From: an uncultured Burkholderiales bacterium
GTDB lineage: Bacteria; Pseudomonadota; Gammaproteobacteria; Burkholderiales; Burkholderiaceae_C
DNA length: 64,000 nucleotides
NCBI GenBank assembly: GCA_903838355.1
Contig: CAILYC010000006.1
Location: 62,001 to 126,000, forward strand
Reading direction: 5' to 3'
Positions within the stretch are counted from its first letter, which is position 1, and each line of letters begins with the position of its first letter. Positions 1 through 64,000 of the stretch are shown piece after piece. Below the pieces are notes generated by a model. It saw nothing but the letters and a program-made list of their open reading frames with translations. It was not told the origin of the DNA and searched no databases. The translations under genes and the position numbers were made by a program.

Positions 1-120
1 AGCCGAGAGCACGCGCGCGTGAAACGGGATGTCAAACTCTTGGAGAATGCGGGTGGCGTGTTGCAAGGTCTCCCAATCCGATTGGGAGCCCATCACGACA
101 CCGATGAGGGCTTGAGTCAT
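1..120 (-). CDS. purE: PurE, N5-carboxyaminoimidazole ribonucleotide mutase (5' part only)
   Basis: The gene starts at 120 and runs off the left edge, so only the first 40 residues are present. They contain the family signature GVVMGSQSDW near residue 7, the phosphate-binding loop of class I PurE, followed by a helix and the start of the second strand. PurE moves the carboxyl group from N5 to C4 of the imidazole ring in de novo purine synthesis in the cytoplasm. purC lies about 1.2 kb away on the same strand with one plus-strand gene between them, and purB is at 38.9 kb, so purine genes here are near each other but not one operon. Confidence 0.9.
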   Translation of the reverse strand, partial: MTQALIGVVMGSQSDWETLQHATRILQEFDIPFHARVLSA

Positions 121-192
121 GGGGTGGATTGCCCTTGGGGCAAAAGAGTGCGAGTGGTTTGATTTTAATGGGTAGAAGAGGAGTGCCGGTCA

Positions 193-1149
193 ATGATAGA
201 AGTCAGCGTTGAAAATTTCGAGTTGGAGGTGATGCAAGCCTCTGTGGACACGCCCGTGTTGGTGGACTTTTGGGCGCCATGGTGTGCCCCTTGCAAGGTC
301 ATTGGCCCGCTGCTCGAGCAGTTGGAAGAAGATTACCAAGGGCGCTTTAAGCTGGTCAAAATCAACTCCGATGATGAGCAACAAATTTCTCAGGCCTTTG
401 GCATCAAGAGCCTGCCCACTTGCATCTTGCTCAAACAAGGGCGCCCCGTCGATGGCTTCATGGGGGCTTTGCCCTTGGGGCAAATCAAAGCGTTTTTGGA
501 CAAACACCTCCCCTCCGTTGAGGAATTGACCGCGCTTGAAGACGCCCAAGAGGCCCAGGCTTTGATGGAGGAAGGCGACGCCCAAGCGGCATTGGTGAAA
601 CTGCAAGAGGCCTTGGCCATCAACCCGGCCAACGACGATGCGCGTTTTGATTGTGTCAAACTGCTCATCACCGAAGGAGAGCTCGACACCGCACAAGAGG
701 TTTTGGCCCCGGCTTTGGGGCAAATCCCAGTGGCCTTGAGGTTTGAGTCCTTGAAGCACTGGTTGGCTTGCTTGCAGTTTGTGCAAACCGACCCGCAAGG
801 GGCGTGGAGCCCGGCGCAGTTTGTAACCCACCTCGAGGCCAACAAGCGCGACTTTGCTGCACGCTTGGCGTTCGCACGCTGCTTGGTGGCCGCTGGCGAG
901 ATGGTGCCCGCCATGGACGAGTTGCTTGAGATCATCATGCGAGACAAAACCTGGAGCGAAGAGATTGCCAGAAAGCTTTATGTGGCCATTTTGGAGCTCA
1001 TGACGCCCCCACCGGCCAAGGACGCCAAAACCAGCACCGACACCACGGCCGGTGGCATAGCGCTCACCACCCAAGTCAGCCTCAACGAGGATCCGCGCCT
1101 GGAGTTGATCTCCAAGTACCGCAGGCGGTTGAGCAGCGCCTTGAATTGA
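193..1149 (+). CDS. cnoX: CnoX/YbbN-type thioredoxin with tetratricopeptide C-terminus
   Basis: This 318-residue cytoplasmic protein has an N-terminal thioredoxin fold (about residues 1-110) with a complete active site, WAPWCAPCK near residue 30. After it comes an Ala/Leu-rich helical region (about 115-290) of the kind that forms TPR repeats in YbbN/CnoX. E. coli CnoX is a redox-regulated holdase that passes clients to GroEL and DnaK; that role is transferred from the family. Both active-site cysteines are present here, so the protein may also reduce disulfides. The start follows GAGGAG about 9 bases upstream. It lies between divergent purE and convergent purC and is probably transcribed alone. 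The C-terminal 40 residues are low-complexity and poorly conserved in type. Confidence 0.88.
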   Translation: MIEVSVENFELEVMQASVDTPVLVDFWAPWCAPCKVIGPLLEQLEEDYQGRFKLVKINSDDEQQISQAFGIKSLPTCILLKQGRPVDGFMGALPLGQIKAFLDKHLPSVEELTALEDAQEAQALMEEGDAQAALVKLQEALAINPANDDARFDCVKLLITEGELDTAQEVLAPALGQIPVALRFESLKHWLACLQFVQTDPQGAWSPAQFVTHLEANKRDFAARLAFARCLVAAGEMVPAMDELLEIIMRDKTWSEEIARKLYVAILELMTPPPAKDAKTSTDTTAGGIALTTQVSLNEDPRLELISKYRRRLSSALN

Positions 1150-1174
1150 AACCCAAGGGGGGTAAGAGCGTTGA

Positions 1175-1206
1175 GGGCTGGGGCGGGGGCGGGGGCAGGG
1201 GTTGGG
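1175..1206 (+). repeat. G-rich tract with quadruplex potential in the cnoX/purC gap
   Basis: The plus strand carries six runs of three to five G separated by one or two bases, in the 122-bp space between two convergent genes. The spacing fits the usual G-quadruplex pattern. It would appear as G-rich RNA in the 3' end of a cnoX transcript and as C-rich RNA downstream of purC. Structure formation is inferred only. Confidence 0.5.
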
Positions 1207-1257
1207 TGCCGGGCATAAAACGGCCGGAATAAAGCGGCCTGCATGAAACAGCGGGTT

Positions 1258-1291
1258 ATAAGCGCTGGGTTTTAAGCGCTGGGTTTTAAGC
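1258..1291. repeat. 14-bp tandem duplication reaching into the purC stop
   Basis: The unit TAAGCGCTGGGTTT occurs twice head to tail, followed by a seven-base partial copy (TAAGCGC). The second copy contains the purC stop codon and last codons, so the duplication sits exactly at the gene end. A single copy would still leave a stop in the same place, so the protein is probably unaffected. Confidence 0.7.
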
Positions 1292-2177
1292 GCGCCCACA
1301 CCTCTTGGTATTTCAGCGCGGTTTGCGCAATGACGTCCTCAGGCAAGGTCGGTGCTGGGGCTGTTTTGTCCCAAGGCACCCCCGCGGCATTGCGGTAATG
1401 CTCGAGCCAGTCGCGCAGGAATTGTTTGTCAAAGCTTGGTGGATTCACCCCCACTCGGTAGGTCTCTAAGGGCCAATAGCGTGAGGAGTCTGGCGTCAAC
1501 ACCTCGTCCATCAGCACCAATTGGTCTTGCTCGTTCAAACCGAACTCGAACTTGGTGTCGGCGATGATGATGCCGCTCTTCAAAGCGATGCGCCGAGCGG
1601 CTTGGTACAGCGCCAGACTCGTGTCTCGCACTTGCTCGGCCAAAGTGGGTCCAATGAGGTCGGCCATTTGAGCAAATGCGATGTTCTCATCGTGCTCGCC
1701 CATGGCCGCTTTGGTGGCGGGGGTAAAGAGCGGGGTGGGGAGCTCGCAAGCGTTTTGTAAACCCGCTGGAAGGCGTTCAGCGCAGACGGTTTGGTGGGCC
1801 TGGTACTCTGCCCAAGCACTGCCCGCCAAGTAGCCACGCACGACCGCTTCCACGGGCAAAGGGCGCAAACGCTCAACCAGCATGGCGCGACCCAAGACTT
1901 GGGGCACATCCTCGGCGCTCACCACCGACTCGGGGGCCAAGTGGGTGAGGTGGTTGGGGCAAATCGAAGAAAGCTCTTCAAACCAAAACAAGGCCATTTG
2001 CGTGAGCAAGGCGCCTTTGCCCGCAATGGGCTCGCTCATGACCACATCAAAGGCACTGATGCGGTCGCTGGCAATCATGAGCAATTGGTGTTCGCCCACG
2101 GCGTAGTTGTCACGCACCTTGCCACGCGAGACAAGGGGCAGGGAAAGCAAGGTGCTGGTGTGCAAAGGAGGCGTCAT
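1272..2177 (-). CDS. purC: SAICAR synthase (phosphoribosylaminoimidazole-succinocarboxamide synthase)
   Basis: A 301-residue enzyme that joins aspartate to CAIR using ATP in purine synthesis. The nucleotide-binding start SRGKVRDNY lies near residue 17. The SDRISAFD motif follows near residue 37, and the later segment KFEFGLNEQDQLVLMDEVLTPDSSRYW carries metal and substrate contacts (only part is needed for recognition). The long form, near 300 residues, is the betaproteobacterial type; E. coli PurC is about 237. The start at 2177 was chosen because upstream codons in the same frame are Cys/Pro-rich and unconserved, and GGAG precedes nearby. Upstream (2262-2297) is a short repeat of GTCCCGCAA flanked by GTCTTG and CAAGAC. 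Confidence 0.95.
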   Translation of the reverse strand: MTPPLHTSTLLSLPLVSRGKVRDNYAVGEHQLLMIASDRISAFDVVMSEPIAGKGALLTQMALFWFEELSSICPNHLTHLAPESVVSAEDVPQVLGRAMLVERLRPLPVEAVVRGYLAGSAWAEYQAHQTVCAERLPAGLQNACELPTPLFTPATKAAMGEHDENIAFAQMADLIGPTLAEQVRDTSLALYQAARRIALKSGIIIADTKFEFGLNEQDQLVLMDEVLTPDSSRYWPLETYRVGVNPPSFDKQFLRDWLEHYRNAAGVPWDKTAPAPTLPEDVIAQTALKYQEVWARLKPSA

Positions 2178-2474
2178 GGCAGGTGCGGTTATAAGGTGGA
2201 CCGTGGGCAGTTTGCAGTTTGCAGTGGTGGATGAGGGGCGGGGATTGCCGCAAAATCCGAAAGTCTTGAAAGTCCCGCAAGTCCCGCAAGACACGTGAAG
2301 CCTTTCTCTGAACGCTATAACCTCTTCAACACCGATGACCCCCCAACAAATTAAAGACTGTCAGCAAGCCAATACCCAAGGACTTTGGCGTTGACGCAAT
2401 CAAAGTGAGGTTTTTTGCGGGTGAGGTTTTGGTGTTTTAGCGTCTTGGCCGTCAGTGGGCGCGGGCTGGATGTT

Positions 2475-3539
2475 TTAGGCCACCACTTGTGACAAGTGGC
2501 CGCTGTTGTACTTGGCTGCAACAAAGAGCAAGGACTCGCCTTTGATTTTTGCGCCCTGACCTTCGCAACCAAATTGCTGATAGCGCTCGATACAGATTTT
2601 TTTGGCGGCCAATTTGGCGGGCTTTAAAAATTCTCGGGGATCGAATTTGCTCGGGTTTTTCGCCATGAACTCGCGCACCGCGGCCGTCATGGCCAAGCGG
2701 ATGTCGGTGTCGATGTTGATTTTGCGCACGCCGTGTTTGATCGCTTCTTGAATCTCGGAGACCGGCACGCCATAGGTTTCTTTCATCTCGCCACCAAACT
2801 CGCGAATTTTGCTCAGCAAGTCCTGCGGCACGCTGGAGCTGCCGTGCATGACCAAGTGCGTGTTGGGGATGCGGTGGTGGATTTGTTTGATGCGCTCAAT
2901 GGCCAAAATGTCGCCCGTGGGCATGCGAGAGAATTTGTAGGCGCCGTGGCTGGTGCCAATGGCAATGGCCAAAGCGTCGAGCTGGGTGCGCTTGACAAAA
3001 TCCGCCGCTTGCTCAGGATCGGTCAAGAGCTGCTCGCGGGTGAGCACCTCTTCAGAGCCGTGGCCATCTTCTTGGTCGCCTTGGAGGGTTTCCAGTGAAC
3101 CCAAGCAGCCAAGTTCGCCCTCGACGGTGATGCCTTTTTTATGGGCCATGGCCACGACCTTGGTGGTGACGTCCACGTTGTAGTCGTAGCTCGCCACCGT
3201 TTTGCCGTCCTCCATCAAGCTGCCGTCCATCATGACCGAGGAAAAGCCCAAATCGATGGCGCCTTGACAGACCAAGGGGCTTTGGCCATGGTCTTGGTGC
3301 ATCACCACGGGGATGTTGGGGTAGGTTTCGATGGCCGATTGGATGAGGTATTTCAAAAAGGTCTCACCCGCGTATTTGCGGGCACCGGCACTCGCTTGCA
3401 TGATCACGGGAGAGCCCGTTTCATGCGCGGCTTCCATGATGGCTTGAACTTGCTCAAGATTGTTGACGTTGAACGCTGGAAGTCCATAGCCATTCTCTGC
3501 GGCATGGTCGAGGAGTTCACGCATGGAGACGAGTGCCAT
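2475..3539 (-). CDS. fba: Class II fructose-bisphosphate aldolase, Calvin-cycle subtype
   Basis: A 354-residue zinc aldolase that interconverts fructose 1,6-bisphosphate with DHAP and glyceraldehyde 3-phosphate. Zinc and catalytic motifs are visible: [11 protein letters not shown] with its metal histidine, the MMDGS loop, TSHGAYK and MHGSSS. The length and the C-terminal GQGAKI region match the longer subtype first described from Calvin-cycle operons but common in heterotrophic betaproteobacteria; no RuBisCO or phosphoribulokinase gene is in the window. AGGAT lies six bases before the start. It sits 71 bases downstream of pyk on the same strand and is probably co-transcribed with it. The 3' flank holds two copies of AAAACCTCAC on the minus strand. 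Confidence 0.96.
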
Positions 3540-3610
3540 TTTGAGATCCTGTTCTAAAGAATAAAAAACAAAGGGAATATTTTAAACCCGAACGCCGCGG
3601 GCCTCGGGGC

Positions 3611-5062
3611 TTAAGCCACTTTGCAGATTTTGAGCATGTTGGTCCCCCCAGGCGAGCCCATCGGTTCGCCACAAGTGATCGCATAGACATCGCCCTTTTG
3701 CAAGGTGCCACGTTTGAGCAAGTCACCCTCGGCTTGTTTGAGCGCGGTGTCGCGGTCGGTGCTGGTGTCCATGAGGAGCGGCGTCACGTTGCGGTACAGG
3801 GCCATTTTGCGTTGGGTGCTGAGCTTGCTCGTGAGGGCATAAATCGGGATGTGGATTCGGTGCCGGCTCATCCAAAGTGCGGTCGAGCCCGAGTCGGTCA
3901 ACGCCACCAAGGCTTTGGCACCCAAGTGGTGGGCGGTGAAGAGGGCGCCCATGGCGATGGTTTGGTCAATGCGATCAAAGGTCTTGCCGCTGAAGTCGGC
4001 GTCGAGTTCGATTTGTTCGGCAGACTCGGCCGCCACACAAATTTGTGCCATCTCTTGCACCGTTTCGAGGGGGTATTTGCCCGCCGCCGTCTCAGCGCTC
4101 AGCATCACCGCATCGGTGCCGTCAAGAACCGCATTGGCCACATCACTCACTTCTGCGCGGGTGGGAACGGGCAGCGTGATCATGCTCTCCATCATTTGCG
4201 TGGCGGTGATGACGAGCTTGTCATGGGCCATGGCGCGGCGAATCATGTGTTTTTGCAAAGCCGGAACCGCCGCGTTGCCAACCTCCACGGCCAAGTCGCC
4301 ACGCGCGACCATGATGCCGTCGCTCGCTTTCAAGATCTCTTCGAGTTGGGGAATGGCTTCGGCGCGCTCAATTTTGGCAATCAAAGCCGGCTTGTACTTG
4401 TAAGGCGCTGCGGCGACGTTGGCCAATTGCCTGGCGAGCTCCATGTCGGTGGCGGTTTTGGGGAAACTCACGGCCAAAAAGTCCGCCTGAAAACTCATGG
4501 CGGTTTTGATGTCTTCCATGTCTTTGGCGGTGAGGGCCGGCGCGGTGAGTCCGCCGCCCTTTTTGTTGATGCCTTTGTTGTTGGACAAGATGCCACCAAT
4601 TTGAACCCGGGTGTGCACCTGTTCTCCCACAACTTGGGTGACCTCGAGCACAATCAAGCCGTCGTTGAGCAGCAGCAAGTCGCCCGTGCTCACGTCTTGG
4701 GGCAATTCTTTGTAGTCCAGTCCCACGCCTTGGTCGTTGCCCAGGGCTTGGCGAGAGGCGTCCAAAATAAAAACTTGGTCCTTGGTGAGGGTGATTTGAC
4801 CGTTTTCGAATTTGCCCACGCGAATTTTGGGCCCTTGCAAGTCGGCCATGATGGCCACCTCACAGCCGGCCCGGGTGGCCGCCTCTCGAACCAAGCGCGC
4901 ACGGTCAATGTGGTCTTGTGCCACGCCGTGCGAGAAGTTCAGTCGCACCACATTCACGCCCGCGCGGATCATGGCCTCTAGCAGGGCAGGGTCGCTGGAG
5001 GCGGGCCCCAGTGTGGCGACAATTTTGGTGGAGCGGTGGAGGGTGTTTTTAAGGAGAGTCAT
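3611..5062 (-). CDS. pyk: Pyruvate kinase
   Basis: A 483-residue enzyme that converts phosphoenolpyruvate and ADP to pyruvate and ATP, the last step of glycolysis. The N-terminus STKIVATLGPASSD is diagnostic. LNFSHG near residue 43, the catalytic lysine in IAKIERAEAI, and the metal-binding MVARGDLAVE all follow in order. The C-terminal allosteric domain includes LTDSGSTA and the closing CGEPMGSPGGTN. Length is normal for the bacterial tetrameric enzyme. It lies just upstream of fba on the same strand, with pgk about 1.7 kb further upstream across a plus-strand desaturase, so three lower-glycolysis genes are clustered. Confidence 0.97.
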   Translation of the reverse strand: MTLLKNTLHRSTKIVATLGPASSDPALLEAMIRAGVNVVRLNFSHGVAQDHIDRARLVREAATRAGCEVAIMADLQGPKIRVGKFENGQITLTKDQVFILDASRQALGNDQGVGLDYKELPQDVSTGDLLLLNDGLIVLEVTQVVGEQVHTRVQIGGILSNNKGINKKGGGLTAPALTAKDMEDIKTAMSFQADFLAVSFPKTATDMELARQLANVAAAPYKYKPALIAKIERAEAIPQLEEILKASDGIMVARGDLAVEVGNAAVPALQKHMIRRAMAHDKLVITATQMMESMITLPVPTRAEVSDVANAVLDGTDAVMLSAETAAGKYPLETVQEMAQICVAAESAEQIELDADFSGKTFDRIDQTIAMGALFTAHHLGAKALVALTDSGSTALWMSRHRIHIPIYALTSKLSTQRKMALYRNVTPLLMDTSTDRDTALKQAEGDLLKRGTLQKGDVYAITCGEPMGSPGGTNMLKICKVA

Positions 5063-5509
5063 GCTCGGGATTGTCCCATGAAAGGGCCTGTTCGCGCAGT
5101 GTTCAATGGGTGCGTTTTCTCTGCACAGGACTGAGCTTAGGGCGGATGGGACCCGCCCCTTTGCGCAAAGCCTGTTTCGGCCCTGATGGCCAGGCCTTTA
5201 TGGGGTTCGATCTGAGAGAGGTTCCCAGCCGGATGCGTGGGCCATGCGCCTATAAAAAGAAAACAAAAGAATGCATTTGATGTGCAATGTCCTTGAAACA
5301 GTACGTCCCTTGTCAAACAAATTTGGGTTTTGATCTTCAAGCATGGATAATTGAACCCTTTATGAGGACATGAAGCCCTTGCCCGCACTTTGTTGTTCGG
5401 GGTTTTGGACTGTCCTTGATTTTGACCGCTCGCCAGCGTTGGAGGTATGTCTAGCCTTGTTGCTCAGCATCTCCAGGGCTTGTGGCTTGTACCCAATGAT
5501 CCGCACTCG
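5063..5509. other. Divergent intergenic region between pyk and the desaturase
   Basis: No convincing coding frame is seen in these 447 bases. A possible -35 element TTGTCA is at 5311, but no well-spaced -10 follows. A GGAGGT sequence at 5441 abuts an in-frame ATG at 5447, which is too close to serve it. The region should hold the pyk and desaturase promoters, but I cannot place them. Confidence 0.4.
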
Positions 5510-6610
5510 ATGAACACACCCCAAGTCCCCATTGCTATTGAGCAACCCATGCCTCACCGAAAAATCATTCGCGAGTGGCTGATCCCTTTGGCCGACAGGA
5601 ATACGGCGTTGGCGCTTGTCCTTTTGGTGGCGGATTTGAGCATTTGGGGCGCCTTGATGGTGGGCACCGTGGTGTTCGAGTCCTTGGCACTTAAATTGCT
5701 GTGTGCCTTGGTTTGTGGGTTTTGGATTGGCCGACTCTTCATCATTGGACACGACGCTTGCCACCAAAGCCTCACCCCCCACCGCACCTTGAACAAGTGG
5801 TTGGGACGCATTGCTTTTTTGCCCTCACTCACGCCGTTTAGTTTGTGGGACATTGGTCACAATGTGGTCCACCATGGCTACACCAATTTAAAGGGCTTTG
5901 ATTTTGTCTGGGCGCCTTTGACCCAAGCGGAATACCAATCCATGGGGGCTGCTCAGCGGCTCATGGACCGTGTTTACCGCAGCGGTTGGGCCCCGGGACT
6001 TTATTACATGATTGAGATTTGGTGGAACAAAATGTTTTTCCCCAATAAAACCAATATGCCCACCCGGCGTCCAATTTTCATTCGTGACAATTTGCTGGTG
6101 TTGGCCTTTGGCTTGATTTGGTTGGGTGCCACCGCCTATGCTGCGGTGCAGACACACCAATCGATTGCGCTCATTTGGTGCTTTGGCGTTTTGATTCCAT
6201 TTTTATTTTGGTGTGCCATGATTGGTTTTGTGGTCTACGTTCACCACACCCATGTGCGCGTGTCTTGGCACGATGATCGTGCGGCGTGGTCCAAAGCACA
6301 ACCCTTTGTATCGACCACAGTGCATTTGACGTTCCCGTTCAAGATGGGCGCTTTGATGCACCACATCATGGAGCACACTGCACACCATGTGGACATGAGC
6401 ATTCCTTTGTACAAATTGAAACAAGCCCAAAACAAACTTGAAACCATGCTGCCCCAACGCATCATTGTGCAGCCCTTTTCTTGGGGGTGGTACTTTGAGA
6501 CGGCCAGGTCTTGCAAGTTGTATGACTTTAGCTTGCGATGCTGGACCGACTACAAAGGGCGGGCCACCTCCACGCCTTCACCCTTGGGACCTCTGGCCCA
6601 GGCCAGTTGA
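5510..6610 (+). CDS. Membrane fatty acid desaturase / hydroxylase
   Basis: A protein of about 366 residues with the three histidine clusters of membrane di-iron desaturases: GHDACH, HNVVHHGYTN, and HHIMEHTAHHVD near the C-terminus. Hydrophobic segments surround them, as expected for an inner-membrane enzyme that desaturates acyl chains with O2 and electrons from a ferredoxin or similar donor. Regiospecificity cannot be read. The start is uncertain: 5510 has no clear Shine-Dalgarno, 5447 has GGAGGT touching the ATG, and 5549 also fits the conserved region. It stands alone between divergent pyk and convergent pgk and ends before a strong hairpin terminator. Confidence 0.85.
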   Translation: MNTPQVPIAIEQPMPHRKIIREWLIPLADRNTALALVLLVADLSIWGALMVGTVVFESLALKLLCALVCGFWIGRLFIIGHDACHQSLTPHRTLNKWLGRIAFLPSLTPFSLWDIGHNVVHHGYTNLKGFDFVWAPLTQAEYQSMGAAQRLMDRVYRSGWAPGLYYMIEIWWNKMFFPNKTNMPTRRPIFIRDNLLVLAFGLIWLGATAYAAVQTHQSIALIWCFGVLIPFLFWCAMIGFVVYVHHTHVRVSWHDDRAAWSKAQPFVSTTVHLTFPFKMGALMHHIMEHTAHHVDMSIPLYKLKQAQNKLETMLPQRIIVQPFSWGWYFETARSCKLYDFSLRCWTDYKGRATSTPSPLGPLAQAS

Positions 6611-6662
6611 GCGGCCACCTGAGGCGACCAACTCGAGACCATCAGGCGAGAGGACCTGAGCG

Positions 6663-6691
6663 AAAAAAGCCCTTCATCGAAGGGTTTTTTT
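6663..6691. terminator. Bidirectional rho-independent terminator
   Basis: A six-base-pair stem CCCTTC/GAAGGG with loop ATC is flanked by six A on the left and seven T on the right. It therefore works as an intrinsic terminator in both directions, for the desaturase on the plus strand and pgk on the minus strand. Confidence 0.88.
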
Positions 6692-6729
6692 CATGAGCAG
6701 CAGGGGATGCGACGCGCATGGGCAGTTGC

Positions 6730-7926
6730 TTATGATTTTTGGGCTCGAGCCTTGAGCACTTCAAAAGCGGGCAGGGTTTTGCCCTCGAGCACTTCTAAAA
6801 ATGCGCCCCCTCCAGTGGAGATGTAATCGATGTCTTGAGACAGGTGGTATTTGGCTATGGCCGCCAAGGTGTCACCTCCACCGGCCAGGCTGAAGGCCTG
6901 CGATTGGGTGATGGCCCGGGCCAAGGACTCGGTGCCTTTGGAGAAGGCTTCAAACTCAAAAACACCGATGGGGCCATTCCAAACCAGGGTGCCGGCTTTG
7001 GACACTTCCAGGGCCAGCGCTGCCGAGGTCTGTGGACCCACATCCAAAATCAGATCGTCGCTTTGCACGTCTTGGGCGGCTTTGGTGCAGGCGCTCGACT
7101 CGTCGCCAAAGGACTTGGCCACGACCACGTCGCTCGGGATGGGCACCTGAGCGCCGCGGCTTTTCATGAGCGCCATCACCGCTTGGGCTTGCTCGACTTG
7201 ATCGGGCTCACAGAGGCTTTTGCCGATCGGCAAGCCACTGGCGAGCATGAAGGTGTTGGCAATGCCACCGCCCACGATCAGGTGATCCACCTTGTTGGCC
7301 AAGGAGAGCAAAATGGACAATTTGGTAGAGACTTTGGAGCCGCCCACGATGGCGACCAAGGGTCGCTTGGGGTTGGCCAGGGCCTTAGAGATGGCCACGA
7401 TTTCTGCGCTCAAGAGGGGGCCAGCGCACGCCACCGGTGCATATTGGGCCACGCCATAGGTGCTGGCCTCGGCGCGGTGGGCGGTGCCAAAGGCGTCGTG
7501 GACAAACACATCGCACAAGGCGGCCATGTGTTGGGACAATTCAGGGTCATTGGCTTTTTCGCCGACATTGAAGCGGCAGTTCTCCAGCATCACCACTTCG
7601 CCCGTCTTGACCTGCACGCCTGAGACCCAGTTTTGAATCAGGGGAATGGTTCGGCCAAGCAGTTCGCCCAGGCGAGCCGCGACCGGGGCGAGGGAGTCTT
7701 TGGCGGTCCATTGACCCTCTTGGGGACGACCCAAGTGGCTGGTGACCATGACCGCGGCGCCGGCCTTCAAGGCCATTTCAATGCAAGGCAGCGAGGCTTG
7801 GATACGGGTGTCTTCGGTGATGTGGCCTTGCTCGTCTTGGGGAACGTTCAAGTCTGCGCGAATGAGCACGCGTTGGTCGCCAAGGAGGCCTTGGTGGCAG
7901 AGGTCGGCAAAGGCAATGAAGTCCAT
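6730..7926 (-). CDS. pgk: Phosphoglycerate kinase
   Basis: A 398-residue cytoplasmic enzyme that transfers phosphate between 1,3-bisphosphoglycerate and ADP. The N-terminal substrate signature [13 protein letters not shown], the TSHLGRP loop near residue 60, and the middle segment [12 protein letters not shown] are all present. The C-terminal nucleotide-binding stretch AGGGDTLAA is followed by [14 protein letters not shown]. The protein is full length. It is followed by the bidirectional hairpin and preceded by about 170 non-coding bases, so it is probably a single-gene unit. No gapA or tkt is adjacent, unlike many Calvin-cycle gene clusters. Confidence 0.97.
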
Positions 7927-8095
7927 GGGGATGTTTTTTTGATGAGAGAAAGAGCGAAGTCAAAAGGGCCGACGCCAAGTTCTTGTGGGTGGCTTGGGTG
8001 GCGGCTTTGGCATCAAGAGGCGTCAACCGCGGCAATTTTAGCCTGTGAGGGCGGGCGTTTTTAGGCTGACCAGGGGATTGTCAGTTGGGACGTGC

Positions 8096-8455
8096 TCAGG
8101 CGCCCGCCCAAATGTGCAGGGGCAAGTACACCGCCATCCCCACCACGATCACCCCCAAAAGGGAGGGATTTTGCTTGCGCAGCAAGGTGTAATAGAGCAC
8201 CCCGGCAAGGCAAGCGATCCAGCGCGCATCAAGCCAAGTGTGAATCCACTGTCCATGGCGTGTGAGAACCTCTGGGGCGATGACCGCGAGCAAGGCGGCA
8301 ATGGGCGCGTATTCAAGGGAGCGCTCTAGCCAGTAAGGCAGCGTCCACGCTTTGTTGGACAGGACAAAAAATCCTCGACTGATCACGGTGATCACGGTGA
8401 GGCCCAAAATCGTCCAGAGGTGGTCCAAGTGAAGGTCAAAAGGAAAGGCGTTCAT
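8096..8455 (-). CDS. azlD: AzlD-family small subunit of a branched-chain amino acid exporter
   Basis: A 119-residue membrane protein with four hydrophobic segments and the family pattern LTVITVISRGFFVLSN near the start, then LEYAPIAALLAVIAPE. AzlD pairs with AzlC; in B. subtilis and corynebacteria (BrnE/BrnF) the pair exports branched-chain amino acids or analogues. Its ATG overlaps the azlC stop codon as ATGA, indicating translational coupling, which fixes the start at 8455. It is the last gene of an apparent def-fmt-azlC-azlD minus-strand run. Confidence 0.88.
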   Translation of the reverse strand: MNAFPFDLHLDHLWTILGLTVITVISRGFFVLSNKAWTLPYWLERSLEYAPIAALLAVIAPEVLTRHGQWIHTWLDARWIACLAGVLYYTLLRKQNPSLLGVIVVGMAVYLPLHIWAGA

Positions 8456-9198
8456 GGCACAGCGGCCTTGTCGCTCGGTTTGTTGGCGCGGGTCCAGCGC
8501 TCGAGCACCAAGCACCAGAAAACGCTCACCACCATGGCAAACAAAATATTGAGCTTCAAAGGCCAAGCCGCGGTGAGGCAGGCCGCAATGCTGGCCAGCA
8601 CGGCGACCAAGCCGCGCTGCGGCGTGTTGATCATTTTGCAAGTCACCCCCACCAGGGCCAAAATCCCAGCAAAGCCCACCCCCCATTGGATGGGGATGTA
8701 TTGGGTGAGAAAGATGCCCAAAATGCTCCCACTCATCCAGCTCGCCCAGTTTAAAAAAGAGTTGCCCGCCAAAAAGGCTTGCTCAACCCTTTGTTCCTCA
8801 GGGTTGGTGGCCGGTGTGGGGAAGCGCTGCATGAACTGAACATAGCTGATGTCCGCTGTGAAGTAACTCGCCCCCAGTCGGTACCAGCGGGGATAGTGAG
8901 CGAGGTAGGGGCGCAAATGGGCGCTGAAAACCACAAACCTCAAGTTGACACAAAACGCCGTTGCGAGCACCACGCTCCACGGTGCATTCACCGCCAAGAG
9001 GGGCAAAACAGCCAGTTGTGAACTTCCCGCAAACACCAACAGCGTCATGGCCAAGGCGTCGGCCAGACTCAGTCCTGAGTTGACCATGGCCACCCCAGTC
9101 ATGAGGCCCCAAGCAAAAATACCCAGACACACACTGGCAATGCTGGCGACGCCTTCTTTGAAGGCGGGGTGGGAGAAATTTTGTTGCAAGATAAACAT
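8452..9198 (-). CDS. azlC: AzlC-family large subunit of a branched-chain amino acid exporter
   Basis: A 248-residue multi-pass membrane protein. It opens with FKEGVASIASVCLGIFAWG and carries the AzlC hallmarks TLLVFAGSSQLAVLPLL and CVNLRFVVFSAHLRPYL. Together with AzlD it should form an amino acid efflux pump in the inner membrane; the substrate is inferred from the family. It lies 27 bases after fmt on the same strand and overlaps azlD by four bases. Linkage to fmt and def is probably only operon sharing. Confidence 0.92.
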   Translation of the reverse strand: MFILQQNFSHPAFKEGVASIASVCLGIFAWGLMTGVAMVNSGLSLADALAMTLLVFAGSSQLAVLPLLAVNAPWSVVLATAFCVNLRFVVFSAHLRPYLAHYPRWYRLGASYFTADISYVQFMQRFPTPATNPEEQRVEQAFLAGNSFLNWASWMSGSILGIFLTQYIPIQWGVGFAGILALVGVTCKMINTPQRGLVAVLASIAACLTAAWPLKLNILFAMVVSVFWCLVLERWTRANKPSDKAAVP

Positions 9199-9225
9199 AG
9201 GGGATGGGCGCGTGCGCAGCGTCCA

Positions 9226-10281
9226 TTAGGTGCTGGGGGAGGCTTGCGTGCGAGCTTGCGCGTGTTGGGGTGGCGCCAGGCCCTTCTCCTGATCGCCCTC
9301 CAAGTCCATGCCCATGCCCACTTGCAAGGGGTGTCCTTGTAAAAAAGACTTGACCGCCATGCGTTGGTGACCCGAACGTTGGAGCTGCAAAATGCGCAGC
9401 ACGCCTTGCCCACACTGCACATCAAGTCCCGCATCGCTCACCCCCACGATCTCACCGGGCTTGGCGCCGAAGGCGTGCGAGCTGGCTCGGTCTTGTGCCT
9501 GCGTCAAAGCTTGCGCATCCCAGACTTTAAGGGTTTGGCCCATGACCGCGGTGGTGCAACCGGGCGCAGGATTGAACGCCAACACTTGGCGCATGAGGCT
9601 TGCCGCGTCTTTGGACCAGTCAAGGGGGGACTCGTCTTTGCTGATTTTGTGGGCATAGCAAGTGCCCTCAGTGCCTTGTGCAAGGGCACTCAATGTTGGC
9701 AACTGCTCGAGGGTTTGCACAATGAGCTTTGCACCCAAGGCCGCCAACCGGTTTTGAAGCGCAAGACTGGTGTCTTGTGTTTCGATGGGGATCGCCTCTT
9801 GCAAGAGCACGGCACCGGTGTCGAGGCCCTCGTCCATTTGCATGATGCACACCCCGGTTTGCCGGTCACCGGCCTGGATGGCGCGTTGTATGGGCGCGGC
9901 GCCGCGCCAGCGCGGCAGCAAAGAGGCGTGAATGTTCAGGCAGCCCAAGGGAAAAAGCTGCAAACACCAAGCGGGCAAGATGAGGCCGTAAGCGACCACC
10001 ACCATCAATTCGATCCGGTCTTGGCAAAGCGCTTCAAGCGTGGCTTTGGCCTGCTGAGCTTCTTGTGCATGAACGCCATCCAATCGCAAGCTTTTGGGTT
10101 GCAAGACCGGCAGGTGATGGGCCAGGGCCAGGGTTTTGACACGGGAGGCTTGGAGCTTGAGGCCACGACCAGCGGGGCGATCGGGCTGGGTGAGGACGGC
10201 GACGACCTCATGGCCTGCCAGCAGCAAGGCCTCAAGCGACTGAGCAGCAAATTCGGGTGTTCCGGCAAAAGCGATGCGCAT
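9226..10281 (-). CDS. fmt: Methionyl-tRNA formyltransferase
   Basis: A 351-residue enzyme that formylates initiator Met-tRNA using 10-formyl-THF. Family motifs are clear: FAGTPEFAAQSLEALL at the N-terminus, the formyl-donor site NIHASLLPRWRGAAPIQRA, and QMDEGLDTGAVL. The C-terminal OB-fold domain for tRNA binding follows. The last 20 residues are an unconserved Ala/Gln/Thr tail. It follows def by 104 bases, the usual bacterial def-fmt pairing, and precedes azlC closely. Confidence 0.96.
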   Translation of the reverse strand: MRIAFAGTPEFAAQSLEALLLAGHEVVAVLTQPDRPAGRGLKLQASRVKTLALAHHLPVLQPKSLRLDGVHAQEAQQAKATLEALCQDRIELMVVVAYGLILPAWCLQLFPLGCLNIHASLLPRWRGAAPIQRAIQAGDRQTGVCIMQMDEGLDTGAVLLQEAIPIETQDTSLALQNRLAALGAKLIVQTLEQLPTLSALAQGTEGTCYAHKISKDESPLDWSKDAASLMRQVLAFNPAPGCTTAVMGQTLKVWDAQALTQAQDRASSHAFGAKPGEIVGVSDAGLDVQCGQGVLRILQLQRSGHQRMAVKSFLQGHPLQVGMGMDLEGDQEKGLAPPQHAQARTQASPST

Positions 10282-10385
10282 GGAGGTCGGGACTCAGTGA
10301 GGGATGGGGGGCCGGGGTGGACAGGTCGGTGCGCAAGCGCCCAAGCCATCTGGGCTGATGGTCACAGGATCACCCAAGGGGCAAA

Positions 10386-10898
10386 TCAAGCGCGGGTGTT
10401 TTGCCGTTGCGCTTTGACAAACTTGGCCTTGATTCTAGAGCGTTTCAAAAAGGACAAGTACTCCACAAACACGCGGCCCATCAAATGGTCCATCTCATGC
10501 TGGATACAAACGGCTTGCAAGTCTGTGGCGTGCAACGCATGGCGTTGCCCTTGGAGGTCAAGATAGGAGATGCGAATCTCCTGAGCTCGCTCAACCCCGT
10601 CAAAAATGCCGGGCACCGACAAACAACCCTCTTCAGCAATGAGGGTTTCCTCACTTTTTTCCAAAAGTTCCGGGTTGATCAGAACCCAGGGTTCATTGTG
10701 CTCTTCAGAGGTGTCCATGACGATCAAGCGCAGGTGCACGTCGACCTGGGTGGCGGCAAGCCCAATGCCGTTGGAGTCGTACATGGTCTCAAGCATGTCT
10801 TTGGACAAGGTCTCCAAGGCGAGATCAAACGCGCTCACGGGCTTGGCCACGGTGTGCAGCCTGGGGTCGGGATAACAAAGAATGGGTAACAAAGCCAT
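10386..10898 (-). CDS. def: Peptide deformylase
   Basis: A 170-residue iron(II) hydrolase that removes the formyl group from nascent proteins. The three defining motifs are intact: [19 protein letters not shown] with the metal cysteine, and QHEMDHLMG with the two metal histidines. The start at 10898 gives the conserved [14 protein letters not shown]; upstream codons in the frame are not conserved. It is the first gene of the def-fmt-azlCD run and is divergent from smg across about 180 bases, which must contain both promoters. Confidence 0.97.
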
Positions 10899-11079
10899 GT
10901 GGCATATTGTCCTATTTTTTTTGCCCCAGGGTCTGCGTTGGTGCCCCATGGCCCTATAAAAATGTCGTCTTCACGAGGCGCAGAAAACACCCCGTTCAGT
11001 AAAACGGTCAAGGCCTAAAAAAATCCAAAATTCAAAATCAAAACGTAAAAAACGTTAAAAAAAGAGGTATATTGAGTCC

Positions 11080-11625
11080 ATGTTTGAAGTACTCGTTTAT
11101 GTCTACGAAAACTATTGGCAAGCCGATGCTTGCCCCCAGCTCGATCATCTGGGACGCAAACTCTCTGCCGTGGGTTTTGACCCGGAAGAGATTGCCCAAG
11201 CCCTGACTTGGTTGGCGGGATTGAATGTGGTGGCCCACAACGCTCAAGCCGTTGAGGTTCGCCAGGAGAGTTCGACGCCCACGCTCAGTGGCTTTACCGA
11301 CAAAAAATCTGGCGCAATGGGCGCTTTGCCAACCCCCCCCCAACCCCAGTCGCCTGACAGCTTGCGCGTTTATTGTGTTGCCGAGCAAGACCATTTGGGT
11401 GCGGAGAGTTTGGGCTTTGTGAGTTTTTTGGAGACCGCGGGTGTCTTGCCCGCGAACTTGCGAGAAATTGTGGTGGACCGGGCCATGGCGGTGCCAGGCC
11501 GACCGGTGAGCATCGAGGACTTGAAAATCATTGTCTTGATGGTTTTCTGGAGTGCCGGCATCGAGCCCGATGCGCTGGTTTTGGATGAATTGTGCGACGA
11601 CAACAATGAGCGCATCGCGCATTGA
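11080..11625 (+). CDS. smg: Smg / DUF494 family protein
   Basis: A 181-residue cytoplasmic protein that begins MFEVLVYVYENYW and ends in an acidic region with LDELCDDNNERIAH, both typical of Smg (DUF494). Its function is unknown. In many proteobacteria smg follows dprA and precedes a topoisomerase gene, near def and fmt. Here def and fmt are next door, but dprA is missing and topB lies about 42 kb away. AAAGAGGT lies upstream of the start. Confidence 0.85.
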   Translation: MFEVLVYVYENYWQADACPQLDHLGRKLSAVGFDPEEIAQALTWLAGLNVVAHNAQAVEVRQESSTPTLSGFTDKKSGAMGALPTPPQPQSPDSLRVYCVAEQDHLGAESLGFVSFLETAGVLPANLREIVVDRAMAVPGRPVSIEDLKIIVLMVFWSAGIEPDALVLDELCDDNNERIAH

Positions 11626-11693
11626 CGCCCTTGGGGTCACCAACGCCATCGAGTGGGATGCCCAGCCCACCCCAAGCGTGTTTCAACCCGTTT

Positions 11694-11716
11694 AAAAAAG
11701 CCCGGCCTTGGGGCTT
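11694..11716 (-). terminator. Rho-independent terminator of the yajC-secD-secF unit
   Basis: Read on the minus strand, the stem AAGCCC/GGGCTT with a seven-base loop is followed directly by six T. It lies about 85 bases after the secF stop and is oriented to end that transcript. It is also just past the smg 3' end on the plus strand, where it lacks a T tract. Confidence 0.8.
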
Positions 11717-11799
11717 GAACCACAACGCCTTGGCGGCTTGATATCTGGGCACTTTCGCACTTTCGCTCCTTCGCACCTCGTCGCCAGAGGTCTTCAAGA

Positions 11800-12753
11800 C
11801 TAGACCACCGCGCCAGAATTGGGGTCCTCGGGGTCTTCGCCTTTGGGCCCTGAGCCCTTCATCAAATCTTCGCGCTCTATGCCAAGCCACATGGCAATGG
11901 CGGCCGCCACAAACACCGAGGAGTAAATGCCAAACAAAATACCGATGGTCAAAGCCAAGGCAAAGTAGTGCAGGCTCGGTCCCCCAAAGAGCAGCATCGA
12001 TAGCACCATGAGTTGGGTGCAACCGTGCGTGATGATGGTGCGACTCATGGTCGAAGTGATGGCGTTGTCAATGACTTGGACCGTGGTGAGTTTTCGGTAG
12101 CGGCGAAAGTTTTCGCGAATGCGATCAAAAATCACCACCGACTCATTGACCGAGTAGCCAAGCACGGCCAAGACTGCAGCGAGCACAGGCAGCGAAAATT
12201 CCCATTGGAAAAACGCAAAAAACCCCAAAATAATGATCACATCGTGCAAGTTGGCCACGATGGCGGCCACGGAAAACTTCCACTCAAAGCGAATGGCCAA
12301 ATAGAGCATGATGCCCACCACCACAAAGCCCAAGGCCTTCAAGCCGTCGATGGCCAATTCGTCCCCCACTTGAGGCCCCACGAACTCGGTGCGGCGCATC
12401 TCGGCGCTGCTGTCCGCGCTTTTGAGTGCGGCAAAGACTTGGTCATTTTGACGCGAAGCCGAAGCGCCTTTGCTGGCAGGCAGGCGCACCAAGATGTCTT
12501 GGGCTGAGCCAAAATTTTGCACTTGAACGTCTTTGAGGCCCAGCGATTGCACGGCCTCACGGGCGGCTTCCAAGTTGACCACATGGGGGTAATTCACCTC
12601 CATCAAGGTGCCACCGGTGAACTCCACCGAAAGGTTGAGCCCATTGCTGAAGAGAAAATAGACCGCGGCCAAGAAAGTGATCAAGGAGACCGCGTTGAAC
12701 GCCAGTGCATGCCGCATGAAAGGGATGTCGCGGCGAATTCTAAAAAATTCCAT
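11800..12753 (-). CDS. secF: SecF, protein translocase accessory subunit
   Basis: A 317-residue inner-membrane protein with one N-terminal and about five C-terminal hydrophobic segments. Recognisable blocks are SVEFTGGTLMEV in the periplasmic domain, ALGFVVVGIMLYLAIRFEWKF opening the membrane bundle, and NESVVIFDRIREN, the SecF signature. SecDF uses the proton gradient to pull exported proteins through SecYEG. It is 12 bases after secD on the same strand, so the two are co-expressed. The tail is Pro/Asp-rich. Confidence 0.96.
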   Translation of the reverse strand: MEFFRIRRDIPFMRHALAFNAVSLITFLAAVYFLFSNGLNLSVEFTGGTLMEVNYPHVVNLEAAREAVQSLGLKDVQVQNFGSAQDILVRLPASKGASASRQNDQVFAALKSADSSAEMRRTEFVGPQVGDELAIDGLKALGFVVVGIMLYLAIRFEWKFSVAAIVANLHDVIIILGFFAFFQWEFSLPVLAAVLAVLGYSVNESVVIFDRIRENFRRYRKLTTVQVIDNAITSTMSRTIITHGCTQLMVLSMLLFGGPSLHYFALALTIGILFGIYSSVFVAAAIAMWLGIEREDLMKGSGPKGEDPEDPNSGAVV

Positions 12754-12765
12754 GGAATGTGTTCC

Positions 12766-14667
12766 TTATTCTGACCCAAGGCTGTTGGACGGGTCGTGGG
12801 CCTGGGCTCCCTCAGGGCGCCAGACGGTACCAATGGAGACGGTGAGTAGTTTCTTTTGTCGCCCGTACCACAAGTTGACCAGCCCGCGCGAGAAAAACAC
12901 CGAGGAAAACATGCTGGTCATGATCCCCAGGCAATGCACCACGGCAAAGCCTCGCACCGGTCCTGAGCCAAAAGCCAACAGCGCCAAGCCTGCGATCAAG
13001 GTGGTCACATTGGAGTCCAAAATCGTCGCCCAAGCGCGGTCGTATCCCGCGTGGATGGCCGCTTGGGGAGAGACGCCTGAGCGCAGCTCTTCGCGCACGC
13101 GTTCATTGATCAGCACATTGGCATCAATGGCCATCCCCAGCACCAGCGCCATGGCCGCCATGCCCGGCAGGGTCAAGGTCGCTTGCAACATGGACAACAC
13201 CGCCACCAAAAGGAGCAAATTGACGGCCAGCGACACGCTCGAGATCAGGCCAAAGAACATGTAGTACAACACCATGAAGGAGGCCACGCCGACAAAGCCC
13301 CAGGTGACGCTGTCAAAGCCCTTGGCGATGTTCTCTGCGCCAAGACTCGGGCCAATGCTGCGCTCCTCAATGATCTCCATGGGTGCGGCAAGTGAGCCGG
13401 CTCTCAAAAGGAGCGCCACATCGTTGGCTTCTTGAGGGGTCATGCGCCCCGAAATTTGGACCCGCCCGCCGCCAATTTCCGAGCGGATCACGGGGTCGGT
13501 CACGACCTCGCCTTTGCCCTTTTCAAAGAGCAAAATGGCCATGCGTTTGCCCACATTGTCGCGGGTCACATCGCGAAAAATCCGTGCACCCTTGGCGTCC
13601 AAGGTCAAATGCACCGCGGCTTCTTGGGTCTGGCTGTCAAAGCCAGGCTGGGCGTCGGTCAAGTTCTCACCGGTGAGGAGCACTTGTTTTTTCACGATCA
13701 CGGCTTGCCCGCTGCGTTCGGCAAAACGCTCGTCGCCAAACGGCACCACGCCGTTCGCGCTCAATTCGGCCGATTTGGCCTCGCTGCTGTCATCGACCAT
13801 GCGCACTTCCAGGGTTGCCGTGCGACCCAAGATGTCTTTGGCCTTGGCGGTGTCTTGTACGCCTGGGAGTTGAACCACGATGCGGTCGAGACCTTGCTGT
13901 TGGATCACGGGCTCGGCCACGCCCAACTCATTGATGCGGTTGTGCAAAGTGGTGATATTTTGCTTGATGGCTTGCTGCTGAACGCGACGGGCCGCCTCGG
14001 GCTTCAAATTCAAGGTGAGCTGCACATTTTCGGCTTGTTTTGAACTTTGAGCGGTGAAGTCAGGCCACTGGTCTTGCACCATGCGGGTGGCCGCTTGGAG
14101 GGCCGCGTCATCGTGAAACAGCACTTCTAAGGTTTGACCATTGCGGTTGATGCCGGCGTGTCGAATGTTGCTTTCGCGAAACGCCGTGCGCAAGTCCCCG
14201 CCCAAAGCCTCGGCTTTTTTGGTGAGTGCTGCTTGCATATCCACTTGCAGCATGAAATGAACACCACCGCGCAAATCCAGCCCCAAATACATGGGTGAGG
14301 CATTTAGCGAGGTGAGCCAAGCCGGGGAGCGCGACACCAAGTTGAGCGCCACAACATAGTCAGGATTGTTGCCATTGGGGTTGAGCGCTTTCTCGATGGC
14401 GTCAAAGGCTTTGAGTTGATCCTCATTGCTGGCAAAGCGCACTTTGAAGGTGTTTTTGTCAAAACTGCTCGCTTGAGTTTTGACCCCCAAGGAGGCCAGT
14501 GCGGCGTCAACGCTGGCGGGCAAATCGGTTGGCAAAGGCCGAGAGGGCTTGGCGCTAGAGACCTGAACCGCGGGGGCCTCGCCAAAGAAATTGGGCAAGG
14601 TGTAGAGGCCCCCCACCAAGAGGGCCAAGGCGATGGTCACGTATTTCCAAATGGCGTATCGGTTCAT
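12766..14667 (-). CDS. secD: SecD, protein translocase accessory subunit
   Basis: A 633-residue inner-membrane protein. It has an N-terminal membrane segment, the LGLDLRGGVHFMLQVD motif near residue 130, and a large periplasmic domain including IVVQLPGVQDTAKAKD. The C-terminal membrane bundle contains MAIDANVLINERVREELR. It works with SecF and YajC in late steps of Sec export. The order yajC-secD-secF is the standard one. Nothing in the sequence is truncated. Confidence 0.97.
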   Translation of the reverse strand: MNRYAIWKYVTIALALLVGGLYTLPNFFGEAPAVQVSSAKPSRPLPTDLPASVDAALASLGVKTQASSFDKNTFKVRFASNEDQLKAFDAIEKALNPNGNNPDYVVALNLVSRSPAWLTSLNASPMYLGLDLRGGVHFMLQVDMQAALTKKAEALGGDLRTAFRESNIRHAGINRNGQTLEVLFHDDAALQAATRMVQDQWPDFTAQSSKQAENVQLTLNLKPEAARRVQQQAIKQNITTLHNRINELGVAEPVIQQQGLDRIVVQLPGVQDTAKAKDILGRTATLEVRMVDDSSEAKSAELSANGVVPFGDERFAERSGQAVIVKKQVLLTGENLTDAQPGFDSQTQEAAVHLTLDAKGARIFRDVTRDNVGKRMAILLFEKGKGEVVTDPVIRSEIGGGRVQISGRMTPQEANDVALLLRAGSLAAPMEIIEERSIGPSLGAENIAKGFDSVTWGFVGVASFMVLYYMFFGLISSVSLAVNLLLLVAVLSMLQATLTLPGMAAMALVLGMAIDANVLINERVREELRSGVSPQAAIHAGYDRAWATILDSNVTTLIAGLALLAFGSGPVRGFAVVHCLGIMTSMFSSVFFSRGLVNLWYGRQKKLLTVSIGTVWRPEGAQAHDPSNSLGSE

Positions 14668-14730
14668 GGCAAATTCAGTCTAATAAAAAAATCACTCAGG
14701 TCCAAAAATCAAAGGCCAAGGTGGGCTCAG

Positions 14731-14791
14731 GCGTTAAGGGCGTTAAGGGCTTTTAGGGTTTTAAGGGCTTTAAGCGCCAGCGCCAGCGCCC
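14731..14791. repeat. Short GCGTTAAGGG / CAGCGC repeats between yajC and secD
   Basis: A run of imperfect units (GGCGTTAAG twice, then TTTTAGGG and TTTTAAGGGC variants) merges into CAGCGC repeats. It lies in the 199-base gap between yajC and secD, which is otherwise featureless and unusually long for this operon. It resembles the small intergenic repeats seen elsewhere in the window. Confidence 0.55.
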
Positions 14792-14866
14792 AATTTAAAA
14801 AAAGTTAAAAGGAGTGATGGGGCCGTCACCCCAAGCCGCGCCAGAGTCAGCCTGTGGCGTGCTGTT

Positions 14867-15205
14867 TTATAGGGACTTGACCGAGCCCTTGGGCAAAATT
14901 TGGGTGACCGCTGAGCGCTGCAATTGGATCTCGACGCCACGGGCAACCTCAAGGCTGATAAAGCTGTCGCTGATTTGGGTGACTTTGCCCAAAAAGCCAC
15001 CTGCGGTGGACACCTCGTCACCTTTGGCCAAGGCGTCCAGCATGGTTTTGTGTTCCTTTTGACGCTTCATTTGTGGACGAATCATCACAAAATAAAGCAC
15101 GGCGAACATCAAAACCAACGGCAACATGCTCATCAGTGAGGAGCTCAAATCGGTGGAGGCAGCAGCAGCAGGTGCAGCTTGCGCAAATGCAGAGGATATA
15201 AACAC
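14867..15205 (-). CDS. yajC: YajC, Sec translocon auxiliary subunit
   Basis: A 112-residue protein with an Ala-rich N-terminus, one membrane helix (LPLVLMFAVLYFVMIRPQMKR) and the cytoplasmic segment KTMLDALAKGDEVSTAGGFLG typical of YajC. The start is GTG at 15205, preceded by AGGAG with a six-base gap, which decides the start. YajC associates with SecDF. The upstream gene tgt, a common partner, is not present; an intergenic region and mltA lie there instead. Confidence 0.93.
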   Translation of the reverse strand: MFISSAFAQAAPAAAASTDLSSSLMSMLPLVLMFAVLYFVMIRPQMKRQKEHKTMLDALAKGDEVSTAGGFLGKVTQISDSFISLEVARGVEIQLQRSAVTQILPKGSVKSL

Positions 15206-15507
15206 AGGAATCTCCTAGGAAACAGGGACAAAAGACCAACAGCTTGAAGCCGCAAAAGCAACACTCAAAGCAAACAAGGCGTCATCAAGGGGCCTTGGGC
15301 GACAGCTGGCAATGCCCAGTCAGCCCCTCCCCTCAAAACCTTTGATTGTATGCGTTGGGGCCAAGGGTCGCGCACACGCCCCAAAAAGTCACGCCAGGGC
15401 ATGAAAAGCCGTTGGAAACCAAGAAAGTAGGGAGCTTGGCACAGCACCCTTGATCAGATGGCCTAGCTCAGATGGCTCGATCAGCTAGATGGAGCGCTCG
15501 TGGCGCG
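15206..15507. other. Non-coding region between mltA and yajC
   Basis: About 300 bases without a convincing gene. It should carry the yajC-secDF promoter. A short cluster of CAGATGG and GATCAG repeats (15450-15490) sits near the mltA end. No tRNA or clear terminator was recognised. Confidence 0.4.
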
Positions 15508-16926
15508 TCATTGCGGCCAAAGCACCCAAAGCCGCAAGGGGTGTTTGACTTGATTGGCCCAGTCGCCAGCGGCGTCTCCCGAGCCTGCAAAGAGATCGGC
15601 GCGCACCGCCCCATTGATGGCGCCTCCCGTGTCTTGGGCCAGCACCAAGCGGTTGAGGGCCGGTCGCAAGGTGGGCGCTGACAGCCACAAGGCACTGCCC
15701 AATGGAATGCTCAAAGGGTCGATGGCGACAGAGGACATGGGCATGAGGGCCGTCCCCCAAGCGCCCTTGGGGCCTGCGACCTTGTTGCCGGTGTCCGCGG
15801 ACAAGGGTGCGATGGCAAAGAAAATGTAGCGTGGATTACTCCAAAAGGCTTCTTGCGCTCGCTCAGGGTTGGCCTTGAGACTGGTGCGCAGCCCGCTCCA
15901 AGAGGCATCCCGTGTGAGGCCTTGATCGAGCATCCAGCGCGCCATGCTTTGGTAGGGCTGCTCGTTGGAGGCGGCAAAGCTCACCCGAAAAGTCTTGGAT
16001 TCACCGCTATCTATCCGCACCAGCAAACGCGCAGAGCCTTGGACGTGAATGACCATGACGTCCAAGGGGTCAGACAGCCAAGCGATTTCTCGGCCTTTGA
16101 GTTCTTGCGGTGTGCCGCGTGCGCTTTCAATGTCTTTGCGCGTGAGCCAAGGCTGACCGGGTTTGATCAAAGCGGGCCAGCCCAAAGGGGGCGCGTACAA
16201 GGGATACTTGAAGGTCTCGCTGGGACTCAGGGACGCGTTGAAGGTGGGTTCGTAGTAGCTGGTGAGCAGGCCCATGCTCTCACCCTCCAAACTTTGGACC
16301 CGGTAGGGTTGCAAATGACCCATGAGCCAGATGCGTTGCTCGTCTAAACTCGACAAACTCATGGGCCTGAGTTCTTGGCAAAAGCCCAGGTAAGCGCTGT
16401 GGGCCTGCTCACACAGGGTGAGCAAGGTGCCCCAAAGGCTGGACATGGAGGCCTCTTGGAAACCGGGCAAATCGTCCCAAGACGCACTCACCCAGAGGCT
16501 TTTGATGGGGGTTTGCGCAGTGGGCGACATGCGTGCGGTGGCCGCTTTGGCGTTGGAGAGGGGTGCTGGGCTGGGTGCGCCAGATGGGCCAGATGGGCCA
16601 GTTGGACCCGGTGCGCCCAATGGACTTGTCGAGCTTGCGGATGCAGGTGCCACTGCCGTGCCAACGTTGGTGCTGCTGGGCGGTGTGACCAGGTTTGCCA
16701 CTGGCTTGGTGGCCGTGGATAGGGGCGTTGGTGGGGATGATGGTATGGATGGTATGGATGGTATCAAGGGTATTGATACAGGCAGGGGTACGGGCATGGA
16801 TGCGGGCACGGGGCTGCTGGCGTCAGGGCGTTGTAAACTGGTGGGCGAGCTGCACGCCGATAAAAAGCCCGCACCCAATGAGCCTAAAATCCAGATCACA
16901 TTCCAAGTCAAACAAAAGCGTTTCAT
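15508..16926 (-). CDS. mltA: Membrane-bound lytic murein transglycosylase A (lipoprotein)
   Basis: A 472-residue outer-membrane lipoprotein precursor. The signal peptide ends in the lipobox LSAC at about residue 25. A low-complexity linker follows (about 28-135) with IPSIPS repeats at about residues 49-63 and collagen-like G-X-Y triplets at about 101-118, both encoded by 9-bp repeats. The MltA domain then starts with LTSYYEP and includes VMIHVQGSARL. The C-terminal 3D domain ends with QDTGGAINGAVRADLF, which contains catalytic-site aspartates. The enzyme cleaves glycan strands to 1,6-anhydromuropeptides. The linker is much longer than in E. coli MltA (365 residues). Its start codon overlaps that of a divergent 52-codon gene. 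Confidence 0.93.
   Translation of the reverse strand: MKRFCLTWNVIWILGSLGAGFLSACSSPTSLQRPDASSPVPASMPVPLPVSIPLIPSIPSIPSSPPTPLSTATKPVANLVTPPSSTNVGTAVAPASASSTSPLGAPGPTGPSGPSGAPSPAPLSNAKAATARMSPTAQTPIKSLWVSASWDDLPGFQEASMSSLWGTLLTLCEQAHSAYLGFCQELRPMSLSSLDEQRIWLMGHLQPYRVQSLEGESMGLLTSYYEPTFNASLSPSETFKYPLYAPPLGWPALIKPGQPWLTRKDIESARGTPQELKGREIAWLSDPLDVMVIHVQGSARLLVRIDSGESKTFRVSFAASNEQPYQSMARWMLDQGLTRDASWSGLRTSLKANPERAQEAFWSNPRYIFFAIAPLSADTGNKVAGPKGAWGTALMPMSSVAIDPLSIPLGSALWLSAPTLRPALNRLVLAQDTGGAINGAVRADLFAGSGDAAGDWANQVKHPLRLWVLWPQ
16575..16624 (-). repeat. 9-bp tandem repeat encoding collagen-like triplets in mltA
   Basis: The unit CAGATGGGC occurs twice exactly, with degenerate copies on both sides. 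On the minus strand it encodes APG, PTG, PSG, PSG. A second 9-bp array, GATGGTATG and variants at 16737-16780, encodes repeated Ile-Pro-Ser. Both sit in the linker between the lipobox and the catalytic domain. Confidence 0.8.
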
Positions 16927-17083
16927 GATTTATATTTTGCTCGAAGCTTTCTTGGCCGGCATGATCTTGGTGGGAATTGTTTGGTGGACCATGTTCTCCG
17001 GGCGGCCGGGCGGGGAGCGCAGCAGTGCCCCTGACGATGAGCGCCCCAAGCTCGACGCCAAAGATACCCCGAGCAAGCCCTGA
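16925..17083 (+). CDS. Small single-pass membrane protein (hypothetical)
   Basis: A 52-residue frame: about 22 hydrophobic residues (MIYILLEAFLAGMILVGIV), then WWTMFSGR and a charged, proline-containing tail rich in Asp, Lys and Arg. This is the layout of an N-in or N-out single-pass membrane peptide. The hydrophobic-then-charged split on a clean frame argues that it is real. I recall similar LEA-L-VFIVWWTM small proteins in related bacteria but cannot verify that. Its ATG overlaps the mltA ATG on the other strand by two bases, leaving no room for a private promoter, and I see no Shine-Dalgarno. It converges with the nitrilase gene. Confidence 0.5.
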   Translation: MIYILLEAFLAGMILVGIVWWTMFSGRPGGERSSAPDDERPKLDAKDTPSKP

Positions 17084-17129
17084 GCCGGGCCAGCGTCAAA
17101 GCGTTTGGACATCCCCACAGCCTTGTGCA

Positions 17130-17954
17130 TCAGAGTCGCCGGTGCTGCAAGGCGGGCAGTTTGCGACGGTCTTGTTCCATGGCGTCGCGACTGAGTTCGG
17201 CCATCACCACGCCCACCCCTTCGGTTTTTTCCGCCAAAACCACCCCCCAAGGGTCGACCAACAGGGAGTGTCCATGGGTTTGCCGCTGGTTGTCGTGCAT
17301 CCCGCTTTGCGCTGGGGCCACCACATAGGCCAAATTCTCGATGGCGCGGGCTTTGAGCAAGGTCTCCCAATGGGCCAGTCCCGTGGTGCGGGTGAACGCA
17401 CTGGGCACCAACAAAATATCGGCACCTTCGGTTGCATAGGCTCGGTAGAGCTCAGGAAAGCGCAAGTCGTAGCAGATCGACATGCCGATGCGCCAGAGTG
17501 CACCACTTTTGTCTTGCAACTCAAAAAGGGTCGGCTTGGCCCCGGCGAGCAAACTGCGGTGTTCATCGTACTGCTCGGTGTCGGTTTTGAACTGGAACAA
17601 ATGCATCTTGTCGTACCTGGCCACGCATTGGCCTTGGGGGTTGAAGGCCAAAGAGCTGTTGTAGACCTGGGGTGACGGGCCCTCCAGGGTGGCGGACAAG
17701 GGCAAACTTCCGGCCACAATCCACAATCCAAGGGACTGGGCCGCTTGGGCCATGCTCTCTTGGATCGGGCCCGAGCCCCAGGGTTCTTGGATGCGCAGTT
17801 TGTCCGCGTCGCGCAGGCCCATCAAGCAAAAGTATTCGGGCAACACAGCCAATTCAGCCCCTTGTTGTGCGGCTTGTCGCAGCAGATCCAAAGCTTGCAA
17901 GAGGTTGACCGCGCAGTCGCTGGTGCTGGTCATTTGAAGGGCGGCAACTTTCAT
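17130..17954 (-). CDS. Carbon-nitrogen hydrolase (nitrilase superfamily, Nit/omega-amidase-like)
   Basis: A 274-residue cytoplasmic hydrolase with the Glu-Lys-Cys triad: E in AELAVLPEYFC, K in YDKMHLFQF and C in GMSICYDLRFPELYR. The pattern is closest to the Nit1/Nit2 and deaminated-glutathione amidase group, where these enzymes hydrolyse deaminated glutathione or omega-amides. That substrate is an inference. The start at 17954 gives the conserved MKVAALQMTS. It follows yhdP by 11 bases on the same strand, a pairing common in this bacterial group, so they are probably one transcript. Confidence 0.88.
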   Translation of the reverse strand: MKVAALQMTSTSDCAVNLLQALDLLRQAAQQGAELAVLPEYFCLMGLRDADKLRIQEPWGSGPIQESMAQAAQSLGLWIVAGSLPLSATLEGPSPQVYNSSLAFNPQGQCVARYDKMHLFQFKTDTEQYDEHRSLLAGAKPTLFELQDKSGALWRIGMSICYDLRFPELYRAYATEGADILLVPSAFTRTTGLAHWETLLKARAIENLAYVVAPAQSGMHDNQRQTHGHSLLVDPWGVVLAEKTEGVGVVMAELSRDAMEQDRRKLPALQHRRL

Positions 17955-17965
17955 GGGGGGGGCTC

Positions 17966-20900
17966 CTAGGGGGTGTCCAATTTGGTCACCTGTGGGTCTT
18001 GCCAACTCCCACTGATGTGAAAGGTCCGGGTGCTCGCCTTGATCAAGGGTTGGCGAAGGACATATTGGGCTAAAAAGCTGGTGAGTCCCACCACGGGATT
18101 GATGGTGCTGTAGATCAAGGAGGCCGTCCCTGCGTTGATCTCGGGAATCACCACCACGCGCACATCTTGTGACTCCTGCGCAATGCTCGCTTGTCCTTCG
18201 AGCATGACGGCGGCAGACACACCATTCATCACCAAGTTTTGCGTCGAAGCGTTGCCGTGTGCAAGACTCACGTCCCCGCGGATATTGTCAAAGGCAAAAC
18301 CTTCACCAAACAAATCGCGGAAATCCAAGGTCAAGCGCCTGGGCAGGGCCTGCAAATTGAGCACCCCCAAGAGTCTGGAAGCCCCAGGTTCGGTTTTAAG
18401 GAACTGTCCGAGCTCGATATCGAGGTTCATTTGCCCACTCAATTGATCAAAATTGGGATTGATCAAAGAGCCCCCCCAAGAGATTTGGCCCTTGAGATGG
18501 CCCTTGCCGTTTTTGAGCACACCTTTCATGCCAAAGCGGTCCAATACATTGCCGGCGTTGCCAATGGCCAGATCGAGCTTGAGTGCGGTTTGGGGTTTGG
18601 GGTCGCTCACGCTGGGTCCCCAGTGGCCTGAGGCGCTCAGGGTGGCGTCTGGGTTGTTGAGAGTGAGTGGGTCGAAATGCCACACCGTTTGGCCGGCGGG
18701 GTCAAGGCTAGAGTGGGTGTTGAATTGAAGTTTGCCCAAGGGGTGGCCTTTGAGTTCGAGCTCATCGACCGACAAATTGAGCCATGACAACAGCGAGGTG
18801 TTTTGGCTCAGCAAGGGGTCCGAACTTAAAGGGGAACTGGGTGTGACGTTCAAATAATTCAAATGGGCGTTGAGTCCTCGTTTGCTCGCATCACCTGAAA
18901 GCAAGAGGTCTACATTGCCGCGCAACTCTTGAGACTCGATTTGCGCCAACCAGTGGTCTGTTTGTCGTGTGGTGCTCAGGTGCATTTGATGAAAATTGCG
19001 ACCTTGAACGGTGAGCGTTTGCGCACGCAGGTTCATGTGGGTGGGCATGCTCTCGGCCGTGCGTTCGAACCCTTGGGTGGTGCTGGCACGCACGGGGTCT
19101 TGCGAAGTGCTGATGGGGGAGATGGGCGGCCCGTTGATGCAAGTCTTATTGCCCGTGGTGTCCGAGCTCATGGGGTCCATTTGGTGATAGGCCGCTAGCC
19201 AGTCGTCCACAGACACCTGCGCGGCTTGCAGCTCCAAGTCCCACCCTTGGGGTGTCGAGCGAATGGGGGGCGTGACCTTGCTGAGCCAAAGGGTGGGGTT
19301 GATTGCCGCCGTCATGGTGTTGGGGCTTGCACCGGGTTCTGGCGACTGCAGGCTCAAGGCGCCTTTGTAAATGCGGGTCGTTGCGGTATTGTTGTCAAGA
19401 AAGAAGCGCATCAGAAGTCGGTCTGACAAGACCAAGCTCAAGCGCTCAAGGTTCAAATGGCTGTTGTTGGCCGTGAGCTTGTAGGGAAGAGACTCAAAAC
19501 TCAAGGCCATGGTGCTTGCCGCGCTTTTGTTCAAGGGCTCAGGCCCAGACACCGACAAGCCTTGTAGCGTTGAGTTCACGCTCAGCTCAACCCCCGCGGG
19601 GTCACGCGCCGAAATGGTGGCGGTGTAAGCGGTGCCCCCTTGGGTGAAGGCTCCCAAGCCTGAGATCCAACCGAGCTCACAGGCTTCTTTCAAGCCTTGT
19701 GAGGTCAACTGGCCGTTCACGCGAAGTTGAAGGAACTCGGGATTGGAGTTGTTGACGGTGGTGTTGGTGTTGGAGCCCAGTGCGCTGCCCAGCGCGCTCG
19801 CATTGAAGCCACCTTCGATGCGGGCATCTCCGCCAAGCGCATGAACTTGAACATTTTGCAAGGTCATGGTGTTGTCCGTGAAAGCGATGAGGCCCTTGGC
19901 ACGGGTGAGAAGTGGGGTGCCTGGAGCGATTTGCAAATCGTTGTTGAAAAAGCTGAGCGAGCCTTGAACTTTGCTGCGCTCGATTTGCAGGAGCGGTAAG
20001 TTGAGTTTGAGTTTCAACTCCGCAGGGCCACGGGCAATGGCTTTTTGCAGTGCGTTGGACAACAAGCCAGACACGGCTGAGTGATTGAGCACGGTGAGCA
20101 TGTCGGGCAAAGCCGAGCGGCTTTCGGCCAACACCTCAAGGTTCGGAGACAACAAGTCGGGGAGATGAATCTCCACGCGTGACCAAAAAAGCCTTGTCTC
20201 GGCACTCATGTAAGCGCTCGCTTTGGTGATCGATAGGTTTGGGCCGGTGATGTTGAGCTCCCCTTGTGCATCGACTAGCCCAGGCCATTCACTGCTCAAA
20301 CTGGCAGCACTGCTCCCCCCAAGGGGTGGCGAAGTGGGCAAGGCGCTGTCGAGGGCCGTCTTGGATGGGGTCTTGGGGTAATAATTCAGGCCCACATGGT
20401 TGAGACTGGCCCGGATGGACAATTCACCTTCGCGCGGATTCTTAAAGGGAATGGCGTTCAAGGGCCCATGAATTTTGATGCTGCCACTGCTGGCAAAGCC
20501 TTGTGTCAAGGCCTCTTTGAGGTATTGGCGCACAGAAGCATTGATCGCTTGCGGCAAGTATTTATAAAGCGCTTTGGCTTCGAGGTGATGGACTTGAGCG
20601 TCGAGGTCCAAGAGGCCTGGGTCGCCCAGGTCGCCCGGGTCGCCCGGGTTACCTTGGCCGCCCTGGTCGCGCAGCTCGGCAGGGCTTTGGCCTTTCATGG
20701 CTCTCTTGACGGTGCTGGCCCTGTGCCAAGCGCGTTGCCAGTCAAACTTGAAGTGAGCCGAGCCATCGGTGTTGTCGATGAGGCCATTGTTAACATGGAC
20801 ATGGAGTTGTTCAGCATTGTTTTCCCAAGCGACATCGGCCAAGAATTTTTTCATCTCGATGCGGGGCTCTTCCAATGCGCCTAAAAAATCTGCAAATCCG

Positions 20901-22558
20901 TCTGAGATCGACACATTGGCGTGGCCTTGGTGCTCAGAGATGTCGAACACGATGTCGGCACCTTTGATGCTCGGGATGTGGGCGAGCCATGGGTTGGGAC
21001 TCGTGGGGATTGTCTGACCAGTCTGACCCTGTGGGGCCGGTTTTGCGGCGGCACGGTCCCCTCTAGAAAACCCCTGCAAATGGCCTTGCAGGCGGAACTG
21101 GGCAAGGCTCGCAAAGGGATTGTCGTCCCCGGTATTGGGTTTGCTCGGTGCGGGTCTGGGCTCGGGGGGGGTGGCCGGGAGCGCATTTGAGGACAGCACA
21201 GGGCCTTTTGTGACGGCAAGCGGGCCAGGGGTTGGGTTCGCCGGGTCGGGTCGCAACAGTTTTTTGGCCTCTTGTAACATGTCAGCCAGACCCGGCTTGG
21301 CCGCTGGTGTTGGGGTCTCGCTGGTCCATGAGGCGCTGAAATCTTTGAGCTCTCCTTTGAGATTGAGAGCTCTGAGCAGTGCCGTCACCGCATGGTCGGG
21401 GGCGATTTTTTCAGACACTTGGGTGAGATGGTCCAAGGACGCTTGCGCGATATTGATCTCCCCTTGTGCTCCAGCCGACCAAGGTTGCGCGGTGTCGGAC
21501 AGGCGCAAGCGCAAATGCGACAGATTCCAGGCCTGGGGCTGACCCGCGACTTCTACGGCCAAGGCGTCGGTCTCCCATTCCCGCCCGCCTCTCCAGGGCT
21601 TGGAGCGCAAGCGTCCATGCGCTGAGTTCAAGATCAGTGCCGAGCTCGGTGACAAAGACGGGGTTTTGATATTGGACAAAGAGACGTCCAAGACTTGGGA
21701 AGTGAATGAGCCGCTGCTCACATCGCTCCAAAAGCGAAACCAACCTACTCCTTGGAGGCTGCTTGCGCCAGAGGCGCCCAAAGCGTATTTCAAGACGGTG
21801 GCGAGCTCAATCTCTTGGGCCTGGGCATAGACTTGGCCAGACCACTGCGACCACTGCCCGGGGTGCAAGCTGAGCAAGGGTTGGTGCATTTGAGCGCGAA
21901 CACTCAAGGGCATTGCGGCCGCATTGGAGACATCCGAGTCAAGCGCAACGGTGTGGCTCAATAGGCCATTTTCAACTTGAATGGACAAGCCTTTAAAGTG
22001 GCCTGTCTCTCCCAGGTGCAGCTCATCGAGCCAGTCCAACTCGGTATTCTTGGCGGAAAACGAATGAATTTTAAAAAAAGTGTCCGCCATGCCACTCTGG
22101 CCAGAGTCGCCCAAGCGGTTGTCACCCAACCACCATTGGCCTTGGTCGTCCAAACGGGCATGGATGTGCAGTCCCTCTAAGTCCAAATGGTCCAAACTGG
22201 CGCGCAACACCGAGGCCCAAGACAGGCTCAACCAGGCGTCGTTCACGCTCAACACCTGGGTTTGATGCTCATCCAGTGCGGCCAGGCCCTTTAAATGCAG
22301 CGTGGGCCAAAGGCCTGTGGTTTGTGCCTCCAAAGTGTCGATGTGAACCTGCAGCTTCAATGCCGCACTGGCTTGACGCTCAAGGGTGGGGCGCAGCACA
22401 TCAATTCGAGGCAAAATGAGCACATGGGCCAAGGTGAAGAGCCCCAAGGCCAAGACCCAAAAGGCAACACAAAGCCACAGCAAAGCACCGCTGACAGAAC
22501 TCACCCAGCGCCAAAGGCGCAAGGAGCGGGGTGCTGTGTCGGTGGATGTTGGGGTCAT
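17966..22558 (-). CDS. yhdP: YhdP-family AsmA-like envelope protein
   Basis: A very large protein (1530 residues). It has one N-terminal membrane helix (about residues 15-50, WLCVAFWVLALGLFTLAHV) and then a long region rich in beta-strand patterns, typical of the AsmA/TamB/YhdP lipid-bridge group (TIGR02099). In E. coli, YhdP helps move phospholipids from inner to outer membrane. The C-terminal part contains NFDQLSGQMNLDIELGQFL and a final membrane-proximal segment ending in TISGSWQ-type sequence. An unusual Pro/Gly insert at about residues 628-646 has six G-X-Y-like triplets (GNPGDPGDLGDPG). Another Pro/Ser-rich stretch lies near residue 440-480. It precedes the nitrilase gene and is divergent from glnE. 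Confidence 0.9.
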   Translation of the reverse strand: MTPTSTDTAPRSLRLWRWVSSVSGALLWLCVAFWVLALGLFTLAHVLILPRIDVLRPTLERQASAALKLQVHIDTLEAQTTGLWPTLHLKGLAALDEHQTQVLSVNDAWLSLSWASVLRASLDHLDLEGLHIHARLDDQGQWWLGDNRLGDSGQSGMADTFFKIHSFSAKNTELDWLDELHLGETGHFKGLSIQVENGLLSHTVALDSDVSNAAAMPLSVRAQMHQPLLSLHPGQWSQWSGQVYAQAQEIELATVLKYALGASGASSLQGVGWFRFWSDVSSGSFTSQVLDVSLSNIKTPSLSPSSALILNSAHGRLRSKPWRGGREWETDALAVEVAGQPQAWNLSHLRLRLSDTAQPWSAGAQGEINIAQASLDHLTQVSEKIAPDHAVTALLRALNLKGELKDFSASWTSETPTPAAKPGLADMLQEAKKLLRPDPANPTPGPLAVTKGPVLSSNALPATPPEPRPAPSKPNTGDDNPFASLAQFRLQGHLQGFSRGDRAAAKPAPQGQTGQTIPTSPNPWLAHIPSIKGADIVFDISEHQGHANVSISDGFADFLGALEEPRIEMKKFLADVAWENNAEQLHVHVNNGLIDNTDGSAHFKFDWQRAWHRASTVKRAMKGQSPAELRDQGGQGNPGDPGDLGDPGLLDLDAQVHHLEAKALYKYLPQAINASVRQYLKEALTQGFASSGSIKIHGPLNAIPFKNPREGELSIRASLNHVGLNYYPKTPSKTALDSALPTSPPLGGSSAASLSSEWPGLVDAQGELNITGPNLSITKASAYMSAETRLFWSRVEIHLPDLLSPNLEVLAESRSALPDMLTVLNHSAVSGLLSNALQKAIARGPAELKLKLNLPLLQIERSKVQGSLSFFNNDLQIAPGTPLLTRAKGLIAFTDNTMTLQNVQVHALGGDARIEGGFNASALGSALGSNTNTTVNNSNPEFLQLRVNGQLTSQGLKEACELGWISGLGAFTQGGTAYTATISARDPAGVELSVNSTLQGLSVSGPEPLNKSAASTMALSFESLPYKLTANNSHLNLERLSLVLSDRLLMRFFLDNNTATTRIYKGALSLQSPEPGASPNTMTAAINPTLWLSKVTPPIRSTPQGWDLELQAAQVSVDDWLAAYHQMDPMSSDTTGNKTCINGPPISPISTSQDPVRASTTQGFERTAESMPTHMNLRAQTLTVQGRNFHQMHLSTTRQTDHWLAQIESQELRGNVDLLLSGDASKRGLNAHLNYLNVTPSSPLSSDPLLSQNTSLLSWLNLSVDELELKGHPLGKLQFNTHSSLDPAGQTVWHFDPLTLNNPDATLSASGHWGPSVSDPKPQTALKLDLAIGNAGNVLDRFGMKGVLKNGKGHLKGQISWGGSLINPNFDQLSGQMNLDIELGQFLKTEPGASRLLGVLNLQALPRRLTLDFRDLFGEGFAFDNIRGDVSLAHGNASTQNLVMNGVSAAVMLEGQASIAQESQDVRVVVIPEINAGTASLIYSTINPVVGLTSFLAQYVLRQPLIKASTRTFHISGSWQDPQVTKLDTP
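20619..20672 (-). repeat. 9-bp tandem repeat encoding collagen-like triplets in yhdP
   Basis: Six imperfect copies of a nine-base unit (GGGTCGCCC and variants on the plus strand) lie head to tail. On the minus strand each encodes X-X-Gly, giving DQG, GQG, NPG, DPG, DLG, DPG. Copy-number change would keep the reading frame, so length variation is tolerable. Confidence 0.8.
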
Positions 22559-22647
22559 GGAAGGCGACTCAAGAAGGGGAATACAGGGTGAGGGGAATTA
22601 TTACAGGGTTCCAAGAAGAAGGGGATGGGACGAACCCATCTTACTCA

Positions 22648-25569
22648 ATGCCTCAGACGTTTTCTGAGGGGTCTCGCTACGCCCGGCGGGTTCGTCAACG
22701 TTACGCCTTGGACCTCGAAGCCTTGGCCCCGGGCCTGCCGCAAGAAGCCCATTTGAGGCGAGCACTCGAGGCCCTGCAAAAAACCTATTCGCTGGCCAGT
22801 GCACTGCGAATACTTCGGCAATTGGTCATGGAGCGCTTGCTGAGCCTTGATTGTGACGAGGCCTTGGGTCTGAAAGACGTGATGCTGTGCATTTGTACCT
22901 TGGCGCAATTTGCCTTGGCCAAGGCGTCTGAGCAGGCCCGTGATGAACTCGCCGCTTCATGGGGTTTGCCGCAAAACGCCCTCGGGGCTGAGGCGCACAT
23001 TTGGGTGGTCGCCATGGGCAAGCTCGGTGCCAAAGAGCTCAATGTCTCGAGCGACGTCGATCTCGTCTATGTGTATGAAGAGGATGGCCAGACCAGCGGA
23101 GAGCGCCACCACGTGGGCGCGCAGTCCATCTCCAACCAGGAGTATTTTTTGAAGTGGGCGCGAAAAATGTCTCAGCTCATTGCCCAAGTCAATGAGCATG
23201 GCTTTGTCTTTCGCATCGACTTGGCCTTGAGACCCTTCGGGCGTGCGAGCGTGAGCGCTTTGCCCCTGGCAGCTTTGGAGACTTATTTCAAGCAAGATGC
23301 GAGACCTTGGGAGCGTTTTGCTTGGCTCAAAGCACGGGTTTTGGGGCTGCACAGCAGTGCGCATGTGCTCGCCTCTAAAAAATTGTCTGCCCTCATATTG
23401 CCGTTTGTGTTTCGTCCTTATTTGGACTTCAGCTTGCTGCAAGCGATGCGCCAAATTCATCAACAAATCCAAGATCAAGCACAAAAGGATGCGCGCAAAC
23501 ACCACGGCCTCATCGACATCAAACTCGGGCGGGGTGGAATACGCGAAATCGAGTTTGGCGTGCAATTGCTGCAACTCGCTCGGGTGGGCACGCACCCCGA
23601 GCTGAGAACGCGCTCAACCCTCAAAGCGATTGAATACTTGCGTGCGGCGCATCTTTTGGAGCAAGAAGAGGCGCAGCAGTTGCAAGAGGCCTATGTTTTT
23701 TTGCGGCGACTCGAGCATCGCATTCAGTACTTGGACGATCAGCAAACCCACCGCCTGCCCAGTGCCGCTGAGGATGTGCGCTGGTTGGCGCTGTGTTTGG
23801 GGTTTGCAAGCCCAGAGGCTTTTGAAGCAGCGCTCAAGTCGCACCAATATTGGGTTCAAGCTTATTTTGATCGCTTGCTCGCACACCCCGAGGTGAGCGA
23901 GAGCGCCGTGATGGGGAGCGCGCCCTTGGCGCCCCAGACGGGCGAGCCCAATGGGGCTTCAAAGTCGAGTGGCAGCGCCCCGGCACAGGACCCTTTAATC
24001 GACCCTGTAAGCGAACCGTTGCGCGACCCTGTTCGCACAAGTGCTGAGCGAACACTTTGCCGCTTGCTTCAAGTGCTAGGGACTGTGCGCAAATCTTGGG
24101 TTTGGGTCTCCCCTGAGGTGCCGAGCAACACCACTCAAGATGACGGGCATGCGGTCTTGAAAGACGCTGACGTCGAACTCGAACTCAATCTCCTGCCCCT
24201 TGCCTGGTCCAAGTGGCTCGCATCTTTAAGATCGACCCAATCCACGCCTCTGATGCAAGACCGCCTGGAGCGCACGATCACGGTGCTGTCGCGCGCTCGC
24301 GCGTGGTTCGAGCATGCAGACGTGCAAGGTGCGCAAATTCTGTCCTGGCTTGAGTGGATGGAGCCCTTGCTCAAAAGAGACAACTATTGGGTGTTGCTGC
24401 ACGAAAACCCAAGCGTTCACCTTCGGCTGTTGCGGCTCATGACGGCCTCCCCTTGGAGCCAAGCGTATTTGAAGGCCCATCCTGCCGTGATCGACCTTTG
24501 GCTCAAGCCCCATTGGATCGAAGAGCGTTTTGACACGAACGCCTTTGTCAGCACCTTGCAGCGTCGCAAGTCGGCATTGGAGAGAATAGGGCAAGGTGAG
24601 GAAGAGCAACTCCTTGGGGTGATAAGACGCGAGCACCAAGCCCAAATGTTTCGCATTTTGACGCAGGATTTGATGGGCCACTTGACACTGCAAGAGGTGG
24701 GGGACGAATTGAGCGCCTTGGCCGATGCGGTGCTCAGTGTGTGTGCCCAATGGGTTTGGTGGCGGCTCAATCCCGCCTGGGTGCGTGATCTGCCCTTGGC
24801 CGTCATCGGTTACGGCAAGCTTGGCAGCAAGGAGTTGGGCTATGGCAGTGATTTGGACTTGGTCTTGTTGTACGACGATCAAAGTTCGATCACGCAAGAG
24901 CAATTCACGAAAATGGCCCGGCAAATGATCCATTGGATGACTCTCAAAACAGCCCAGGGCTTTCTTTATGAGGTCGACAGTGCCTTGAGGCCCAATGGCA
25001 ACGCTGGCTTGTTGGTGAGCGCCTTTGCCGCATTTGAGACCTATCAACGGCAATTGGGGGCCAACAGTGCTTGGACTTGGGAGCACCAGGCCTTGACCCG
25101 GGCGAGGTTTTGTCTCGGCCCGAAGGCCTTGTCTGAGCGTTTTGAGAGCCTCAGGGTTGAGGTCTTGTGTGCAAAACGTGACCCCAGGGTGTTGGCCCGA
25201 GAGGTGCTTGAGATGAGGCAAAAGATGTGGGCGAGCCAAACCATGTCTGGGCATCTCTTTGACCCCAAAGCAAGCCCTGGTGGCATGATCGATGTAGAGT
25301 TTGTCGTGCAATTTGTGGTGTTGGCGCACGCCCACCAATACCCCCAATTGGCCCAAAACATGGGCAATATGGCCTTGTTGATGCTTGCGCAAGATTTGGG
25401 ATTGATCCCGTCACCACTGGGGGGGAATGCGGCAGCGGCCTATCGTGAGCTTCGGCGCAGACAACACCAGTCAAGGCTGCACGAGACGGCCTTGCGTTGT
25501 GACCCCAGTGAATGCGCGGGCCCCATCGCGGCGGTCAAAGCCTTGTGGGCCAGTCAGTTTGAGACCTGA
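22648..25569 (+). CDS. glnE: Bifunctional glutamine synthetase adenylyltransferase / adenylyl-removing enzyme
   Basis: A 973-residue protein with two nucleotidyltransferase domains. The N-terminal domain has GAKELNVSSDVDLVYVY (about 127-145) and removes AMP from glutamine synthetase; the C-terminal one has GSKELGYGSDLDLVLLY (about 723-742) and adds it. Activity responds to PII signalling and so couples nitrogen status to GlnA. A GlnE domain-linking region lies between, interrupted by a Pro/Ser/Asp-rich insert near residue 440-480 that looks like a flexible linker. The start at 22648 was chosen because the frame upstream is unconserved and overlaps the divergent yhdP start. An AAGAAGGGG sequence lies upstream. 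Confidence 0.94.
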   Translation: MPQTFSEGSRYARRVRQRYALDLEALAPGLPQEAHLRRALEALQKTYSLASALRILRQLVMERLLSLDCDEALGLKDVMLCICTLAQFALAKASEQARDELAASWGLPQNALGAEAHIWVVAMGKLGAKELNVSSDVDLVYVYEEDGQTSGERHHVGAQSISNQEYFLKWARKMSQLIAQVNEHGFVFRIDLALRPFGRASVSALPLAALETYFKQDARPWERFAWLKARVLGLHSSAHVLASKKLSALILPFVFRPYLDFSLLQAMRQIHQQIQDQAQKDARKHHGLIDIKLGRGGIREIEFGVQLLQLARVGTHPELRTRSTLKAIEYLRAAHLLEQEEAQQLQEAYVFLRRLEHRIQYLDDQQTHRLPSAAEDVRWLALCLGFASPEAFEAALKSHQYWVQAYFDRLLAHPEVSESAVMGSAPLAPQTGEPNGASKSSGSAPAQDPLIDPVSEPLRDPVRTSAERTLCRLLQVLGTVRKSWVWVSPEVPSNTTQDDGHAVLKDADVELELNLLPLAWSKWLASLRSTQSTPLMQDRLERTITVLSRARAWFEHADVQGAQILSWLEWMEPLLKRDNYWVLLHENPSVHLRLLRLMTASPWSQAYLKAHPAVIDLWLKPHWIEERFDTNAFVSTLQRRKSALERIGQGEEEQLLGVIRREHQAQMFRILTQDLMGHLTLQEVGDELSALADAVLSVCAQWVWWRLNPAWVRDLPLAVIGYGKLGSKELGYGSDLDLVLLYDDQSSITQEQFTKMARQMIHWMTLKTAQGFLYEVDSALRPNGNAGLLVSAFAAFETYQRQLGANSAWTWEHQALTRARFCLGPKALSERFESLRVEVLCAKRDPRVLAREVLEMRQKMWASQTMSGHLFDPKASPGGMIDVEFVVQFVVLAHAHQYPQLAQNMGNMALLMLAQDLGLIPSPLGGNAAAAYRELRRRQHQSRLHETALRCDPSECAGPIAAVKALWASQFET

Positions 25570-25612
25570 GGTTTGGCTGGGCTCAAGGTGAGGTGCAATG
25601 GAGGGTTGTTGG

Positions 25613-25659
25613 TTTGTGTGCGGTTGTGGGTAGGGTTGTGGGTAGGGTTGTGGGAGGGG
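25613..25659 (+). repeat. Tandem GTTGTGGGTAGG repeat with quadruplex potential
   Basis: Two and a half copies of a 12-base unit give six runs of three or four G between 25628 and 25659, with two- to four-base loops. It lies between the convergent genes glnE and the heptose adenylyltransferase. The G-rich strand matches the glnE transcript. Confidence 0.6.
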
Positions 25660-25689
25660 TGCGTCAATGCCCGTAGCACCCAGCCTGCC

Positions 25690-26214
25690 TCAGCGTGTTG
25701 GCATGGACTGGATCAATTCCACCAATTTTGTGGTGGAGTAGCCGCTCACAAAGGGGATGGTGGTGGCGAGGCCGCCTGTGCTTCGCACCCACTGGGCCTC
25801 GGCCAAGGTATCCATGTTGTAGTCCCCGCCTTTGACCAAGACATCCGGTCGCAAGACTTGGATGATCGCCAAGGGCGTGTCCTCTTCAAACCATGTCACC
25901 AAACTCACGCTTTGCAAGGCCGCCATCACGTGGGCCCGGTCCAAGAGCGTGTTGAGCGGGCGCTCAGGGCCTTTGCCCAAGCGCTTGGCCGAGGCGTCGG
26001 TGTTCAAGGCCACGATCAAGTGCTGGCCGAGTTGGCGGGCTTTTTCCAAATAGCTGACGTGGCCTTTGTGCAAGACGTCAAAAACGCCATTGGTAAACAC
26101 CACCAGACCTTGTGCTTTGAGGGCTTGGCATTGCCTGGCCGCCTCTTCGGGGGGGACAATTTTGTCTTCAATGGGCAGGGCCCTGGGTTGGGGGGTCAGG
26201 CTGGTCGGGGTCAT
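25690..26214 (-). CDS. hldC: D-glycero-beta-D-manno-heptose 1-phosphate adenylyltransferase
   Basis: A 174-residue single-domain nucleotidyltransferase equal to the C-terminal half of E. coli HldE. It contains the TNGVFDVLHKGHVSYLEKAR block with the HxGH nucleotide-binding motif. VLVKGGDYNMDTL and FVSGYSTTKLVE follow near the end. It makes ADP-heptose from heptose 1-phosphate and ATP for the LPS inner core. The kinase half is not in the window; separate kinase and adenylyltransferase genes are usual in betaproteobacteria. It is divergent from the peroxidase gene and converges with glnE. Confidence 0.92.
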   Translation of the reverse strand: MTPTSLTPQPRALPIEDKIVPPEEAARQCQALKAQGLVVFTNGVFDVLHKGHVSYLEKARQLGQHLIVALNTDASAKRLGKGPERPLNTLLDRAHVMAALQSVSLVTWFEEDTPLAIIQVLRPDVLVKGGDYNMDTLAEAQWVRSTGGLATTIPFVSGYSTTKLVELIQSMPTR

Positions 26215-26302
26215 GGTGAGGAGGTGTTTGGCCTAAGCCCTTGCAAAAAAGGGCCATTGCGAGAATGCGCCAAGAGTAGTTAAAATTTGTTGTAATAAAA
26301 AT

Positions 26303-26316
26303 GGCAAAAATGCCAA
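26303..26316. promoter_or_regulatory. Palindrome TGGCA-AAAA-TGCCA, possible operator
   Basis: A five-base inverted repeat with a four-base spacer lies in the divergent space between hldC and the peroxidase gene, about 180 bases before the peroxidase start. It could be a transcription-factor site, but I cannot name the factor and chance is possible in this A-rich stretch. Confidence 0.3.
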
Positions 26317-26493
26317 GATGACGCTAGAGTTTAAGCCCATTTATCGCGATCCCAAGATCCCAATAGGCGGTTGGGCTCGACTTGTCAAACCTGGACTCGG
26401 GGTCCACCCCCGCACTCGTCTCGTCAAGACTCGGGCACCAGTTTGAGCGAGACTTGTTAGATGGACCCTCACCCACTTGAGACTGTTTTCCCC

Positions 26494-27120
26494 ATGAATA
26501 TTCGCTGTCGCCTCATTGAACACGTGCTGTTGGCCTTGGCCGCCCTGATGGTCCTGCCCGCTTGGGCGCAAAGCGCCGCCAGCAGCACGGCATCTGCAGA
26601 CCATGCGCCCAGTGCCCCAGCCGCTCAAAGCCAGTGCCCTGTCGTGCTCAACTACCGGGTGTTGAGACTACAAGACGAGAAGACCCAAGACTTGTGCCAA
26701 TACGCCGGTCAAGTCGTGTTGGTGGTCAACACCGCTTCTTTTTGTGGCTTTACCCCCCAGTACAAAGGCCTCGAAGCCCTATATGACAAATACAAAAGCC
26801 GTGGCTTTGTGGTGCTGGGGTTTCCATCGAATGATTTCTCACAAGAACCCAATGGCAATGCGGAGATTGCCGACTTTTGCGAAAGCACCTTTGGGGTGAA
26901 GTTTCCCATGTTCACCAAAACCGCGGTGAAGGGCGACTCGGCGACACCGCTGTTCAAGACCTTGGCCAAGCGCACGGGCACCACGCCGAAATGGAATTTT
27001 TACAAATACTTGATCTCCCGAGACGGTCAAAAGATTGTGAGTTATTCCAGCATGACCACACCCCAGGACAAAGACTTCTTGAGCGAACTCGACATGGCGC
27101 TCAACGCTCGAGCCAATTGA
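26494..27120 (+). CDS. Exported glutathione peroxidase-family protein
   Basis: A 208-residue protein with a signal peptide (Arg then LLALAALMVLPAWAQS, cleavage after about residue 26) and an Ala/Ser linker. The thioredoxin-like GPx domain has the peroxidatic cysteine in NTASFCGFTPQYKGLE and the KWNFYKYLI tryptophan/asparagine motif. The usual FPCNQF block reads FPSNDF, so the common tetrad glutamine and the nearby cysteine are replaced. It should reduce peroxides in the periplasm, probably with a thiol-disulfide partner rather than glutathione; that partner is inferred. It ends one base before the flavoprotein gene and looks like the first gene of the long plus-strand run. The start 26494 gives a good signal peptide. 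Confidence 0.88.
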   Translation: MNIRCRLIEHVLLALAALMVLPAWAQSAASSTASADHAPSAPAAQSQCPVVLNYRVLRLQDEKTQDLCQYAGQVVLVVNTASFCGFTPQYKGLEALYDKYKSRGFVVLGFPSNDFSQEPNGNAEIADFCESTFGVKFPMFTKTAVKGDSATPLFKTLAKRTGTTPKWNFYKYLISRDGQKIVSYSSMTTPQDKDFLSELDMALNARAN

Positions 27121-27121
27121 G

Positions 27122-28489
27122 ATGGCTTCTATGAAGGTGGCGGTGGTGGGTTCAGGTGTGGCAGGCTTGAGTGCAGCCCATGCCTTGAAGGATCATGTGC
27201 AGGTGACCTTGCTTGAAGCCAATGCCTATTTTGGCGGACACGCTCACACCGTGGATGTTCGCTTGCCCAATCGGTTGGGTGAGATGCAAACATTTGGCGT
27301 GGACACGGGTTTCTTGGTCTTCAATGAAAAAACCTATCCGGGTCTATTGGGCTTGTTCAAACGCCTGAATGTGGCGGTGGCCAAATCGGACATGTCTTTT
27401 TCCGTGCAAGCCCTGGATCCAAAGCGTTCGAGTCAAGATCAAGTGAGTGTGAGCCAAGAGCAGACACTTGAGTGGAGTGGCAGCAACCTCAATGGCTTGT
27501 TTGCCCAGCGGCGCAATTTGCTCAACCCCATGTTTTTGAGGCTGATGGCCGAGATCCTGCGGTTCAACCGCATTGGCAAACGGTGCGCGCTCGAGTTGGC
27601 CAAGCCCCATGACGCTTCACGGCCCCCTTGGATAGACTGGAGCGTGGAGACTTTTTTACAGCAGCATGGGTTTTCAAACAGCTTCCAAGCGCATTACCTC
27701 TTGCCCATGTTGGGTTGCATTTGGAGTTGTCCCACACAGCAAATGTTGCAATTTCCGGTGGCCAGCATGATCTCCTTTTGCCACAACCATGGTTTGCTGC
27801 AAGTGATGGATCGCCCGCAGTGGTACACCGTGCAGGGTGGCTCCAAGCACTATGTGCAAAAAATATTGGAAGGCTTGCCCGATGCCCGCTTGAGCACACC
27901 GGTCACGGCCATCAAGCGGCATCCAAGCCATGTTGAACTGCTCACCCATCAAGGTCTGGAGAGATTTGATGCGGTGGTGCTGGCCACCCACGCGCCACAA
28001 GCCTTGGCGCTGCTTGAAGACCCCAAGGCGGTGGAGCGAGACCTCTTGGGTCGAATTCGCACCCAAGACAATGAGGCGATCCTTCACTGCGATGAGTCGG
28101 TCATGCCGCAAAGCCGGCGGGCCTGGGCGGCGTGGAATTTTGAGTCGAGTGCCCGTGCTCCTGGTCAAGCAAACCCCTCGAGAGTTTGTTTGCATTACTG
28201 GATCAACCGCTTGCAGCCCTTGCCATTCAAAGACCCGGTGTTTGTCAGCATGAACCCGCTGCACGGCCTGGATCCTAGCAAGGTTCTGGGTCGCTTTCAC
28301 TATGCCCACCCGATCTTTGACGCCGCAGCGGTGCAGGCCCAAGCGGACATCCCGCGCTTGCAAGGTCTTGAGCGAACCTGGTATGCCGGGGCTTGGATGG
28401 GACACGGTTTTCACGAAGATGGCTTTAGTGCAGGAGAGCGTGCAGCAAGGTCTTTGCTGCAGGCGATTCAAGCAGGTGCCATCACATGA
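27122..28489 (+). CDS. FAD/NAD(P)-binding amine-oxidase-like flavoprotein (UfaD-like)
   Basis: A 455-residue flavoprotein with the dinucleotide-binding start VAVVGSGVAGLSAAHAL and an acidic residue after the second strand (LLEAN). FGGHAHTV follows, as in the Amino_oxidase superfamily group found next to DUF1365 and cyclopropane-synthase genes. In Rhodobacter sphaeroides a related protein, UfaD, acts with the methyltransferase UfaM in making methylated and furan fatty acids; I infer a similar job here from gene order. The C-terminus GAWMGHGFHEDGFSAG is the typical FAD-contacting end. It overlaps the next gene by four bases (ATGA). ATG at 27131 is an alternative start. Confidence 0.85.
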   Translation: MASMKVAVVGSGVAGLSAAHALKDHVQVTLLEANAYFGGHAHTVDVRLPNRLGEMQTFGVDTGFLVFNEKTYPGLLGLFKRLNVAVAKSDMSFSVQALDPKRSSQDQVSVSQEQTLEWSGSNLNGLFAQRRNLLNPMFLRLMAEILRFNRIGKRCALELAKPHDASRPPWIDWSVETFLQQHGFSNSFQAHYLLPMLGCIWSCPTQQMLQFPVASMISFCHNHGLLQVMDRPQWYTVQGGSKHYVQKILEGLPDARLSTPVTAIKRHPSHVELLTHQGLERFDAVVLATHAPQALALLEDPKAVERDLLGRIRTQDNEAILHCDESVMPQSRRAWAAWNFESSARAPGQANPSRVCLHYWINRLQPLPFKDPVFVSMNPLHGLDPSKVLGRFHYAHPIFDAAAVQAQADIPRLQGLERTWYAGAWMGHGFHEDGFSAGERAARSLLQAIQAGAIT

Positions 28490-29310
28490 CCCAGGCCACG
28501 GGATATATCGGCTTTGGTCGAGTGGGGCACGAAAGAATGGGTGAGAAAACCCATGCCTTTGAGCATGCCAGTTATTTTCTCATGCTGCCTTTGCGAGACA
28601 TGGCTCGCCGTGGGATTGAATCCTTGGCCCTGAATCGTTTTGCGCCCCTGTCTTTTTACGACGAGGATCATGGCGACGCCAGAGGGCCAGGTGCTGGGGG
28701 TGCGCTGGCTTGGTTTGATGAAATGCTCACTCGCGAGGGCATTACAGGGGTGGATGGCGAGGTTTGGCTGCATTGCTTTCCCAGGGTTTGGGGCTATGCC
28801 TTCAAGCCCGTGAGTTTTTGGTACGCACACGACTCGAGCGGCGAGTTGCGGGTGGTGCTCGCGGAGGTGAACAACACCTTTGGCGAGCGGCATTTTTACT
28901 TGCTGAGCAACCCCGCCTATGGCAGAACCCTAAAAGCCAACAAAGTGTTCCATGTTTCTCCGTTTTGCCAGGTGAGCGGGCACTACGAATTTCGCTTCAT
29001 GACCTTGCCACCTCCCACGGCGTGGCATGATTTGGGTCAAGCCACCTCAAGCCCAAAACCCAAAACCGTGGCCCGAATTGAATACCATGACACTGAGGGT
29101 TTGCGCCTGAAAACCAGCGTGAGTGGTGAGCTCGAGCCCTTGACCCGGCGCAGTGCACAGCGCGCCTTGTGGCGTTACCCCATGATGACCTTGGGCGTGA
29201 TGTTTCTCATCCACTGGCACGCTTTGCGCCTTTGGATTAAGAGGGTGAGTTTTGTGAGTAAACCGATCCCGCCGAGCACCGTGGTGACCCATTCAAGCCC
29301 ACCTCCTTGA
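28486..29310 (+). CDS. DUF1365 family protein
   Basis: A 274-residue protein matching DUF1365 by its blocks: RVGHERMGEKTHAFEHASYFLMLPL, HCFPRVWGYAFKPVSFWY and VNNTFGERHFYLL (each recognised in part). A C-terminal hydrophobic/basic segment follows. Its biochemical role is unknown. It is almost always between an FAD oxidoreductase and a cyclopropane-synthase-type methyltransferase, as here, which suggests a role in modifying membrane acyl chains. The start overlaps the preceding stop, indicating translational coupling. Confidence 0.87.
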   Translation: MTQATGYIGFGRVGHERMGEKTHAFEHASYFLMLPLRDMARRGIESLALNRFAPLSFYDEDHGDARGPGAGGALAWFDEMLTREGITGVDGEVWLHCFPRVWGYAFKPVSFWYAHDSSGELRVVLAEVNNTFGERHFYLLSNPAYGRTLKANKVFHVSPFCQVSGHYEFRFMTLPPPTAWHDLGQATSSPKPKTVARIEYHDTEGLRLKTSVSGELEPLTRRSAQRALWRYPMMTLGVMFLIHWHALRLWIKRVSFVSKPIPPSTVVTHSSPPP

Positions 29311-29346
29311 GGATTCACTTTTTTAATTTTTCAATGGTATTTGCGC

Positions 29347-30639
29347 ATGAGTTCGAACTTCACTTCTTCGCCAAAAGAGACTTTGACAGCGTCTTTGCAA
29401 CCCGCAGCGAGCAACCCCCGAGACGAATACCCGAGGGCGACATTGACCGCCACGCCACTGCCGCGAGCAGCCAAGCAACTGCTGGCCTTGTTGGAGCGCA
29501 TTCCACGAGGTGGCTTGAGGGTTACCGGTCCTGATGGCTTTGAGCGAACCTTTGGTCAAACCCTTGGGGGTGTGGACGCGCAAATCCACATCTTGGATTG
29601 GCGCATGTGCCAAGAGACCTTGAGGTTTGGCGACATTGGCTTTGCCGAGAGTTACTTCAAGCAGTATTGGCACACGTCCAATCTGACGGCTTTACTCAAT
29701 TTTTTATTGATCAATCGACAAGCCGTGGATGAGGCGCTTTATGGCGCTTGGTGGGGCCGACTTGCCTATTCGATCAAGCACTTCTTTAATCGCAACACCA
29801 AAAGTAAAAGTCCCAAAAACATTCAGGCCCATTACGACTTGGGAAACGCTTTTTATGAGCTGTGGCTTGACGACGGCATGAACTACTCATCGGCCTGGTT
29901 CAACGGCAACACCGGCCAAAGCTTGCAAGACGCGCAGCTCGCCAAAACACGGCGGGCCCTGAGAATGGTGGGCTTGGGCACCAAACCCGGCCAAAGCCTA
30001 TTGGAAATTGGTTGCGGTTGGGGGGCCTTGGCCGAAACGGCCAGCCTTGAATTTGGTGCCCAGGTGAGCGGGGTGACGCTCAGCGTGGAGCAATTGCGCT
30101 TTGCGCAGGTTCGCATGAAGGACGCGGGCGCCCCAGCGGACCTCAGGCTACAAGACTACCGTGACATTCCTGGCCAAGCCCAATTTGACGCGGTGTGCTC
30201 CATTGAGATGATGGAGGCCGTGGGCAAGGCTTATTGGGGGGAGTATTTCAGCACGATCCACCGCCAGCTCAAGCCCGGTGGCTTGGCCTGTATCCAAACC
30301 ATTGTGATTGCCGATCAGTTTTATGACCGCTACGAAAAAGGGTCTGACTTTATCCAAGAGTATATTTTTCCGGGGGGCTTTTTGCCCAGCCCCAAAGTAT
30401 TTCGTCAAGAGGCCACCAAGGCTGGGTTTTTTGTCGTAGACGCGTTTGAATTTGGTGAAGATTATGCCCAGACTTTGAGACTTTGGGCTGAGCGCTTTGA
30501 GCAGGCAAAGGTGCGGGTTAAAACGCTTGGATTTGATGATCGGTTTGAGCGCATATGGCAGTTTTACTTGGCCTATTGCGAAGCGGCCTTTACCCAAGGC
30601 AGCACCAACGTCATTCAATTCACACTGAAAAAAATTTGA
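29347..30639 (+). CDS. Cyclopropane-fatty-acyl-phospholipid synthase-family methyltransferase (UfaM/CfaA-like)
   Basis: A 430-residue SAM-dependent methyltransferase with the AdoMet motif LLEIGCGWGALAE (about residue 218). GVTLSVEQ, CSIEMMEAVG and YIFPGGFLPS follow in the order seen in Cfa enzymes. It should methylate unsaturated acyl chains in membrane phospholipids. In this genomic context the product may be a methyl-branched or furan-precursor acyl chain instead of a cyclopropane ring; that is inference. A TTG at 29341 is in frame, but ATG at 29347 is preferred. The first 60 residues are variable. The gene is central in the nine-gene run. Confidence 0.88.
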   Translation: MSSNFTSSPKETLTASLQPAASNPRDEYPRATLTATPLPRAAKQLLALLERIPRGGLRVTGPDGFERTFGQTLGGVDAQIHILDWRMCQETLRFGDIGFAESYFKQYWHTSNLTALLNFLLINRQAVDEALYGAWWGRLAYSIKHFFNRNTKSKSPKNIQAHYDLGNAFYELWLDDGMNYSSAWFNGNTGQSLQDAQLAKTRRALRMVGLGTKPGQSLLEIGCGWGALAETASLEFGAQVSGVTLSVEQLRFAQVRMKDAGAPADLRLQDYRDIPGQAQFDAVCSIEMMEAVGKAYWGEYFSTIHRQLKPGGLACIQTIVIADQFYDRYEKGSDFIQEYIFPGGFLPSPKVFRQEATKAGFFVVDAFEFGEDYAQTLRLWAERFEQAKVRVKTLGFDDRFERIWQFYLAYCEAAFTQGSTNVIQFTLKKI

Positions 30640-30800
30640 GACCGCAAAACGTCCGAGTCTGGTTGGCCTTAGGCCTGCACAAGGGCGTGAAAACGCTCAA
30701 AGCGCCAAAGCCTTTTGGCGAGTGGGGTTTTTCTCGGGGTTGTTCAAGTGAGGGTTCGGTGTCGATAAGTTTGCGATCTGCAACAAGTGGGTCTCGCCTG

Positions 30801-31592
30801 ATGGGGATCGTTCTTGGCGCCTTGGCCTTGGTTCACGCCACGGGGTCGTCTGGCGCGGGCGGTGTTGCGATCGCCGACGCCAAAGGAGCAGAGGTGGCAT
30901 TGAATTGGCCGCTCACACAAGAGCAGCCCGAGAGCATCAAGAGAAAAGATTTCACGCCTCTTGGCGTTTTTGACTTCAAGCGCTTTGGATTCAACATTTA
31001 CCGAGCAAGTCTTTGGATGGCCGCGCAAAGTGAGCTCAAAGACCCGCAGGCCCAGACTCAAGCCAGTTCAGCGGTCAAGCTCAATTGGCGAGAACAGGGT
31101 TGCATATTGAGCATTGAATATGCCATGGATTTTGCAAAAGAGTTGTTGATCAAAAAATCCATCGAGGAAATGCTGGGTCAGCAAACGTTCTCAGTCGAGC
31201 AACAAGACAGATGGGCCACCTTATTGAACCGGTCCTTGGTGGACGTGAGGGCCAAAGACCGCCTGGTGGCCGTGTGGGTTCCAAACACCACTGTCATTGG
31301 CAATTTGACGGGTGTGCCAGCATCAAATCCACCACAACAGGTGGAATCACACGCCGATAAGCCAGCCCCAGAAAACCGCTCAAGCTCGCAAGCCGGACTT
31401 CAATTGTGGTACCAAGCCCGGGAAGGGTCTGCGCCCTTGAAGTTGCCCGAGATCCGTGATCCCGATTTGGCCTACCGCTTTATGGCGATATGGCTATCGC
31501 GTCAAACATCGCAGCCCAGGATGCGTGAGGCGCTACTCGGGCTGTCTTCAGACGATGGGGCTGGACGTGAAAGACCGGGGGGACGGGATTGA
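30801..31592 (+). CDS. Chalcone-isomerase-like exported protein
   Basis: A 263-residue protein with a short N-terminal hydrophobic segment (MGIVLGALALVHATG), probably a signal peptide. A core follows with FDFKRFGFNIYRASLWM and LSIEYAMDFAKELLIKKSIEEM, which match the bacterial chalcone-isomerase-like family (PF16036 type). Plant relatives include fatty-acid-binding CHI-fold proteins, so lipid binding is a reasonable guess. The tail after residue 195 is Pro/Ser-rich. The start is uncertain because the frame is open far upstream; 30801 was chosen for the signal peptide. It lies 161 bases after the methyltransferase. Confidence 0.7.
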   Translation: MGIVLGALALVHATGSSGAGGVAIADAKGAEVALNWPLTQEQPESIKRKDFTPLGVFDFKRFGFNIYRASLWMAAQSELKDPQAQTQASSAVKLNWREQGCILSIEYAMDFAKELLIKKSIEEMLGQQTFSVEQQDRWATLLNRSLVDVRAKDRLVAVWVPNTTVIGNLTGVPASNPPQQVESHADKPAPENRSSSQAGLQLWYQAREGSAPLKLPEIRDPDLAYRFMAIWLSRQTSQPRMREALLGLSSDDGAGRERPGGRD

Positions 31593-31985
31593 ACAAGTGT
31601 GAGCGCATTCCCCACACTCGGCGCGAGCCAAGGTGGGCGAGGATCGATATTTCAAACCCGCTGCATCCATCCCTATGAGCATCAACACCGGGCACTGGCA
31701 TGTGTCATTCAACCATGACGAAGACAACCGGGTTTGCCAATCCGAGTTGGTCTGCCAAAGCTGCAATCAAAGAGACGCTGCTCACCACAATGCAGCCGCT
31801 CTCATCACCAAGAGAGGTGTGCGGTTGGTGCTCCGTGGTGGCTGCGTTCAAAAGAGGGGTAAAAAGTGTGGAATTCTAAAAAACAAGGTGGGTGAGGTCA
31901 TCTCCGAACCGCTGGCATCCGTGCCGTCGACGCTGGGTGAGACTGAGGTCAGTCGTCTGGGTGGCAACACCCAGGCGACTGGGTC
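31593..31985. other. 393-base gap inside the lipid-modification run
   Basis: No frame here resembles a known protein. The longest plus-strand frame (31633-32022) has a composition unlike the neighbours and no conserved look. The gap may be a decayed gene or a 5' region with an internal promoter for the downstream carrier gene. I cannot choose between these. Confidence 0.4.
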
Positions 31986-33479
31986 GTGGACCCAAGAAAC
32001 CCCCGCTTCAGTCCAGGCTTAGCGGTGGGAGAATTCATCGAAGGCACGCAGGCTCGTGCCCAGAACCCTTACCCAGGCGCTCATATCTTGGCCGCAGGTC
32101 TTGGGTTCATGGGCATGCCCTTGGCATTTTTGGCTTTGCCCTTGTATGTGTATTTGCCTCACCACGATGTACAAGTCTTGGGTTTGCCCATGGCCGAGGT
32201 GGGGCTCGTGTTTTTGCTCGCGAGAAGTTTGGACGCGGTGAGTGATCCGCTTTGGGGTGCGCTTTGGGACAGGATGTTTAAGCGCAACTTGAACCAAGCT
32301 TTGGGATTGTGCTCACTTTTGGCGGTGGTGTTGTGTGCCTGCCTCTGGGCTTTGCTGCTGCCGCAAGCGGGTTGCCGTTGGGTGGGGGGGGTGTGGGCGG
32401 GGATGCGCACGGCCAGCCCACTTGGTCTGTTGGGCTCGCCGCCGCCGTGCGCTGAGGGCGGTTTGATCACGTGGGTTGCATTTTTTTTGATGTTGGCCGG
32501 CGTTCTTTACAGCGCTTTGGCGTTGGCCCAACAAACTTGGTCGGCCAGGCTCGGGGGGGGACCCAGTTTGCAGAGTCGACTCGCGGCATGGCGAGAGTCT
32601 TTGGGATTGGCGGGGGTGGTGTTGGCCTCTTTGCTTTGGCATGACTTGGCACTGGGGTGGAGTGCGGGTGTGTTTTCAGGGCTCATGGCGGTGGCGATGC
32701 TGCTGTGGGTTTTAGTGCCCAAATGGGCTCGAGCCACCCGAGCTGCCGCGGTGGACGGCTTTGAAGACAGGGGTGTTGCGACTTTGCCAGCAGCGAACCC
32801 GATACAAACGAGCCCACGCTCGCGCAGCTGGGCAAGACGCGTGAGGTCCATGGCAGAGCCCTTGGCGCAGGGACCTTTTCGCGCACTGCTGGGGGTCTTT
32901 GCGCTCAACGGCACAGCCTCGGCGGTGGCGGCCACTTTGTTTATTTTTTATGTTGAGGACAATTTGCAAAGCAAGCCACAAGAGGCTTATTTTTTGGGCG
33001 TTTATTTTTTGAGTGCGGCCTTGTCCTGCCCCCTGTGGCTCAAAGTGATTGAAAAAAAAGGATTGAGCACCGCTTGGCAAATGGGCATGGCCTTGTCGGT
33101 GCTGGTGTTTTTGATCGCCTTGGGTTTGGGCGCGGGCGACACGGCAGCGTTTTACCTGGTGTGCGCACTCACCGGTGTGGCTCTCGGTGCAGACTTGGTC
33201 GTGCCGACCGCTTTGTTGGTTGAGGTGCTGGGAGAATTGGGGCAGTCAGGTCAACACGAGGGGCGGTATTTCGCCTGGTGGCAAGTGGTCAACAAACTCA
33301 ATTTGGCCTTGGCGGCGGGATTGGGCTTGCCGCTCTTGTCGATTTGGGGCTATGAGCCTGGGGTTGTGTCGGCGAGTTCGCTACAGGCACTGATCTTGGG
33401 GTATGCTTTGCTGCCCTGTGTGATGAAAGCCTTGGCGCTTGTTTTTTTAAGACAGTGGGCACAAGGGCGAGCTCGCTGA
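31986..33479 (+). CDS. MFS transporter, GPH / sugar-cation symporter type
   Basis: A protein of up to 497 residues with about 12 hydrophobic segments. The first helix reads FMGMPLAFLALPLYVYLP, and LLARSLDAVSDPLWGALWDRM follows, the GPH-family pattern with the aspartates after helix 2. Substrate is unknown. Carriers of this type recur next to the SDR and flavoprotein genes in singlet-oxygen-responsive operons of alphaproteobacteria. The start is uncertain: GTG at 31986 and GTG at 32025 are both in frame ahead of the first helix. A Ser/Arg/Thr-rich cytoplasmic loop sits in the middle. Confidence 0.83.
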   Translation: MDPRNPRFSPGLAVGEFIEGTQARAQNPYPGAHILAAGLGFMGMPLAFLALPLYVYLPHHDVQVLGLPMAEVGLVFLLARSLDAVSDPLWGALWDRMFKRNLNQALGLCSLLAVVLCACLWALLLPQAGCRWVGGVWAGMRTASPLGLLGSPPPCAEGGLITWVAFFLMLAGVLYSALALAQQTWSARLGGGPSLQSRLAAWRESLGLAGVVLASLLWHDLALGWSAGVFSGLMAVAMLLWVLVPKWARATRAAAVDGFEDRGVATLPAANPIQTSPRSRSWARRVRSMAEPLAQGPFRALLGVFALNGTASAVAATLFIFYVEDNLQSKPQEAYFLGVYFLSAALSCPLWLKVIEKKGLSTAWQMGMALSVLVFLIALGLGAGDTAAFYLVCALTGVALGADLVVPTALLVEVLGELGQSGQHEGRYFAWWQVVNKLNLALAAGLGLPLLSIWGYEPGVVSASSLQALILGYALLPCVMKALALVFLRQWAQGRAR

Positions 33480-33480
33480 G

Positions 33481-33520
33481 CATCAAAACCAAAGCCAAAA
33501 CCAAAGCCAAAATCAAAATC
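33481..33520. repeat. CAAAACCAAAGC tandem repeat
   Basis: Two copies of CAAAACCAAAGC are followed by degenerate CAAAATCAAAAT units. The repeat begins just after the MFS stop codon and lies in the 77-base gap before the DUF3833 gene. The plus strand is almost free of G and T. Confidence 0.65.
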
Positions 33521-33556
33521 AGACAGGCAACGTGAAGACAATGCAGGAGTCATAAA

Positions 33557-34135
33557 ATGTTGAATCGAAGAAATTTTTTAAACCGTGGCGCACAAACCTT
33601 GCCGATCCTTGGTGTGGGGATGGCGGGCGGTCTTGCACTCAGTGGCTGTGCCGGGGTGAGTCTAGAGGGCTACAAAAGTGAAAAGCCGGTTTTTTCATTG
33701 CGCGAGTACTTCAATGGCCCCATTCGAGCTTGGGGAATTTTTACCGATCGATCGGGTCAAGTGCAAAAGCGCTTCACCGTGGAGATGAATTGCTCATGGT
33801 CGGGTGAGCAGGGCACCTTGGACGAGTCGTTTTTCTATTCGGATGGTACTCGTCAGCGTCGCATTTGGCATCTCTTGGACCAAGGCCAAGGACGCTTTGA
33901 GGGGCGAGCCGATGATGTGGTGGGCGTGGCCTTGGGCGAGTCGAGCGGCAACGCGTTTCGCTGGACCTACACCATGGCTTTGAAAGTGGGCGAGCAAGTA
34001 TGGCGCGTGGAATTTGACGATTGGATGTTTTTAATGGATGGCCAAGTGCTGCTCAATAAATCGGCCATGAGCAAGTGGGGCTTTCATTTGGGGGACGTGA
34101 CCTTGTCATTCACCCGTCCCACCCCGCTGGCTTAA
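33557..34135 (+). CDS. DUF3833 family lipoprotein
   Basis: A 192-residue protein with a basic N-terminus (NRRNFLNRG), a hydrophobic stretch and the lipobox ALSGCAG, so it is probably an exported lipoprotein. The double arginine could also suggest Tat-like export, but the twin-arginine motif is not complete. The body contains FSLREYFNGPIRAWGIFTDRSG and WRVEFDDWMFLMDGQVLLN, the DUF3833 pattern with a lipocalin-like strand content. Function is unknown. It sits 16 bases before the SDR gene. Confidence 0.83.
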   Translation: MLNRRNFLNRGAQTLPILGVGMAGGLALSGCAGVSLEGYKSEKPVFSLREYFNGPIRAWGIFTDRSGQVQKRFTVEMNCSWSGEQGTLDESFFYSDGTRQRRIWHLLDQGQGRFEGRADDVVGVALGESSGNAFRWTYTMALKVGEQVWRVEFDDWMFLMDGQVLLNKSAMSKWGFHLGDVTLSFTRPTPLA

Positions 34136-34151
34136 TGCGGCGAGTCTCACC

Positions 34152-34931
34152 ATGGCTTTGAATCCCAAGATCGAGAATTGGACCTCGCGCTCCGTTTGGA
34201 TTGTGGGCGCCTCAAGTGGCATCGGTTTGGCCCTTGCCCAGGCCTTGTCCGAGCGTGGAGCCAGAGTAGCGGTCTCGGCCCGGCAAGAAGCGAAACTGCA
34301 GGAATTTGCACGCACCCGTGCGAACGCTTTTGCAGTGGCCATTGACGTGATGAGCGCAGACAGCGTGAAAGCTGCGAGCCAGGCTGTGGCCGCCCACCAA
34401 GGTCTTGATGTGGTGGTCTACTGCGCTGGTCACTACCTGGCGCAAGACGCCAAGGCGTTTGATGAGGCGCAAATGGTGCTTCATCAAGAGGTGAATTATT
34501 TGGGTGCGGTGCGGCTCTTGTCGTGCGTGCTGCCCACCCTCAAGGCGCAGCGCTTTGGGCACTTGAGTTTGATCTCCAGTGTGGCTGGCTACCGCGGACT
34601 GCCCCAGAGTTTGGCCTACGGGCCGACCAAGGCCGCGCTCACGCACTTGGCCGAGTGTTTGTACATGGATTTGCACGAATTGGGGCTGGGGGTGAGTGCC
34701 GTCTTGCCTGGCTTTGTGAGCACGCCCCTTACCGCACAAAACAACTTTGAGATGCCTGCCTTGATCACACCCGAGGAGGCGGCGAGTGCCATGCTCAAGG
34801 CGTATGCGCTGGGGGCGTTTGAAATCCATTTTCCCAAACGCTTTACCCGTGTCCTCAAACTCTTGCGATGTTTGCCCTATGCATGGTATTTCCCACTGGT
34901 CAGTCGCATGACCCGAGGGGTCAAATCATGA
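34152..34931 (+). CDS. Short-chain dehydrogenase/reductase
   Basis: A 259-residue Rossmann-fold oxidoreductase with the cofactor motif GASSGIG near residue 20, the catalytic serine in SLISSVAGY and the YGPTK active-site pair. An Arg after the second strand (SARQEAK) favours NADP(H). The substrate is unknown; in this operon a lipid or ketone product of the flavoprotein/methyltransferase pathway is plausible. The C-terminus has a basic/hydrophobic segment RVLKLLRCLPYAWYF that may contact membrane. It overlaps the next gene by four bases. Confidence 0.88.
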   Translation: MALNPKIENWTSRSVWIVGASSGIGLALAQALSERGARVAVSARQEAKLQEFARTRANAFAVAIDVMSADSVKAASQAVAAHQGLDVVVYCAGHYLAQDAKAFDEAQMVLHQEVNYLGAVRLLSCVLPTLKAQRFGHLSLISSVAGYRGLPQSLAYGPTKAALTHLAECLYMDLHELGLGVSAVLPGFVSTPLTAQNNFEMPALITPEEAASAMLKAYALGAFEIHFPKRFTRVLKLLRCLPYAWYFPLVSRMTRGVKS

Positions 34932-35428
34932 ACCAGGCCGCCCTGCCTGTGGGCCATGGCGCTCAAAAGCTTGACGCCAAACGGCTTGACGATTTGATCG
35001 TGATGTTTGAAACCTTGAGGCCCGAGAGCTTGGCGGCATTGGATGCGTTTTATGCACCCATGGCAACCTTTAGAGATCCATTCAATGACCTTGTTGGCAG
35101 ACCCGCGATCCATGCCTTGTTTGCCCACATGTTTGAGACCTTGGAGGATCCGCGATTTGTGGTGCATGAGCGGATGGTGGAGGGTGTTCAGGTGTTTTTG
35201 ACTTGGCGTTTTTATTTCAAGATCAAAGGGTTTAAAAACAATCAGGCACAAACGATTGATGGATCAACCTTTCTTCGTGGGTTTATTTCTGAAGATGGGG
35301 TGTGGATGATCGATTTGCACCGAGACTATTGGGACGCAGCGCAGGAGCTTTATGAAAAGCTTCCTCTGATCGGCAATGTGTTGCGCTTTCTCAGGAAAAA
35401 ACTGGCGTGTCCAAGGGTGCACCGATAG
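34928..35428 (+). CDS. NTF2-like (SnoaL-type) protein
   Basis: A 166-residue protein with the cone-shaped NTF2-like pattern: a helix rich in ALDAFYAPMATFRDPFND, then GRPAIHALFAHMFETLEDPRF, then paired strands with VFLTWRFYFKI and ends VWMIDLHRDYWD. Members bind small hydrophobic molecules or act as isomerases or hydratases; no catalytic residues can be assigned. The ATG overlaps the SDR stop (ATGA). It is the last gene of the run, and its final 38 bases overlap the 3' end of the AAA+ gene on the other strand. Confidence 0.82.
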   Translation: MNQAALPVGHGAQKLDAKRLDDLIVMFETLRPESLAALDAFYAPMATFRDPFNDLVGRPAIHALFAHMFETLEDPRFVVHERMVEGVQVFLTWRFYFKIKGFKNNQAQTIDGSTFLRGFISEDGVWMIDLHRDYWDAAQELYEKLPLIGNVLRFLRKKLACPRVHR

Positions 35429-37685
35429 CACGGTCGGGATTTAAAAATCCCAGGGGTGCATGGCCAAGATTTTTCTTTTGAGCCCGGCAGTTTTGGAGGG
35501 CCAGGACCAAGTCGTGGGCGTGTAGAGGTCTGATCAGGTGTGAGCGACGCCACAGTTGTTGAAAGTCTCCCATGGTGAGACCTTGTAGGCGTGACAAAAG
35601 CTTCAAATCTTGGTTTTCAAGGGGACCCAACTTGAAGGCAATCCGCAAGCGCTCGAGCAGCTGCTGGCTTTGCTCGAAGGTGAGACTGCCCAACTCAATG
35701 CTCATGTCGAATCGCCTCAAGGCGGCTTCGTCCAAGGCTTCAAAGCGATTGGTGGACACGATCAAGGTTTGCGAAAAACCATCCATTTGTGTCAGGAACT
35801 CGTTGACCATGGTCACTTGCCAGAGTGATTCATGGGCGTCTCGGGCGACCAAGAAACTGTCGATTTCATCGATGTGCAAAATGGCTTTTTGTTGAGTGGC
35901 TTGTCTGAATGCCAGCGCTATGTTTCTCTCGGTCTCACCGACAAAGGAGCCCATGAGTTCGGAGGCTTTTTTGTGAAGCGTTGGTCGCTGGAGATGGTGT
36001 GCTAGCCAATGGGCGAAGGCGGTTTTACCGGTTCCAGGTGGGCCAAAAACACACAAACGGGCATTGGGGTGTTGATGCAAATTGGCAGCGAGGATTTCGA
36101 CATCAAACTTGCAGTTGAAATAAGCCGGCTCGAACACCTCAAAGAGCATGGGCGCTGCCGCTCGGTGGGGGATGGGGGTGGTGCGGTCGATGACCAATTT
36201 GTCGTTGACCAATTCTATGGCGTGGTGTTGAGGGCGATGAAGTTCGCTTGGCGGGAGCGATCGCAAAACCTTGGCCACTTGGTCAATGAGGGCGGGACTG
36301 GTCTGAGGATGTTGGGCAATGTCTCGGATGACGTCGCGCGGCAGGGGCACAGAGAAAGCGTTTTTGAACAGGGCCATTTTTTGCTCAGTCGTGGGATAAG
36401 GCATCTCAAAGCTGATGTCAAAGCGGCGAATATAGGCCGGGTCAAACGATTCAACACTGTTGGCAATCCAAATCGTAGGGCAGGCATTGCTCTCAAGCAT
36501 GTGGTTGATCCATGACTTTTGGGGTGCGGTGTCATCCTTGTTGCCATATGCATTGCGTTCAGACGCGATGGGGGTGAACACTTCCTCGCACTCATCAAAG
36601 AGCAGCAAGGTGTGGGTGCCGGCAAATAGCTGCTGCGCAATGCGTTGGCTTCGAAGCCGCAAAATCGGCGACTGGGCGTGACCGTCAAGGGCACTCGCGC
36701 TCACTTGCATCATGCGCACTTGAAGGGCCTGGGCGAGCAAGAGGGCGAGTTGGGTTTTGCCTGTTCCAGGCGGGCCATAGATCAAGACATTGATGCCGAC
36801 TTTTTGACTCGCCAAGCACTGGGCGAGGTAAGTTTGGATGAGGGACACGCGGGCTTGGATGTGGTTGTAGTGTTCGTGGTTTAACTTGCTGGCAAGCACC
36901 GGACTGACGAATTGGCGCATCAACTCAAACGGATTTTGAAACTGCATCAACATTTGTTGCGCAAAAGAACGGGTTAAAAAATTCAGTCTCGACTCAATGG
37001 TTCCGCGTCCCTCTTGCTCGATGAGCAACAAGCCAGAGCGGACCAAATTCGATTCGGGACTCAAGCAGCGATCAATCTCTTGGATGGGCAGGCTCAAGAC
37101 GGCGGACAAATGTCGAGAAAGATGGTGGCTGGTGATGAAGTCCCCCACCAAATCCAGCGTTGTTTCAAAGAGGGATTCATTTTTGGTGAGAATGATGAAA
37201 GCCAAGACCCGTTGCTCAAGGGCCGTGAGTGCCAGCGTGGCGGCCAATAGCCCAAGATTGCCTTTGAGCGCAGGCGGGAGGTGGTCTAAAGGGTCGTGCC
37301 CCGTTTCCCAAAGCGACAAAACATGCTCAAGGTCTTGCTTGATGTGGACAAAGGATTTTTCGTGTCGATAGGCTTCGAAATTGTCAAAGCCCAAAAAATC
37401 AAAAATCTCTGTCAAGTTGTAATTGATTCGATCGTTGAGATAATTCAAGGCGGGCGTTCGCGCAAGTATGCGCAGGAGGTATATTTTTAAATTGTCGATG
37501 TAGAGTTGAGACTGATCGCTCAAGTTGGCGATGGATTTCTCGCTCGGTGCGGCAATGCACAGATAAGCCTGCCCGAACTCGGCCGCGGTCACAGGCGAGC
37601 TCACCGCCTGCTGGCTCAGGCTCAGGCTCAGATCTTTGAGTCTAAATTGTTCTCGACGCAACTGTTGTTTGAATGTAGAGCCCAT
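35391..37685 (-). CDS. Tandem AAA+ ATPase of unknown function
   Basis: A 764-residue protein with two AAA+ modules. The N-terminal 290 residues are helical and not recognised. Module 1 has Walker A GPPGTGKT (304-311), Walker B LLLFDECE (361-367) and an IRRFD arginine-finger region. Module 2 has Walker A GPPGTGKT (548-555), a pore-loop-like SFVGETERNI, Walker B HIDEID and LRRFD. Both sites look active. The pattern resembles the SpoVK/FtsH/Cdc48 side of AAA proteins, so it may unfold or remodel protein complexes. No protease domain or partner gene is nearby. It is flanked by 460 non-coding bases upstream. A TTGACA lies about 25 bases before the start, but no matching -10 is clear. Confidence 0.85.
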   Translation of the reverse strand: MGSTFKQQLRREQFRLKDLSLSLSQQAVSSPVTAAEFGQAYLCIAAPSEKSIANLSDQSQLYIDNLKIYLLRILARTPALNYLNDRINYNLTEIFDFLGFDNFEAYRHEKSFVHIKQDLEHVLSLWETGHDPLDHLPPALKGNLGLLAATLALTALEQRVLAFIILTKNESLFETTLDLVGDFITSHHLSRHLSAVLSLPIQEIDRCLSPESNLVRSGLLLIEQEGRGTIESRLNFLTRSFAQQMLMQFQNPFELMRQFVSPVLASKLNHEHYNHIQARVSLIQTYLAQCLASQKVGINVLIYGPPGTGKTQLALLLAQALQVRMMQVSASALDGHAQSPILRLRSQRIAQQLFAGTHTLLLFDECEEVFTPIASERNAYGNKDDTAPQKSWINHMLESNACPTIWIANSVESFDPAYIRRFDISFEMPYPTTEQKMALFKNAFSVPLPRDVIRDIAQHPQTSPALIDQVAKVLRSLPPSELHRPQHHAIELVNDKLVIDRTTPIPHRAAAPMLFEVFEPAYFNCKFDVEILAANLHQHPNARLCVFGPPGTGKTAFAHWLAHHLQRPTLHKKASELMGSFVGETERNIALAFRQATQQKAILHIDEIDSFLVARDAHESLWQVTMVNEFLTQMDGFSQTLIVSTNRFEALDEAALRRFDMSIELGSLTFEQSQQLLERLRIAFKLGPLENQDLKLLSRLQGLTMGDFQQLWRRSHLIRPLHAHDLVLALQNCRAQKKNLGHAPLGFLNPDRAIGAPLDTPVFS

Positions 37686-38148
37686 GTGTCAGACCCATAA
37701 AATACCTTGTCAATGCTGTGTGCGCACTCTCCATGACCGCATCACCAAGCACCTAGAATAGCGTAATTCTTAAGTCTGAGGGGCGCTATTTCGATAGGCA
37801 AGATTGTCCAATCCGCCTGGGTGCTATGTCACAAAAACCATCATATAAAAAAGCTTCTTTTTCTGCTTTTGTGATGATTTGTTTTTCGATATTTTGTTGG
37901 ATCTGCCTGTTTTGAAGTTGCCACGTTCAAAGACGCGGTGGCGTTAAAACAACGACGGGTTCGGACTTGCAATCCAGCGAGCCAAGCCGTTTTCAAAGGG
38001 GGTTAAGGGGTAGCAAAGGGGTAGGCAAAGTGGTAGGCAAAGGGACGCTACTCGAGTGGATGGACCTGGCGGGTGGCACCAGTTTTGGAGCAACACCCAA
38101 GGACTGACTGACCCCCTGCCCAAAGGGGGGCCATGCCAAGGCGTTCAG
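37686..38148. other. 463-base intergenic region upstream of the AAA+ gene
   Basis: No coding frame is supported. The part near 37835-37900 is A/T-rich and contains AAAAAAGCTTCTTTTT, an imperfect palindrome. The part near 38005-38045 has three imperfect copies of GGGGTAGCAAAG / GTAGGCAAAG. It should hold the AAA+ promoter. A small RNA cannot be excluded. Confidence 0.4.
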
Positions 38149-38757
38149 TTAAAGCGTTTCAACAAAGGACGAGCGAAGGCTTAATTTTTCATAAAGCTTG
38201 GTGAGCGCAGGATGAGACTCGCGCCAAAGAAGTTCTTCAAAGCGCAAATCCAAATAGCCCAAGGCGCAGCCGACCGCGATATCGGCCAGGCTCAAATGAA
38301 TGCCGGAACAAAAGACTTTGTCGCCCAGTCCTTTTTCCATGGCGACCAGACTCTTTTGCACCTTGGCCATTTGTCGATCGATCCAAGCTTGCGAGCGTTC
38401 GCTCTCAAGTCGCGAGGGCCAGCGTTTTTCTTGTCTTGCCAAAATGCTCGCATCGATCAAACCGTCGGCCAAGGCTTCCCAAGTTTTGACCTCGGCGCGC
38501 TCGCGACCCGTGCTGGGGATGAGCTTGCCCACAGGCGACAAGGTGTCCAAATACTCCACGATCACGCGCGAGTCAAACAAAGCTTCGCCGCCTTCCATGA
38601 TCAAGCAGGGGACTTGTCCCAAAGGGTTGGACTCAGAGATGGTGGTGGTCTCAGACCAGACCTCTTCGATGGTGAGGTGGTAGTCTAGTTTTTTTTCAGC
38701 CATCACAATGCGCACCTTGCGCACGAATGGACTGGTAAGGGATCCGATGAGTTTCAT
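38149..38757 (-). CDS. Glutathione S-transferase family protein (YibF-like)
   Basis: A 202-residue protein with an N-terminal thioredoxin-fold GST domain beginning MKLIGSLTSPFVRKVRIVMAEK. The glutathione-contact segment NPLGQVPCLIM comes next, and LFDSRVIVEYLD ends the first domain. The helical C-terminal domain contains LADIAVGCALGYLDLRF. The active residue is probably the Ser in TSPFVRKV. Substrates are unknown. The start was set to give the conserved first strand. It is divergent from purB across about 170 bases. Confidence 0.88.
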   Translation of the reverse strand: MKLIGSLTSPFVRKVRIVMAEKKLDYHLTIEEVWSETTTISESNPLGQVPCLIMEGGEALFDSRVIVEYLDTLSPVGKLIPSTGRERAEVKTWEALADGLIDASILARQEKRWPSRLESERSQAWIDRQMAKVQKSLVAMEKGLGDKVFCSGIHLSLADIAVGCALGYLDLRFEELLWRESHPALTKLYEKLSLRSSFVETL

Positions 38758-38928
38758 TGTTTTGTGTAAAAGCTTTGGCGCCATTCTATCGGGCTCTTCA
38801 ATTTTGGTGTTGTGTGTGAACGACGCATTGAGGGTTGAATCAAACCCGTATAAAAAGTGTTGAGGCTTGGGTTTTGGTGCGGCAAAACGTGAAAAAAACG
38901 CGTCCCATCACAGGCTTAGAATTGGGGG

Positions 38929-40362
38929 ATGAACACATCCACCATCAATGCCTTGTCCCCTTTGGACGGTCGCTATGCGAGCAAGCTCGAAGCTTTGCGA
39001 GTTGAACTCTCTGAGTTCGGCTATATGCGCCGTCGTGTACAGGTCGAAATCACTTGGCTTTTGGCACTGAGCCAAGCTGGGCTCAAGGAGTTGCCCCCGT
39101 TCACAAAACAAGCGCGCGACCATCTTTGGTCTTTGTTCAAAGGCTTTTCCATGGCCGATGCAGAGGCGATCAAAGTCATTGAGAAAACCACCAACCACGA
39201 TGTCAAAGCGGTGGAGTATTGGCTCAAAGCGCAATTGGCCAAGAACACCTTGGGGGTTGAGGGCCACAGCGCTATGCTTGCGGCCACGGAGTGGGTGCAT
39301 TTTTCATTGACCAGTGAAGACATCAACAACTGCAGCCACGCCCTCATGCTCAAGGCCGCCAGAGATGAGGTCTTGCAGCCAGCACTGTCTCGTGTGACGG
39401 GCTTGCTGCGGCAGATGGTGAAAGACTTTGCCCACATTCCCATGCTCTCCAGAACCCATGGACAAACCGCCTCACCCACCACCGTGGGCAAAGAGCTCGC
39501 CAACGTCTTGGTGCGCTGTGAGCGTGCGATGTCGAGGTTGATTCGAGTTGAGCTGCGCGCGAAGATGAATGGTGCCGTGGGCAACTACAACGCGCAGGTG
39601 GTGGCTTGTCCAGAGGTGAATTGGGAGCAGTTGGCCAAGCGTGTTGTTGAGGCTCCCGTGTTGGAGGGGGACGCCGTCGGTGAGTGCGTCGGACTGGGCC
39701 TTCATTTCCAGGCCTACAGCACCCAAATTGAGCCACACGACACCATGGCCGAAGTGTTCGATGCGATTGCGCATTTGAATGTCATCTTGATCGATTACTG
39801 CCGCGATGTGTGGGGCTACATTTCTTTGGGGTATTTCAAACAACGGCTCAAAGAGGGCGAAATTGGCTCCTCGACCATGCCCCACAAGGTCAACCCGATT
39901 GATTTTGAAAACGCCGAGGGCAATTTGGGGCTGTCCAATGCACTCTTGCGCCACATGAGCGACAAGCTGCCCATCTCGCGGTTCCAGCGCGACTTGACCG
40001 ACAGCACGGTCATTCGAAATGTGGGCGTTGCCTTGGGGCATGCCTTGCTGGCTTACCAGTCCTTGGCCACTGGGCTGCAAAAGTTAGAGATCAATGAAGC
40101 GCGCCTGGCCGAGGACTTGGAGGCGGCTTGGGAGGTCTTGGCCGAGCCCATTCAAACGGTGATGCGCCGCTATGGCTTGAGTGGTGCCTATGAGCACCTC
40201 AAAGAGCACACCCGAGGTAAAAAAGTCACGCAACAAGACCTGCAGGGTTTGATTGCGCAGTTGTCCATTCCCCAAGAGGCCAAAGAACGACTGCTCGCCT
40301 TGTCGCCGCAAAGCTACATTGGCTTGGCCGAGCAGTTGGCACTGGCTGCGCTAAAGTCTTGA
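38929..40362 (+). CDS. purB: Adenylosuccinate lyase
   Basis: A 477-residue enzyme of the fumarase/aspartase superfamily that splits SAICAR and adenylosuccinate in purine synthesis. The signature GSSTMPHKVNPIDFENAEG is complete with the flexible catalytic loop, and TSEDINNCSHALML, MLSRTHGQTASPTT and FQRDLTDSTVIRN are also present. Length is a little above the E. coli enzyme (456). It is transcribed alone. Its last 12 bases overlap the end of a convergent gene. Confidence 0.97.
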   Translation: MNTSTINALSPLDGRYASKLEALRVELSEFGYMRRRVQVEITWLLALSQAGLKELPPFTKQARDHLWSLFKGFSMADAEAIKVIEKTTNHDVKAVEYWLKAQLAKNTLGVEGHSAMLAATEWVHFSLTSEDINNCSHALMLKAARDEVLQPALSRVTGLLRQMVKDFAHIPMLSRTHGQTASPTTVGKELANVLVRCERAMSRLIRVELRAKMNGAVGNYNAQVVACPEVNWEQLAKRVVEAPVLEGDAVGECVGLGLHFQAYSTQIEPHDTMAEVFDAIAHLNVILIDYCRDVWGYISLGYFKQRLKEGEIGSSTMPHKVNPIDFENAEGNLGLSNALLRHMSDKLPISRFQRDLTDSTVIRNVGVALGHALLAYQSLATGLQKLEINEARLAEDLEAAWEVLAEPIQTVMRRYGLSGAYEHLKEHTRGKKVTQQDLQGLIAQLSIPQEAKERLLALSPQSYIGLAEQLALAALKS

Positions 40363-40842
40363 AGGTCCAAGGGGATTGAAAGGGTTGTTGACCGTGCCGA
40401 TGTCTGTGCTGATATCTGTGCTGATGTGTGCGGGCATCTTCTCCCTGACCCTTTCCGCATAGCGGTTAAAACGCCACGCGCTTTGCTCCAAGGTGATGCG
40501 CCGCCATGAGCTTCTTTTTTGCGCGGGACTCATCTCGGTCCAATGTTGGACCTCTTCGAAGCTGCGCCCGCACCCTTTGCAAAACGCATCCCCCTGAGAG
40601 GTTGAGCAAATCGCAATACACGGCGTGTCGGGCGTTTGATCGTACCAAGCGAGCCATGCCGCGTAGGCCTTGGCCGGAAAGCCCTCGGTGCTCACCGAGT
40701 CTTCGTGGTAATGAATCATCAAGGCATAAACGCTGGCCAAGGCACGAACGGGAGCACACAACTCAACCCCGTCGGGACTGGGGCTGATTTGGCGCCAATA
40801 ATTGATGGCGGCCTCGATGTCGGTGATGTGGATGCTTTGCAT
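40351..40842 (-). CDS. DUF3717-DUF1289 fusion protein
   Basis: A 163-residue protein. The N-terminal part ITDIEAAINYWRQISPSPDGVEL to MIHYHE fits DUF3717. After a linker the C-terminal part TPCIAICSTSQGDAFCKGCGRSFEEVQHW fits DUF1289, with four cysteines in a C-x3-C-x8-C-x2-C pattern that suggests a metal or Fe-S site. Function is unknown. The fusion appears common in this bacterial group (recalled, not checked). The repeated ISTD at the C-terminus is low-complexity. Its stop codon lies inside the purB 3' end. Start at 40842 gives MQSIHITD. Confidence 0.82.
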   Translation of the reverse strand: MQSIHITDIEAAINYWRQISPSPDGVELCAPVRALASVYALMIHYHEDSVSTEGFPAKAYAAWLAWYDQTPDTPCIAICSTSQGDAFCKGCGRSFEEVQHWTEMSPAQKRSSWRRITLEQSAWRFNRYAERVREKMPAHISTDISTDIGTVNNPFNPLGPSRL

Positions 40843-40982
40843 GGGTCTTGCATCATAGTCGCTTGCAAGCACTTTGTCTTGCCGTGCAAAAGGCGAGGGG
40901 TGGAGGCGCAACTCACCCGACTTCAAGGCCACCGAGCGTGCCTGCGCGCTATGATGCCTGCATCTGCAAAAAGGCGTCGAAC

Positions 40983-41342
40983 ATGAAAATGCTGCTGAAA
41001 TGGATTTTAAATGCGTTGGCCCTGATGGCCCTGTGTCAGCTCGACTCAGGCTTGTGGCTCAATGGCTTGGGCGCTGCGTTGCTGGCGGCTTTTGCCATTG
41101 GCTTTCTGAACTTGTTGGTGCGACCGGTCTTGGTCGTTCTCACCTTGCCCATCACGTTCTTGAGCTTGGGCTTGTTTCTTTTTGTGATCAATGCCTGGAT
41201 GTTTTGGTGGGCCTCGGCGCTCATTCAGGGCTTTGAAATCGACCATTTTTCTGACGCTTTGCTCGGCTCCTTGCTCTACAGCGTGTGGGGACTGGTTCTT
41301 GACTCAGCGCTCGAGCGCTTGTTCGCGCCGCGCGGCCAATAG
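40983..41342 (+). CDS. Small four-helix membrane protein (phage_holin_4_2 / YvlD-like)
   Basis: A 119-residue, strongly hydrophobic protein with about four membrane helices. The conserved block AIGFLNLLVRPVLVVLTLPITFLSLGLFLFVINAWM matches the family once called phage holin 4 superfamily or DUF360. Despite the name it is a chromosomal housekeeping-type protein; no phage genes are near. Its function is unknown, possibly envelope stress related as for YvlD. The final 39 bases overlap the 3' end of the convergent protease gene. Confidence 0.84.
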   Translation: MKMLLKWILNALALMALCQLDSGLWLNGLGAALLAAFAIGFLNLLVRPVLVVLTLPITFLSLGLFLFVINAWMFWWASALIQGFEIDHFSDALLGSLLYSVWGLVLDSALERLFAPRGQ

Positions 41343-43016
41343 TTCTCGCAAGCGGGTATCGATGATGGAGGCCTCCATCTCTTGAGCTCGCGTCAAGCCA
41401 GTCCCTTGGGCCAGTTGTTTGGCCAAATTTTGCGCGGCAACCATTCGGTCGACGGCCGCATTGACATCAAACTTGACAGCATAGGACTCGGCCAATGAAC
41501 GGGTTGAGCCCAGTGCGTCAAGATTGGCCCGTTGCGCTTGGGACAAGAGCTCCCAAGCCTGCGCGTCTTGCGCATGCAAGACCACCCAGGCATGCAAATC
41601 GCGCTCGCTCTGAGCGGACAGGCTCAAGGCGCTCGAGCGTGGCGGCGCGTTGACGCCGACAGGTGTTGCCGCGATTTGAAGTCGCGCTTGGCATAGGAGC
41701 AGCAAACGCGCGCGCGTGTGGCCCAAGGGTTCAAGCAACGCCATGGCTTCCTCGGGGGCCTTGCTCAGCATGGCGACCTCGGCCTTCAAGAGCGCCAGGT
41801 CGTTGAGTGCGGGATCGTTGGGCGAGCTCAGCACCCAAGACTGCAGGCTTTGCAAGAAGCGGCGTGAAGTCTGAAAGTCGCTCAAGGTGGCACTGGCCAA
41901 GACCCCGGCATAAAGCGCCCCAATGCGCGAGCCCAGAGGGTCTTTTGTGTGCAGCAACGCTTGCTCGGCCACTTGCACGTGCAAGCGCAAAGCCTCGTGC
42001 TGCGAGCGGGTGAGCACGCGCGCGCGCGCGGACATCATGAGGTGAGACCAGTTTGCGCTTGAGGCGTTGATGGTGGCCAACGATGATTCGCTGCCCATGT
42101 TTCTGGCTTGCATGTCGGCAATGCGCTCGCTCGTGAGTGGGTGAGAGCGCAAATAGGGATACTGGCCGTTGTCGTTAAATCGGGAGCCTTGCTGCAGTTT
42201 TAAAAACATGCTGGCAAAGCCCGCACCTTCAAAGCCGGCTTGCGTCATGACGCCGTAGCCCACCCGGTCGGCTTCTCGCTCCATGTCGCGGGAAAAATTG
42301 AGTTGGGTTTGTGCGGTCACAGCTTGCCCGCCCACCATCAAAGCGCTGGCGGCATTGGGGCTTTTGCTCGCGGCCAAGACGCCCAAAAGCATGGCCCCAA
42401 TGAGCAGGGGTGTTTGCTGCGACTGTTTGGCAAACAGCCGCGACAAATGGCGTTGGGTAATGTGGCTGAGCTCATGCGCGAGCACCGAGGCCAACTCGTC
42501 TTGGTTGGAGACCACGCCGATGAGACCGAGGTGAACGCCCATGTAGCCGCCGGGCAGGGCAAAGGCATTGATGCTGGGGTCTTTGATGAGGAGGACTTGC
42601 CAGGCAAAGCGCTGCAGCATGTCGCTTGACAACTCGCCGCGCAGACTGGCGGCTTGGATCAAGGGCCGCCAAGTGGCTTGGATGTAGTCAAGCAAAACCG
42701 GGTCTTCGACGTAGTCGGGGTCGCGAAAAATCTCCTTCACCACCGACTCGCCGATGTGTTTTTCTTCGCCCAAGCCCATCTCGGCACCGTCACCCAGGCT
42801 GGGGAGTTGCTCGTCTAGGCGCAACTTGCCTGGGCTTGGGAGCCGTCGGCCTGAAGTTGGGGATGCGCTTGGGGGGTCATCCGTGCCTTGAGGCCAGCAA
42901 ACGCTCGTGACGAGCAGACCCATCAACGCGAAGAGGGCAAGCGCGCGCATCGACCAAGTTGGCGCAGCAGTGGGTGAGGCTCGGCGTGGCGTGGCCATGG
43001 GTGTCAAATCATTCAT
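41304..43016 (-). CDS. bepA: M48-family metalloprotease with TPR-like tail (BepA-like)
   Basis: A 570-residue exported protein. An N-terminal hydrophobic segment (ALALFALMGLLVTSV) forms a signal peptide, and the peptidase domain has the zinc motif LAHELSHITQRH with the third ligand in MEREADRVGY. The C-terminal 250 residues are helical and Ala/Leu-rich, as in the TPR domain of BepA/YfgC. E. coli BepA helps assemble or degrade outer-membrane proteins such as LptD. The gene is monocistronic by its surroundings and overlaps the small membrane protein gene at the 3' end. Confidence 0.88.
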   Translation of the reverse strand: MNDLTPMATPRRASPTAAPTWSMRALALFALMGLLVTSVCWPQGTDDPPSASPTSGRRLPSPGKLRLDEQLPSLGDGAEMGLGEEKHIGESVVKEIFRDPDYVEDPVLLDYIQATWRPLIQAASLRGELSSDMLQRFAWQVLLIKDPSINAFALPGGYMGVHLGLIGVVSNQDELASVLAHELSHITQRHLSRLFAKQSQQTPLLIGAMLLGVLAASKSPNAASALMVGGQAVTAQTQLNFSRDMEREADRVGYGVMTQAGFEGAGFASMFLKLQQGSRFNDNGQYPYLRSHPLTSERIADMQARNMGSESSLATINASSANWSHLMMSARARVLTRSQHEALRLHVQVAEQALLHTKDPLGSRIGALYAGVLASATLSDFQTSRRFLQSLQSWVLSSPNDPALNDLALLKAEVAMLSKAPEEAMALLEPLGHTRARLLLLCQARLQIAATPVGVNAPPRSSALSLSAQSERDLHAWVVLHAQDAQAWELLSQAQRANLDALGSTRSLAESYAVKFDVNAAVDRMVAAQNLAKQLAQGTGLTRAQEMEASIIDTRLRELLAARREQALER

Positions 43017-43159
43017 GGGTTGATCAAGGCTCGATCAATGCTTGATCAAGTCGCTTGAGAGAGGGCTCTCGAGCACATTGTCCATCTGGGCCATCGAGAG
43101 CAACAGACAACGTTATGATCGCACATTTATGTTAACGTTTTTGCACGAGGATACCCCCC

Positions 43160-43663
43160 ATGTCACTGACCCATTTTGATGACCAAGGACAAGCCCACAT
43201 GGTCGACGTGCATGCCAAAGAGTCCTCCCACCGTGTGGCCATTGCGGGGGGCTTCATTGGCATGAGCGAATCCACCTTGTCTTTGATTCGCCAAGGCAAC
43301 GCCAAAAAAGGCGATGTCTTGGGCATTGCACGCATTGCTGGTATTCAAGCGACCAAACGCACGAGTGACTTGATCCCCCTGTGCCACCCGCTTGCCCTCA
43401 CCCGGGTGGCCTTGGAGTGGCACGCGGTGGAGGAGCCCCAAATGCACCGCTTTGGTCTTGAGTGTCGCGTCACCGCTGAAACGGTGGGGTCCACTGGGGT
43501 CGAGATGGAGGCACTCACGGGCGTGCAAATTGCTCTCTTGACGGTTTATGACATGTGCAAAGCGGTGGACCGTGGCATGGTGATGACCGATGTGCACTTG
43601 CTAGAAAAAAAGGGCGGACACTCGGGTCACTATGTGGCGCCTGAGCTCAATCCCAAGGCTTAA
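43160..43663 (+). CDS. moaC: Cyclic pyranopterin monophosphate synthase
   Basis: A 167-residue enzyme of molybdenum cofactor synthesis that works after MoaA. Motifs are clear: [27 protein letters not shown] and [23 protein letters not shown] with the catalytic lysine near [16 protein letters not shown]. Length is normal. No other moa, moe or mog gene is in the window, though a molybdenum enzyme subunit lies at 56.7-59.1 kb. Four spaced ACAAAG repeats follow the stop codon. Confidence 0.96.
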
Positions 43664-43723
43664 ATTCGCAAAGCCACAAAGCCCACAAAGACCACAAAGC
43701 CAATCAAGTATTGGGCACAATCC

Positions 43724-43748
43724 AAAAGGGCCTCATGAAGAGGCCCTT
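43724..43748 (-). terminator. Rho-independent terminator after terC
   Basis: A nine-base-pair stem AAGGGCCTC/GAGGCCCTT with loop ATGAA lies between convergent moaC and terC. On the minus strand it is followed by TTTT, so it mainly ends the terC transcript. It may also act on moaC. Confidence 0.8.
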
Positions 43749-43779
43749 GGGTGAAAGTGAAGTGCGACTGGGGTGTGCT

Positions 43780-44490
43780 TTACTCGCCGTGCTCTTCTGA
43801 GTGCGCTTTGGCCTCACCCTTGTTTTTAAAATAGTTGCCCAGCACCACCACGCCAATGGCGCACAAGGCCGGTACACCGTACTCGAGCAAGGCGTTGTCC
43901 AAAACCATCGGTTTGATGGCCGCATCGTTGAGCAAGGCCTCTCCACCGACCCAGCCAATCAAGGCCGCGCCCAGAGTCACCAAGATGGGGAAACGCGTCA
44001 TGACGGTGATCATGAGGCTGGAGCTAAAGACCACCACGGGAATGCTGATGGCCAGGCCTAAAATGAGGAGGGTCATCTCGCCTTTGGCCGCTGCGGCCAC
44101 GCCGATCACATTGTCCAAGCTCATCACCAAGTCGGCAATTAAAATGGTGCGAATGGCGGCCATGAGGCTGGAGTGCTGTTGCTCTTGGCCGTCATCGCCG
44201 TCTTCTTCGGCCAACAACTTCACGCCGATCCACAGCAGCAGTGCACCACCCACAAGTTGCAAGTAAGGCAAGGCCATCAATTGGGCCGCCACAATGGTGA
44301 GGACCACCAACAAGATCACCGCGGCCCCTGAGCCCCAAATGATGGCGAGCTTTCTTTCGCGCGGTGGCAAGCTTCGGGCGGCCAGGGCAATGACCACGGC
44401 GTTGTCGCCAGACAAAATGACGTTGATCCAAATGATCTTGAACAGATTGATCCAAAAATCGGCAGTTTGTGCTTGTGCAATGAAATCCAT
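43780..44490 (-). CDS. TerC-family integral membrane protein (YjbE-type)
   Basis: A 236-residue protein with seven or so membrane helices. The block WINVILSGDNAVVIALAAR near the start and LIADLVMSLDNVIGVAAAAKGE are the two DN-containing motifs of TerC/YjbE, thought to bind metal ions. Members are linked to tellurite resistance and, for Alx/YoaB/MeeF types, to manganese export during secretion. A His/Glu/Asp-rich loop separates the halves and the C-terminus is acidic. I looked upstream for a manganese (yybP-ykoY) riboswitch and did not see one. Start 44490 gives MDFIAQ. Confidence 0.9.
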   Translation of the reverse strand: MDFIAQAQTADFWINLFKIIWINVILSGDNAVVIALAARSLPPRERKLAIIWGSGAAVILLVVLTIVAAQLMALPYLQLVGGALLLWIGVKLLAEEDGDDGQEQQHSSLMAAIRTILIADLVMSLDNVIGVAAAAKGEMTLLILGLAISIPVVVFSSSLMITVMTRFPILVTLGAALIGWVGGEALLNDAAIKPMVLDNALLEYGVPALCAIGVVVLGNYFKNKGEAKAHSEEHGE

Positions 44491-44641
44491 GGTCTTGATC
44501 TTTATTGATGAGTTGTCGATACGACAGGGCAAGGTGTATAGAGTGTAAGCGCCAAAAAATTAGTGGTTTACCCTGGTCTGACCCTGTGGAGAGCTTTCGC
44601 AATTGCGCCCAGGGCTGGAGGCAAAAAACCTTTCCATCCAG

Positions 44642-44673
44642 GCGCTTGTTGCGGCCTTGGCGGCAACAAGCGC
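44642..44673 (-). terminator. Strong hairpin after sucD
   Basis: An 11-base-pair perfect stem GCGCTTGTTGC/GCAACAAGCGC with a ten-base loop begins five bases after the sucD stop codon. The T tract on the minus strand comes only after about 13 more bases, so it may be a 3'-end-protecting stem rather than a classic terminator. Confidence 0.65.
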
Positions 44674-44677
44674 GGGT

Positions 44678-45571
44678 TTAGAGCATGGCCTTCAACAAGG
44701 CGGCCATTTCGGAGGGGTTTTTGGTGACTTTAAAGCCACAAGCCTCCATGATGGCCAATTTGGCGTCGGCCGTGTCTTCGCCACCGGAGATCAAGGCGCC
44801 AGCGTGTCCCATGCGTTTGCCTGCAGGGGCCGTGACGCCAGCAATGAAGCCGACCACGGGTTTTTTCATGTTGTCTTTGCACCAACGCGCGGCTTCGGCC
44901 TCGTCGGGTCCACCGATCTCGCCAATCATGATGACCGCATCGGTTTCGGGATCGTCGTTGAAGGCTTTCATGACATCGATGTGCTTGAGTCCGTTGATGG
45001 GGTCGCCCCCAATGCCGACCGCCGAGGACTGGCCGAGGCCAATTTCAGTGACTTGGGCCACGGCTTCATAGGTGAGGGTGCCTGAGCGAGAGACCACGCC
45101 AATGCGGCCTTTCCTGTGAATGTGGCCAGGCATGATGCCGATTTTGATCTCCTCAGGCGTGATGAGGCCTGGGCAATTGGGTCCGAGCAAGAGGGTTTTT
45201 TTGCCGCCGGCGGCTTCCTTGGCTTTCATTTTGTTGCGCACTTCGAGCATGTCGCGCACCGGAATGCCTTCGGTGATGCAAATGACCAAATCCAAGTGGG
45301 CTTCAACGGCTTCCCAAATGGCGGCGGCCGCGCCGGCTGGAGGGACATAAATAACGGAGACCGTGGCGCCGGTTTCCGAGGCGGCTTCTTGAACGGAGCC
45401 GTAAATGGGGATGCCGAAAATCTTCTCGCCGGCCTTTTTGGGATTGACGCCCGCGACAAAACATTCGCGCCCATTGGCGTATTCTTGGCATTTTTCTGTG
45501 TGGAATTGACCGGTTTTACCGGTGATGCCTTGGGTGATGACTTTGGTGTGTTGATTGATATAGATGGACAT
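44678..45571 (-). CDS. sucD: Succinyl-CoA ligase (ADP-forming), alpha subunit
   Basis: A 297-residue subunit that binds CoA and carries the phosphohistidine. CoA-binding start ITGKTGQFHTEKC is present, then VPPAGAAAAI and the GHAGALISGG segment with the catalytic histidine. With SucC it makes ATP from succinyl-CoA in the TCA cycle. It lies 17 bases after sucC on the same strand, a normal operon order. No sucAB is adjacent. Confidence 0.97.
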   Translation of the reverse strand: MSIYINQHTKVITQGITGKTGQFHTEKCQEYANGRECFVAGVNPKKAGEKIFGIPIYGSVQEAASETGATVSVIYVPPAGAAAAIWEAVEAHLDLVICITEGIPVRDMLEVRNKMKAKEAAGGKKTLLLGPNCPGLITPEEIKIGIMPGHIHRKGRIGVVSRSGTLTYEAVAQVTEIGLGQSSAVGIGGDPINGLKHIDVMKAFNDDPETDAVIMIGEIGGPDEAEAARWCKDNMKKPVVGFIAGVTAPAGKRMGHAGALISGGEDTADAKLAIMEACGFKVTKNPSEMAALLKAML

Positions 45572-45588
45572 GATGCGGACCTTGGGGC

Positions 45589-46749
45589 TTATTTGACGGC
45601 GGCGACGACTTGCTGGGCAGCGTGGGCCATGGTGTCGGCGCTGATGATGGGCAGACCCGATTGGGCGAGCATGGATTTGCCAAGTTCCTCGTTGGTGCCT
45701 TTCATGCGAACCACCAAGGGCACGCTCAGATTGACCGCTTTACAAGCGGTGATGATGCCAGTGGCGATGGTGTCGCAGCGCATGATGCCGCCAAAGATAT
45801 TGACAAAAATCGCCTTGACTTTGGGGTTTTTGAGCATGATTTTGAACGCTTCAGTGACCTTCTCAGGGGTTGCACCACCGCCAACATCGAGGAAATTCGC
45901 GGGCTCCGCGCCAAACAGCTTGATGGTGTCCATGGTCGCCATGGCCAAACCTGCACCGTTGACCAAGCAGCCGATGTTGCCGTCCAAACTGATGTAGGCC
46001 AAATCAAACTTGCTGGCCTCAATCTCGGCCGGGTCTTCTTCGTCCAAATCGCGGTAGGCGACGATTTCTGGATGGCGAAAGAGAGCATTGGGGTCAAAAT
46101 TGAATTTGGCGTCCAGCGCCTTGATGTGCCCGTCGCCTTGCAAAATCAAGGGGTTGATCTCGGCCAAAGAGGAGTCGGTTTGCATATAGGCTTGGTAGAG
46201 CTTTTGCATGACGCTTGCGGCTTCTGCGGCACTCGCCTCGGGCACGCCGATGCCGTGCGCCAGGCCCAGGGCCTGCTCATCGGACATGCCATCCATGGGG
46301 TTGATGAACACTTTGATGATTTTCTCAGGTGTTGAGTGGGCCACTTCTTCGATGTCCATGCCGCCTTCAGAAGACCCCATCATCACCACTTTTTGCGTGG
46401 CGCGGTCGGTGACCACAGAGACGTAATACTCTTTCTTGATGTCAGCGCCGTCTTCGATCAAGAGGCGACGCACCTTTTGACCCAAGGGGCCGGTTTGGTG
46501 GGTGACGAGCTGCATGCCTAAGATCTCAGAGGCGAGTTGGCGCACCTCTTCGATGGAGCGGGCCAATTTGACGCCGCCGCCCTTGCCCCGGCCCCCGGCG
46601 TGGATCTGCGCTTTGACCACCCACACGGGGCCGCCGAGTTTCTGGGCGGCTTCGACGGCCTCTTGCACGGTGAAGGCCGCAATGCCTTTGGGTGTGGGGA
46701 CGCCAAATTGACGCAAAATCTCTTTGCCTTGGTATTCGTGAATTTTCAT
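45589..46749 (-). CDS. sucC: Succinyl-CoA ligase (ADP-forming), beta subunit
   Basis: A 386-residue ATP-grasp subunit. It begins [17 protein letters not shown] and has the grasp-domain loop [14 protein letters not shown], then [22 protein letters not shown]-like sequence and the C-terminal [12 protein letters not shown]. It is full length. ATG at 46749 is preferred over the in-frame TTG one codon earlier, because AAGAGA is then better spaced. It forms a two-gene operon with sucD. The upstream region is divergent with argC. Confidence 0.97.
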
Positions 46750-46926
46750 CAAGTTCTCTTAAAAAGCAGGGGAAAATAGAACCATTGACCTGACCCTCCG
46801 ACGTGGGGGCCACAAAACAACGGAACTTTGCCGATGAGAAATGTATCATGACCTGGGCAAAATAATCGATTTTGGCCTTGTAGAGTTCAAATCTTCGCAA
46901 AATTCTTATTGAATGGGTACTTCTTG

Positions 46927-47859
46927 ATGTTCAAAATATTCATCGACGGCGAGGCCGGCACCACGGGGCTCTTGATCAAGGCGCAATTGAAGCGCGAAGC
47001 CGCCTTTGAGGTGTTGGCCATAGAGGCGAGTCAGCGCAAGGACGTGCAAGCCAAGCGCGCTTTGATGGCCGAGGCTGACTTGGTGGTGCTTTGCTTGGCC
47101 GATGAGCAAGCGCGCGAATCGGTGGCTTTGATCCACAGTCTTGGAGCAGTCGCTCCCAAAGTGGTGGATGCGTCGAGTGCACACCGCACGCAGTCCCCGT
47201 GGGTTTATGGCTTTCCCGAGCTCTGCCCTGAGCAAGAGGGCTTGATTGCCCAGGCCTCTTGGGTGAGCAACCCGGGCTGCTACGCCACGGGCGCCATTGC
47301 GTTGCTCAGACCCTTGCTTGACGCGGGCGCTTTATCACCCGACGCTGGCGTCGCTTTGCCCAGTGTGAGTGGCTACAGCGGCGGGGGGCGCAGCATGATC
47401 GAGTCTTATGAGCAAGGCCATGCGCCTTTGATGGAGTACTACGCCTTGGGACTCGAGCACAAGCACGTGCCCGAGATCATGCGCTACTCGGGTTTAGAGC
47501 GTCGACCGCTTTTTGTGCCGAGTGTGGGCAATTTTGCGCAAGGGATGGTGGTGCAACTGCCCTTGCACCGGGAGCAGTTTCAAAAACCGGTCAATCGAGG
47601 TGTGCTGCTCGACTTGTACGCGCAGCATTATGAGCGACTGCCCTACAGCGAGGTGAAGGTTCAGCGCGAAACCCCCAGTCGCTTGGATGCCACCGCCCTC
47701 AATGGGACCAATCGACTCGAGATCGAGGTTGCCACCCACGAGAGCAGCGGGCAGTGCCTGATGCTGGCGCGGCTCGACAATTTGGGCAAAGGCGCCAGTG
47801 GTGCTGCCGTGCAAAACATTCGTTTGATGCTGGGCTTGGCGCGCAACCACCAAGCCTAG
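46927..47859 (+). CDS. argC: N-acetyl-gamma-glutamyl-phosphate reductase, short type
   Basis: A 310-residue enzyme of arginine synthesis. The NADP-binding start FIDGEAGTTGL is of the type 2 ArgC form, shorter than the 345-residue type 1. The catalytic cysteine lies in WVSNPGCYATGAIALLRPL, followed by SGYSGGGRSMIESYE and VPSVGNFAQGMVVQ. It reduces N-acetylglutamyl phosphate to the semialdehyde. It is transcribed alone; the next gene, recX, converges from the other strand. Confidence 0.94.
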   Translation: MFKIFIDGEAGTTGLLIKAQLKREAAFEVLAIEASQRKDVQAKRALMAEADLVVLCLADEQARESVALIHSLGAVAPKVVDASSAHRTQSPWVYGFPELCPEQEGLIAQASWVSNPGCYATGAIALLRPLLDAGALSPDAGVALPSVSGYSGGGRSMIESYEQGHAPLMEYYALGLEHKHVPEIMRYSGLERRPLFVPSVGNFAQGMVVQLPLHREQFQKPVNRGVLLDLYAQHYERLPYSEVKVQRETPSRLDATALNGTNRLEIEVATHESSGQCLMLARLDNLGKGASGAAVQNIRLMLGLARNHQA

Positions 47860-47897
47860 GCTCAGGGGCCTAGCGTGTGCAGTGTGTCTTTCGTGGC

Positions 47898-48365
47898 CTA
47901 GGTGTCTTTTGCCGCCTGCTTGAAGACCGCGCGCACGGTGTCCATGTTGAAGCCGCGGCTGATTAAAAATCGACTTTGACGCGCCTGCGCTTTGGCGTCG
48001 AGGGCTGGGCTGCCAAATTTCTTTTGCCACAGCGCGTGTGCCCGTTCGAACTCGGTCGCCTCCAAGGTCTTTAAGGCCTCCTGAGCGAACTCGTCAGGCA
48101 CGCCCTTGGCACGCAGCTCCATTTTGAGTCGTCCCAGACCCAGCTTTTCGCTTCGGCGATTGACCAAGGCGTGGGCGTTGCGTTGCTCGTTTAAAAAATC
48201 TTTGGCTTGGAGTTCGTCCAAGAGGCGTTCGAGCTCGCCCTCGTCGGCTTCAAAGGGCTTGAGCTTTTGCGCGAGCTCCGCGCGGGAGTGCTCACGGTGC
48301 GACAAAAACCGCAGGGCACGCGATTTGAGGGACATCAGGGGGTAGGGGTGGGTAGAGGTTTTCAT
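47898..48365 (-). CDS. recX: Regulatory protein RecX
   Basis: A 155-residue RecA modulator. It shows the RecX repeats of three-helix units: ALRFLSHREHSRAELAQKL, LDELQAKDFLNEQRNAHALV and GLGRLKMELRAKGVPDE. RecX binds in the groove of the RecA filament and limits or remodels it. recA lies upstream on the same strand, but 462 bases separate them, far more than the usual short gap. ATG at 48335 is an alternative start that leaves out a Pro/Tyr-rich lead. Confidence 0.9.
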   Translation of the reverse strand: MKTSTHPYPLMSLKSRALRFLSHREHSRAELAQKLKPFEADEGELERLLDELQAKDFLNEQRNAHALVNRRSEKLGLGRLKMELRAKGVPDEFAQEALKTLEATEFERAHALWQKKFGSPALDAKAQARQSRFLISRGFNMDTVRAVFKQAAKDT

Positions 48366-48827
48366 GGGCTATGGGCTCTGAGGGGTTGGACAAGTTCGGG
48401 TCGTGGTCGGGTGGTGGTCGTGTGTTGTGTGCAGTCAGGGTGTCTGGATGTACGGTAATGGGCTTGAAGAACTTGCTGGCTCAGGAGGCACCCCAAGGAG
48501 TGCTTGGGCCTGGATTCTTGGGCCTTGGACGGGCCACTTTAAAAGTGGCACCGCCTGGGCGCTCGACATCGAGTCGGTTTTTGGGGGGCGCACATGGCGC
48601 TTTGCGTGGTGGGGCTGGACAGACTCCGGGTTGAGGTTTTGATGTGTTGGGGGCTTGGGGGCTTGGGCGCACGGGTTCCAAGTGCATGGACGATAGGCCG
48701 GGGCTTGAGGCGGGCGAAGCTTGCGTTTTGCCTTCTGGGCCTTGTCTTTTGTACTTGGCCTATTCCCATATTCCCCTCTTGCCCTCTTGCCCTCTTGCCC
48801 TCTTGCCCCTTGCCCCTTGCTGGATGC
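48366..48827. other. 462-base recA-recX intergenic region
   Basis: No convincing gene is seen, although several frames are open because stop codons are rare in this G/T-rich stretch (GGTCGTGGTCGGGTGGTGG near 48400). The right end carries a CCCTCTTG array. The distance suggests that recX is not tightly coupled to recA translation here. Confidence 0.45.
48774..48820. repeat. CCCTCTTG octamer tandem array just after recA
   Basis: Four perfect copies of CCCTCTTG are followed by two copies of CCCCTTG, ending eight bases before the recA stop codon (recA is on the minus strand). Read with recA the unit is CAAGAGGG, a purine-rich RNA tract. Confidence 0.9.
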
Positions 48828-49988
48828 TTAGACCTTCTCCTCGGCCTTGGCCAGCGCCTCGGCCTTCAGCAGCGCCTCGGCCTTGGCCTGTGCCGCCGCG
48901 GAAAGAGCGGGAGCAGCGGGAGCAGGGGCGGCAACAGGCAAGGGCGGCGTGTTCAAGGCCTGCGGCAAAGAGGGAATGCCCAGGGACTCGCGCACTTTGT
49001 TCTCAATTTCATGGGCGAGTTCTGGGTTTTCACGCAAGAACTCGCGGGAGTTGTCGCGGCCTTGACCGATTTTTTCACCGTTGTAAGCGTACCAAGCACC
49101 CGATTTGTCGATCACTCGGGCGACCACACCAAGGTCAATGACTTCGCCGTGTCTTGAGATGCCTTCGCCAAACAGAATGTCAAATTCTGCTGTCTTGAAG
49201 GGGGGGGCCACCTTGTTCTTGACCACCTTGACTTTGGTTTCGTTGCCGATGGCCTCTTCACCCTTTTTGATGGTACCGGTGCGGCGAATGTCGATGCGAA
49301 CAGAGGCGTAAAACTTCAAGGCATTGCCGCCAGTGGTGGTCTCGGGTGAGCCGAACATCACGCCAATTTTCATGCGGATTTGGTTGATGAAGATGACCAT
49401 GCAGTTGGTCTTTTTGATGGTCGCAGTGAGCTTTCTGAGGGCTTGGCTCATGAGACGCGCTTGCAGACCCGGCAAGGAGTCGCCCATGTCGCCTTCGAGC
49501 TCGGCCTTGGGGGTGAGCGCCGCCACCGAATCGATGACGATCAAGTCGACAGCGCCTGAGCGCACGAGGGAGTCCACGATCTCAAGCGCTTGCTCGCCGG
49601 TGTCGGGCTGAGAGATGAGGAGCTCTTGCAAGTTCACGCCCAGCTTTTGCGCATACTGGATGTCCAAGGCATGCTCGGCGTCAACAAAGGCGCAGGTGCC
49701 ATTTTGTTTTTGCATCTCGGCGATGACTTGCAGCGTGAGGGTGGTTTTGCCCGATGACTCAGGGCCGTAAATCTCAATGACCCGACCGCGGGGTAGGCCA
49801 CCCACACCCAGTGCAATGTCTAGCCCCAAGGAGCCGGTGGAGACGACTTGGATGTCTTCGATCACTTCACCTTCGCCCAAGCGCATGATGGTGCCTTTGC
49901 CAAATTGTTTTTCAATTTGTGCCAATGCAGCTTGTAAAGCTTTGGTTTTTTCACTCAAAGCCGCGAGAGATTTAACAGGTGCGTCCAT
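48828..49988 (-). CDS. recA: RecA recombinase
   Basis: A 386-residue protein with the ATP-binding loop [10 protein letters not shown] near residue 68. The MAW region, the L1 loop [13 protein letters not shown] and the L2 loop [31 protein letters not shown] follow (recognised in part). RecA drives homologous recombination and triggers LexA cleavage. The C-terminal 50 residues are Ala/Pro-rich with repeated [16 protein letters not shown], less acidic than the E. coli tail. AAGGAG lies seven bases before the ATG at 49988. The promoter has a LexA box. Confidence 0.98.
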
Positions 49989-50047
49989 AATTAACTCCTT
50001 AATAATCAACAGGTTAAAAAACAAATCTGAGAAACATCTTTTTTGAA

Positions 50048-50093
50048 CTGGATGCTTAAACAGTAATTTATCCGAAGTGTTATAACTTGTAAA
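50048..50093 (-). promoter_or_regulatory. recA promoter with LexA operator
   Basis: On the minus strand, TTTACA (50088-50093) and TAAATT (50065-50070) form -35 and -10 elements with a 17-base spacer. Immediately downstream, 50048-50063 reads CTGTTTAAGCATCCAG, a CTGT-N8-ACAG LexA box with one mismatch. A repressor bound there would cover the transcription start, as in E. coli recA. Confidence 0.8.
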
Positions 50094-50128
50094 TAGAAAA
50101 TATAGTCAGTTTGCCTTATCATATAGAA

Positions 50129-50638
50129 ATGCAACAAAACCGTTCTGATCAGAGGGCATCGAGCGTCGACTGGCGACAAAATCACCTGGGCCGACTCTTG
50201 GGTCAAGCCATGCGCCGGTTTGACGAGCGGGTCTTTTACCTCATGGCCCACGACGTGCGGGTGCCGCTGGCCTTGTCGAATTTGGCCAGTCGTGGTCAAG
50301 TGACGGCGGCCCACATCCATTTGACCCGGCATTTGGCGATTGAGGGTTCGACCTTGACGGTCTTGGCCCTGAGTGCCGGCATGAGCAAACAAGCCATGGG
50401 GGATTTGGTGGACCAGTGCGAGGCTTGGGATTTGGTCGCCCGGAAGGCGGACCCCAGGGACGCGCGGGCCAAGTTGATCTCGTTCACCTCAACGGGCTTG
50501 CTCTGGCTCAGGGCCTTTGAGAGCGCGGTGGCCCAGGTTGAAGCGGAATTCAAGTTGGAGGTGGGCGAACAAGTGGCCACCGTCATCGCTTTGGGCTTGG
50601 AGGTTTATGCTGGACCGGCCCGCCAAGAAATGCGCTGA
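50129..50638 (+). CDS. MarR-family transcriptional regulator
   Basis: A 169-residue protein with a MarR winged helix: ALSNLASRGQVTAAHIHLTRHLAIEGSTLTVLALSAGMSKQAMGDLVDQCEAWDLVARKADPRDARAKLISFT is the recognisable core (helix-turn-helix at GMSKQAMGDLV, wing at DPRDARAKL). MarR proteins bind palindromes near their own promoters and respond to phenolic or oxidative ligands. It is divergent from recA, sharing about 140 bases of regulatory DNA, and its stop lies 12 bases before the response regulator gene. ATG at 50129 has no clear Shine-Dalgarno, so the message may have a very short leader. Confidence 0.87.
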   Translation: MQQNRSDQRASSVDWRQNHLGRLLGQAMRRFDERVFYLMAHDVRVPLALSNLASRGQVTAAHIHLTRHLAIEGSTLTVLALSAGMSKQAMGDLVDQCEAWDLVARKADPRDARAKLISFTSTGLLWLRAFESAVAQVEAEFKLEVGEQVATVIALGLEVYAGPARQEMR

Positions 50639-50650
50639 GTTCTACAATCC

Positions 50651-51424
50651 ATGGGTCTGCCATCAAACCAAGAGCTGCCCGTGCGCATTCTTCTCGCCCT
50701 AGACGACCCCGAGCTGACCCCCAGTGTTGGCAAGAGCTTGCGCGCCATGGGCGCCGTGCTGGCGCAAGCGAGTGGAGAAGACTCGGCACTGCTGGCCCTG
50801 GGAGAGCAAGCGGCCTTTGATGTGGTGATTTTGCAAACACCCATTGAGCTCACTCGCGCCCAAGAGATGATCAAACGCGTCAAAGCCCTGGCCGGTTTGA
50901 GTGCCGTTTTGGTGCTGAGCGCCAACGCCGATGTGCACTACAAAATCTCGGCCCTGGACGCAGGCGCCGACGAGGTGATGAGCAAGCCTTTTTTGATGCA
51001 AGAGTTGGAGGCTCGAGTTCGCGCCTTGGTGCGGCGCCACACCGGGGCCTTGAGCGCGCTCATCCATCACGGCCCTTTGAGCTATGACCAAATTGGACGG
51101 GTGGTCCGAATGGAAGAAAAGATGCTCGAACTCTCAGCGAGGGAATTGAGCCTGCTCGAAGTCTTGTTGCAGCGCTCGGGTCGCATGGTGAGCAAGGACC
51201 AGTTGGTGGAGAGGCTTTGTCAATGGGGCCAAGAGGTGAGCACCAACGCCATTGAGGTCTACATTCATCGCTTGAGAAAAAAAATCGAGGTCGGCCCCAT
51301 CCGCATCCTCACGGTTCGTGGCATCGGTTACTGCTTGGAAAAAATCAACGTACCCACCGCCGACGTCGCTGACCCTACACCGCCTCCCAACGCCCACCAT
51401 GGCCTGGCGCCGCACGAGCCTTGA
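50651..51424 (+). CDS. OmpR-family response regulator lacking the phospho-acceptor aspartate
   Basis: A 257-residue protein. The receiver domain (about 11-125) keeps the acidic pair (D18, D19), a serine at the switch position (S90) and the lysine of SKPF (K112). The aspartate that should follow FDVVIL is Gln (Q62, ILQTPI). The DNA-binding domain (about 150-237) is intact: ELSARELSLLEVLLQRSGRMVSKDQLVERL and NAIEVYIHRLRKKIE to IRTVRGIGY-type ending, close to QseB/TctD. A 20-residue Pro/His tail follows. No histidine kinase is adjacent, so it may act without phosphorylation. It is close behind a MarR gene. Confidence 0.86.
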   Translation: MGLPSNQELPVRILLALDDPELTPSVGKSLRAMGAVLAQASGEDSALLALGEQAAFDVVILQTPIELTRAQEMIKRVKALAGLSAVLVLSANADVHYKISALDAGADEVMSKPFLMQELEARVRALVRRHTGALSALIHHGPLSYDQIGRVVRMEEKMLELSARELSLLEVLLQRSGRMVSKDQLVERLCQWGQEVSTNAIEVYIHRLRKKIEVGPIRILTVRGIGYCLEKINVPTADVADPTPPPNAHHGLAPHEP

Positions 51425-51469
51425 AGCCAAAAGCGGCAAAGCAGAGATCTGGCGCCTCCAAGGACACGA

Positions 51470-52138
51470 TCAGGACTTTTTCGCCATCTCCAAGGTGTTG
51501 AGCACCAAGCGTTCAGTGGCCACTGCACGCGCGATGCCCGGTTGCAAAGCGCATCGTTGCACATGGGCCCAAAGGGCGGGAAATTGGCTCGGTTCGAGCT
51601 CGGCAATGGTGCCCCAACGGCACAAGGTCAAGGCATAGGCGTCGAGCGGGCCGGCAAACTCTCCAGCGAGCCACGGGTGGCCTTGGCCCAGTTGCTTGGC
51701 AACGAAGGCGTCCAAGGTCTCCAAATGGGCCTTGTAGTGCTGCGTGGCGTGAAGCTTGATGTCGGCTTGCACCGCCGCATCGGGGGAGTAGTTCATGGGC
51801 CGAAAGATATGGGTAAAAGTGGGGTGAACGGTGTTGTTCATCCAAGCCAAGGTTTGAATCACTTGGGCGCGCTCGAAAGAGCCCGTGGGCAACAAATGGG
51901 CCTGAGGAAAAAGGCCATCTAAGTACACCGTGATCGCCAAGAGTTGGGTGAGCACGTGTTCGCCATCCACCAATACGGGGACTTGTCCTTGTGGGTTGAT
52001 GGCCCTGAACTCAGGAGTTCGGTGTTCGCCTTTGTGCAATTTGATCATCACCGGTTCAAACGGTGTCCCCGCCAACTCCAGCAGGCAGTGCGGGACAAAG
52101 GAGCACGCCCCAGGGGAGAAATAAAGTCTCAGGGCCAT
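51470..52138 (-). CDS. Glutathione S-transferase (beta-class-like)
   Basis: A 222-residue enzyme of the bacterial beta or GstA type: it begins MALRLYFSPGACSFVPHCLLE, where the Cys in PGACS is the usual beta-class residue that forms mixed disulfides. INPQGQVPVLVDG follows in the first domain. The C-terminal domain includes LAGEFAGPLDAYALTLCRWG. It should conjugate or reduce electrophiles with glutathione. AAGGTG precedes ATG at 52138 by six bases, which settles the start over a GTG three codons upstream. It converges with the response regulator gene. Confidence 0.9.
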   Translation of the reverse strand: MALRLYFSPGACSFVPHCLLELAGTPFEPVMIKLHKGEHRTPEFRAINPQGQVPVLVDGEHVLTQLLAITVYLDGLFPQAHLLPTGSFERAQVIQTLAWMNNTVHPTFTHIFRPMNYSPDAAVQADIKLHATQHYKAHLETLDAFVAKQLGQGHPWLAGEFAGPLDAYALTLCRWGTIAELEPSQFPALWAHVQRCALQPGIARAVATERLVLNTLEMAKKS

Positions 52139-52229
52139 GGTGTTCACCTTAAAAAATTAAAAAAAGGAGGCCTAAGCTGACCTGCTCAGCCACTCGGTGA
52201 TCAAGAGCATAGTGCATTTTGAGCGTCCC

Positions 52230-53090
52230 TCACTGAGGACGAATACTGATCTCGCCCGCTTGCAACGCTTGCCTCACGCCGTCGATGTCGAGCAGCAACT
52301 CACCGCATTCATTGACCCCCAAGGCCCGCCCGCGCCTTGCGTCAGAGAGCTGGACTTGGCGCCCTTTGAGGCAATCCAAGCGGTCAAAGTCGGCCTTGAA
52401 GGGGGCAAAACCCGAGGCTTCAAATTGATGCAATGCTTGGCTGAGCGAGACCAAGACACTCGCGAGCAGGGCATGGCGCTCATCGCTTGAGTTCAGTCTC
52501 GCCCCCAAGTCGAGGAGTCCTTTGGCCGGTGGGCAGACGACGCCCAAGCCCTCGGTGTTGGGGGTGTGCAAATTAATCCCCACGCCCACCACACAAAACC
52601 GGGCTTGTGATGCAGGCGAGCGCAGAGTGGTGTTTTTCTGATCGGGGGCGGTTCTCAGGCTTTGGGTTTCGATCAAGAGGCCGCCCACCTTGGCCGGGCC
52701 ACGCTCGTCCCAGGCCCAAAGGTCGTTGGGCCATTTGAGGCTCAAGGCCGGTGAGCAGGCAAGGCTTGGCGGCAAAAAAGCAGACAGCCCTTTGACGACC
52801 GCCACCCCACAGGCCAAGGACAAGCCCAACCAGTGGAGCGGCTCAAGGGTGCAGGCCATTGAAAAGGCAATGCTTTGGCGCGGGGGGCTGAGCCACGGTT
52901 TGCCCGAACGGCCCCGTCCAGCGGTCTGTTTTTGCGCAATCAAGACCGTGGCTTGGTGGTCCAACTGGTGGCCTCGGCGCATGAGTTCAGACGAGGTGGA
53001 GTCGATTTCTTTGACCAACTCAATGCGCCAATGGGCGAGGGATTCGCCCAGGGACCGCTGCAAAGTCTCCTCGATCCAGGGGTGTTCCAT
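52230..53090 (-). CDS. birA: Biotin-[acetyl-CoA-carboxylase] ligase
   Basis: A 286-residue enzyme that makes biotinyl-AMP and attaches biotin to AccB. The core shows EIDSTSSELMRRG, AQKQTAGRGRSGKPWLSPP (the adenylate loop), LKWPNDLWAW and VGVGINLH. The N-terminal DNA-binding domain of E. coli BirA is absent, so it should not repress transcription itself. The usual neighbour coaX is not present; a SET-domain gene lies upstream with 26 bases between. ATG at 53090 gives the expected beginning. Confidence 0.92.
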   Translation of the reverse strand: MEHPWIEETLQRSLGESLAHWRIELVKEIDSTSSELMRRGHQLDHQATVLIAQKQTAGRGRSGKPWLSPPRQSIAFSMACTLEPLHWLGLSLACGVAVVKGLSAFLPPSLACSPALSLKWPNDLWAWDERGPAKVGGLLIETQSLRTAPDQKNTTLRSPASQARFCVVGVGINLHTPNTEGLGVVCPPAKGLLDLGARLNSSDERHALLASVLVSLSQALHQFEASGFAPFKADFDRLDCLKGRQVQLSDARRGRALGVNECGELLLDIDGVRQALQAGEISIRPQ

Positions 53091-53116
53091 GGCGCTCAAA
53101 ACGGTTTTACGGGGAT

Positions 53117-53611
53117 TTATTTCTTTTTCTTTTTGGGCGGTTTGGGGGCCAAGAGCGTGCCTCGGCAAAGGGGTGAGCCACACCAGCAAGGGTATTGGGC
53201 TTTGAGCTTTGCGGTATAGCGCTCATCAATGATGAGGCCATAGTCGTAGTTGAGCTCTTCGCCCGCTGCGATTGCTCTAATCGATTTGATAAAGACGCGG
53301 CCATTTTTTTCATCGGCTTCACAATTGGGATCACAAGCGTGGTTGATCCAACGCGCCCGGTTGCCAGCCGACCCACCATCGATCACGTGCTTTTCATTGA
53401 TGTGAAAATAAAAGGTGTGGTTGGGGTCACTCGGATCGTGCGGATGGCGTCTTTGGGCCTCGCGCCAGGTGATGACCTCCCCTTTGTATTCAATGATCTT
53501 CTTCCCAGGCTCGATGTCGACCAGGGCAAACACGCCTTTGCCGTGGACCCCAGAGCTGCGGGCTTCGATGCGTTTTTTGGGGGAGAGCTTGGACTTTTCT
53601 TGGGTGGACAT
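53117..53611 (-). CDS. SET-domain protein lysine methyltransferase
   Basis: A 164-residue protein that is almost only a SET domain. SAM-binding GVHGKGVFALVDIEPG begins it, RARWINHACDPNCEAD gives the pseudoknot NHxCxPNC motif, and GEELNYDYG has the catalytic tyrosine. A post-SET cysteine cluster CWCGSPLCRG closes it. These are all the motifs needed for a lysine methyltransferase. The C-terminal tail is Pro then five lysines, and the N-terminal tail is also basic. In Chlamydia related SET proteins methylate histone-like proteins; the substrate here is unknown. It is divergent from topB, whose product has a lysine-rich tail. Confidence 0.9.
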   Translation of the reverse strand: MSTQEKSKLSPKKRIEARSSGVHGKGVFALVDIEPGKKIIEYKGEVITWREAQRRHPHDPSDPNHTFYFHINEKHVIDGGSAGNRARWINHACDPNCEADEKNGRVFIKSIRAIAAGEELNYDYGLIIDERYTAKLKAQYPCWCGSPLCRGTLLAPKPPKKKKK

Positions 53612-53743
53612 GGTGGGATTTCAATTCAGTAAAGGCGCCTGTCAAAATGAGCAGGTGAACACGTTCAAGAGGACAATTTTAGAGGTTTTGCCAACTTGCC
53701 GCCAAAAAAGTTGGACAATGCCATGCATGAAGGACACAACTCA

Positions 53744-56689
53744 ATGAGTAAAACACTGGTAATTGCTGAGAAACCATCGGTCGCGCAAGACATTGTTCGC
53801 GCCCTCACCAGCGTGGCGGGGAAGTTTGAAAAGCACGACGACCATTTTGAGAGTGAGACCTATGTCGTCACCAGTGCCGTGGGGCATTTGCTCGAGATCA
53901 AAGCGCCCGAAGAGTTTGATGTCAAGCGCGGCAAGTGGAGCTTCGCCCACCTGCCCGTGATACCGCCCCACTTTGAGCTCAAGCCCGTGGACAAGACCAA
54001 GTCTCGGCTCAACGCCGTGGTCAAACTGGTCAAACGAAAAGACGTCACCGCCTTGATCAATGCTTGTGATGCTGGGCGCGAAGGCGAGCTCATTTTCCGG
54101 CTGATTGAGCAATATGCGGGCAGCAAAAAAGACCTTAAAAAACCCGTCAAGCGCCTTTGGCTTCAGTCCATGACGCCCCAGTCCATTCGAGACGGCTTCA
54201 ACGCCTTGAGAAGCGAGCAGCAAATGCAAGGCCTGGCCGATGCGGCGAGATCACGCTCCGAGGCCGATTGGTTGGTGGGCATCAACGGCACGCGCGCCTT
54301 TACCGCCTTTAACTCTCGCGATGGCGGGTTTTTTCTGACGACGGTGGGTCGCGTGCAAACCCCCACTTTGTCGGTGGTGGTCGCGCGTGAAGAGCTGATC
54401 CGCAAATTCATCTCCCGCGACTATTGGGAAATTCACGCCAATTTTCAGGTCAAGGCCGGCGAGTACGTCTCCAAGTGGATCAACCCCAACCACAAAAAAG
54501 ACGACACCGATGTCGAGAAAAAAGCCGATCGCCTCTGGAGCGAGTCCGATGCCCAAGCCGTTGCCCTTGCCGTGGTGAACCAGCCAGGTGTCGTCACCGA
54601 GGAGAGCAAGCCCACCACCCAGGCGGCCCCCGCCTTGTTTGATTTGACAAGTTTGCAGCGCGAGGCCAATGGCCGCTTTGGTTTTTCCGCCAAGTCCACC
54701 TTGGCCCTGGCCCAAAGTCTTTATGAGCGCCACAAGGCCCTGACCTACCCCAGAACCGACTCCAGGCATTTGCCCGAGGACTATTTGCCCACGGTCAAAG
54801 ACACTTTTGAGATGATTGCGGGCAGTGGCATGAAGCACCTCTCAAGCTTTGCCAAGACGGCCATCAAGAGCAACTTCATCAAAGCCAGCAAGCGTGTGTT
54901 TGACAACAGCAAAGTGAGTGATCACTTCGCCATCATTCCAACGCTGGAGGAGCCCAAGGGCTTGTCTGAGCCCGAACAAAAGCTCTACGACTTGGTGGTG
55001 AGGCGTTTCATGGCGATCTTTTACCCCTCGGCCGAGTTCTTGGTGACCACCCGCACGACCCAGGTCAAGCTCAGCGACGTCACGCACCATTTCCGGGTCG
55101 AAGGCAAGGTGTTGGTCAACGCGGGGTGGATGAGCATTTACGGCAAAGACGCGAGTGACGATGAGCCCAACGCCAAGACCTTGGTGGCGATTGAGGCCGG
55201 TGAGCTTAGCCACACCCAGGATGCCCAGGCCAAGGCCTTGAAAACCCGCCCGCCCGCGCGATTTTCAGAAGCGACGCTCTTGGGCGCCATGGAAGGGGCG
55301 GGCAAATCCATTGAAGACGATGAGCTCAGAGAGGCCATGCAGGAAAAGGGACTGGGCACACCAGCCACTCGGGCGGCCACCATCGAGGGGCTTTTGAACG
55401 AAAAATACATGCTCCGTGACGCTCGGGAATTGATCCCCACGGCCAAAGCGTTTCAACTCATGACCTTGTTGCGCGGCTTGGGCGTGGAGGAGCTCTCCAA
55501 GCCTGAGCTCACTGGCGAGTGGGAGCATAAATTGTCCTTGATGGAGCACGGTGAGCTCTCGCGCGAGTCGTTCATGAAAGACATCGCCGACATGACCGAG
55601 CACATCGTCAAAAAAGCCAAAGAGTACGACAAGGACACCATCCCAGGCGACTACGTCACCTTGACCACGCCGTGTCCCAAGTGTGGCGGGCAAGTCAAAG
55701 AAAACTACCGTCGCTACACCTGTCAAGGCGTTGATGGGCAAAGCACCGGATGCGGTTTTTCTTTTGGCAAGACCCCAGCTGGGCGCGCCTTCGAGTTGAC
55801 CGAAGTGGATGCCTTTTTGGCCAACAAACGCATTGGCCCCTTGGATGGGTTTCGCTCCAAAGCGGGCTGGCCTTTCAGCGCCGAGATTGCGCTCAAATTC
55901 AATGAAGAGGAACAAAACTGGAAGCTTGAGTTTGATTTTGGTGAAGACAAGAATGCGCTCGAGAGCGGTGAGTTGGTTGACTTTGGTGAACAAGTGCCCT
56001 TGGGGGCGTGTCCGTCTTGCGGTGCACGGGTGTTTGAGCGGGGGCAAAACTATGTGTGCGAACACTCGCTGCCCAATGTGCTGCAGGCCACGCCGACTTG
56101 CACCTTCAAGAGCGGCAAAATCGTCTTGCAGCAACCCGTGGAGCACGAGCAGATCAAAAAACTGCTGGAGACGGGCAAAACCGATTTGCTTGATAAATTT
56201 GTCTCGATGAGAACACGCCGCGCGTTCAAGGCCTATTTGGCTTGGGACGCCACAGCGGGGAAAGTCCAGTTTGAGTTCGAGCCCAGAGTCAGCAAGTACC
56301 CACCGCGTAAAACGCCGTCCAAAACAACGGGTAAAGTGGCTGGTAAAGTGGCAGGGAAAACAGCCGCCAAATCGGGCAAAGCCACCGCCACCGCCAAAAC
56401 CACCGCCAGCGCCAAGGCGGTGAAGGCCAGCAAGCCCAAAACCCCAAGAAAACCCAGCGCCGGACTCGTGCCCAGCACGGCGTTGGCCCAGGTGATCGGC
56501 AGCGACGCCGCGCCCAGGACCGAGGTGATCAAAAAACTCTGGGATTACATCAAGTCCAAGGGCCTACAAGACCCCAAGGACAAGCGCAAAATCGTCTGTG
56601 ACGCCTCTTTGCAGGCGGTGTTTGGCAAAGACGAAGTCAATATGTTTGAGCTCGCTGGCTTGATTGGTGCCCATTTGAGCGCAGCCTAA
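53744..56689 (+). CDS. topB: DNA topoisomerase III with zinc repeats, H1-like linker and SWIB domain
   Basis: A 981-residue type IA topoisomerase, far longer than E. coli TopB (653). The Toprim domain has LVIAEKPSVAQDI and NACDAGREGELIF (about 108-118). The active-site Tyr335 lies in LTYPRTDSRH. After the core are two cysteine-rich zinc-like regions (CPKCGG and CPSCGA types). Then comes a Lys/Ala/Thr-rich segment (about 860-905) built of TGKVAGKVAGKTAAK-like repeats, as in histone H1 tails, and a C-terminal SWIB/MDM2 domain (about 907-981, KLWDYIKSKGLQDPKDKR). It decatenates single-stranded DNA links. It is divergent from the SET gene. Start 53744 gives MSKTLVIAEK. Confidence 0.94.
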   Translation: MSKTLVIAEKPSVAQDIVRALTSVAGKFEKHDDHFESETYVVTSAVGHLLEIKAPEEFDVKRGKWSFAHLPVIPPHFELKPVDKTKSRLNAVVKLVKRKDVTALINACDAGREGELIFRLIEQYAGSKKDLKKPVKRLWLQSMTPQSIRDGFNALRSEQQMQGLADAARSRSEADWLVGINGTRAFTAFNSRDGGFFLTTVGRVQTPTLSVVVAREELIRKFISRDYWEIHANFQVKAGEYVSKWINPNHKKDDTDVEKKADRLWSESDAQAVALAVVNQPGVVTEESKPTTQAAPALFDLTSLQREANGRFGFSAKSTLALAQSLYERHKALTYPRTDSRHLPEDYLPTVKDTFEMIAGSGMKHLSSFAKTAIKSNFIKASKRVFDNSKVSDHFAIIPTLEEPKGLSEPEQKLYDLVVRRFMAIFYPSAEFLVTTRTTQVKLSDVTHHFRVEGKVLVNAGWMSIYGKDASDDEPNAKTLVAIEAGELSHTQDAQAKALKTRPPARFSEATLLGAMEGAGKSIEDDELREAMQEKGLGTPATRAATIEGLLNEKYMLRDARELIPTAKAFQLMTLLRGLGVEELSKPELTGEWEHKLSLMEHGELSRESFMKDIADMTEHIVKKAKEYDKDTIPGDYVTLTTPCPKCGGQVKENYRRYTCQGVDGQSTGCGFSFGKTPAGRAFELTEVDAFLANKRIGPLDGFRSKAGWPFSAEIALKFNEEEQNWKLEFDFGEDKNALESGELVDFGEQVPLGACPSCGARVFERGQNYVCEHSLPNVLQATPTCTFKSGKIVLQQPVEHEQIKKLLETGKTDLLDKFVSMRTRRAFKAYLAWDATAGKVQFEFEPRVSKYPPRKTPSKTTGKVAGKVAGKTAAKSGKATATAKTTASAKAVKASKPKTPRKPSAGLVPSTALAQVIGSDAAPRTEVIKKLWDYIKSKGLQDPKDKRKIVCDASLQAVFGKDEVNMFELAGLIGAHLSAA

Positions 56690-56715
56690 TTCTCAACACG
56701 ATGTCGCCCCCACAA

Positions 56716-56741
56716 CGCAGTCCCCTTGGGGGGGACCTGCG
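56716..56741. other. Hairpin between topB and the molybdenum hydroxylase gene
   Basis: Arms CGCAGTCCCC and GGGGACCTGCG pair with one bulged base around a short loop. It lies between convergent genes. There is no T tract, so it is called a stem-loop and not a proven terminator. Confidence 0.5.
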
Positions 56742-56753
56742 AGTGTTAAAGTC

Positions 56754-59063
56754 TCAAGCGTGGATAACTTCCCAGACCCGCGCGGGGGTGAGGGGCATTT
56801 GAAGCGACTGGGTTTTACCCGCCAAACCGTGCCTGGCCAAAGCATCGGCCACGGCGTTCACCACCGCGGGTGTGGCGCCTATGGTGCCGAGCTCACCCAC
56901 CCCTTTGACGCCGAGCACATTGTTCTTGCATGGCACGCTTTGGTCCATGTGGGTGCTGAAAAACGTCGGCATGATGTCGGCGTGGGGAATGGCGTAGTCC
57001 ATCAAGCTGCCCGTGAGTGGCTGACCGGTGGTGGGGTCATAAATGACACCCTCGCACAAGGCTTGACCGATGCCTTGCACGGCACCGCCGTCGAGTTGGC
57101 CTCTCACGATCATGGGGTTGACGACCCGGCCCACGTCGTTCATGGAGGTGTAGCTGCACAGCTCCACCACACCGCTCATGGGGTCCACTTCCACTTCACA
57201 GATGTGGCAGCCATTGGGCCAAGTCGCCCCTGTGGCCGAGGTGGTCGAGTCGAGCTCAATGCGTGAATGGGGTTCTTGGGCTGCGAGTTGGCCCAAGGAA
57301 ACCGCCAAATCGGTGCCTTTGACGCTGAACTGCCCGGCTGCATAATCCAAGTCCGAGGCCGAGGCCTCGAGACTCTTGGCGGCGAGTTCGCGGGCCTTGT
57401 CCAATGCTTGTTGTGAGCCCACCGAGACGGCCGAGCCACCGGTAAAGAGCGAGCGAGAACCCACCGACCCAAAGCCCGCACCGCGGTCGGTGTCGCCCAT
57501 CACCACACGCACTTGGTCAATGTCGACGCCAAAGACATCGACCACCAGCTGCGACAAAGACGTGGCAATGCCTTGGCCCATGGCATTGACGGCGGTGAAG
57601 ACCTCAATCACACCATCGGCCAAAATGCGCACATTGACTTTTTCCTCCATGGCGTTGCCGCCGGTCCACTCCAGAAAAGTGGCAATGCCCAGGCCACGCC
57701 AGAGGCCACGGGCCTCGGAGGCTTTCGCACGGGCTTCAAAGCCATTCCAATGGGCGAGCTCCAAGGCTTGGTTCATGATGGACTCAAAATTGCCGGTGTC
57801 ATAGACTTGGGCCATGGCATTTTTATAGGGCATTTGGCTGGGCTTGATCATGTTGGTGCGTCGCAGCGTCAAGCGGTCGATGCCGCTCACGCGCGAGGCC
57901 TCGTCCATGAGGCGCTCGATGTTGAAGATCGCCTCAGGCCGGCCCGCACCCCGGTAGGCCCCGGTGGGCGCGGTGTTGGTCATGACCGCTTTGAAGTGGT
58001 AGTCAATGAGGCCAATGTCATACACCCCGGTTTGCACCCAAGGGCCAATCAAGAGTTGAATGGCCACGCCAGTCATGCCGGGGTAGGCCCCCACATTGGC
58101 GAGATTGGAGACTTTGAGCGCCATGATTTTCCCTTTGGCGTCGAGGGCCATGCTGGCGTGGGTCAAGACGTCGCGACCGTGGGCGCAGGCCAAAAAGTCC
58201 TCGGATCGTTCGGCCTGCCATTTGACGGGTCGCTTCAACTGGTGCGCGCAAAACGCCACCATCAAGTCCTCAGGGTAGGCGCCGGTTTTCATGCCAAACC
58301 CCCCCCCCACATCGCCCACGATCACCCGGATGTTGGCAGCAGGAATGCCAAAAAGGTCGGCAATTTGGGTGTGCGGGGCGCTGGGCATTTGTGAGCTCAT
58401 TCGAACAATGAGTCGCTCGCCGTCCATGTGGGCTTGGACACTGCGAGGCTCCAGCGTCAAGGGGATCAAGCGCTGGTGGGTGATGTCCAAGGTGACCACG
58501 TGGGCGGCAGTGGCAAATGCACTTTGGACTGTGTCCGGCTCGCCATATCGGGTCTCGGCAACAACGTTATCCGGCACGTCAGCGAGCAGGGGGGCAGCGT
58601 CACTCAAGGCGCTGTCCAGGGTCACGGCGCAGGGCAAGGGATCGTACTCTACGAGCACAGCTTCGCAGGCGTTTTTGGCCGCTTCTAGGCTGGTCGCGAC
58701 CACGCCCACCACGGCTTCGCCGACAAAACGAACACGCTGCGTGGACAAAATGGTGCGCGTGGCCGAGGCGATGGGCGAGCCGTCGGCGCGTTTGAAGCCC
58801 ATTGGCTTGGCCATGGGCTTGACACCGAGCTGGGCCATGTCTTGGGCGGTGTAGACGGCCAAGACGCCAGGCATACCAATGGCCGCAGCGGTGTCGATGG
58901 AGACAATGTGGGCGTGGGCATGGGGGGAGCGCACAAAGGCGAGATGCGACTGGCCCGGGTGGGCGACGTCATCGGTGTATTGCCCCAGGCCTTTGAGCAA
59001 CTGAACGTCTTCGATGCGCGACACGGCTTGGCCACTGCCATATTTGTAAGCTAATTGATTCAC
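56754..59063 (-). CDS. CoxL-type (form II-like) molybdopterin-binding hydroxylase subunit
   Basis: A 769-residue large subunit of the xanthine dehydrogenase/CO dehydrogenase family, binding the molybdopterin cytosine dinucleotide cofactor. It has GLGQYTDDV near the start, GDVGGGFGMKTGAYPED, and the active-site loop AYRGAGRPEA near residue 369. That loop is the form II version; true CO dehydrogenases have AYxCSFR, so CO oxidation is unlikely. A cofactor-end motif GVKGVGELGTIGA is at the C-terminus. The FAD and 2Fe-2S subunits that complete such enzymes are not adjacent. GTG at 59063 is chosen because GGGAG lies five bases before it. Confidence 0.88.
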   Translation of the reverse strand: MNQLAYKYGSGQAVSRIEDVQLLKGLGQYTDDVAHPGQSHLAFVRSPHAHAHIVSIDTAAAIGMPGVLAVYTAQDMAQLGVKPMAKPMGFKRADGSPIASATRTILSTQRVRFVGEAVVGVVATSLEAAKNACEAVLVEYDPLPCAVTLDSALSDAAPLLADVPDNVVAETRYGEPDTVQSAFATAAHVVTLDITHQRLIPLTLEPRSVQAHMDGERLIVRMSSQMPSAPHTQIADLFGIPAANIRVIVGDVGGGFGMKTGAYPEDLMVAFCAHQLKRPVKWQAERSEDFLACAHGRDVLTHASMALDAKGKIMALKVSNLANVGAYPGMTGVAIQLLIGPWVQTGVYDIGLIDYHFKAVMTNTAPTGAYRGAGRPEAIFNIERLMDEASRVSGIDRLTLRRTNMIKPSQMPYKNAMAQVYDTGNFESIMNQALELAHWNGFEARAKASEARGLWRGLGIATFLEWTGGNAMEEKVNVRILADGVIEVFTAVNAMGQGIATSLSQLVVDVFGVDIDQVRVVMGDTDRGAGFGSVGSRSLFTGGSAVSVGSQQALDKARELAAKSLEASASDLDYAAGQFSVKGTDLAVSLGQLAAQEPHSRIELDSTTSATGATWPNGCHICEVEVDPMSGVVELCSYTSMNDVGRVVNPMIVRGQLDGGAVQGIGQALCEGVIYDPTTGQPLTGSLMDYAIPHADIMPTFFSTHMDQSVPCKNNVLGVKGVGELGTIGATPAVVNAVADALARHGLAGKTQSLQMPLTPARVWEVIHA

Positions 59064-59235
59064 AAAAACTCCCGACCCAGTTGAAAAATGAGGAAAAAAT
59101 AACGAGCGCCCAAACGCGCCAATGGAGGCGCCTTCAAAGGCATGGGATGTGATTATGTCTGTTTTGACAGGGCTCTGTGCAATGGGGTTTTGTTCTGCGT
59201 CAAAAAAAATGGAGCCCTGCCGGGTCTTGTCTGCG

Positions 59236-59775
59236 TCACGGGGTGGAGCGCCAAACACTGCTGTCGGTGTACACGGCTTGCAAGGGCCAGCGTTGCCCAC
59301 GCAAATGGTCCTGCATGCATTGCACCACCAAGGGGCTTCGGTGTCTGGGTGCACTGGCCAACACTTCCTCAGCACTCAGCCACAGCGTGCGGACAATGCC
59401 GTGGTCCAAGGCTAGGCTTGGAAAGTGTTCTAACAGCTCACCAGCGAAGGCAAAGCGCAAATAGGTCACGTCTTCAAACTGCGGGTGTGAGGGCTCGTGG
59501 CGCTGAAACCGAGAGAGGTAAATCCCGACCAAATGAGTCGGTTTAAAGCTGTGTCCACATTCTTCCAGTGCTTCGCGCGCGCACGCCTCTTGGGGTGACT
59601 CGCCAGGCTCCAAGTGACCGGCAGGATTGTTCAGTCGCAAGCCCTCGGGGGTATGCTCTTCAATCAGCAAGAAACGACCGTCTCGCTCAATGATGGCGGC
59701 CACGGTGACGCTGGGAGACCACCGGGTCGTGGCAGGGGTAGCAAGCGCGGTGGGTTTGGGGGGCGGCAGGTTCAT
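59236..59775 (-). CDS. Nudix hydrolase (NudJ-like)
   Basis: A 179-residue protein with a complete Nudix box, GHLEPGESPQEACAREALEECGH (recognised as G-x5-E-x7-REAxEExG), and preceding strand VTVAAIIERDGRFLLIEEH. Enzymes of this subgroup hydrolyse nucleoside tri- or diphosphates or thiamine pyrimidine pyrophosphate; in related bacteria the gene is often beside mnmA, which is not here. The start at 59775 leaves a short Pro-rich lead. Upstream in-frame sequence contains a 12-bp direct repeat (ATGCCCTTCAAC twice) and is probably not translated. Confidence 0.87.
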   Translation of the reverse strand: MNLPPPKPTALATPATTRWSPSVTVAAIIERDGRFLLIEEHTPEGLRLNNPAGHLEPGESPQEACAREALEECGHSFKPTHLVGIYLSRFQRHEPSHPQFEDVTYLRFAFAGELLEHFPSLALDHGIVRTLWLSAEEVLASAPRHRSPLVVQCMQDHLRGQRWPLQAVYTDSSVWRSTP

Positions 59776-60025
59776 GGGCTGTGGGTCCTTCAAAAGGGGG
59801 AGGTGGTGAGGGTTGTCACAGGGGCCCTGGGAGGGGTTCTTCAAGGGCATGTTGAAGGGCATGTTGAAGGGCGTCAAAAAATGGTGCAGAGCAACAAATA
59901 TGAAGGTGGTTTTTGCATTTTTTAGGGAAAACCCAAGGGGCTCACTAAAATAAGGTATCCTATCTGATTCATTTTTCACCCAAAGCTGCCCCTTGGCGGC
60001 GGACGGTTTTTTTGGAGCCTATCCC

Positions 60026-61141
60026 ATGAATTTCGGCGTGCCCCTCGAAACCTTGCCTGGGGAGAGTCGCGTGGCCGCGACCCCAGAGACGATTAAAAAA
60101 CTCAAAGCCAAAGGTCACCACATTGTGGTCCAAGCGGGTGCTGGCCTTCACGCCAGTGTGACCGACGCGGCCTATGAGGCTGCGGGTGCCGTGATCACCG
60201 ACCAAGCCGGCGCGTTGTCTCAAGACGTGGTGCTCAAAGTTCGCGCCCCCAGCGCACAAGAGTTGACTTTGATGAAGCCCAAAAGCGTGCTCCTGGGGAT
60301 GTTGAACCCCTTTGATGCGGCCGGTTTGGAGCGTTTGGCCCAAGCGCAGTTGTGCGCCTTTGCCTTGGAAGCCGCCCCCAGAACCACCCGTGCTCAGAGC
60401 ATGGATGTGCTCTCGTCGCAGGCCAACATCGCGGGCTACAAGGCCGTGGTGCTCGCGGCCGATTTGTACCAGCGGTTCTTTCCCATGCTCATGACCGCAG
60501 CGGGCACGGTCAAGGCCGCTCGCGTGGTGATTTTGGGCGTCGGGGTGGCGGGACTGCAAGCGATTGCAACGGCCAAGCGTTTGGGCGCCGTGATTGAGTG
60601 CTCCGATGTGCGCCCAAGCGTCAAGGAGCAAGTTGAGTCCTTGGGGGCCAAATTCATCGATGTGTCGTTTGAAACCGACGAAGAGCGCGAGGCCGCACAA
60701 GGGGTGGGTGGTTATGCCCGTCCCATGCCCGCATCCTGGCTCGAGCGTCAAAAGGTGGAAGTGGCCAAACGTGTAGCCCAGGCCGATGTGGTGATCACGA
60801 CGGCCTTGATTCCCGGGCGCCCCGCCCCCGTCTTGGTGACCCCCGAGATGGTGGAGTCCATGAAGGCGGGCTCGGTGATTGTTGACTTGGCCGCAGCCCA
60901 AGGCGGCAACTGCCCCTTGACCCAGGCCGACCAAATTGTCCAGCACCATGGCGTGACCCTGGTGGGGTATACCAATTTGGCCTCGATGGTGGCGGCGGAC
61001 GCGAGCGCACTGTATGCCCGCAACATTTTGGACTTTGTCAAATTGGTGACTGCTGAGGATGGCTCGTTTCACATGCCCGCAGACGATGACATCGTCAGTG
61101 CTTGTTTGATGACGCTTGACGGAACCGTTAAAAGGAAATAA
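60026..61141 (+). CDS. pntAA: NAD(P) transhydrogenase subunit alpha, part 1
   Basis: A 371-residue soluble NAD(H)-binding subunit (domain I). It starts MNFGVPLETLPGESRVAATPETIKKL, has RAQSMDVLSSQANIAGYKAV and the Rossmann loop VILGVGVAGLQAIATAKRLG. It moves hydride between NADH and NADP+ with energy from the proton gradient. Alpha is split into two genes, as in many alpha- and betaproteobacteria. GGAG is eight bases before ATG at 60026. The next gene is four bases away. The gene is divergent from the Nudix gene across 250 bases that hold the operon promoter. Confidence 0.95.
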   Translation: MNFGVPLETLPGESRVAATPETIKKLKAKGHHIVVQAGAGLHASVTDAAYEAAGAVITDQAGALSQDVVLKVRAPSAQELTLMKPKSVLLGMLNPFDAAGLERLAQAQLCAFALEAAPRTTRAQSMDVLSSQANIAGYKAVVLAADLYQRFFPMLMTAAGTVKAARVVILGVGVAGLQAIATAKRLGAVIECSDVRPSVKEQVESLGAKFIDVSFETDEEREAAQGVGGYARPMPASWLERQKVEVAKRVAQADVVITTALIPGRPAPVLVTPEMVESMKAGSVIVDLAAAQGGNCPLTQADQIVQHHGVTLVGYTNLASMVAADASALYARNILDFVKLVTAEDGSFHMPADDDIVSACLMTLDGTVKRK

Positions 61142-61145
61142 GACC

Positions 61146-61478
61146 ATGGATATCGTTTCACCAACTCTGACGAATTTGATTATTTTTGTGCTGGCCATTT
61201 ATGTGGGCTTTCACGTGGTGTGGAATGTGACGCCCGCGCTGCACACCCCATTGATGGCGGTGACGAATGCGATTTCTGCAATTGTGATCGTGGGCGCCAT
61301 GCTCGCGGCCGGCCTCACCCAAACCGCACTCGGGCAAACCATGGGCATTTTGGCCGTGGCACTGGCCGCGGTCAATGTCTTTGGTGGCTTTTTGGTCACC
61401 CGCCGGATGCTGGAGATGTTCAGGAAAAAGGATAAAAAAGCCCCTGTAGCCCCTGCTGCCTCTGGAGTTCAGTCATGA
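61146..61478 (+). CDS. pntAB: NAD(P) transhydrogenase subunit alpha, part 2
   Basis: A 110-residue membrane part with about three helices: LIIFVLAIYVGFHVVWNVTP, AISAIVIVGAMLAAGL and GILAVALAAVNVFGGFLVTRRML. This is the short alpha2 subunit (domain II) that contributes to the proton channel. A charged, Ala/Pro-rich tail follows the last helix. The stop overlaps the pntB start as ATGA, so translation is coupled. Confidence 0.94.
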   Translation: MDIVSPTLTNLIIFVLAIYVGFHVVWNVTPALHTPLMAVTNAISAIVIVGAMLAAGLTQTALGQTMGILAVALAAVNVFGGFLVTRRMLEMFRKKDKKAPVAPAASGVQS

Positions 61479-62938
61479 GCATGAATTTAGTCACCCTTCT
61501 TTACTTGGTTGCCAGTGTTTGCTTTATCCAAGCCCTCAAGGGTTTGAGCCACCCCACGACGTCGATTCGCGGCAATCTTTTTGGCATGCTCGGCATGGCC
61601 TTGGCGGTCGCAACCACCGTGGGTTTGATCTTCAAATTGGCCGCCACCATGGGTCTTGGTGCCGATGGCTTGCCCACGAGCGATGCGGTCACGGGTCTGG
61701 GCCATGTGCTTTTGGGTCTTTTGATCGGTGGCACCTTGGGTGCGGTGATGGCACAACGTGTCGAGATGACCAAAATGCCTGAGTTGGTGGCCTTCATGCA
61801 CAGCATGATTGGCTTGGCCGCCGTCTTCATTGCCGTGGCGGCTGTGGCCGAGCCCTTGGCCTTTCAAATTGTTCACCACTTGGGCGACCCCATTCCCGAG
61901 GGCAACCGTTTGGAGCTCTTTTTGGGCGCGGCCATTGGTGCGATCACCTTCAGCGGCTCGGTCATTGCCTTTGGCAAACTCTCGGGCAAATACAAGTTCA
62001 GGCTCTTTCAAGGCGCACCGGTCAATTTCACCTTCCAGCATCCGCTCAATTTGATTTTGGGTTTGGGCTGCTTGGGGCTCGGATTGGTCTTCATGTTCAC
62101 GGGGGAGTGGAATGCGTTTTTTGGCATGTTGGCCACCGCTTTCGTCCTCGGTGTGCTCATCATCATCCCCATTGGAGGTGCCGACATGCCCGTGGTGGTG
62201 TCCATGCTCAACAGTTATTCCGGTTGGGCGGCCGCGGGCATTGGCTTCTCGCTCAACAACCCCATGTTGATCATTGCCGGCTCTTTGGTGGGCAGCTCGG
62301 GCGCAATTTTGAGTTTCATCATGTGCAAGGCCATGAACCGCTCCTTTTTCAATGTGATTTTGGGTGGCTTTGGTGGCGAAGCGGGTGCAGCAGCAGCGGG
62401 TGACCAGGTACAACGTGCCGTCAAAAGCGGCAGCGCCGATGACGCGGCCTTCATCTTGGGCAATGCCGAGAGCGTGGTGATTGTGCCGGGCTACGGCTTG
62501 GCCGTGGCCCGTGCCCAGCACGCCGTCAAAGAGATGGCCGCCAAATTGACGGCCAAAGGCATCACGGTGAAGTATGCGATTCATCCGGTGGCGGGCCGCA
62601 TGCCTGGACACATGAACGTGCTCTTGGCCGAGGCCGAAGTGCCTTATGACCAGGTGTTTGAGATGGAAGACATCAACAGCGAGTTCGGACAAGTCGATGT
62701 GGCCATTATTTTGGGAGCCAACGATGTGGTGAACCCAGCCGCCATGGTCAAAGGCAGTCCGATTTATGGCATGCCGATTTTGGAGGCCTACAAAGCCAAA
62801 ACCATTATTGTCAACAAACGCTCCATGGCCTCAGGTTATGCCGGACTCGACAATGAGCTCTTTTACATGGACAAGACCATGATGGTCTTTGGAGATGCGA
62901 AAAAGGTCGTTGAAGACATGCTCAAAGCCATCGATTAA
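61475..62938 (+). CDS. pntB: NAD(P) transhydrogenase subunit beta
   Basis: A 487-residue subunit. The N-terminal half has eight or so membrane helices. The C-terminal half is the soluble NADP(H)-binding domain III with VVIVPGYGLAVARAQHAV, AIHPVAGRMPGHMNVLLAEA and GANDVVNPAA, all family hallmarks. With PntAA and PntAB it supplies NADPH using the proton gradient. It closes the three-gene operon. ATG at 61481 is a possible second start two codons in. mtnN follows 17 bases later. Confidence 0.96.
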   Translation: MSMNLVTLLYLVASVCFIQALKGLSHPTTSIRGNLFGMLGMALAVATTVGLIFKLAATMGLGADGLPTSDAVTGLGHVLLGLLIGGTLGAVMAQRVEMTKMPELVAFMHSMIGLAAVFIAVAAVAEPLAFQIVHHLGDPIPEGNRLELFLGAAIGAITFSGSVIAFGKLSGKYKFRLFQGAPVNFTFQHPLNLILGLGCLGLGLVFMFTGEWNAFFGMLATAFVLGVLIIIPIGGADMPVVVSMLNSYSGWAAAGIGFSLNNPMLIIAGSLVGSSGAILSFIMCKAMNRSFFNVILGGFGGEAGAAAAGDQVQRAVKSGSADDAAFILGNAESVVIVPGYGLAVARAQHAVKEMAAKLTAKGITVKYAIHPVAGRMPGHMNVLLAEAEVPYDQVFEMEDINSEFGQVDVAIILGANDVVNPAAMVKGSPIYGMPILEAYKAKTIIVNKRSMASGYAGLDNELFYMDKTMMVFGDAKKVVEDMLKAID

Positions 62939-62955
62939 TTTTTTTCTTGCAGATC

Positions 62956-63795
62956 ATGAAACAGGCTCCACCGCCCTTGCAGGCTTTGGAGCCTGTTTCT
63001 TTTGGGGCACCGCAGTTTCGTTTGGGCGTGGTCTGCGCCCTGCATGAGGAGCTGAGTGGCATTGTGTCTCGCTTGGAGCCCCACGTGAAAGCCTTGGGTG
63101 GGCGAGAGTTTTGGCAAGCCTCCTGGCATGGCGTGCAGGTGGTGGCGGTGCTCAGTCGAATCGGCAAGGTGGCGGCCGCGACCACGGTGAGCACCTTGAT
63201 TCATCACTTTGGCGTCACCCATGTGGTCTTCAGCGGCGTTGCAGGCGCACTGGGGGCTCACGTCAAGGTTGGGGATGTTGTGGTCGCAGACGCATTTGTT
63301 CAGCACGACATGGATGCCTCGCCCCTTTTCCCGCGCTTTGAGGTGCCACTCTATGGACAAACCTTTTTCCCCTGTGACGCTGCCCTCAGCGCTTTGCTCC
63401 TGAGCTCGGCCAAGCGTTGTTTGCCCCAAATAGGACAACATTTACACGAGTCGGGTCTGCTCGAGCAGCTGGGCGTCTCGCACAAAGACTGGGTTGTTCA
63501 CCATGGGCTCATGGCCAGTGGCGACCAATTCATTGGGCAAGATGCCCAGCGCCACGGGATATTGAGCGCCCTCCCCCATGTCTTGGCCGTTGAAATGGAA
63601 GGGGCCGCGGTGGCCCAAGTCTGCCACGATTTTGGCTTGCCCTTTGCTGCGGTTCGCATCATCTCGGACCAGGCCGATGACCAAGCGCACATGGATTTTT
63701 CCCAATTCATTGCACATGTGGCCGCTCCTTATGGGGCCGCAGTGGTTGAAAGTTTGGTGCAGGCCCTCGCAGGAAGCGGCCCAGCAGACGCCTAG
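62956..63795 (+). CDS. mtnN: 5'-methylthioadenosine/S-adenosylhomocysteine nucleosidase
   Basis: A 279-residue hydrolase of the PNP/MTAN fold, longer than E. coli MtnN (232). It starts after a 20-residue lead with FRLGVVCALHEELSGIVSRLE. HVVFSGVAGALGAHVKVGDVVVA follows, and the active-site glutamate is in LAVEMEGAAVAQVC with the catalytic aspartate in RIISDQADD. It removes adenine from MTA, SAH and deoxyadenosine. ATG at 62956 is preferred over an upstream TTG. It may be read through from pntB. A link with the SAM-using methyltransferases here is only general. Confidence 0.9.
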   Translation: MKQAPPPLQALEPVSFGAPQFRLGVVCALHEELSGIVSRLEPHVKALGGREFWQASWHGVQVVAVLSRIGKVAAATTVSTLIHHFGVTHVVFSGVAGALGAHVKVGDVVVADAFVQHDMDASPLFPRFEVPLYGQTFFPCDAALSALLLSSAKRCLPQIGQHLHESGLLEQLGVSHKDWVVHHGLMASGDQFIGQDAQRHGILSALPHVLAVEMEGAAVAQVCHDFGLPFAAVRIISDQADDQAHMDFSQFIAHVAAPYGAAVVESLVQALAGSGPADA

Positions 63796-63840
63796 GCCAA
63801 TGCGGGAGCGCAAAAAACGCAGCGTCCAATGCGAACAGCG

Positions 63841-64000
63841 TTATTTCAACCAGCCCCGTTTTCTGAAGTACCACATCGGCACCAAGGCACTGCACAGCAT
63901 GAGCAGCATGGCATAGGGGTAGCCCCACTCGGTGTGCAGCTCAGGCATGAATTGAAAGTTCATGCCGTAAATGCTGGCGATCAAGGTCGGGGGCAACAAA
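63841..64000 (-). CDS. corA: CorA-family magnesium/cobalt transporter (3' end only)
   Basis: The gene enters from the right edge; only the last 52 codons are visible. They include [20 protein letters not shown], whose GMN signature is the CorA selectivity motif, and then the second membrane helix ([17 protein letters not shown]) and a basic end RKRGWLK. CorA is a pentameric inner-membrane channel for Mg2+. It converges with mtnN. Confidence 0.9.

Follow-up and report, generated by a model that had tools for sequence, protein, structure and literature searches.

Type IA topoisomerases that end in a SWIB domain, and SET-domain enzymes that target histone-like proteins, have both been described in Chlamydia, the former on TopA (PMC12445093) and the latter in a review that covers chlamydial SET enzymes (PMC7819608). 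Thus the chlamydial parallel drawn in the initial annotation of the DNA studied here is in print. In their treatment of the bacterial enzymes, reviews regard SET proteins largely as host-directed effectors, and BtSET of Burkholderia and LegAS4 are so named (PMC3980110 and PMC7819608). The main text on chlamydial TopA-SWIB (PMC12445093) mentions neither 'topoisomerase III' nor 'SET domain'. Supercoiling-sensitive bacterial promoters include those of topoisomerase genes (PMC8422995, PMC5055605 and PMC9825172); the abstracts of these papers deal with discriminator, spacer and promoter structure, and name no Z-prone tract between facing promoters.

Most subscription journals lie outside the literature that we searched, so that an absence from it carries little weight. 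Within it, we found no work uniting SET domain, topoisomerase III and SWIB, only unrelated plant work on SWIB with topB, only phage work on SET-domain methyltransferases in Acidovorax, and nothing on a bacterial Z-DNA element at a topoisomerase gene; no natural substrate for the present SET protein was found in the literature either.

RESULTS

The SET and topB genes and their products

The window (the whole 64000-nucleotide stretch of DNA analysed, from an uncultured Burkholderiales bacterium) contains the following features.

52230..53090, minus strand: birA-like biotin protein ligase gene (Pfam BPL_LplA_LipB, 38 bits, cut-off 21)
53117..53611, minus strand: SET-domain protein lysine methyltransferase, 164 amino acids (activity predicted from Pfam SET and conserved residues)
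53612..53743, no strand: divergent intergenic region between topB and SET (alternating tract eroded here, longest alternating run 8 nt)
53676..53681, minus strand: -10-like element TAAAAT in the SET direction (putative promoter, from conserved letters)
53744..56689, plus strand: topB, DNA topoisomerase III with SWIB, 981 amino acids (Pfam domains and NCBIfam PRK14724)
56288..56470, plus strand: Lys/Ala-rich tail of TopB, 61 residues of which 14 are lysine (by composition)
56471..56677, plus strand: SWIB domain of TopB (Pfam SWIB, E 9e-27)

SET and topB are divergent with their 5' ends together and 132 bp between them, and the birA-like gene follows SET on the same strand after 26 bp. The ATG at 53744 is the likely topB start, the listed reading frame beginning at TTG 53696, and the stop is at 56689. 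No tRNAs were found close to the pair. The description of a compact SET gene back to back with a topoisomerase III that bears a Lys/Ala tail and SWIB is therefore borne out.

The SET protein scored 84 bits with Pfam SET, for which the cut-off is 22.4 (E-value 1e-23). All of its catalytic motifs are present, as the initial annotation had stated: His23, Gly24, Gly26, Asn90, His91, Cys93, Glu119, Leu120, Asp123 and Tyr124 were invariant across 21 aligned SET homologues, as were the post-SET cysteine residues Cys142, Cys144 and Cys149, and at set cut-offs the catalytic and post-SET residues were retained in 129 sequences of the family and in 59 from elsewhere. The window protein also has a Lys-rich C-terminus, and Lys-rich tails are present on many SET proteins. 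The nearest solved structures are MLL1/KMT2A SET domains (E about 1e-38). It thus has catalytic and post-SET motifs in common with SET1/MLL (KMT2A), but is bacterial, only 164 amino acids long and without partner domains. BtSET, which we compared by its description in the reviews (PMC3980110 and PMC7819608), LegAS4 and cpnSET are bacterial SET enzymes too, whereas the window gene is chromosomal and sits in a fixed topB-SET-birA block.

TopB matched Pfam Topoisom_bac, Toprim, Toprim_Crpt and SWIB, and scored 1788 bits against NCBIfam NF011313/PRK14724 'DNA topoisomerase III' (cut-off 1088). An NCBI family for topoisomerase III with SWIB thus exists already, and the window protein is an ordinary member of it; full length and domain order are the same and nothing essential differs. 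The SWIB carrier is TopA in Chlamydia and TopB in the window. The tail between the core and SWIB is a low-complexity sequence, and the proposed likeness to histone H1 is one of Lys/Ala composition.

The topB-SET-birA block is conserved in Comamonadaceae

We analysed 150 Comamonadaceae genomes, from which 140 fetched loci plus the window gave a family set of 141; nine genomes were excluded, G043 having no topB match and eight having a fragmentary or low-scoring topB (G041, G057, G083, G102, G104, G109, G110 and G131). SET adjoined topB in 130/141 loci and was divergent in all 130. The same divergent pair was seen in 79 of the 80 loci of a named set, six of which are identical with family-set genomes. 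A survey of adjacency had been set beforehand as a test of the pairing, and the pair passes it, being conserved far past close strains. SET is tied to birA as tightly as to topB, with birA its neighbour in 125/126 loci, and in the SET-less loci L122, L133, L135 and L182 birA is divergent to topB. One locus (L172, genome G017) was counted as SET-adjacent although its SET runs into undetermined letters with no birA match beside it; the same genome has a separate SET-birA pair elsewhere (L242). Thus topB and SET-birA form a fixed chromosomal block of Comamonadaceae, although no connection with DNA topology is apparent for birA.

The adjacency is independent of SWIB, as SET lies beside topB in 68/71 loci with SWIB and in 62/70 without. 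On the TopB tree the adjacency is the older of the two: SWIB presence changes four times, nested inside the range of the SET-topB pair. Nor does the tail follow SET. Nearly all Comamonadaceae TopBs have a Lys-rich tail, including those of the SET-less loci L122, L128, L133 and L135; tail lysines are carried by 16/16 TopBs from genomes of the order in which this SET found no match, and the TopB tail has only 0–1 lysine in family f6, although SET and topB are neighbours there. Hence, of the SET-TopB module put forward in the initial annotation, the conserved pairing stands, but the Lys/Ala tail plus SWIB as the partner of SET finds no support; on tail composition, SWIB presence and the TopB tree we rejected the tail as the main cause of the pairing.

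SET neighbours outside the family

Gene order around SET is altered in other families, and in f6 the contact with topB occurs in an arrangement different from that of Comamonadaceae. SET lies directly after gyrB in g172 (10/10 loci), f6 (3/3 evaluable) and L422, and is divergent to HU in g534 (9/9), g232 (8/8) and L421. With the queries used, no gyrB, HU or topB was seen beside SET in, for example, L040, L044, L046, L047, L060, L303, L412–L415 and L430. In the wider class a PF00856 match was present in 109/369 genomes, and 27 newly fetched SET loci of that class (L252–L278, approximately 1.5 kb flanks) gave no TopB match. The gyrB and HU neighbours in some lineages of the order hint at a nucleoid role for SET. 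The genome of the window has three HU-family matches (L394, L395 and L396); L394 and L396 have no Lys/Ala tail, and L395 was not picked up by the motif.

An alternating tract between facing promoter-like elements

Most relatives' topB/SET gaps hold an alternating purine-pyrimidine tract with a median length of 25 nt (7.4 in shuffled sequence). With gaps below 60 bp by the chosen start left out (121 of 130 kept), a tract of at least 14 nt was found in 105/121 family gaps against 0/130 controls, the other 16 gaps falling below 14 nt; a second tally covered 123 gaps without the window, with slightly different bounds. Alternating runs of at least 18 nt numbered 97 in 20423 bp of gaps against 10 in 1545173 bp of flanks. 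In 6/8 complete genomes the tract is one of 1–3 such places per genome, and G060 and G133 have no 22-nt alternating run at topB. The tract is missing from the window and from L314, in both of which the longest alternating run is 8 nt.

Substitutions were compared in 47 pairs, skipping those whose first member had a tract below 14 nt. Transversions amounted to 13/1122 within the tract against 242/3949 in the rest of the gap, approximately a fifth of the rate, and transitions to 74/1122 against 180/3949. This pattern suggests that in the relatives, though not in the window, selection keeps the alternation while the letters vary. The tract remains at topB in three of the five readable SET-less loci (L128, L135 and L182); L122 has no tract and L133 only pieces of 10–11 nt (in this reading five of the 29 SET loci were unread by the motif, namely L232, L234, L240, L242 and L048).

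Two conserved -10-like elements face each other across the tract, in 88/108 and 85/94 cases against 17 and 0.9 in shuffled sequence, and from their conserved letters we regard them as putative promoters. TAAAAT of the window lies approximately 64 nt upstream of the SET start; the corresponding element in relatives is TACAAT, at a median of 68 nt.

Base composition did not account for the tract, as the correlation of its length with GC content was r = 0.09 in the family set and a weak r = 0.39 in the named set. A coding role was likewise rejected, no reading frame being favoured (61, 71 and 55 of 91 open). A crude calculation of B–Z energetics gave 0.040 compared with 0.0435 in random windows, only a modest edge. 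Alternation lowered the RNA folding energy relative to full shuffles (mean z of -1.7 and -2.3, 60/91 loci), but there was no gain over shuffles that keep the alternation (mean z of -0.12 and -0.16), and none of the three sequences compared with Rfam (L146, L152 and the window) reached a gathering score.

DISCUSSION

Taken together, the findings favour common control of the two genes over methylation of the TopB tail by SET. We put at roughly 0.45 the probability that the block is held together because its genes share an overlapping control region, rather than through a relation between enzyme and tail. Against this count the gaps in which the tract is missing, the small B–Z advantage, the leaning of alternation towards RNA hairpins and the presence of birA. 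That SET methylates the Lys/Ala tail so as to tune DNA topology, making the two genes an enzyme-substrate module, draws on the near-universal adjacency in the family, the Lys-rich tails of nearly all its TopBs, the renewed contact in f6 in another orientation and the chlamydial enzymes with histone-like targets (PMC7819608); the nearly lysine-free tails of f6, the lysines kept in SET-less loci and in genomes without this SET, and the equally tight birA adjacency make it quite improbable. The SET protein is probably an intracellular SET1/MLL-like lysine methyltransferase whose likeliest targets would be the cell's own DNA-bound Lys-rich proteins, the TopB tail being at most one of several targets and not the cause of the pairing. 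Another nucleoid protein as substrate finds some support in the gyrB and HU neighbours of other lineages. A broader account, in which the substrates of SET are HU, gyrase or further proteins bound to DNA, and its topoisomerase and HU neighbourhoods reflect a joint role, comes close to an even chance: besides these neighbours and the contact with topB in f1 and f6, it fits the MLL-like SET domain and the Lys-rich tails that many SET proteins themselves carry. Against it stand the many SET contexts without gyrB, HU or topB and the two tail-less HU proteins of the window's genome, and since the lineages were grouped after the fact and share history, chance may also explain the gyrB and HU neighbours. 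A secreted host-directed effector like BtSET is scarcely credible. In its favour are the reviews that call BtSET and LegAS4 effectors (PMC3980110 and PMC7819608) and a weak NCBIfam AnkI/LegAS4 match of the window protein (35 bits against a cut-off of 550); against it are the fixed position of the gene within the birA block and the SET-domain match in 141/150 genomes of Comamonadaceae, many of whose members are free-living.

The three genes might also have stayed together by descent alone, with no functional link between SET and topB. We consider such a frozen gene order doubtful: birA is as constant a neighbour of SET as topB, the arrangement differs in other families and loss of SET has no visible effect on the order of topB and birA, whereas contact is seen again in f6 in a different arrangement and the control region is under constraint. 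The tract could instead act in RNA, where the 5' leaders of topB and SET would overlap and the tract would fold into a hairpin or offer a binding site, since alternation is self-complementary and also favours RNA hairpins, and both genes have predicted leaders that include the tract. The absence of a folding gain over alternation-keeping shuffles, the change of letters under persisting alternation, the lack of a preferred reading frame and the missing Rfam matches leave this role unlikely.

As to how a shared control region would operate, the tract may flip to Z-DNA under strong negative supercoiling and absorb several turns just downstream of both putative promoters. Because turns would be taken up there, transcription of topB, and of SET-birA firing back across the tract, would be coupled to the superhelicity on which the topoisomerase acts, in line with the link between topoisomerase gene expression and superhelicity in other bacteria (PMC8422995, PMC5055605 and PMC9825172). 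More specifically, and tentatively, as we hold it to be well short of an even chance, Comamonadaceae may have a Z-DNA supercoiling switch on their topoisomerase gene, in which promoters face each other across a tract of roughly 15–55 bp, excess negative supercoiling drives the Z-form and thereby re-sets the choice between topB and SET-birA, and selection preserves alternation rather than letters. A single torsional signal would then govern two enzymes, the topoisomerase and a lysine methyltransferase of the nucleoid. To our knowledge, natural Z-DNA elements with a bacterial role are hard to find, and a low-transversion tract between the putative promoter elements of topB and the adjacent gene allows torsion sensing by Z-DNA to be tested directly. 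The same locus couples a topoisomerase with a eukaryote-like SET protein, a bacterial substrate of which would tell what these enzymes do. In the species of the window, where the tract is eroded, only the block and the -10-like element of SET are kept.

The divergent SET–topB pair

The initial annotation had placed a SET-domain methyltransferase gene with all catalytic motifs back to back with a gene for a topoisomerase III carrying a lysine-rich tail and a SWIB domain, and Pfam and NCBIfam matches confirmed that both genes are real:

53117–53611, minus strand: SET protein, 164 aa (Pfam SET, 84 bits)
53744 (likely ATG)–56689, plus strand: topB with SWIB, 981 aa (1788 bits to NCBIfam PRK14724)
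26 bp after SET, same strand as SET: birA-like gene (Pfam BPL_LplA_LipB)

SET and topB are divergent with 132 bp between them, and TopB consists of a topoisomerase III core, a C-terminal repeat region, a Lys/Ala-rich linker (14 lysines in 61 residues) and the SWIB domain. Its score against PRK14724 means that TopB-SWIB is already a named form, and both proteins are unexceptional representatives of known families. The window's assembly, which is 87.6% complete, contained one SET match. The catalytic motifs were borne out by an alignment of 21 SET homologues, in which H23-G24-x-G26, N90-H91-x-C93 and E119-L120-x-x-D123-Y124 were invariant, as were the post-SET cysteines C142, C144 and C149; these residues were conserved at >97% in 129 sequences of the window's family, the Comamonadaceae, and at >90% in 59 others. 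The closest structure match to a profile of the homologues was MLL1/KMT2A (E about 1e-38).

A SET domain was found in 141/150 family genomes, and the PRK14724 model matched topB in 149/150 (144 above its cut-off). Among 141 family topB loci (140 fetched plus the window), 130 contained SET, which was divergent to topB in 130/130. Seven of the 11 SET-less loci came from genomes without a SET match (L122, L128, L133, L135, L182, L196 and L197); for the other four (L120, L193, L194 and L201), SET was elsewhere in the genome or the locus lay at a contig end. A scan of named genomes, from which the best 80 loci were taken, all Comamonadaceae (including Acidovorax, Variovorax, Rhodoferax, Polaromonas, Ramlibacter, Limnohabitans, Hydrogenophaga and Curvibacter), gave SET divergent to topB in 79/80, with slight overlap of the two samples as six loci came from the same genomes as the family set. 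At the exception, L364, no topB lay within the ~540 bp available upstream of SET. Thus the pairing reaches beyond close strains. In genome G017 (L172 and L242), SET beside topB runs into undetermined letters, and a second SET–birA pair occurs elsewhere. The TopBs of L193 (G140) and L197 (G089) group on the tree with those of other families, possibly through replacement by transfer or mis-binning.

Independence of SWIB and the lysine-rich tail

The pairing as observed was confirmed, and its interpretation, that SET methylates the TopB tail to tune DNA topology, was partly supported; a lysine-rich tail with SWIB did not hold up as the basis of the pairing, since adjacency was about the same without SWIB, tails persisted without SET, and those of family f6 were nearly lysine-free. 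SWIB was present in 71/141 family TopBs, and SET was adjacent in 68/71 loci with SWIB versus 62/70 without. On the TopB tree (FastTree, 160 sequences) SWIB needs four changes, for which a single gain within the family followed by three losses is the best reading; the pair was already present in SWIB-less early branches. The Lys-rich tail is a general feature: it was kept in SET-less family members L122, L128, L133 and L135, and SET-less L182 had an Arg-only tail. Of 31 TopBs sampled from the wider order, 16 came from genomes in which this SET had no match, and every one of the 16 had tail lysines (2 to 21). The sharpest result against methylation of the tail came from four f6 genomes, in which SET and topB matches were convergent and 14–244 bp apart and the tails contained 0, 1, 1 and 1 lysine. 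Furthermore, birA adjoined SET in 125/126 loci with enough sequence, so that SET is as close to birA as to topB, and birA itself was divergent to topB in SET-less L122, L133, L135 and L182.

In family f10, ~199-aa open frames matching only the tail–SWIB end of the TopB model (G325:C7:12408-12830 and G249:C1:914569-914991) are possible free-standing SWIB proteins. Short motifs recur in the TopB tails of L062–L201, KFPPRKTAA after the core and KAPRKT before SWIB; they resemble histone H3 tail motifs, a likeness that may be due to chance in a low-complexity tail.

An alternating tract between facing promoter-like elements

Among 113 gaps between SET and topB, k-mer counting found ATTGTA in 101, where 3.6 were expected. 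Words such as GCGCGCAC were also overrepresented (75 versus 7.4 expected), and these stem from a long, strictly alternating purine–pyrimidine tract, mostly of CG and CA steps. Across 121 gaps the longest alternating run had a median length of 25 nt, compared with a mean of 7.4 after shuffling. Runs of at least 14 nt occurred in 105/121 gaps versus 0/130 control windows after topB, irrespective of SWIB (51/61 SWIB-bearing and 54/60 SWIB-less loci), and in 74/79 named loci. Runs of at least 18 nt numbered 97 in 20,423 bp of gaps versus 10 in 1,545,173 bp of remaining locus sequence. In eight complete genomes, pyrimidine-first runs of at least 22 nt were found at 1–3 places each (17 in total), including the topB gap in six (not G060 or G133); six other places examined were all within open frames of 266–965 aa.

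The tract was seen in gaps of L062–L201 and L314–L393 and is absent from the window's gap (53612–53743). The longest run was only 8 nt in the window and L314, and 24 nt in the window's genus-mate L125, pointing to erosion of the tract in the window's lineage. In 16 loci from other families the runs upstream of topB were at most 11 nt long, and at 23 loci outside the family those upstream of SET were at most 13 nt. Upstream sequence could be read for five of the SET-less loci. The tract was kept at topB in L128, L135 and L182, with only 10–11 nt pieces in L133 and no tract in L122; thus it seems to belong to topB and whichever gene faces it.

Related gaps were compared in up to 47 non-overlapping pairs, and the substitutions showed that alternation is kept while the letters vary: transversions were found at 13/1122 tract sites versus 242/3949 other gap sites (p 3e-14) and, within short alternating stretches outside the tract, at 31 of 748 sites. 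Transitions were not rarer in the tract (74/1122 versus 180/3949); many could be explained by CpG decay, the missing transversions could not. In 88/108 loci, as against 17 in shuffles, an extended −10-like element (TGN0-2TANNNT) in the topB direction precedes the tract by a median of 10 nt. In 85/94 loci (shuffles: 0.9) the tract is followed, a median of 9 nt on, by an opposing −10 (ATTNTA), which on the other strand reads mostly TACAAT. The two predicted promoters would face each other across the tract.

Z-DNA has been detected at susceptible sites inserted into bacterial DNA, and genes transcribed away from each other raise the negative superhelicity between them (PMC3024258). In this block of fixed orientation, with its constrained tract and flanking elements, the tract may sense torsion for both topB and SET–birA. 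A crude energy calculation put the B–Z transition at |sigma| ~0.040 for the tract, compared with 0.0435 in random windows and 0.051 in the gap of the window, a modest edge over random windows and no proof. The tract may instead act in RNA: folding was no better than in alternation-keeping shuffles, but hairpins are favoured by alternation itself. A main weakness of the analysis is that the window no longer carries the tract. No description of the fixed pairing, or above all of the alternating tract between facing promoter-like elements, turned up in the literature searched.

SET neighbours outside the family

Outside the family SET lies elsewhere, in some cases next to DNA-topology or nucleoid genes. 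It directly follows gyrB in genus g172 (10/10 loci, L284–L293), in L422 (g515) and in f6 (3/3 evaluable, L232, L234 and L235), and is divergent to HU in genera g534 (9/9) and g232 (8/8) and in L421 (g517); this grouping was made after the fact and the lineages share history. Pfam confirmed gyrB, dnaN, dnaA and HU on examples, and many other SET contexts gave no such neighbour with the few queries used. The order dnaA–dnaN–gyrB–SET occurs in f6 and L251, and in L037, L294–L302, L307–L313 and L421 a divergent HU gene lies ~0.7–1.1 kb from SET.

Many Comamonadaceae are free-living. Reviews present BtSET as a secreted effector (PMC3980110, PMC7819608); carried over to the present SET, that reading would fit poorly with its fixed birA-block context in such a family. 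From the neighbours, the likeness to MLL1 and the chlamydial precedent for SET enzymes (PMC7819608), we infer that DNA-bound Lys-rich proteins would be the likeliest targets. Many SET proteins themselves have a long Lys/Ala-rich tail, at either end (L046, L047, L055, L253, L044, L303, L070 and L100), for which self-methylation is conceivable.
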